IMG/VR virus record: IMGVR_UViG_3300033145_001829
Location: 1 to 20,106 of that record
Source: a virus
Reading direction: 5' to 3' (one strand)
Length of the DNA: 20,106 bases
The notes under the pieces are model-generated. The model worked only from the letters and a program-made list of their open reading frames with translations. It was not told where the DNA came from and did not search any database. Below are positions 1 through 20,106 of the stretch, in pieces; position 1 is the first letter of the stretch; each line of letters starts with the position of its first letter. The position numbers and the translations under genes are program-made.

Positions 1-954
1 GAAGAATCTAGTGACCTAACTAAGGCATGGGAGAACTTAGTTAAAGAATCGTTTAGATTAACACAACAAATTCAATCACCGTCAGGAATAGATCCGGTTG
101 ATGACTGGACATTTGGAGGATTGCGATCTAAGCAGATTGGGATTTTCATGGGGCCAACTGGTGAAGGAAAATCAGTTGTCTTGCTAAACCTTGCTTATCA
201 TATCTCGAATTTGGAAGAATTTGATGTATGGTTTGTCACTAATGAACTTTCTCTAGATGAACAAGCTGAGAGGATGCTAAGTCGAGTAATTGGAATTCCA
301 ATGCAGCATATCCAGCATAATCTAGATCAAGTAGACATGGGATTAAAAGTAAACTGGGATAAGTACAAAAATTCCAGATTACGAGTTACTTCGGTTAACT
401 CAGACATCTCAACTGCGGAATTAGAGAATATGATGGCTCGTTGGGCTACTATCTCTGGTTGGAAGCCTCAAGTGATTATTCTGGACTTTATGGAAAGGAT
501 GAAGCCCAATGATGATGGGTATCAGAGAAGTGCAGAGTGGCAGTGGTTAGGAGCTATCGCTAAAGACTTGGTAAGGTTTGCACGCCGCCATAATCAGATT
601 ATTTGGACAGCATGTCAAACAAATAGATCAGGGTTTAATAAAGAAGAGAGAATGAGCATGTCAATGGGTCAATCTTCTACTAGGCACTTTCAAGAGGCTG
701 CTGCTGTAATAGGCATTAGAAAAACTTGGGGGACTAATAAAAAAGAAGCTATTGAGCTTGAATCGTTGAAGATGAGACATGGTAAGACTAGTCTTGACTC
801 TATTTGCTTAGAATGCAATTTAGAAACAATGTATATCACTAATACTGTCACAGAGAAAATGGAGAGGGTAGAGGAGGACGATGATGATACTAGTGGTGGG
901 ACTGTTAAGTCAAGGGCTAAACCTGCTAGAGGAAAGCAGAAAAAGAAAAGATAA
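1..954 (+). CDS. Replicative DNA helicase, DnaB/gp41-like (C-terminal part, 5' end outside window)
   Basis: The reading frame is open from the left edge, so the N-terminal part is missing; 317 residues are visible. An in-frame TTG at 121 is not the start, because coding sequence continues upstream of it. The visible part is a RecA-type motor domain. Walker A (GPTGEGKS) is at visible residues 51-58. A Walker B strand (VIILDF, Asp162) follows. Farther on are a 'TACQTNRSG' segment matching the DnaB Q-T/L-N-R motif and an 'LKMRHGKT' segment in the place of the DnaB basic finger. In this family the hexamer unwinds DNA at the fork and partners with a primase, and a primase gene lies just downstream. 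The C-terminus is an acidic run followed by a Lys/Arg-rich tail, probably disordered. A RadA-like or other RecA-fold ATPase is possible but fits the Q-T-N-R motif less well. Confidence 0.85.
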   Translation, partial: EESSDLTKAWENLVKESFRLTQQIQSPSGIDPVDDWTFGGLRSKQIGIFMGPTGEGKSVVLLNLAYHISNLEEFDVWFVTNELSLDEQAERMLSRVIGIPMQHIQHNLDQVDMGLKVNWDKYKNSRLRVTSVNSDISTAELENMMARWATISGWKPQVIILDFMERMKPNDDGYQRSAEWQWLGAIAKDLVRFARRHNQIIWTACQTNRSGFNKEERMSMSMGQSSTRHFQEAAAVIGIRKTWGTNKKEAIELESLKMRHGKTSLDSICLECNLETMYITNTVTEKMERVEEDDDDTSGGTVKSRAKPARGKQKKKR

Positions 955-1030
955 TTAGAGGATTGAGTTGAGTCTAGAAGTCTTTTCCTCCTTTCAACTT
1001 CTAGATTCCTCTCCTCTAATTTAAGGAGAG
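954..1030 (+). promoter_or_regulatory. Long intergenic hairpin with an alternative fold that hides the downstream ribosome binding site
   Basis: Seen directly: 954-962 pairs perfectly with 1012-1020, 965-967 pairs with 1009-1011, and 970-981 pairs with 997-1008 (one G-T pair). This makes about 24 base pairs interrupted only by two 2-nt bulges, with a 15-nt loop at 982-996. No T-run follows, so it is not a textbook intrinsic terminator. The Shine-Dalgarno AAGGAG (1023-1028) of the next gene lies just after the stem. CTCTCCT at 1009-1015 is perfectly complementary to AGGAGAG at 1024-1030, so a second hairpin that masks the site competes with the first. The loop also contains CTCCTT (988-993), complementary to the same site. 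An RNase III processing site, attenuator or translational switch is inferred, not shown. Confidence 0.6.
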
Positions 1031-1034
1031 TAAA

Positions 1035-1241
1035 ATGAAAAAAAGATATTGGGTAAGTCAATATATGTTAGAAGAAGAGGGCAGAAACTATATTAAAGAT
1101 ATGAATTTAGATCACCGACAGGTCAAAGCAAATAAATATGTTGATATTATAAAACTTGCAATAGAACATAATTACAAGTATATTTATTGTGAACGAAAAA
1201 TGATTTTGGAGAATCCATGGTACGAAAGAATGCAATCATAG
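1035..1241 (+). CDS. Small hypothetical protein, 68 aa
   Basis: I do not recognise this protein. It begins with ATG six bases after a strong AAGGAG site (1023-1028) and ends at TAG, the only amber stop I noted in the window. It is rich in Lys, Tyr and Glu, has no signal peptide or membrane segment, and looks like a small soluble helical protein. Its last 25 bases overlap the start of the primase gene, whose GGAG site lies inside it, so the two are probably translationally coupled. Because it sits directly after the helicase-primase hairpin, its translation is the one most likely affected by that RNA structure. Confidence 0.6.
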   Translation: MKKRYWVSQYMLEEEGRNYIKDMNLDHRQVKANKYVDIIKLAIEHNYKYIYCERKMILENPWYERMQS

Positions 1242-2185
1242 AATGGTTTCATAAAGCTGGTTGGGGTGTAAACGCAATTGAGCATAGTGAGATTCAAACT
1301 AATTGCCCGAAATGTGGATATGGGAACTTCTATTTCAACATACGGAAATTAGTAGGTATCTGCCATAAAGCTAGATGCGACTATCACATTCATCCACCGA
1401 TATTGGAAGATTTGGAAAAATTAGCCGGATTCGGGCCGGATGAACATGGAGGATTTCGAGTTCGTGTGGACGACCCCATTCCAGTACGAAATTCGGTGGA
1501 AGTGACCTTACCTGGAGATCCGGTCATTCAGGTGATAGGCGGGCAACAGATGACGAAATATCCTAAGGTGGTGGACTATTTAGTAAATAGAAGGCTCACT
1601 TCTTATGATGTGCTACGATTCAAGCTAACGTGCGATGAGACTCGGGTGTATGTGCCAGTGTTTAAAGGAGAGACATTAATCAATTATGTGGGCCGGGATC
1701 TAACAGGAAAGGAAAGGAAGAAATACTTATACTCAAAGGGAGCAAAGACTAGTGAATGGTTGTTTGGCTGGGATGAATGTCAGGGCTGGGAGCGGCTCAC
1801 TCTAGTGGAAAATACGTTCGTTAGCATATCATTTCGAAATGTGCTACAATGCACTACGAACTTTGGATCTAGCTTAAGTGATGCTCAGATTACTTTGATT
1901 GCTAAGTCTAAGATTAAAACAGTAGCTATTTTGTGGGATGAAGGGACACATCGTTCAGCAAACAAAGCAGTTAGAAAACTAGCTAATCATGGAGTCAATG
2001 CTTGCTATGCTATCATGAAAGGACAACCTGATGAGCATGACCCTGGAGTGATCTATCAAATTGCTAGTGACTGCCATGAGGTAGCTAGTAAAGGTGTGAG
2101 ATATCTTGATCCCTTTGGTATTGGATCAGAGAAGAGACAGCAGGATGTTGAAAATAAGAAACAACAGAAGAGGAGAAGCAGATGA
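1217..2185 (+). CDS. DNA primase-like protein with zinc finger and divergent TOPRIM domain
   Basis: The 322-residue product has the order expected of a phage primase. An N-terminal zinc finger has C30-x2-C33, then C49 and C54. A middle 'YLVNRRLT...VPVF' region resembles the DnaG/T7 gp4 RNA-polymerase fold. A TOPRIM-like segment has Glu198 in 'LVENTF' and Asp241 in 'ILWDEG', and ends with the 'DEHDPG' stretch that usually closes TOPRIM. In this family the enzyme makes RNA primers for lagging-strand synthesis beside the DnaB-type helicase, which is encoded just upstream. The start ATG at 1217 follows GGAG with a 5-base gap. Two oddities: the usual EG..DAL motif reads ENTFVSI, and the second Asp of the DxD motif is replaced by Gly243. 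The protein may therefore be a divergent or weakened primase. The C-terminus is Lys/Arg/Gln-rich. Confidence 0.75.
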   Translation: MVRKNAIIEWFHKAGWGVNAIEHSEIQTNCPKCGYGNFYFNIRKLVGICHKARCDYHIHPPILEDLEKLAGFGPDEHGGFRVRVDDPIPVRNSVEVTLPGDPVIQVIGGQQMTKYPKVVDYLVNRRLTSYDVLRFKLTCDETRVYVPVFKGETLINYVGRDLTGKERKKYLYSKGAKTSEWLFGWDECQGWERLTLVENTFVSISFRNVLQCTTNFGSSLSDAQITLIAKSKIKTVAILWDEGTHRSANKAVRKLANHGVNACYAIMKGQPDEHDPGVIYQIASDCHEVASKGVRYLDPFGIGSEKRQQDVENKKQQKRRSR

Positions 2186-2331
2186 CAATAGAAGAGTTAA
2201 TTAATGCTATACTGAAAACTGATATTTTATTTGTTGTAAAATGTTTCGTAATAGCCGCTGTAGGATGGGCAGTAGTAATTGTTGGTGGTGCTTTCGCGTG
2301 GGGAAGGTTTCTTTTTTGGAAAAGGAGATAA
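2182..2331 (+). CDS. Small membrane protein, 49 aa
   Basis: This short gene starts with an ATGA overlap on the primase stop, so it is probably translated by reinitiation; AGGAG at 2171-2175 is also close. The peptide has a charged N-terminus, one hydrophobic segment at about residues 15-40 with a Gly/Ala/Val core, and a basic end (WKRR). That pattern suggests a single-pass inner-membrane peptide with the C-terminus in the cytoplasm. No family is recognised. Holin-like peptides and membrane anchors for phage replication both have this shape, but nothing here decides between them. Confidence rests on start coupling, the hydrophobic pattern and tight packing. Confidence 0.55.
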   Translation: MTIEELINAILKTDILFVVKCFVIAAVGWAVVIVGGAFAWGRFLFWKRR

Positions 2332-2334
2332 GTA

Positions 2335-2502
2335 ATGATTACAATTGAAATAGAAGTACCGGCTGCTAAATATTCTGTTTATACAATTGCAAAGGTTGTA
2401 GAAAAAGTATTGGCTGCGATGAATCCAGAAGAGGATTGGAGTGTATGGGTTAATCAAAACGTTGACAGAATACTAGAAGTTAATATCATGTCAGTTAATT
2501 AA
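2335..2502 (+). CDS. Small hypothetical protein, 55 aa
   Basis: ATG at 2335 follows AAAAGGAG (2319-2326) with a good gap, and the frame runs to TAA at 2500-2502. The product begins with an alternating hydrophobic/acidic strand (MITIEIEVP) and continues with a helix-like segment; no membrane segment or metal motif is visible. I do not recognise it. The gene fills the space between the membrane peptide and the next small gene with only short gaps on both sides, which supports it being real. Confidence 0.55.
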   Translation: MITIEIEVPAAKYSVYTIAKVVEKVLAAMNPEEDWSVWVNQNVDRILEVNIMSVN

Positions 2503-2512
2503 GGAGGAAGTA

Positions 2513-2758
2513 ATGGCAAAACAAATTGCATTAACACTTCCCGATCTACTAGCAATACAAGCTAAACAATATTGGTTAGATTTTGCAGCAGATCATTTTT
2601 ATAATGAAAGATTTTGGCCTGGAAAATCTTTTGCACGAGCTTGGTTAGAGGGAGATACTACTGTAGATTACTTATCTTTACCTAGAGATGAACAAGCCTG
2701 TCAAGCTGAACAATGCTTGGTTGAAACTTGGATAGAGTTAGGAGAAATTGATGGGTAA
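2513..2758 (+). CDS. Small acidic hypothetical protein, 81 aa
   Basis: ATG at 2513 follows a full AAGGAGG site (2501-2507). The 81-residue product is acidic, rich in Trp, Ala, Leu and Gln, predicted helical, and lacks Cys-pair metal sites and membrane segments. No family is recognised. Its last eight bases overlap the start of the DNA polymerase gene, whose GGAG site (2741-2744) lies inside it, so the two are likely translated together. A role linked to the polymerase is only a guess from that position. Confidence 0.6.
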   Translation: MAKQIALTLPDLLAIQAKQYWLDFAADHFYNERFWPGKSFARAWLEGDTTVDYLSLPRDEQACQAEQCLVETWIELGEIDG

Positions 2759-5384
2759 CTGTAGGAAAGATCCCTTCTGTCACTTGAGTACAGAGTCAGC
2801 ATTAATAGAGCTAAGAGGTGATTCATTTGAAAACATTCTTCGTTTACACAATGAAAATAAGTTACCTGTTTCTTTGTCTCTACCCCTGAAAGGACAGTTC
2901 GATACCATGATAGTAGGAGAGTCACCTTCTTTTGATGACATGAAAGGAAACATGCCGTTTCAAGATGAGTCAAGTGACTTACTAATAAGCTTTATAGAAC
3001 GAGCAGGACTTAATCCAAAGAGAACTTACGCAACTTATATTGTTAAATGTAAGCCACCATTTAGAAAGCCCTCAGTTAAAGAGATCAATACATGTAAAGT
3101 GGAGCATCTATTTGAGGAGATAAAAGCAATAGAACCTAAGGTGATTATCTTACTAGGGAACATAGCTGCTAGAGCATTTAACTTACACAATAAAGGAGGA
3201 ATGACTACAATCCATGGAAAAGTTTACCAACTACCTATTCCTACTGAGAAGGAACCACTATACAATGTCATACCTACTTTCAATCCTTCGATGTTTATTT
3301 ATAGACCTAACCCACAACTCCAACAGTCTGTGGTTAATGACTATAGGAATGCTCAAATGATTTTAGAGAACAAACCAATTGGTTCTCCTCAAGAGATTAA
3401 GTATAATCTTATTGATACTTATGAGAAAGTTAATTGGCTTGTTGATCAGCTCAATAGTGTGCCTAAGTTTGCATGTGATACTGAATCTGTTAGTCTTCCT
3501 TGGTCTACTAGTCAAATCTTATGCATGAGTTTCTGTTGGGGGTATCCTGATAAGACTGCGGTTCTTCCTTTCATGCACCACGATAAAGAAAGCGAGAACG
3601 CTGAACTCTTTTACCCACCTGAATCTAAGGTGGATATCGAGAGACAGATCTATACAAAGTGGTGCAAAACAGGACTGGCTTTAGTTCTTAATAAACTAGC
3701 AGTACCTTTTAGAGACTCTGGGATTAGTAAGATTTTTCATAACTATAAGTATGATGCTAATGTTATCAGACAATGGTTAGGAATTGGGATACAGGGATTC
3801 ATTTATGACACCATGGTTCTTCATCATTTACTACAGGAAGAAGGGAGTCATAAGCTAGAGGATTTAGCTGATGAGGAGTTTGAATACGGTGATTATAGTG
3901 AACCAATTAGGAGAATAGTAGGACATGGAAAGAAACTACTAAGAGACTATGGACATATTCCTGATGAAATCCTGTGGCCTTATGCTTCCTTAGACGCTGA
4001 GTCTACTTGGAGATTAGAGAATGAAAAATATACTCATAGACTTAGAGCTAAGCCTAGTCTATGGAAACTATATTGTGAAGAATCAGAGCCTCTCTTAAAA
4101 GCATTAGTGAAAGCAGAGTGGTGGGGGCATAAGATTGATACAAATGTAGTTGATACTTTAGAGCAGGAGTATACACAACGACAAGATGTTCTGTTGACAG
4201 AGATGAGAGGTTTAACTAATCCAACTTTCAATCCTCTTTCTCATCCTCAAGTTAAGCAAGCGTTTTTTGACATGGGACTAGCACATTTGATTCTGGATGA
4301 TCGTGCGACATCAGGAATCAAAGCAGACAAGAGTGTCTTAGCAGACATACAAGATGATGTACCGTTAGCTAGTAAGCTCTTAGAGTATAGGACTAATCGT
4401 AAGCTGTTAAGTACTTACTTACAAGATGCTAGAGATCACATCGAAGCTGATGGTAGAATCAGACACTCCTGGTATCCACTTACTGTTACAGGGAGACTAT
4501 CATGTAGGTTCTTTCATCAGATTCCTAAGACAGATCCGTATCGTATTCAAAAAGGTTTACTTGTGATGAGAGACATGTTCATTGTTGAGCCTGGATACAC
4601 TATGGTTTACGGAGACTATAGTCAAGTAGAGTTAAGAATCTTGGCTATTAAGTCACGCGATCAAGAGATGCTTCGTATTATGGATGACCATGATCAAGAC
4701 TTACATGCTGCTACTACCTATGAGTTTATTCGTAAGGTATGGACTGGATACACAGAAGAGATGGCAAGAAAAGACAAGTTCAATAGAGCAGAAGTAGGGA
4801 AGAGGATTAACTTTGGTCTTGCTTATGGTTCTCAAGGACATGCTCTAGTTAAGACAGGAAAATGGCAAGACTGGGATGGAGTTATCCGTTCGTTCACTTG
4901 GGACATGTTGAATGAAGGAATGATAGCATGGAAGCGGAGATTCCCTGGTGTAGGACAGTATTTAGAAGATGTACCAGAAGCAGCACGTAGATGTGGTGGC
5001 ATTGTATATAATTGTTTTGGAAGAGAAAGGAGACTAGGAGGTAGATTAAACTTAGCGAGTAAAGCTAAGAGAGGGGACGCTGAGCGAGAGGCAGTTAACT
5101 TCCCTATTCAATCAGCGGCTGGAGGTTTAACTAATCGAACTATAAGTATGATGGATAGAGTTATAGACAGAGCTATTAGTAAAGGAGAGATAGAAGAAGG
5201 CCATGTGAAATTAATTAATACAGTACATGACTCTATTGCATATGAAGTTAAAGATGAGCTAGTAGAGTGGTTTGTAGTAGTGTTAAAACAAATAGGTGAA
5301 AGACAAATTCCAGAGTTAGATTATCAAACGTTTGAAATGGACATTGGAGTTGGTCATACCTGGACAACAGCAGAAGGAGAATAA
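2751..5384 (+). CDS. polA: DNA polymerase, family A, with N-terminal uracil-DNA-glycosylase-like domain
   Basis: The 877-residue protein is a three-part fusion. Residues about 50-200 resemble a family 4/5 uracil-DNA glycosylase: GESPS at 56-60, then GNMPF, KCKPP at 99-103, an 'ILLGNIAA' strand, and FNPS at 177-180 where the family usually has HPS. A DEDD 3'-5' proofreading domain follows, with Asp243 and Glu245 (DTE), Asp335 (HNYKYD) and Tyr411...Asp415. The polymerase domain has motif A DYSQVELR (Asp622), motif B K684..NFGLAYG and motif C HDS (Asp827). No 5'-3' exonuclease domain is present. UDG-Pol I fusions are known from SPO1-like phages. I chose ATG 2751 because GGAG at 2741-2744 is six bases away; a TTG at 2748 would add one residue. 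This is the replicative polymerase acting with the helicase, primase and SSB. The role of the glycosylase domain is uncertain. Confidence 0.95.
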   Translation: MGNCRKDPFCHLSTESALIELRGDSFENILRLHNENKLPVSLSLPLKGQFDTMIVGESPSFDDMKGNMPFQDESSDLLISFIERAGLNPKRTYATYIVKCKPPFRKPSVKEINTCKVEHLFEEIKAIEPKVIILLGNIAARAFNLHNKGGMTTIHGKVYQLPIPTEKEPLYNVIPTFNPSMFIYRPNPQLQQSVVNDYRNAQMILENKPIGSPQEIKYNLIDTYEKVNWLVDQLNSVPKFACDTESVSLPWSTSQILCMSFCWGYPDKTAVLPFMHHDKESENAELFYPPESKVDIERQIYTKWCKTGLALVLNKLAVPFRDSGISKIFHNYKYDANVIRQWLGIGIQGFIYDTMVLHHLLQEEGSHKLEDLADEEFEYGDYSEPIRRIVGHGKKLLRDYGHIPDEILWPYASLDAESTWRLENEKYTHRLRAKPSLWKLYCEESEPLLKALVKAEWWGHKIDTNVVDTLEQEYTQRQDVLLTEMRGLTNPTFNPLSHPQVKQAFFDMGLAHLILDDRATSGIKADKSVLADIQDDVPLASKLLEYRTNRKLLSTYLQDARDHIEADGRIRHSWYPLTVTGRLSCRFFHQIPKTDPYRIQKGLLVMRDMFIVEPGYTMVYGDYSQVELRILAIKSRDQEMLRIMDDHDQDLHAATTYEFIRKVWTGYTEEMARKDKFNRAEVGKRINFGLAYGSQGHALVKTGKWQDWDGVIRSFTWDMLNEGMIAWKRRFPGVGQYLEDVPEAARRCGGIVYNCFGRERRLGGRLNLASKAKRGDAEREAVNFPIQSAAGGLTNRTISMMDRVIDRAISKGEIEEGHVKLINTVHDSIAYEVKDELVEWFVVVLKQIGERQIPELDYQTFEMDIGVGHTWTTAEGE

Positions 5385-5385
5385 T

Positions 5386-5706
5386 ATGAAACTTAGAATC
5401 GTAATTAAATTTCCTACATCTGACCAAGTTATAAGAGAGTTCGATAGTCTTGTAGAAGGCAATCATTATATGGGTGTACTTCAACAAGGCTTCACTCATA
5501 AACATAAGTCGTATCAACTAGGAGAACATGGGATTAACTTTGATCAATATGATGGAGTAGAAACAGTAATAGTTCATTGTATTACTCAAGCAGAAGCAGA
5601 TAAGAAACTAACTGACTTATTAGATCAAACTTCTGCTGGTTTTAGGGACAAGCTAACTCCTCCGTTTAAGACTGACTCTGGAGATGGTGGAGGTTTCTTA
5701 AATTAA
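5386..5706 (+). CDS. Hypothetical protein, 106 aa
   Basis: ATG at 5386 is two bases after the polymerase stop and follows AAGGAG (5374-5379), so the gene belongs to the same transcript. A TTG farther upstream would run into the polymerase frame and is not needed. The product starts with a beta-strand (MKLRIVIKFP), contains His- and Asp-rich middle parts, and ends in a Gly-rich tail (DGGGFLN). No catalytic motif or membrane segment is visible and I do not recognise a family. The next gene begins on the base after its stop, so the two products are likely made in step and may work together. Confidence 0.6.
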   Translation: MKLRIVIKFPTSDQVIREFDSLVEGNHYMGVLQQGFTHKHKSYQLGEHGINFDQYDGVETVIVHCITQAEADKKLTDLLDQTSAGFRDKLTPPFKTDSGDGGGFLN

Positions 5707-6177
5707 ATGAGCGAGAATCTAATCATTGAAAAGCTAGTTCCTCAAGAGGATAAATCAGTTCAATGGGTACCATATCGGTACACATTTGAACCAGAGAAAG
5801 ATTTTTTAATTGATCCTGAAAATCTTGATGGAGAGATTTGCAAAGTCGGACAGCTTATGCTACAATACGGAGAAGCTCGTAGTCTACTTGACGCACAGGC
5901 TGAGAGATATAAGAGAGACATTGAACGTATCCATGCTCATTGTTATTTAGAGTATCGAAAAGTATTATTACAGGAAGGAGAACGGGCTACAAACGAAGTT
6001 ATAAAAGCTCATGTAGTGACAAATAATCACTATCAAAAAGCAGTTCAGAAGTACATTGAAGTAAGTAAACAATCTAACTTAGCTGAAGGCTGGTGGAGAA
6101 TGATTCAGAAGAAGGCTGACTTACTTCAATCAATTGTCTATAAGCAAGGCGCTGAGATTAAAAGAGGTGCTTTTTAA
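5707..6177 (+). CDS. Candidate UvsY-like recombination mediator, 156 aa
   Basis: The start ATG directly abuts the TAA of the previous gene; the nearest GGAGG (about 5688-5692) is rather far upstream, so coupled reinitiation is likely. The protein is largely helical and charged, with an N-terminal 'IDPENLDGEI' lead-in, a middle region rich in Arg, Lys and Glu, and a C-terminal 'WWRMIQKKADLLQSIVY' helix. That shape, and the C-terminal 'Lq.i.y..g' pattern, resemble UvsY, which helps load the RecA-like UvsX protein onto SSB-coated ssDNA. The neighbouring gp32-like SSB and RecA genes fit this role. The likeness is one of size, helix layout and context rather than a diagnostic motif, so another small replication accessory protein is possible. 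Confidence 0.45.
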   Translation: MSENLIIEKLVPQEDKSVQWVPYRYTFEPEKDFLIDPENLDGEICKVGQLMLQYGEARSLLDAQAERYKRDIERIHAHCYLEYRKVLLQEGERATNEVIKAHVVTNNHYQKAVQKYIEVSKQSNLAEGWWRMIQKKADLLQSIVYKQGAEIKRGAF

Positions 6178-6180
6178 TTT

Positions 6181-6211
6181 CGGACAAAAATTCTCAAAAA
6201 AAGGAATAATT
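6181..6211 (+). repeat. 31-nt perfect direct repeat, copy 1 (upstream of ssb)
   Basis: Bases 6181-6211 are identical to 17788-17818. The element begins CGGACAAAAATTCTC and ends GGAATAATT, with an A-run between. It sits three bases after the TAA of the UvsY-like gene and 31 bases before the SSB start codon. It holds a CGGACA and an AATAAT separated by 18 bases, which loosely resemble -35 and -10 boxes, and also an AAGGA. The gap it occupies is one of the few real intergenic spaces in the window. It could be a phage promoter or an RNA/translation element. Confidence 0.75.
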
Positions 6212-6242
6212 CAATATACCCACAAATCTAAGGAGATTATCA

Positions 6243-7187
6243 ATGAGTGACTTTTTTCAACCTAACAGAGAACTACTAGACCAAGAACGAGCACGGGATG
6301 CAAAGGAGAACGTAGAACTAGACGGGCCTAAGCCTTTCCGGCTAGAAAAGGGAGTAACAGAGTTCCGTGTGCTACCTCCTTTTGATGATACGGGAAAGTG
6401 GTACCGAGAAATCAAAGAGTATTGGGTACCTATTGATGGGTACAATCAGCGGTTTACCTCTCCTTCTGCTTTCGGACTCCCTGATCCTATTGCTGACAAG
6501 CGACAAGAACTAATGGATGCAGGTGGAGAAGCTAACATGAAGATTGCCAAAGGTCTTGGAGAACGAAGAGCTTTTCTTTATAACATCATCGTTAAGAGTG
6601 CTCCTCCTGGAGTAGAGTTTACTCCTGGACAGGTGTACGTATTAAAGACAGGGGTAAAGGTTAAGCGTTCTCTATTAGGCAGTGACTCTGATCTACAGGG
6701 TGGCTTTGCTGACATTACTAACCCGGATGCTGGTGTATCCTTTAGAGTTACACGTAGTGGCGCAGGACTAAACACTGACTACGATGTGAAGACATGTGCT
6801 GGTCGGACTTCGTTAGCAGATGACTTAGCTCTAGTGGGAATGGCAATGATTGGTGCTAAGCATCTATACCAGTTAGGAGAGCTATACCCTCCGAAGAGCG
6901 CCGATGAACTTAAGCTAGATATGCTTGGGTTGAAGCCAGCAACAAGCATTCCACAAGCCGCCCCGCAAGTAGCTCAACCAGTAGCTCAACCAACATTTCA
7001 GGGAACCGCACCTGTTCAGACTCCTGGCCCCGCTAGTAGTCCTGTACCTAATAATCCCATTGCTGCGCCTCAGCAGGTGGTTCAAGACCCGACTCAGGTA
7101 GTAGAACCTCAACCTGTACCACCCGCACCGCTGCCTGAAATCAAAGCACCTCCCGCAATTATTCCTACAGAGGAAGAGAAATTTTAA
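6243..7187 (+). CDS. Single-stranded DNA-binding protein, gp32-like
   Basis: The 314-residue product has the plan of the T4 gp32 and cyanophage-type SSBs. A short acidic N-terminus is followed by an OB-fold-like core at about residues 30-225, which opens with 'FRLEKGVTEFRVLPP' (a lysine-rich strand followed by the RVLP signature). A long Pro/Gln/Val/Ala-rich linker follows at about 230-305, and the protein ends in an acidic tip (TEEEKF) of the kind that recruits partner proteins. The linker includes a short tandem VAQP repeat. The zinc-binding Cys/His set of T4 gp32 is not visible. The protein would coat ssDNA at the fork and in recombination. The start ATG follows AAGGAG at 6231. The gene is preceded by the 31-nt repeat and overlaps the next gene by TAATG. 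Confidence 0.8.
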   Translation: MSDFFQPNRELLDQERARDAKENVELDGPKPFRLEKGVTEFRVLPPFDDTGKWYREIKEYWVPIDGYNQRFTSPSAFGLPDPIADKRQELMDAGGEANMKIAKGLGERRAFLYNIIVKSAPPGVEFTPGQVYVLKTGVKVKRSLLGSDSDLQGGFADITNPDAGVSFRVTRSGAGLNTDYDVKTCAGRTSLADDLALVGMAMIGAKHLYQLGELYPPKSADELKLDMLGLKPATSIPQAAPQVAQPVAQPTFQGTAPVQTPGPASSPVPNNPIAAPQQVVQDPTQVVEPQPVPPAPLPEIKAPPAIIPTEEEKF

Positions 7188-7519
7188 TGGTAAAATTTAC
7201 AGAACGTGTCTTTCCTATGGACGAGGTAGCAGAATTATATGACTCTGGTCTGTCTTTACTGGCAGTAGCAGAAAAGTATAATACTACAGCAGGTACTATT
7301 AGAAATAAACTGATAAAGCATGGCGTCGAGATTCGGGCGCGAGGCGCTCATATGATTTCAGATCTAAAGAAGAGAGAATTTGAGGAAGACTTAGCTGCCT
7401 TAGAAGAAGACGTTGAAGAAGTAGAAGAAGAAATTGAAGAGGTACTAGAAGAAGTAGAACAAGTTGTAAATATTTTAACAGAAGTTGAATCTGCTGCAAA
7501 AAGGAAAATCGGATGGTAA
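7187..7519 (+). CDS. Helix-turn-helix protein with acidic coiled-coil tail, 110 aa
   Basis: The N-terminal half (about residues 10-53) reads as a resolvase/homeodomain-like helix-turn-helix: 'MDEVAELYDSGLS' then 'AEKYNTTAGTIRNKLIKHG', followed by a basic 'EIRARGA'. The second half (about 60-100) is a Glu/Val/Leu coiled coil with very high acidic content, and its codons are near-repeats of GAAGAA. The start is a TAATG overlap with the SSB stop, and its own stop lies inside the start of recA, so the three genes are tightly coupled. The protein probably binds DNA and forms dimers or oligomers. A transcriptional role, or a helper of SSB/RecA exchange, are both possible; no family member is recognised by name. 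Confidence 0.65.
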   Translation: MVKFTERVFPMDEVAELYDSGLSLLAVAEKYNTTAGTIRNKLIKHGVEIRARGAHMISDLKKREFEEDLAALEEDVEEVEEEIEEVLEEVEQVVNILTEVESAAKRKIGW

Positions 7520-8580
7520 AAGAAGACGAAAAACTACAGAGACTACTTGAACTTACACAAAAGAAATTAGATAAGGATGATATTTGTGCGGACATTTATA
7601 AGCCAACCGATATTGGAATTGCATCTTATATTCCACACACCATCTCTTCTGGCCTAGCTGAACTAGATCTTCAGCTAGGAGGAAGAGGAGGGCTTCCTGC
7701 TGGTCGCCTCATCGAGTACTATGGATTTGAAATGTCAGGTAAGACTACTGGCGCACTCCATGCCCTCGCTGAGGTACAGAAGCTTGGAGGGATTGGTCTT
7801 TTCATTGATGCAGAGCATACGTTCAGTCCTACTAGAGCAAAGCAGTGTGGCGTAGACTTAGATAGACTACAAGTAATCTCTGCTCATAGTGTTGAAAGTA
7901 TCTTCGGTGGTGCTGAAGCGTTCATTGAAAATATCGAAGCAGTTAAGTTAAATGTTCCTTGTCTTATTGTAGTAGACTCAGTAACAGGAACACATGTAGA
8001 ATCAGAAACAGACGCAGACTTCTCTAAAGATCAACGTGTGGGACATGAGGCTAAACAAATTAGACGTGGGGTTAAGAGATTGCATGGGATGTTAGCGCGT
8101 ACTAAAATTTGCTGCATTCTAATCAATCATGCTATCGCTTCTAATCTAACTATGGCATTTGGCAAGAAGTCTCAGGCTGCTGGTGGACATGGAGCTAAGA
8201 TCATGGCTACTATACGTATTGAGTTTAAAAATATGGGACGAATTGGTAAAGCTGATTCTCGTGAAGGACAAAAAATTAAGATGATTATTGAGAAGCTGAA
8301 GAACGCTCAGCTTTCTCAGACTGAAGTAGCAGATGTCAACTTAAAAGTTAATGGTTTTGATCAAGCATTAAGTTTAATCAATGCTGGTGTTAGAACCAAG
8401 TGGGTAACAGAAAAGAATAAAGTGTATACGTTACAAGTTGGAGAAGATGAACGACAATTTAAGTTAGATGAATGGCCTGGAATCATTGATGTATTGGGCG
8501 GATATGATTCTGTCTATCAAATGTGGCTGACTAAGGCCCGAGAGGATGGATACATCCAGTTATGGAGTGAAGCATGGTAA
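7513..8580 (+). CDS. recA: RecA/UvsX-type recombinase
   Basis: The 355-residue protein has the full RecA core: Walker A GFEMSGKT at 71-78, a 'GLFIDAEHTF' strand with the catalytic Glu region, Walker B 'CLIVVDSV', and a loop L2 region running from 'INHAIASN' to 'GGHGAKIMATIRIEF', parallel to the bacterial INQ...GGNALKFYAS segment. The C-terminal half matches the length of phage UvsX proteins rather than the longer bacterial tail. It would form ATP-dependent filaments on ssDNA and drive strand exchange, repair and recombination-dependent replication together with the SSB, the UvsY-like protein and SbcCD. ATG 7513 has AAGGA eight bases upstream and overlaps the stop of the helix-turn-helix gene. 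Confidence 0.93.
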   Translation: MVKEDEKLQRLLELTQKKLDKDDICADIYKPTDIGIASYIPHTISSGLAELDLQLGGRGGLPAGRLIEYYGFEMSGKTTGALHALAEVQKLGGIGLFIDAEHTFSPTRAKQCGVDLDRLQVISAHSVESIFGGAEAFIENIEAVKLNVPCLIVVDSVTGTHVESETDADFSKDQRVGHEAKQIRRGVKRLHGMLARTKICCILINHAIASNLTMAFGKKSQAAGGHGAKIMATIRIEFKNMGRIGKADSREGQKIKMIIEKLKNAQLSQTEVADVNLKVNGFDQALSLINAGVRTKWVTEKNKVYTLQVGEDERQFKLDEWPGIIDVLGGYDSVYQMWLTKAREDGYIQLWSEAW

Positions 8581-8849
8581 TCAGTTTAACACTAGTAGTA
8601 ATTTATATTATTCTTGGAGGTATCACTGCCGCTATTGAATCACAATCTTTAGAATTTCATAAACAATGTAATAAAAATTGGAAGACTAAGGCTATCGCTA
8701 TATCACAAACTACTTTACAGATAGTTAAGATCATGATGATGTGGTGGGCGTACATTTTAGAAGACATTCTTCTTTATTTCTACAATAAGAATATTGATCC
8801 TGAATATGAGATTGTATTTGAAGAAGAAGATACTGACTGTGATAACTAA
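8574..8849 (+). CDS. Small membrane protein with two hydrophobic segments, 91 aa
   Basis: ATG 8574 overlaps the recA stop by seven bases and follows GGAG in the recA end, so it is coupled to recA. A hydrophobic segment spans about residues 2-21, a polar Lys/Gln-rich loop follows, and a second hydrophobic, Trp/Met-rich segment spans about 47-70. The C-terminal tail is acidic (EEEDTDCD). A membrane protein with two spans is the simplest reading, although Glu63 and Asp64 in the second segment could make it amphipathic. I recognise no family. A membrane attachment role for replication or recombination is only inferred from its place in the operon. Confidence 0.6.
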   Translation: MVISLTLVVIYIILGGITAAIESQSLEFHKQCNKNWKTKAIAISQTTLQIVKIMMMWWAYILEDILLYFYNKNIDPEYEIVFEEEDTDCDN

Positions 8850-8862
8850 AAAGACTGAGAAA

Positions 8863-9096
8863 ATGGAGAGAGATCTAAAGAAGGTGCAAGCTGAAATTAA
8901 CGCATTAGTTGAGAAGATGTGGGGATTAACGCGGGGCTCAATAGCTGCTTATGATTGGAAACAAGCAGCAACCGAAACGCTCCTTCATCAAAGAGCAGAA
9001 GGTAGACGAGATATACAATGGGACGCTGATGTACTAGTCTTTTCTAAGGATCGTAAACAACGTGCAGATATGCTAGACTTGCCAGAAAAGGAGTAA
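8863..9096 (+). CDS. Small hypothetical protein, 77 aa
   Basis: The frame runs to TAA at 9094-9096. ATG 8863 is chosen because it clears the preceding gene, but its ribosome site is weak. GTG at 8839 would add eight residues and overlap the membrane-protein gene, so the start is uncertain. The product has a charged N-terminal helix (KKVQAEINALVEKMW), then a mixed region with several Arg, Asp and Gln. No motif, membrane segment or cysteine is seen. The gene ends three bases before the SbcD start, with AAAGGAG for SbcD within its last codons, so it is co-translated with the nuclease pair. Confidence 0.55.
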   Translation: MERDLKKVQAEINALVEKMWGLTRGSIAAYDWKQAATETLLHQRAEGRRDIQWDADVLVFSKDRKQRADMLDLPEKE

Positions 9097-9099
9097 ACA

Positions 9100-10125
9100 A
9101 TGAAAGCAATAATCATTAGTGATCTCCATATGCATAAGTGGCAGTACGGGTCACGTCTCACAGAGCAGGGGTATAACTCTAGACTCTGGTATCTCTACCA
9201 AGCTTTAATGGAGGTTTGTAAGTACTTAGATCAAAATAAAACAGACGCCGTGTTTATTACAGGAGATATTTTTCACACCCATGAGAAGCTAGACGTACAA
9301 GTACTCTTCTTAACTTCTATTGCTTTCATGGAGATTGCTAAGCGTACTAAACTATACCTACTAGAAGGTAATCATGACATGGCAACTGCTGATGGCAAGA
9401 TACATGCACTTAAACAATTCGAAACCCTTGCCACCGTGATTGATAAGCCTATGACATTTGAAGTAGCTGGTACTCCTATACTAGCCCACCCGTATACTAA
9501 GGATGTTAATGCACTTCAAGAGTTCCTAGCTAGAGCCGAGGAAAGTTCCGTAGCTTTGTTGCATCAGGGGGTGGCCGGTGCAAACCTTGGCTCTAGCTGG
9601 GTTCCTGATGAAACATTCGGATTACAAATGATACCTAGTCAAATTGAAAAAGTCTATTGTGGACACTTTCATACTCCTCAAGCTATAGATAAGATTTATA
9701 TCCCTGGCTCCATAGCTCCTCATACCCGAGCAGATAGAGGTGCAAGAGGATACCTGATCCATAATGAAGACTCAGTATTGTTTCAAACCCTATCAACTCC
9801 ACAGTTTATAGCCCATGAGTTTACACCAAAGTTATTTGAGACAGACCAAACTCATGTAGCAGGACACTTCATAAGAATAACTGATTGTCCTCACGATATA
9901 GATGTAAAAGCTCTTCGTGATTTATTCCTAGATGCTGGAGCAGAGTCTATTGAAGTAGTTCACAATGATATAAGTATGCAGACACCTAAAGGAAGTGATG
10001 TTAAGACAGGAGACTTCTCTATTGAACCACTACTACAAGAGTATGAGAAAATTCAAATGCCAGCACGGAGACAAGAGATAGGTAAACTAATTAGAGACTT
10101 TAGATATGAGGTACCTACCCTATGA
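9100..10125 (+). CDS. sbcD: SbcD/gp47-like nuclease subunit (metallophosphoesterase)
   Basis: All five calcineurin-type metal motifs are visible in order: D8-L-H10, G-D56-I-F-H, G-N91-H92-D93, H155 in 'LLHQG', and G-H189-F-H191. The 341-residue length suits phage gp47 and SbcD. It is the Mn-dependent nuclease of the SbcCD (Mre11-Rad50, T4 gp46/47) complex, which resects double-strand ends to expose 3' tails for the RecA filament and opens hairpins. The partner gene overlaps it by ATGA, as expected for a two-subunit complex. The start ATG follows AAAGGAG with a good gap. A capping domain at about residues 260-335 is likely. Confidence 0.93.
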   Translation: MKAIIISDLHMHKWQYGSRLTEQGYNSRLWYLYQALMEVCKYLDQNKTDAVFITGDIFHTHEKLDVQVLFLTSIAFMEIAKRTKLYLLEGNHDMATADGKIHALKQFETLATVIDKPMTFEVAGTPILAHPYTKDVNALQEFLARAEESSVALLHQGVAGANLGSSWVPDETFGLQMIPSQIEKVYCGHFHTPQAIDKIYIPGSIAPHTRADRGARGYLIHNEDSVLFQTLSTPQFIAHEFTPKLFETDQTHVAGHFIRITDCPHDIDVKALRDLFLDAGAESIEVVHNDISMQTPKGSDVKTGDFSIEPLLQEYEKIQMPARRQEIGKLIRDFRYEVPTL

Positions 10126-12002
10126 AACTACTAAGATTCTCATTTAACAATATCTTTGCTCTAGGAAAAGGAGAAGTCTTATTAGACAGTCGAGGACTAG
10201 TCTTAGTTACAGGACACAACGAGGATGATGGAGGAGCTAATGGTGCAGGTAAGAGTTCATTAGCTAATAAAGGCATTATTTGGACACTCTACGGTCAGAC
10301 AACGGGAGGTTTGAAAGCCGATACTGTCATCAATAGACACGGTAAGAAGTCAGGTTGGGGACAGATAACTTACATAGGTAATGATAATAAAGAGTACACT
10401 ATTAGGAGAGAACGTCCTGCTAAGTTACAGTTATTTCAAGAAGAGAATGATCTCTCTACCAAGAAAGCAATCGAAACACAGAAGCTCATTGACCAATCAT
10501 TAGGTAGAGACTTCGCTACGTTCAGTCAAACCGAAGTCTTTGGACAAGGCAGGCTGCTAGGGTATGCAAGTCTTCAGCCCTCAGAACAAAAGAAAGTACT
10601 AGAACAGATCCTTCCTATTGAGACATTAGATCAGTGGTCAGAGGAAGCAAGAGAACAAGCCAAAGTAATTAAAGAACAGCTAGATAAAGTTAAACAAGCT
10701 AGTGCTGTTGAAGAGTCTAAGTTCAAGACACTACAGAGTCAAGCTACTAGTTTAAAAAATGAACAATTACTCTGGAGTCAAGACCATCAACAAAAAATTC
10801 AAGCACTACAAAAAGCATTACAAGCAGAAGAATTTAGAATTCATGGTGATGTTGCTAAGGTTAAAGAGTATACAGATCTAATCAATGCGTTAACTATTCC
10901 TACACAGGATGAACTAGACGTTCTTACTGAGCAAGATAAATATGCTTCTATAGATTGTGATGCTGCCAAAATCTCTTGTGAAAAAGCCTTGATAGCAGAA
11001 CAACAATGGCAAGATGCAGTATGGAAGCATAAGATAGAACTAGGTCATCTTCCTAAAGATGAGAAGATTTGTCCTACATGTAATAGAGAATTAGATCCTG
11101 ATGTTTATACAAAACTTCAGGAGGATCGTCAAAAAATAGAGATTCTATGCGTAGAAGCAGACTTTAATTGGGCTCAATCACGACAGGTTACTGAGCAGTA
11201 TACAGAGAATCACTCTACTATAGCAGTAGCTAGAGATAAAGTAGTAAATATTCGAATTGCTTTAGTTAACATGGTTGAAAGAGCTAGACAACTAGAAGAC
11301 TTACGTACCGCACATCAGAATAAGATACAGTCTCAAGTACCACAACTACAAGCTAGACTTGATGAGTTAAACTTACTGACAAATCCTTATATTGAATCTC
11401 TTGATAAACTTAGTATACAAGTTAAAACTCAAGGGCAATTGTGGACAGATGTGACGAAAAACGTTACATTACTAGAGCAAGAACACAAAGATCTTACTTA
11501 CTGGCAGATGGCGTATGGTAAAGATATAAAACTAAAGTTATTCTCTGCTACCTGCCCTTACTTAGATCATGCTACTACCAATCACTTAAGACAATTAGAC
11601 AACGCTCAACTACATGTTCAATTTTCAACTGTCAAGTTACTAGCATCTGGAGAAGGGAAGGATGATTTTAATGTGAGATGCTGGAGTGATCATGGTGGAG
11701 AAGGATTTGATTCTTTATCAGGAGGTGAGCAGCAGATGGTTAGCTTTGCTATTGGTAGAGCCCTGGCAGACGTAGCTAGAATGCAGATCATTGGAGAGAG
11801 TCAGTTTCAAATTTTAGATGAGCCTTTCTCTATGCTCGACGCTCGTAACTCAGAAGCTATTGTTAACTACTTACATAAAGATAAGGAGGAAGGAACTGTA
11901 TTACTTATCTCTAATGAAGACCACTTGAAAGGACTGATTAATGAACGAATACATGTGGTTAAAAAGAATGGAATTGCAGAGGTAGAAAAAGGAATTATTT
12001 AA
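10122..12002 (+). CDS. sbcC: SbcC/gp46-like (Rad50-type) nuclease ATPase subunit
   Basis: The 626-residue protein is a compact Rad50-type ATPase. Walker A (GANGAGKS, Lys44) is near the N-terminus. Two long Gln/Lys/Glu-rich coiled-coil arms span about residues 175-310 and 335-460, with a zinc hook C317-P-T-C320 between them. The ABC signature LSGGEQ is at 532-537, Walker B ends ILDEP (Asp566, Glu567), and a switch histidine lies in 'ISNEDH'. The short arms match phage gp46 rather than bacterial SbcC. The protein bridges and positions DNA ends for the SbcD nuclease, whose gene overlaps it. This pair and RecA are the core of end-driven recombination. Confidence 0.95.
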   Translation: MKLLRFSFNNIFALGKGEVLLDSRGLVLVTGHNEDDGGANGAGKSSLANKGIIWTLYGQTTGGLKADTVINRHGKKSGWGQITYIGNDNKEYTIRRERPAKLQLFQEENDLSTKKAIETQKLIDQSLGRDFATFSQTEVFGQGRLLGYASLQPSEQKKVLEQILPIETLDQWSEEAREQAKVIKEQLDKVKQASAVEESKFKTLQSQATSLKNEQLLWSQDHQQKIQALQKALQAEEFRIHGDVAKVKEYTDLINALTIPTQDELDVLTEQDKYASIDCDAAKISCEKALIAEQQWQDAVWKHKIELGHLPKDEKICPTCNRELDPDVYTKLQEDRQKIEILCVEADFNWAQSRQVTEQYTENHSTIAVARDKVVNIRIALVNMVERARQLEDLRTAHQNKIQSQVPQLQARLDELNLLTNPYIESLDKLSIQVKTQGQLWTDVTKNVTLLEQEHKDLTYWQMAYGKDIKLKLFSATCPYLDHATTNHLRQLDNAQLHVQFSTVKLLASGEGKDDFNVRCWSDHGGEGFDSLSGGEQQMVSFAIGRALADVARMQIIGESQFQILDEPFSMLDARNSEAIVNYLHKDKEEGTVLLISNEDHLKGLINERIHVVKKNGIAEVEKGII

Positions 12003-12024
12003 TACGGATTATGGGAGATTATAA

Positions 12025-12711
12025 ATGAGATGGAAACCATCGGAGACTAAAATGAAAAGCATGGATACACTATCATTACTTTATGATTTTGGAATTGACG
12101 CTGAGAACAGGAGAATCTATTTCGTAGATAATATCAATGAGAATAATTTAGAAGTAGTAATGAAAGCAATACATATTTTTAATACTGATGAACATAGAAG
12201 ATGTGAACCGATTGAAGTATTTATCTGTTCTAATGGGGGCCTTGTGGACGTAATGTTTGCACTCTATGATCTCTTCAGATCTAGTGCGAGTCCTATCCAC
12301 ACAATTATCACTGGCTCTTGTTGCTCTGCTGCTGGGTTGGTAGCTATGAGTGGGCATCTTAGGTTTGCTACAGAGAACAGCTTCTTTATGCACCATGCTA
12401 TCAAAGCTTTCTCAGAAGACCTAAATGATTCTGAGCTTAGTGCCCGTGCTGAAGTAATTAAAGAGATGGCAAGCAAGACCTATGATTTAATGGGTCTTCA
12501 TTCTAAGAAGGCTAAAAGCTGGTGGAAGAAGCAGACAGAACAACAAGGAGAGACATGGCTTACACCTGTACAAATGCTTGAATATGGTGTGATTGATGAG
12601 ATTATTAAGAACCCAATCCTTAAGAAGAAGAGAACTCCTAGCAAGAGGAAGGCAGTAAGGAAGAAAGTAGTAAAGAAGCAAGTAGTAAAGCAGAAGAAAA
12701 AAGATGACTAA
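12025..12711 (+). CDS. clpP: ClpP-like serine protease with basic C-terminal tail
   Basis: The 228-residue product has the ClpP fold pattern: a 'FICSNGG' strand like ClpP's INSPGG, the serine motif in 'GSCCSAAG' (Ser101), 'SFFMHHA' with His123 in the catalytic position, and the 'YGVIDEII' ending of the ClpP core. At the usual Asp position, my alignment by the 'LTPVQMLEYG' block gives Glu176, so the triad may be Ser-His-Glu. After residue 195 an extra tail of about 33 residues is nearly all Lys, Arg and Val, which suggests nucleic-acid or membrane contact. Phage ClpP-like proteases often mature capsids, but this gene sits in a recombination block. ATG 12025 has GGGAG upstream; ATG 12052, preceded by CGGAG, is an alternative start. 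Confidence 0.8.
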   Translation: MRWKPSETKMKSMDTLSLLYDFGIDAENRRIYFVDNINENNLEVVMKAIHIFNTDEHRRCEPIEVFICSNGGLVDVMFALYDLFRSSASPIHTIITGSCCSAAGLVAMSGHLRFATENSFFMHHAIKAFSEDLNDSELSARAEVIKEMASKTYDLMGLHSKKAKSWWKKQTEQQGETWLTPVQMLEYGVIDEIIKNPILKKKRTPSKRKAVRKKVVKKQVVKQKKKDD

Positions 12712-12997
12712 AACAGAAATAATGATGAGGAATATAAGACGAGAAGCAGTAGTTCAATCAAGTAGAGACTCACAAAAAAAAGAGTGGGTACTTAGTGTAG
12801 AAGCATTTGAAGACTTGCTATCTTATAAGAAGTTTATTCCACTTCCTACAAATATGGCAGATACTGACATAACATTTGAAGGGATACCTATTAAAGTTGA
12901 CTCACGTCTACCTGATGGCACTGCTCTTCTTCGTAATAAAACTGAAGTAACAACACCATCATTAGAGCAAGTGTTAAAGGAAGCAGAAGAAATCTAA
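12704..12997 (+). CDS. Hypothetical protein, 97 aa
   Basis: ATG 12704 overlaps the ClpP stop by eight bases and has only a weak purine-rich ribosome site, so coupling to clpP is likely. The protein has a basic N-terminal helix (about 1-25), a middle region with 'LPTNMADTDITFEGIPIKVD' that looks like beta-strands, and an acidic C-terminal helix (LEQVLKEAEEI). No catalytic motif or membrane segment is seen. I do not recognise a family. It overlaps the next gene by TAATG, placing it between a protease and a nuclease. Confidence 0.55.
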   Translation: MTKTEIMMRNIRREAVVQSSRDSQKKEWVLSVEAFEDLLSYKKFIPLPTNMADTDITFEGIPIKVDSRLPDGTALLRNKTEVTTPSLEQVLKEAEEI

Positions 12998-13356
12998 TGT
13001 CCAGCACTGCAGCCAAAAAAGCCAAGGGGAGAAAATTACAGCAACACATCAGGGACAGACTATATCATTGGTTTCCACATCTTACTGAAGGAGACATACG
13101 TAGTACGAGTATGGGGGCTGGAGGTGAAGACATCCAGTTATCTCCTCTGGCTAAACAATCAATACCTTTTGCTATTGAAGCAAAAAATACTAGAAAGACT
13201 CCCTCAATAGGAGAAATTAAACAAGCTCGATCAAATTCGAAGCCCGGAGAACTACCATTGGTCTGTTGGAAGCCTCACGGTAAGCAATATTTAGAAACCC
13301 TAGCAATCATTTCTCTTGAAGATTTAATGGAGTTCTTCAGTGACAGACAAACCTAA
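12997..13356 (+). CDS. PD-(D/E)XK-fold nuclease, possibly Holliday-junction resolvase-like
   Basis: The 119-residue protein has a Lys-rich start, a helix 'KLQQHIRDRLYHWFP', then 'GAGGEDIQLS' followed by 'PFAIEAKN'. That spacing gives Asp45 and then Glu61-x-Lys63, the PD-(D/E)XK catalytic set, with a preceding Glu31 as a plausible first acid. Small phage enzymes of this fold cut branched DNA or act as recombination nucleases. Placement among the recombination genes supports resolution of junctions made by RecA. Sequence alone does not tell resolvase from a VRR-type or restriction-type nuclease. The start is a TAATG overlap with the gene before. Confidence 0.65.
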   Translation: MSSTAAKKAKGRKLQQHIRDRLYHWFPHLTEGDIRSTSMGAGGEDIQLSPLAKQSIPFAIEAKNTRKTPSIGEIKQARSNSKPGELPLVCWKPHGKQYLETLAIISLEDLMEFFSDRQT

Positions 13357-13507
13357 AGAAGTACCTAAGATTCCTGATGATTACATGGAGGAAAAGTGGA
13401 AAAGGATAGAGGAAAAGTTTAACTCTATGCAGAAAGCTATAAGAGACACAAAGTTTAAACTCAATGATAAAAATAAGGGAGACACAGACCATGGCAAAGA
13501 AACCTGA
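13340..13507 (+). CDS. Small charged hypothetical protein, 55 aa (GTG start)
   Basis: GTG at 13340 lies seven bases after GGAG (13329-13332) within the end of the nuclease gene, and the frame runs to TGA at 13505-13507. The product is highly charged with a Pro-rich start (TDKPKEVPKIP) and a Lys/Glu helix, consistent with a small soluble coiled helix. It overlaps the nuclease gene by 17 bases at its start and the exonuclease gene by 17 at its end. It is needed to fill an otherwise 134-base gap in this very compact region. It is unrecognised, and whether it is expressed is moderately uncertain. Confidence 0.5.
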   Translation: MTDKPKEVPKIPDDYMEEKWKRIEEKFNSMQKAIRDTKFKLNDKNKGDTDHGKET

Positions 13508-14219
13508 AATCGTTGTATTTGATTTAGAGACTAGTGACTTAAGTGCCGATGTAGGGAGCGTTCTCTGTGCCGGATGGAAGATCCTTGGCAAGAAGAAGAC
13601 TAATGTTATTAAAATTGATAATTATGAGCTATTTGATGACGATCCTACTAATGACTATGCTGTAGTCGAAGAGATGGGTGACGTACTTAGGAATGCTGAC
13701 GCTTGGATAGGGTGGTACTCAATGAAGTTTGATGCTCCTTATCTTAACTCTCGACTTCTCTTCCATGATCTGCCTCCTATTCCGCCAATGACCACAGCAA
13801 CCCATCTAGACGGTTGGAGAGTAGCAAGATATAAGATGAAGCTACGCAACAATAGACTTGCCACCGTCGCTGCGTTCTTTGGTGTAGAAGAAAAGACACA
13901 TCTAGACTTACGCATCTGGAAGAGAGCCAGTGCTGGTCATAGACCTTCTCTCAAGTATGTCTATGAGCATTGTCGCCAAGACCTCATTGTGACTGAACAA
14001 GTCTATGAGAAGATTAAAGTACTTGACCCAATGCACTTCAACATCAACATCATTTCTGGTAGAGAGGATGCCTGTCCTAACTGTGGTGTACAGGATAACT
14101 TTAGGAAGGGTGGAAGGAATCTTGCTCAAACTAGCTGGAGTCAACGGTATCAATGTACGTCATGCGGTAAGTGGTGCTCTGGCACTCGGCAACCTATTAA
14201 GAAGATGATGAAAAGATGA
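13491..14219 (+). CDS. DEDD 3'-5' exonuclease (RNase H-like) with C-terminal zinc ribbon
   Basis: The 242-residue protein opens with ExoI 'VVFDLETS' (Asp11, Glu13), continues with ExoII 'WYSMKFDAPYL' and ExoIII 'CRQDLIVTEQVYEKI', and so carries the acidic set of the DnaQ/RNase H-like exonucleases, in the style of YprB-type domains. It ends with a zinc ribbon: CPNC near residue 200, then 'RYQCTSCGKW', a pattern like the zinc ribbons of IS1-type transposases. It would trim or proofread DNA or RNA ends, with the ribbon adding nucleic-acid binding. ATG 13491 is chosen because AAGGGAG lies nine bases upstream; ATG 13464 would add nine residues but has no site. Confidence 0.8.
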   Translation: MAKKPEIVVFDLETSDLSADVGSVLCAGWKILGKKKTNVIKIDNYELFDDDPTNDYAVVEEMGDVLRNADAWIGWYSMKFDAPYLNSRLLFHDLPPIPPMTTATHLDGWRVARYKMKLRNNRLATVAAFFGVEEKTHLDLRIWKRASAGHRPSLKYVYEHCRQDLIVTEQVYEKIKVLDPMHFNINIISGREDACPNCGVQDNFRKGGRNLAQTSWSQRYQCTSCGKWCSGTRQPIKKMMKR

Positions 14220-14677
14220 AACCTTCTGTCTATCTCTGCGGACCTATGAGCGGATTAACTTGGCAAGAAGCACTTGCATGGAGGAAAAAATGCGAAGCTG
14301 AACTGTACTCACGATGGAGGTTAATCAATCCAGTACGTTCACAAATAGCCACATCTTCTATTCATGATATTATTCCAGTTCAACTACAGTCTGACAATGA
14401 TTATAAAGATTTAAAAGATACAGCTACTGGTGTTACAGCTCAAGATGAGTTCTTTATTGATCAATCTGACTGGCTCTTATGTAACTTTCTCAACGCTGAT
14501 AAAGTAAGTATTGGTTCTGTCTGGGAGATGGGGTATGCTTGGGGAACGCATAAGAAAATCCTTACTGTACTAGAACCAGGGAGTATACATGACCATCCTT
14601 TCATTCGAAGACGGTCACATGTATTTACTCCTAGTTTAAATGAGGCAATTGAGTTCTTTAAAGCTATTGCATTGTGA
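14216..14677 (+). CDS. Nucleoside 2-deoxyribosyltransferase-like protein (DUF4406-type)
   Basis: The 153-residue protein starts 'VYLCGPMSG', the P-loop-like opening of the nucleoside 2-deoxyribosyltransferase superfamily, and has a later 'SDWLLCN' strand and 'GSVWEMGYAWG' helix carrying Glu104, which fits the catalytic-Glu position of the family. Enzymes in this group cleave or exchange the N-glycosidic bond of deoxynucleosides or nucleotides. Its place before the ribonucleotide reductase suggests nucleotide salvage or editing of the nucleotide pool, but substrate is unknown. It starts with an ATGA overlap on the exonuclease stop. Confidence 0.7.
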   Translation: MKPSVYLCGPMSGLTWQEALAWRKKCEAELYSRWRLINPVRSQIATSSIHDIIPVQLQSDNDYKDLKDTATGVTAQDEFFIDQSDWLLCNFLNADKVSIGSVWEMGYAWGTHKKILTVLEPGSIHDHPFIRRRSHVFTPSLNEAIEFFKAIAL

Positions 14678-14979
14678 TAACGTGGATAAATCCTGATGCT
14701 CTAAGAGATTACTTTTCTACTGATGAAGCATGGGAAGTATACAATCGTCAGTACCAAGTATGGAGAGATTCATTTGAATACTTAGATAAAGATCTTCCAA
14801 TTATTAGGGAAAAAACTCAGGTACGAAAGTGCAGGGCGTGTGGAAAATTTCTTGATCATAATTTTTATCTAGTAGCAGAGAAATATACGTGGCATGTTAA
14901 AGAAGCATGTCTGATTAACTTATGGGAAAACTATCTATCCAAAGATAAGCGATTTACTTGGATGAAAGACAGGAGATAA
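14674..14979 (+). CDS. Hypothetical protein with CxxC motif, 101 aa
   Basis: GTG 14674 overlaps the previous stop as GTGA, with no clear ribosome site, so coupled reinitiation is likely. The protein is Trp-, Tyr- and Asp-rich with one CRAC pair near residue 54 and a lone Cys near residue 79, plus nearby His residues (DHNFY, TWHV). A small zinc-binding module is possible. I do not recognise a family. The AGGAG site for the reductase lies in its last codons. Confidence 0.6.
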   Translation: MITWINPDALRDYFSTDEAWEVYNRQYQVWRDSFEYLDKDLPIIREKTQVRKCRACGKFLDHNFYLVAEKYTWHVKEACLINLWENYLSKDKRFTWMKDRR

Positions 14980-14980
14980 T

Positions 14981-17569
14981 GTGACTAAAGAACCCGCAAT
15001 GTCTGTGTATGCTGAGACTATTTTTAAAGGACACTATGCCTTTAATGATAAAGAAGATTGGTTAGGTTGTGCTGCCCGTGTCAGTAAGTTTAACTCTGAT
15101 GGAGACGCAGCCTTAGAGAAGAAATTTTTTAACGCAATCTCTACAAGAAAGTTTCTACCGGGTGGAAGATATTTGTATAGTGCCGGTAGAAAACTTCCTC
15201 AGATTACTAACTGCTTTCTACTACGAGCAAAGGACTCCCGTGAAGGATGGGGAGAGATCCTTGACAGACACGCTGTAGCTTTATCATTAGGTGGTGGTGT
15301 CGGTACTTACTATGGAGATGTCCGTGCTAAAGGAGCCACTATTAATAGATATGGTGGCGTAGCTGGTGGTCCTGTAAGTCTTATACAAATGATTAATGAA
15401 GTAGCTCGTTACATACAGGCGGGGGGAGCTAGAAGAGCAGCTTTATGGGCTGGTCTACCGTGGTGGCACCCTGATATTGAGGAATTTTTCACTATTAAAA
15501 ATTGGCCTACTCATATCAGAGCATTGAAAGAAGATAACTTTGAGTTTCCAGCACCATTAGATATGACCAACGTTTCTGTATGTCTAGATGATGAGTTCTT
15601 TAAAGAGATAAAGAAGAATGAAGACGTACAAAAACTTTACTATAACATTGTCAGACAAGCATTAAAGACTGGCGAGCCTGGATTTAGTGTAAACATTAAA
15701 GATCAAAGTAAGCAGGTACTTAGAAATCCTTGCCAGCCTGGGTGGGCTACAGTCTTGACTCCAGACGGTATTAAAATGTTTGATGATATTGCTGTTGGCT
15801 CTGTTATTTGGAGTGGAGATACCTGGACTATAGTTACTAACAAACAGCATACAGGAACTAAGGAAGTATTGAAATACGAAACCACAGCCGGTTCTTTTTT
15901 TGGTACAGAAGAACATAGAGTAATGTCTAACGGAATACGTACACCAGTAAAAGAAGCACAAGAAATAGATATTTGTACAGGAAGAAAGCTTGAACTAAAC
16001 GATAAGAATCTCCGCGCTCAAGACGTTATGGATGGCTTAGTAATTGGTGACGGTGGAGTACATAAGGCTTCTAATAATTTAGTTGCTCTTTATGTAGGAG
16101 ATAATGATAAAAAAGACTATCAACAATCTAGTATTGCTCCCCTGATGGTAAAATATAGACCTGGACTTGATAAAAAAGCATGGGGTGTGACTACCACAAT
16201 TTTACCAAATGAACTTCCTAAAACATATGATAGAGTTGTCCCTAATAGATTTTTCTTTGGTTCCAGCAGCGTTAAATTAGGATTTTTGAGAGGATTATTT
16301 TCTGCAAATGGTAGTGTTGTTGGTAAAGGAAGTGGCTGTAGAGTCACTCTTAAACAAACTAGTAGGGTCCTCATTAATCAAGTACAAGTAATGCTGTCCT
16401 CTGTAGGAATTAAATCATATGTAACTACAAATAAACCACGCATTGTTGAACACCATAACGGGACATACACCAGCAGACAAAGTTACGATTTAAACATTTC
16501 TACTGACCGTTATCAGTTCCATAAGACTATTGGTTTTATTCATGGTTATAAAAATAAAATTCTATCTAATAATCTAATGACACCGTCGGCGTTTACTAAT
16601 CCTAGGACTACTTATGATATCATAGCAGTTACTTCGTATGGCGATCATGAAGTTTATGACATTACTGTTGATGACGCTATGCATACTTATTGGACAAATG
16701 GTATGTTAGTTTCAAATTGTACAGAGATCACCTCTGATACCCCATATGATTGCTGTAACCTGGGCTCTATTAACCTTAGTAAAATTAAAGATCTTAATGA
16801 GCTAGAAGAAATCACTCGTATTGGTGTAAAGTTTCTTTACTTAGGTACTTCTAAAGGAGTATTGCCTCATGAAAATTTCTATGAGGTACGAAAAAAGAAT
16901 CATCGAATTGGATTAGGATTGATGGGACTACATGAGTTCTGTATCCGTAATGACTTAAGATATGAGCCCTCTGGAACCCTAGGCAAGTGGTTACATACCT
17001 GGGAGACAGTCTCTGATGATGAAGCAAAGAATGTAGCTAAAGAAAATGGTGGTATTGTTCCCATTGCTGTAAGGTCTATTGCTCCTACAGGTACCATTAG
17101 TATCATTGGAGAGACAACAAGTGGAATTGAACCTATCTTTTGTCGCAGCTATAAGAGACGATGGATTGAAAATGGTAGGTGGAAGTACACTTATGTTATT
17201 GATCCGACTGCAGCTCGCTTAATTCAAGAGGGGGTTAGTCATGATGATATTGAGGACGCTTACACGTTAGCTAGAGATGTAGAACGGAGGCTGAGTATGC
17301 AAGCGTTCATTCAAGACTATGTTGATCAAGGCATCTCCTCAACTATCAATCTGCCTGAGTGGGGTGAGCCTGGGAACTCTAATGCTAAGAAATTCTCAGA
17401 AGTTTTACTGAAGTACTTGCCAAAGCTCAGAGGAATCACTATGTTCCCTGAAGGTAGTAGACCCGGCCAACCACTCACGCCAGTACGCTATGAGACTGCT
17501 ATTAAACATAAGGATGTAATGTATGAAGAAGACTCTGATAGGTGTGTAGGAGGTGTTTGTGGTATCTAA
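14981..17569 (+). CDS. nrdJ: Class II (adenosylcobalamin-dependent) ribonucleotide reductase, intein-containing precursor
   Basis: The 862-residue frame encodes a reductase split by an intein at residues 251-579; the spliced protein would be 533 residues. Reductase signatures are Cys78 in 'QITNCF', 'NP' joined after splicing to 'CTEI' (catalytic thiyl-radical Cys580 and Glu582), 'CCNLGSINL' (Cys591/592, the partner redox cysteine), 'APTGTIS' with 'GETTSGIEPIF', and a C-terminal C855...C860 pair near the end for re-reduction. It lacks an ATP cone, and no NrdB gene is seen in the window, which fits a cobalamin-dependent enzyme. It makes deoxynucleotides for replication. The length is short for the class, as in other phage forms. 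GTG 14981 follows AGGAG at 14971-14975. Confidence 0.92.
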   Translation: MTKEPAMSVYAETIFKGHYAFNDKEDWLGCAARVSKFNSDGDAALEKKFFNAISTRKFLPGGRYLYSAGRKLPQITNCFLLRAKDSREGWGEILDRHAVALSLGGGVGTYYGDVRAKGATINRYGGVAGGPVSLIQMINEVARYIQAGGARRAALWAGLPWWHPDIEEFFTIKNWPTHIRALKEDNFEFPAPLDMTNVSVCLDDEFFKEIKKNEDVQKLYYNIVRQALKTGEPGFSVNIKDQSKQVLRNPCQPGWATVLTPDGIKMFDDIAVGSVIWSGDTWTIVTNKQHTGTKEVLKYETTAGSFFGTEEHRVMSNGIRTPVKEAQEIDICTGRKLELNDKNLRAQDVMDGLVIGDGGVHKASNNLVALYVGDNDKKDYQQSSIAPLMVKYRPGLDKKAWGVTTTILPNELPKTYDRVVPNRFFFGSSSVKLGFLRGLFSANGSVVGKGSGCRVTLKQTSRVLINQVQVMLSSVGIKSYVTTNKPRIVEHHNGTYTSRQSYDLNISTDRYQFHKTIGFIHGYKNKILSNNLMTPSAFTNPRTTYDIIAVTSYGDHEVYDITVDDAMHTYWTNGMLVSNCTEITSDTPYDCCNLGSINLSKIKDLNELEEITRIGVKFLYLGTSKGVLPHENFYEVRKKNHRIGLGLMGLHEFCIRNDLRYEPSGTLGKWLHTWETVSDDEAKNVAKENGGIVPIAVRSIAPTGTISIIGETTSGIEPIFCRSYKRRWIENGRWKYTYVIDPTAARLIQEGVSHDDIEDAYTLARDVERRLSMQAFIQDYVDQGISSTINLPEWGEPGNSNAKKFSEVLLKYLPKLRGITMFPEGSRPGQPLTPVRYETAIKHKDVMYEEDSDRCVGGVCGI
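15731..16717 (+). other. Intein with LAGLIDADG homing-endonuclease domain (in the reductase)
   Basis: The 329-residue insert begins with Cys251 and ends with Ser578-Asn579, followed by Cys580. Block A is 'CQPGWATVLTPDG', block B 'GTEEHRV' (His312), block F 'VYDITVDDAMHTYWTNG' (His568), and block G 'MLVSN' followed by Cys. Removing it joins NP to CTEI, recreating the exact reductase active-site motif. A LAGLIDADG domain sits in the middle: motif one 'GLVIGDGG' (Asp357) is intact, while motif two 'LRGLFSANGS' has Asn443 in place of the catalytic Asp. The penultimate residue is Ser rather than the usual His. Splicing should be possible; homing activity is doubtful. Confidence 0.93.
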
Positions 17570-17783
17570 ATGTCCCTTTTGTCAAAAGAGCGTAGAAACC
17601 ACACCTACTGCTAAGTCAGTTCGTACAGTAAACCCTGTTCATATAGATAGACGTAACCTAATAAGATCTGCCTATGAAGTAACTTATGCTAAAGTAAATG
17701 CAGAGCAATGTAACTGGTGTGGTTATGTGGGCGATGACTTTAAAGAGATAGAGAAGGAAGACGACGAAGAAAAATCTTCTTAA
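17559..17783 (+). CDS. Small zinc-ribbon protein, 74 aa
   Basis: GTG 17559 lies five bases after AGGAGG (17548-17553), which sits in the last codons of the reductase, so the two are coupled; a GTG at 17553 overlaps that site and is unlikely. The protein carries CPFC at residues 5-8 and CNWC near residue 50, the two halves of a zinc ribbon, and ends in an acidic tail (KEDDEEKSS). Its function is unknown; small zinc ribbons of this kind often bind nucleic acid or protein partners. It is followed by the 31-nt repeat. Confidence 0.65.
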   Translation: MVSKCPFCQKSVETTPTAKSVRTVNPVHIDRRNLIRSAYEVTYAKVNAEQCNWCGYVGDDFKEIEKEDDEEKSS

Positions 17784-17787
17784 TTAA

Positions 17788-17818
17788 CGGACAAAAATTC
17801 TCAAAAAAAGGAATAATT
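17788..17818 (+). repeat. 31-nt perfect direct repeat, copy 2 (upstream of dNMP kinase)
   Basis: Identical base for base to 6181-6211. Here it begins four bases after the TAA of the zinc-ribbon gene and ends three bases before the ATG of the dNMP kinase, so the AAGGA inside it serves as the kinase ribosome site. That position leaves little or no room for a leader if it were a sigma-70-type promoter with AATAAT as its -10 box. Confidence 0.75.
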
Positions 17819-17821
17819 ACT

Positions 17822-18379
17822 ATGAAAACAAAGCTAATAGGACTATCGGGTTACAAGCAATCAGGAAAGAGTACAGTGGCTAAACATTTACGAGACACAT
17901 ATAATTTTCTTGAACTATCTTGGGCGTTTCCTCTTAAAGAGATCATTGGAAAACAAATATTTAAACTAAGTAATAATGACTTATATGGTGATTCGCCTAA
18001 GAGAGAGGAAGTGATTCCTTTGTGGGGAAAATCTCCACGAAAGATTCTTCAAGAAGTAGGTACTGATCTCTTTCGTAACAAGTTTGATAAAGATTTCTGG
18101 GTTAAGATTACAGAAGAGCATATGAAAAATCACATGAGTTGGGGAGACTCAATTGTTGTATCAGACTGCAGGTTTCCTAATGAAGCAGAGTCAATTAAAA
18201 AGCTAGGAGGTAAACTAATTAGAATAATCAAGGTAGGAGGAGATCCTTCTGATGATCTACATGAATCAGAACTAGCCCTTGATTCTTATGATGACTTTGA
18301 CTTTAAGATCGTAGCAATCATGGGAGATCTTCAAAGTATTTATAATCAATTAAAGGCTATTATTAGTCAGTTAACATAA
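17822..18379 (+). CDS. Deoxynucleoside monophosphate kinase (T4 gp1-like)
   Basis: The 185-residue protein has an N-terminal P-loop 'GYKQSGKST' (residues 10-18) and, later, 'VVSDCRFPNEAE' and a 'DLHESE' segment, the pattern seen in T4 gp1-type dNMP kinases. It would phosphorylate dNMPs to dNDPs at the expense of ATP, feeding the dNTP pool alongside the ribonucleotide reductase. T4 gp1 also accepts a modified nucleotide, 5-hydroxymethyl-dCMP, but nothing here shows that. The start is ATG 17822 with AAGGA inside the preceding repeat. Confidence 0.85.
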   Translation: MKTKLIGLSGYKQSGKSTVAKHLRDTYNFLELSWAFPLKEIIGKQIFKLSNNDLYGDSPKREEVIPLWGKSPRKILQEVGTDLFRNKFDKDFWVKITEEHMKNHMSWGDSIVVSDCRFPNEAESIKKLGGKLIRIIKVGGDPSDDLHESELALDSYDDFDFKIVAIMGDLQSIYNQLKAIISQLT

Positions 18380-18391
18380 GGGAGGAACATA

Positions 18392-18634
18392 ATGAGTGAC
18401 AGAGACAAAAACATGATAACTTTAATGAAACTTATTTCAGCAGAAACAACCTCAGCATTTAATAAAATTCAATGTCTACATGCCTTATTAAAATATGAAC
18501 CAAACCCACAGAATATTTATTATGGATTTGCTTTAAGTGAACTAAGAAAAATAAGAGATAACCCAGACCTTGATGCATCTACCAGACGCCTTGCTATTGA
18601 CGAAATAGAAAACTTTAGTATTAAGGAGAAGTAA
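18392..18634 (+). CDS. Small hypothetical helical protein, 80 aa
   Basis: ATG 18392 follows GGGAGG (about 18380-18385). The protein is mainly helical and charged, with Leu/Ile/Tyr-rich stretches and no metal, catalytic or membrane motif that I can see. It overlaps the glycosyltransferase start by one base (TAATG) and is therefore in the same transcript as the kinase and glycosyltransferase. No family is recognised. Confidence 0.6.
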   Translation: MSDRDKNMITLMKLISAETTSAFNKIQCLHALLKYEPNPQNIYYGFALSELRKIRDNPDLDASTRRLAIDEIENFSIKEK

Positions 18635-20106
18635 TGCCGTTCAAAGAAGGAGTCTGGACTCCACCTACACCTACTGAACTTGCTGAATTTACTGACAAGC
18701 TAGTCAATCCTGGTGCCTATGAAGCTCCTGTAGAGATGCCTGAGCTATTAGAAAAACAACTAATTAATTACACAGCTACACAAGATATTCAAAACAGAGA
18801 AGCAGAGAATCAAAAGCTCTACACGTCAGCGATTGCAGTAGCGGGACAAGACAGACTTGTCAGTATTATTGTACCTATCCATGGCGCATTACATCTAGTT
18901 AAAAAGTGTATACACAGTATGCTTGACAGAACTCATTGGCCTTATGAACTAATTCTAATAGATGATACTAGTCCGGGCAAAGAAGTTAAAAAGTGGTTAA
19001 ATGACGTAAAAGTATACTATTGTCATGACGCACTATTAAAAGGAGGTACATGTAAAAGTCTAAAAATTCTATATAATAAAACTAATCGTGGGTTCGCTGC
19101 TACAGTTAACCGAGGTATCAAAGTAGCTAAGGGTCATTACATTTGTCTAATGAATAGTGATGTGATTGTAACAGATAAGTGGTTAACTAAAATGACATTA
19201 GCATTAGAAGCAAATGAAAAACATGTCATTGTTAATCCAATGACTAACAACACTGCTTTAATTGACGTACCTATGCAACCCGGTAAAAGTTACATAGATA
19301 TGAATCGTGCATTTGAAAGAACAAGTAAGCATGCCTACCCTGAAATTATGCCTACTGGTTTTTGTTTTATGTTTAGGAAAACTCTAATAGATCAGATTGG
19401 TTATTTTGATGAAGCGTTTGAAAACTATGGAGAGGAGACTTCTTTCTGGTTCAGTGCTCTTCGTGTAACAGACAAAACAGGCAAATTAAAAGTTCAAAGA
19501 GCAGTCATGGCAGATGATTGTTATGTCTTTCATGAGAGAGGATCGTCCTTCACTCGTCTAAGTAAAGAAATTCATATGGGAATGCGTAAAGGTGGAAGCA
19601 ATCGTTTCCATATGCTTCACCCAGAGTTTAATGATTGGAGAGAGCATTATAGTCCTAATCAAATGATTGGACCTTTACGTGAAGGTTTACCTATTGATTA
19701 TTATGATACTCAATACAAATACAATATTGCATACGTAGTTAAAACCCCTAAGTTTTGTGGCGGCATGAAGTTCATTGCTGATATTGTAAACACATTAATT
19801 GAAGATAACATTAACGCTAAAGTATGTGTCATTAAGAACCCAGGTGCCGATGAAGAATACCTAGGCGAGCTACATACTGCACCCATCTTCTTTGAGAATC
19901 CTGAAGACTTTATCACTGACTTTAGTACCAGAGTATTTAGTGCAGGTATTGTAGTAGGAACAGTTGGAGAAATAATTCCACATATTGAAGAGTTAATTAA
20001 ATCACATTCAAATATAACAGGTATGCACCATATTCAAAGCTATGATCCTGCTCTAGCTCCTCCTGGTAATGTTGAAGTCCAACAGAACATGCTTAATCAA
20101 TATGGA
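18634..20106 (+). CDS. Glycosyltransferase, GT2 domain followed by a probable GT-B domain (3' end outside window)
   Basis: Open from ATG 18634 to the right edge, 491 codons so far. After a 75-residue lead, a family 2 GT-A domain begins with 'VSIIVPIHG' (residue 76), then 'LILIDDTSPG', 'NKTNRGFAATVNRGI', the metal-binding DxD-like 'NSD' (174-176) and an acceptor-side 'FDEAFENYGEET' near 259-270. From about residue 363 a new domain opens with 'IAYVVKTPKFCGGMKFIADIVNTL', the N-terminal start of many GT4-type GT-B enzymes, with 'GG' and a following helix. A GT2-GT4 fusion is inferred. It would transfer a sugar from an activated donor; the acceptor is unknown. The start follows AAGGAG and overlaps the previous stop. 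Confidence 0.8.
   Translation, partial: MPFKEGVWTPPTPTELAEFTDKLVNPGAYEAPVEMPELLEKQLINYTATQDIQNREAENQKLYTSAIAVAGQDRLVSIIVPIHGALHLVKKCIHSMLDRTHWPYELILIDDTSPGKEVKKWLNDVKVYYCHDALLKGGTCKSLKILYNKTNRGFAATVNRGIKVAKGHYICLMNSDVIVTDKWLTKMTLALEANEKHVIVNPMTNNTALIDVPMQPGKSYIDMNRAFERTSKHAYPEIMPTGFCFMFRKTLIDQIGYFDEAFENYGEETSFWFSALRVTDKTGKLKVQRAVMADDCYVFHERGSSFTRLSKEIHMGMRKGGSNRFHMLHPEFNDWREHYSPNQMIGPLREGLPIDYYDTQYKYNIAYVVKTPKFCGGMKFIADIVNTLIEDNINAKVCVIKNPGADEEYLGELHTAPIFFENPEDFITDFSTRVFSAGIVVGTVGEIIPHIEELIKSHSNITGMHHIQSYDPALAPPGNVEVQQNMLNQYG

Follow-up and report, generated by a model that had tools for sequence, protein, structure and literature searches.

Inteins at the catalytic cysteine of ribonucleotide reductases

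Inteins favor the catalytic sites of nucleotide and replication enzymes (reviewed in PMC5874633), and in marine viral ribonucleotide reductases (RNRs) they are sporadic, with 8 found among 18,717 RNRs (PMC12918982). The position directly before the RNR catalytic cysteine is an already known insertion site. The Nodularia phages vB_NpeS-2AV2 and kac65v162 (YP_009830474.1 and QBQ73617.1; loci L088 and L089) have an intein there (SNP↓C...HN↓CGEI, arrows marking the junctions), in a protein labeled 'intein-containing RnR' by its annotators. The intein studied here, from a 20,106-base stretch of viral DNA (the window), is homologous to the Nodularia phage intein over its whole length (29% identity, tblastn) and has the same SANG second motif. 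Nevertheless, the Nodularia phage RNR belongs to another lineage, its extein being 22% identical to that of the window, and its intein has 336 residues and a penultimate His where the window intein has 329 residues and a Ser. In the Nodularia phages a cobalamin adenosyltransferase gene adjoins the intein-bearing class II RNR (L088, 5605-6300); none was seen in the 20-kb fragment that forms the window.

A Moorella phage also has an intein at this RNR site, as does the class Ib NrdE of an actinobacterial Miltoncostaea plasmid (SNL↓C...GN↓CSEI). The Miltoncostaea gene (L090, 1116-4994) contains two inteins, the second being the one before the catalytic Cys and the other preceding the first redox-type Cys (SCFPAG...HN↓CFLI). 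Chromosomal NrdJ inteins of Omnitrophota share the insertion point in 17 genomes (among L313-L332; SNP/TNP↓C...[NQD]↓C[GS]E). They are longer than the window intein (355-411 aa), have the canonical Asp in the second motif and branch apart from it in the intein tree.

The archaeal class II RNR model NF006207/PRK08332 (Pyrococcus) aligns the end of the window intein and the C-extein in one run (model positions 1075-1240, continuing to 1326), and these profile coordinates suggest that the archaeal site is the same. PI-PfuI (1DQ3), an intein endonuclease from the P. furiosus RNR (RIR1), has Glu250 where the window intein has Asn193; PI-PfuII (Pfu RIR1-2) is presumably the intein at the NPC site. 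The NrdJ-1 split intein (8UBS) also comes from an RNR and shares the Hint fold with the window intein. Unlike the latter, it is split and lacks an endonuclease, and its insertion point presumably differs.

Insertion point and predicted spliced product

The features of the locus are as follows (positions in the window; residue numbers inside the intein count from C1).

14981..17569, + strand: nrdJ-type class II ribonucleotide reductase precursor, GTG start, 862 aa (533 aa once spliced)
14981..15730, + strand: N-extein, residues 1-250, C-terminal letters VLRNP
15731..16717, + strand: intein, 329 aa, precursor residues 251-579
15731..15733, + strand: C1, first splicing nucleophile, invariant in 72 same-site inteins
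15905..15916, + strand: intein block B, TEEH (T59, H62), T and H invariant (72/72)
16004..16579, + strand: LAGLIDADG endonuclease domain, approximate limits at residues 92 and 283; Pfam LAGLIDADG_3, E 2e-15
16016..16054, + strand: first LAGLIDADG helix, GLVIGDGG, predicted helix 96-107; Asp107 codon 16049-16051
16265..16312, + strand: second LAGLIDADG helix, FLRGLFSANGSV, predicted helix 179-193; Asn193 codon 16307-16309
16715..16717, + strand: Asn329, C-terminal cyclizing Asn, preceded by Ser rather than His
16718..16720, + strand: Cys+1, the catalytic thiyl-radical cysteine of the reductase by alignment
16718..17566, + strand: C-extein, CTEITS at its start and CVGGVCGI at its end, the latter likely the C-terminal redox Cys pair

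The intein flanks read VLRNP↓CQPGWATVLTPDG...HTYWTNGMLVSN↓CTEITSDTPYDCCNLGSINLS; the intein itself runs from CQPGWATVLTPDG to TYWTNGMLVSN, between VLRNP and CTEITSDTPYDCCNLGSINLS. The initial annotation had placed an intein at residues 251-579, exactly before the catalytic Cys, and had stated that its deletion restores NP-CTEI. All three statements were borne out. The insert occupies exactly nucleotides 15731-16717 of the GTG-started frame, and its removal leaves a 533-aa product without a break at the junction. Alignment of this product with Thermotoga maritima NrdJ (1XJE) runs through the junction (npcteit/NPCGEIG) and places the thiyl-radical cysteine at Cys+1. Moreover, the product aligns column for column with three phage NrdJs that lack an insert (44-49% identity; RN[AP]CTE[IV]TS).

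The comparison with reductases of related phages, proposed in the same annotation, was carried out on 84 NrdJ frames. All but one lack an insert at the site (RN[AP]C.E), and the catalytic Cys is kept in all 83; the remaining frame is that of the Moorella phage, with its own intein at the same site. Two of the empty sites are syntenic with the window: L008 and L009 (61% and 60% identity) have an uninterrupted nrdJ and share with it the gene order SbcD-SbcC-ClpP-nuclease-nrdJ-dNMP kinase-glycosyltransferase. At the level of sequence, the intein reading of the insert is thus confirmed as not due to chance.

Splicing domain

The intein has the full set of class 1 splicing residues, namely C1, T59-E-E-H62, N329 and Cys+1. 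Both junctions could be read at the same site in 72 distinct cases, the window and 71 relatives. C1, T59xxH62, Asn329 and Cys+1 are invariant across these 72 inteins, the parsing of whose junctions demanded N at -2 and E at +3 and partly required C at +1. At position -1, 65 of the 72 have Pro and 5 have Ala; in the penultimate position of the intein, Ser (49 cases) is more frequent than His (17) and Ala (4). Pro at -1 with a penultimate Ser is non-standard, though common in this virus-associated family.

An AlphaFold2 model of the intein, built from an eight-sequence alignment, had a mean pLDDT of 79.6. Its splicing part matched the gp41-1 intein (VIA Z 19.4, rmsd 1.5, 120 aligned) and the NrdJ-1 intein (VIA Z 17.0), and the splicing domain is accordingly modeled as a horseshoe Hint fold. 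As judged from its residues, the element is a class 1, Cys1/Cys+1 intein that is predicted to self-splice.

Host reductase and gene neighborhood

The reductase matches PF02867 (E 6e-53) and has the radical Cys, the redox Cys and the barrel domain of a class II RNR, with the 1XJE alignment passing through NPC. The best curated model was NrdJ_Z (TIGR02504), which scored 239 bits with the intein removed against a cut-off of 400, indicating a phage class II enzyme of short, divergent type. A single nrdJ was found in the 20,106-base record, which is a fragment of a genome; within the same 20-kb fragment no R2 radical subunit (PF00268) was detected. A nucleoside 2-deoxyribosyltransferase-like frame lies near nrdJ at 14216-14677 and a dNMP kinase frame at 17822-18379. 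By its predicted products, nrdJ sits within an intact dNTP cassette in the order of the intein-free relatives.

Elsewhere in the window, 2748-5384 encodes a family A DNA polymerase in which an N-terminal uracil-DNA-glycosylase superfamily domain (PF03167, E 2e-22, residues 53-197) is followed by a 3'-5' exonuclease. A ClpP-like protease (12025-12711; PF00574; PHROG head maturation protease) is located between the SbcC and nuclease genes, not among head genes, and L008 and L009 are alike in this respect. A DNA-level search with window positions 1-8000 gave a single trivial 81-base match.

Predicted homing target

Around the insertion point, the only DNA bases conserved across the family are those fixed by N-P/A-C-x-E; third-codon positions vary freely, so that homing would have to tolerate wobble or co-evolve with its target. 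The initial annotation held that the host protein could neither lose the site nor escape the intein by point change without losing activity. The first part stands, as the catalytic Cys is locked and is kept in the 83 empty relatives. Escape was overstated: intein-free alleles are the rule in the NrdJ clade, and silent third-base changes are open to the host gene. With the two syntenic alleles at 60-61% identity among those lacking the element, the sequences suggest that many members of this clade have lost the intein precisely or never acquired it.

Endonuclease domain and the Asn193 substitution

The middle part of the intein model matches the folds of I-DmoI (E 7e-7) and I-Tsp061I, and the domain has the two helices of a LAGLIDADG (DOD) endonuclease. 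An acid is present at the end of the first motif (Asp107); the second motif ends in Asn193. Profile comparison aligned the GFIAGDG and GLFDAEG motifs of PI-PfuI to Asp107 and Asn193, respectively, which puts Asn193 at the position of PI-PfuI Glu250.

The first large viral scan gave Asn at position 193 in 74 of 74 distinct loci, with a possible bias from one search pattern that contained SAN. The scan was repeated with patterns outside the motif. Of 75 relatives that could be read with a C-terminal pattern, 73 have Asn and 2 have Asp, and all 47 found with a first-motif pattern have Asn. Asn193 is thus as conserved across the relatives as the intact Asp107. The two Asp carriers inside the viral Asn clade are L207 (SADG) and L217 (TADG); they are natural controls for an Asn193/Asp comparison. 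The cellular same-site inteins of Omnitrophota have Asp in the second motif (SADG, TADG, SSDG), and the Omnitrophota search results included two cases with Asn: L311, near-identical to a viral contig, and L312. Two changes suffice to place the Asn/Asp label on the intein tree.

For the endonuclease domain, dN/dS was 0.15-0.19 over three independent close pairs, equal to that of the splicing domain, a sign of purifying selection: the domain is maintained and not decaying. Asn193 had at first been read as a sign of endonuclease decay; this reading was dropped after the unbiased Asn counts and the dN/dS values. Since nearly all members have Asn in place of the second catalytic acid, the endonuclease is probably asymmetric. 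Within the literature searched, no paper was found on Asn in LAGLIDADG active sites. In I-SceI, Ala in place of an essential active-site acid (D145A) destroys cleavage, K223I beside the active center leaves an enzyme that cuts a single strand, and nicks promote recombination (PMC3928301). A strand-biased enzyme is therefore the natural hypothesis for the Asp107/Asn193 pair, and the conserved Asn in a domain under purifying selection suggests an endonuclease that works asymmetrically, perhaps by strand nicking. It is conceivable, if rather doubtful, that the whole family has an asymmetric endonuclease whose Asp/Asn pair is maintained by selection and that homes by a one-strand nick or other altered chemistry, with no double-strand break. 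Slow deamidation of the near-universal Asn-Gly pair to Asp, acting as a timer, is much less likely. The conserved Asn raises a precise question: can LAGLIDADG homing proceed with one intact catalytic acid? Should the endonuclease prove to nick, nature would have an equivalent of the engineered meganuclease nickases.

A virus-associated intein family

Scanning viral contigs with the intein sequence alone gave no match, and profiles were required. Intein profiles recovered L093-L099 first and then 80 viral loci out of 106 matching relatives; because the scans used endonuclease patterns, they would miss mini-inteins. These relatives and the window intein make up a large family associated with viruses, new in this analysis and under-described, of which the Asp/Asn active-site pair is the distinctive feature. 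Neither the family nor its conserved Asn figures in the initial annotation.

The window intein is 49-54% identical to those of L093 and L094, whereas the exteins are just 26-28% identical. Across the 72 loci, intein and extein tree distances were uncorrelated (Mantel r 0.004, p 0.41) and the two trees shared the nearest neighbor in 6 of 72 cases, in a comparison that used quick trees and was partly saturated by the divergence of the exteins. As the intein distances do not track those of the host reductases, the inteins appear to have moved between distantly related RNRs. The window intein groups with that of L149. Among reductases with an intein, that of L149 is likewise the closest to the window reductase, and in this pair intein and reductase may have been inherited together locally. 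In the wider family, the spread of inteins from virus to virus can be studied as a natural experiment.

Proposed explanation and alternatives

Taken as a whole, the locus is very probably a splicing, homing Cys1/Cys+1 intein at the radical Cys of nrdJ, with an endonuclease that is probably asymmetric. The precursor would splice itself before the reductase can work, by an N-S shift at C1, transesterification onto the catalytic Cys and cyclization of Asn329. The endonuclease domain would home into intein-free nrdJ genes of co-infecting viruses, and the target codons N-P/A-C-x-E would be fixed at the protein level, a change there killing the enzyme; in both ways the element would persist. Members of the family would move between very different RNRs, and with Asn in place of the second catalytic acid in nearly all of them the endonuclease would probably be strand-biased yet functional. 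Such a selfish element is tied to a host residue that cannot change, the splicing Cys being the Cys that makes deoxynucleotides.

The substitution of Asn for Asp/Glu in one active site could instead mean that the endonuclease is dead and the intein a vertically inherited, non-homing passenger. Dead endonucleases normally decay, and this domain has a dN/dS of a maintained one. Asn is as conserved as Asp107, and the inteins occur in RNRs that are unrelated to one another. This reading is unlikely, even with the engineered loss of one catalytic acid known to abolish LAGLIDADG cleavage (I-SceI D145A; PMC3928301). It is still less probable, indeed extremely so, that the insert fails to splice and that another RNR has taken over from a gene now reduced to a pseudogene. 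A further nrd gene could lie beyond the ends of the 20-kb fragment, but the frame is open over 862 codons, conservation covers all splice residues and the extein on either side, and the dNTP cassette is intact with the gene order of intein-free relatives.

The initial annotation had also supposed that dNTP supply could be tied to redox or metal conditions, and this idea gained no specific support; the reactive thiols here are the generic C1 and Cys+1. If the intein were a switch, sensitive to redox or metal conditions, that matched dNTP supply to the state of the cell, these two could form a disulfide or bind Zn. Disulfide formation and Zn binding by intein cysteines are known from other inteins, and DnaE redox-trap structures were among the PDB entries matched by the intein fold. 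Nevertheless, no second conserved Cys runs through the family (72 same-site inteins), and the window reductase lacks an N-extein Cys near the junction such as that of the DnaE redox trap, the residues there being R-N-P with no Cys within four positions. Few relatives have a Cys at -3 or -4, and a Cys that precedes the KESYDL motif in most relatives is absent from the window intein. Moreover, the sporadic presence of the intein and the mostly empty alleles of the clade are unlike a required regulator. With the generic C1/Cys+1 pair as the sole candidate switch, redox control has a low probability on these sequences, and the switch reading as a whole is very unlikely.

Other insertions in viral reductases

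Three family members lie before other RNR cysteines (L167, L169 and L310; WA↓C...HN↓CLILD and YT↓C...SN↓CVLSS), positions that suggest retargeting inside the same protein. A second intein or large insert occurs elsewhere in the RNR of L093, at GGVRR↓C...HN↓S, and in that of L149, where extein residues 153 and 154 of the window alignment flank it; some viral RNRs thus carry two. Annotation pipelines can misread or split viral RNR genes with such inserts.
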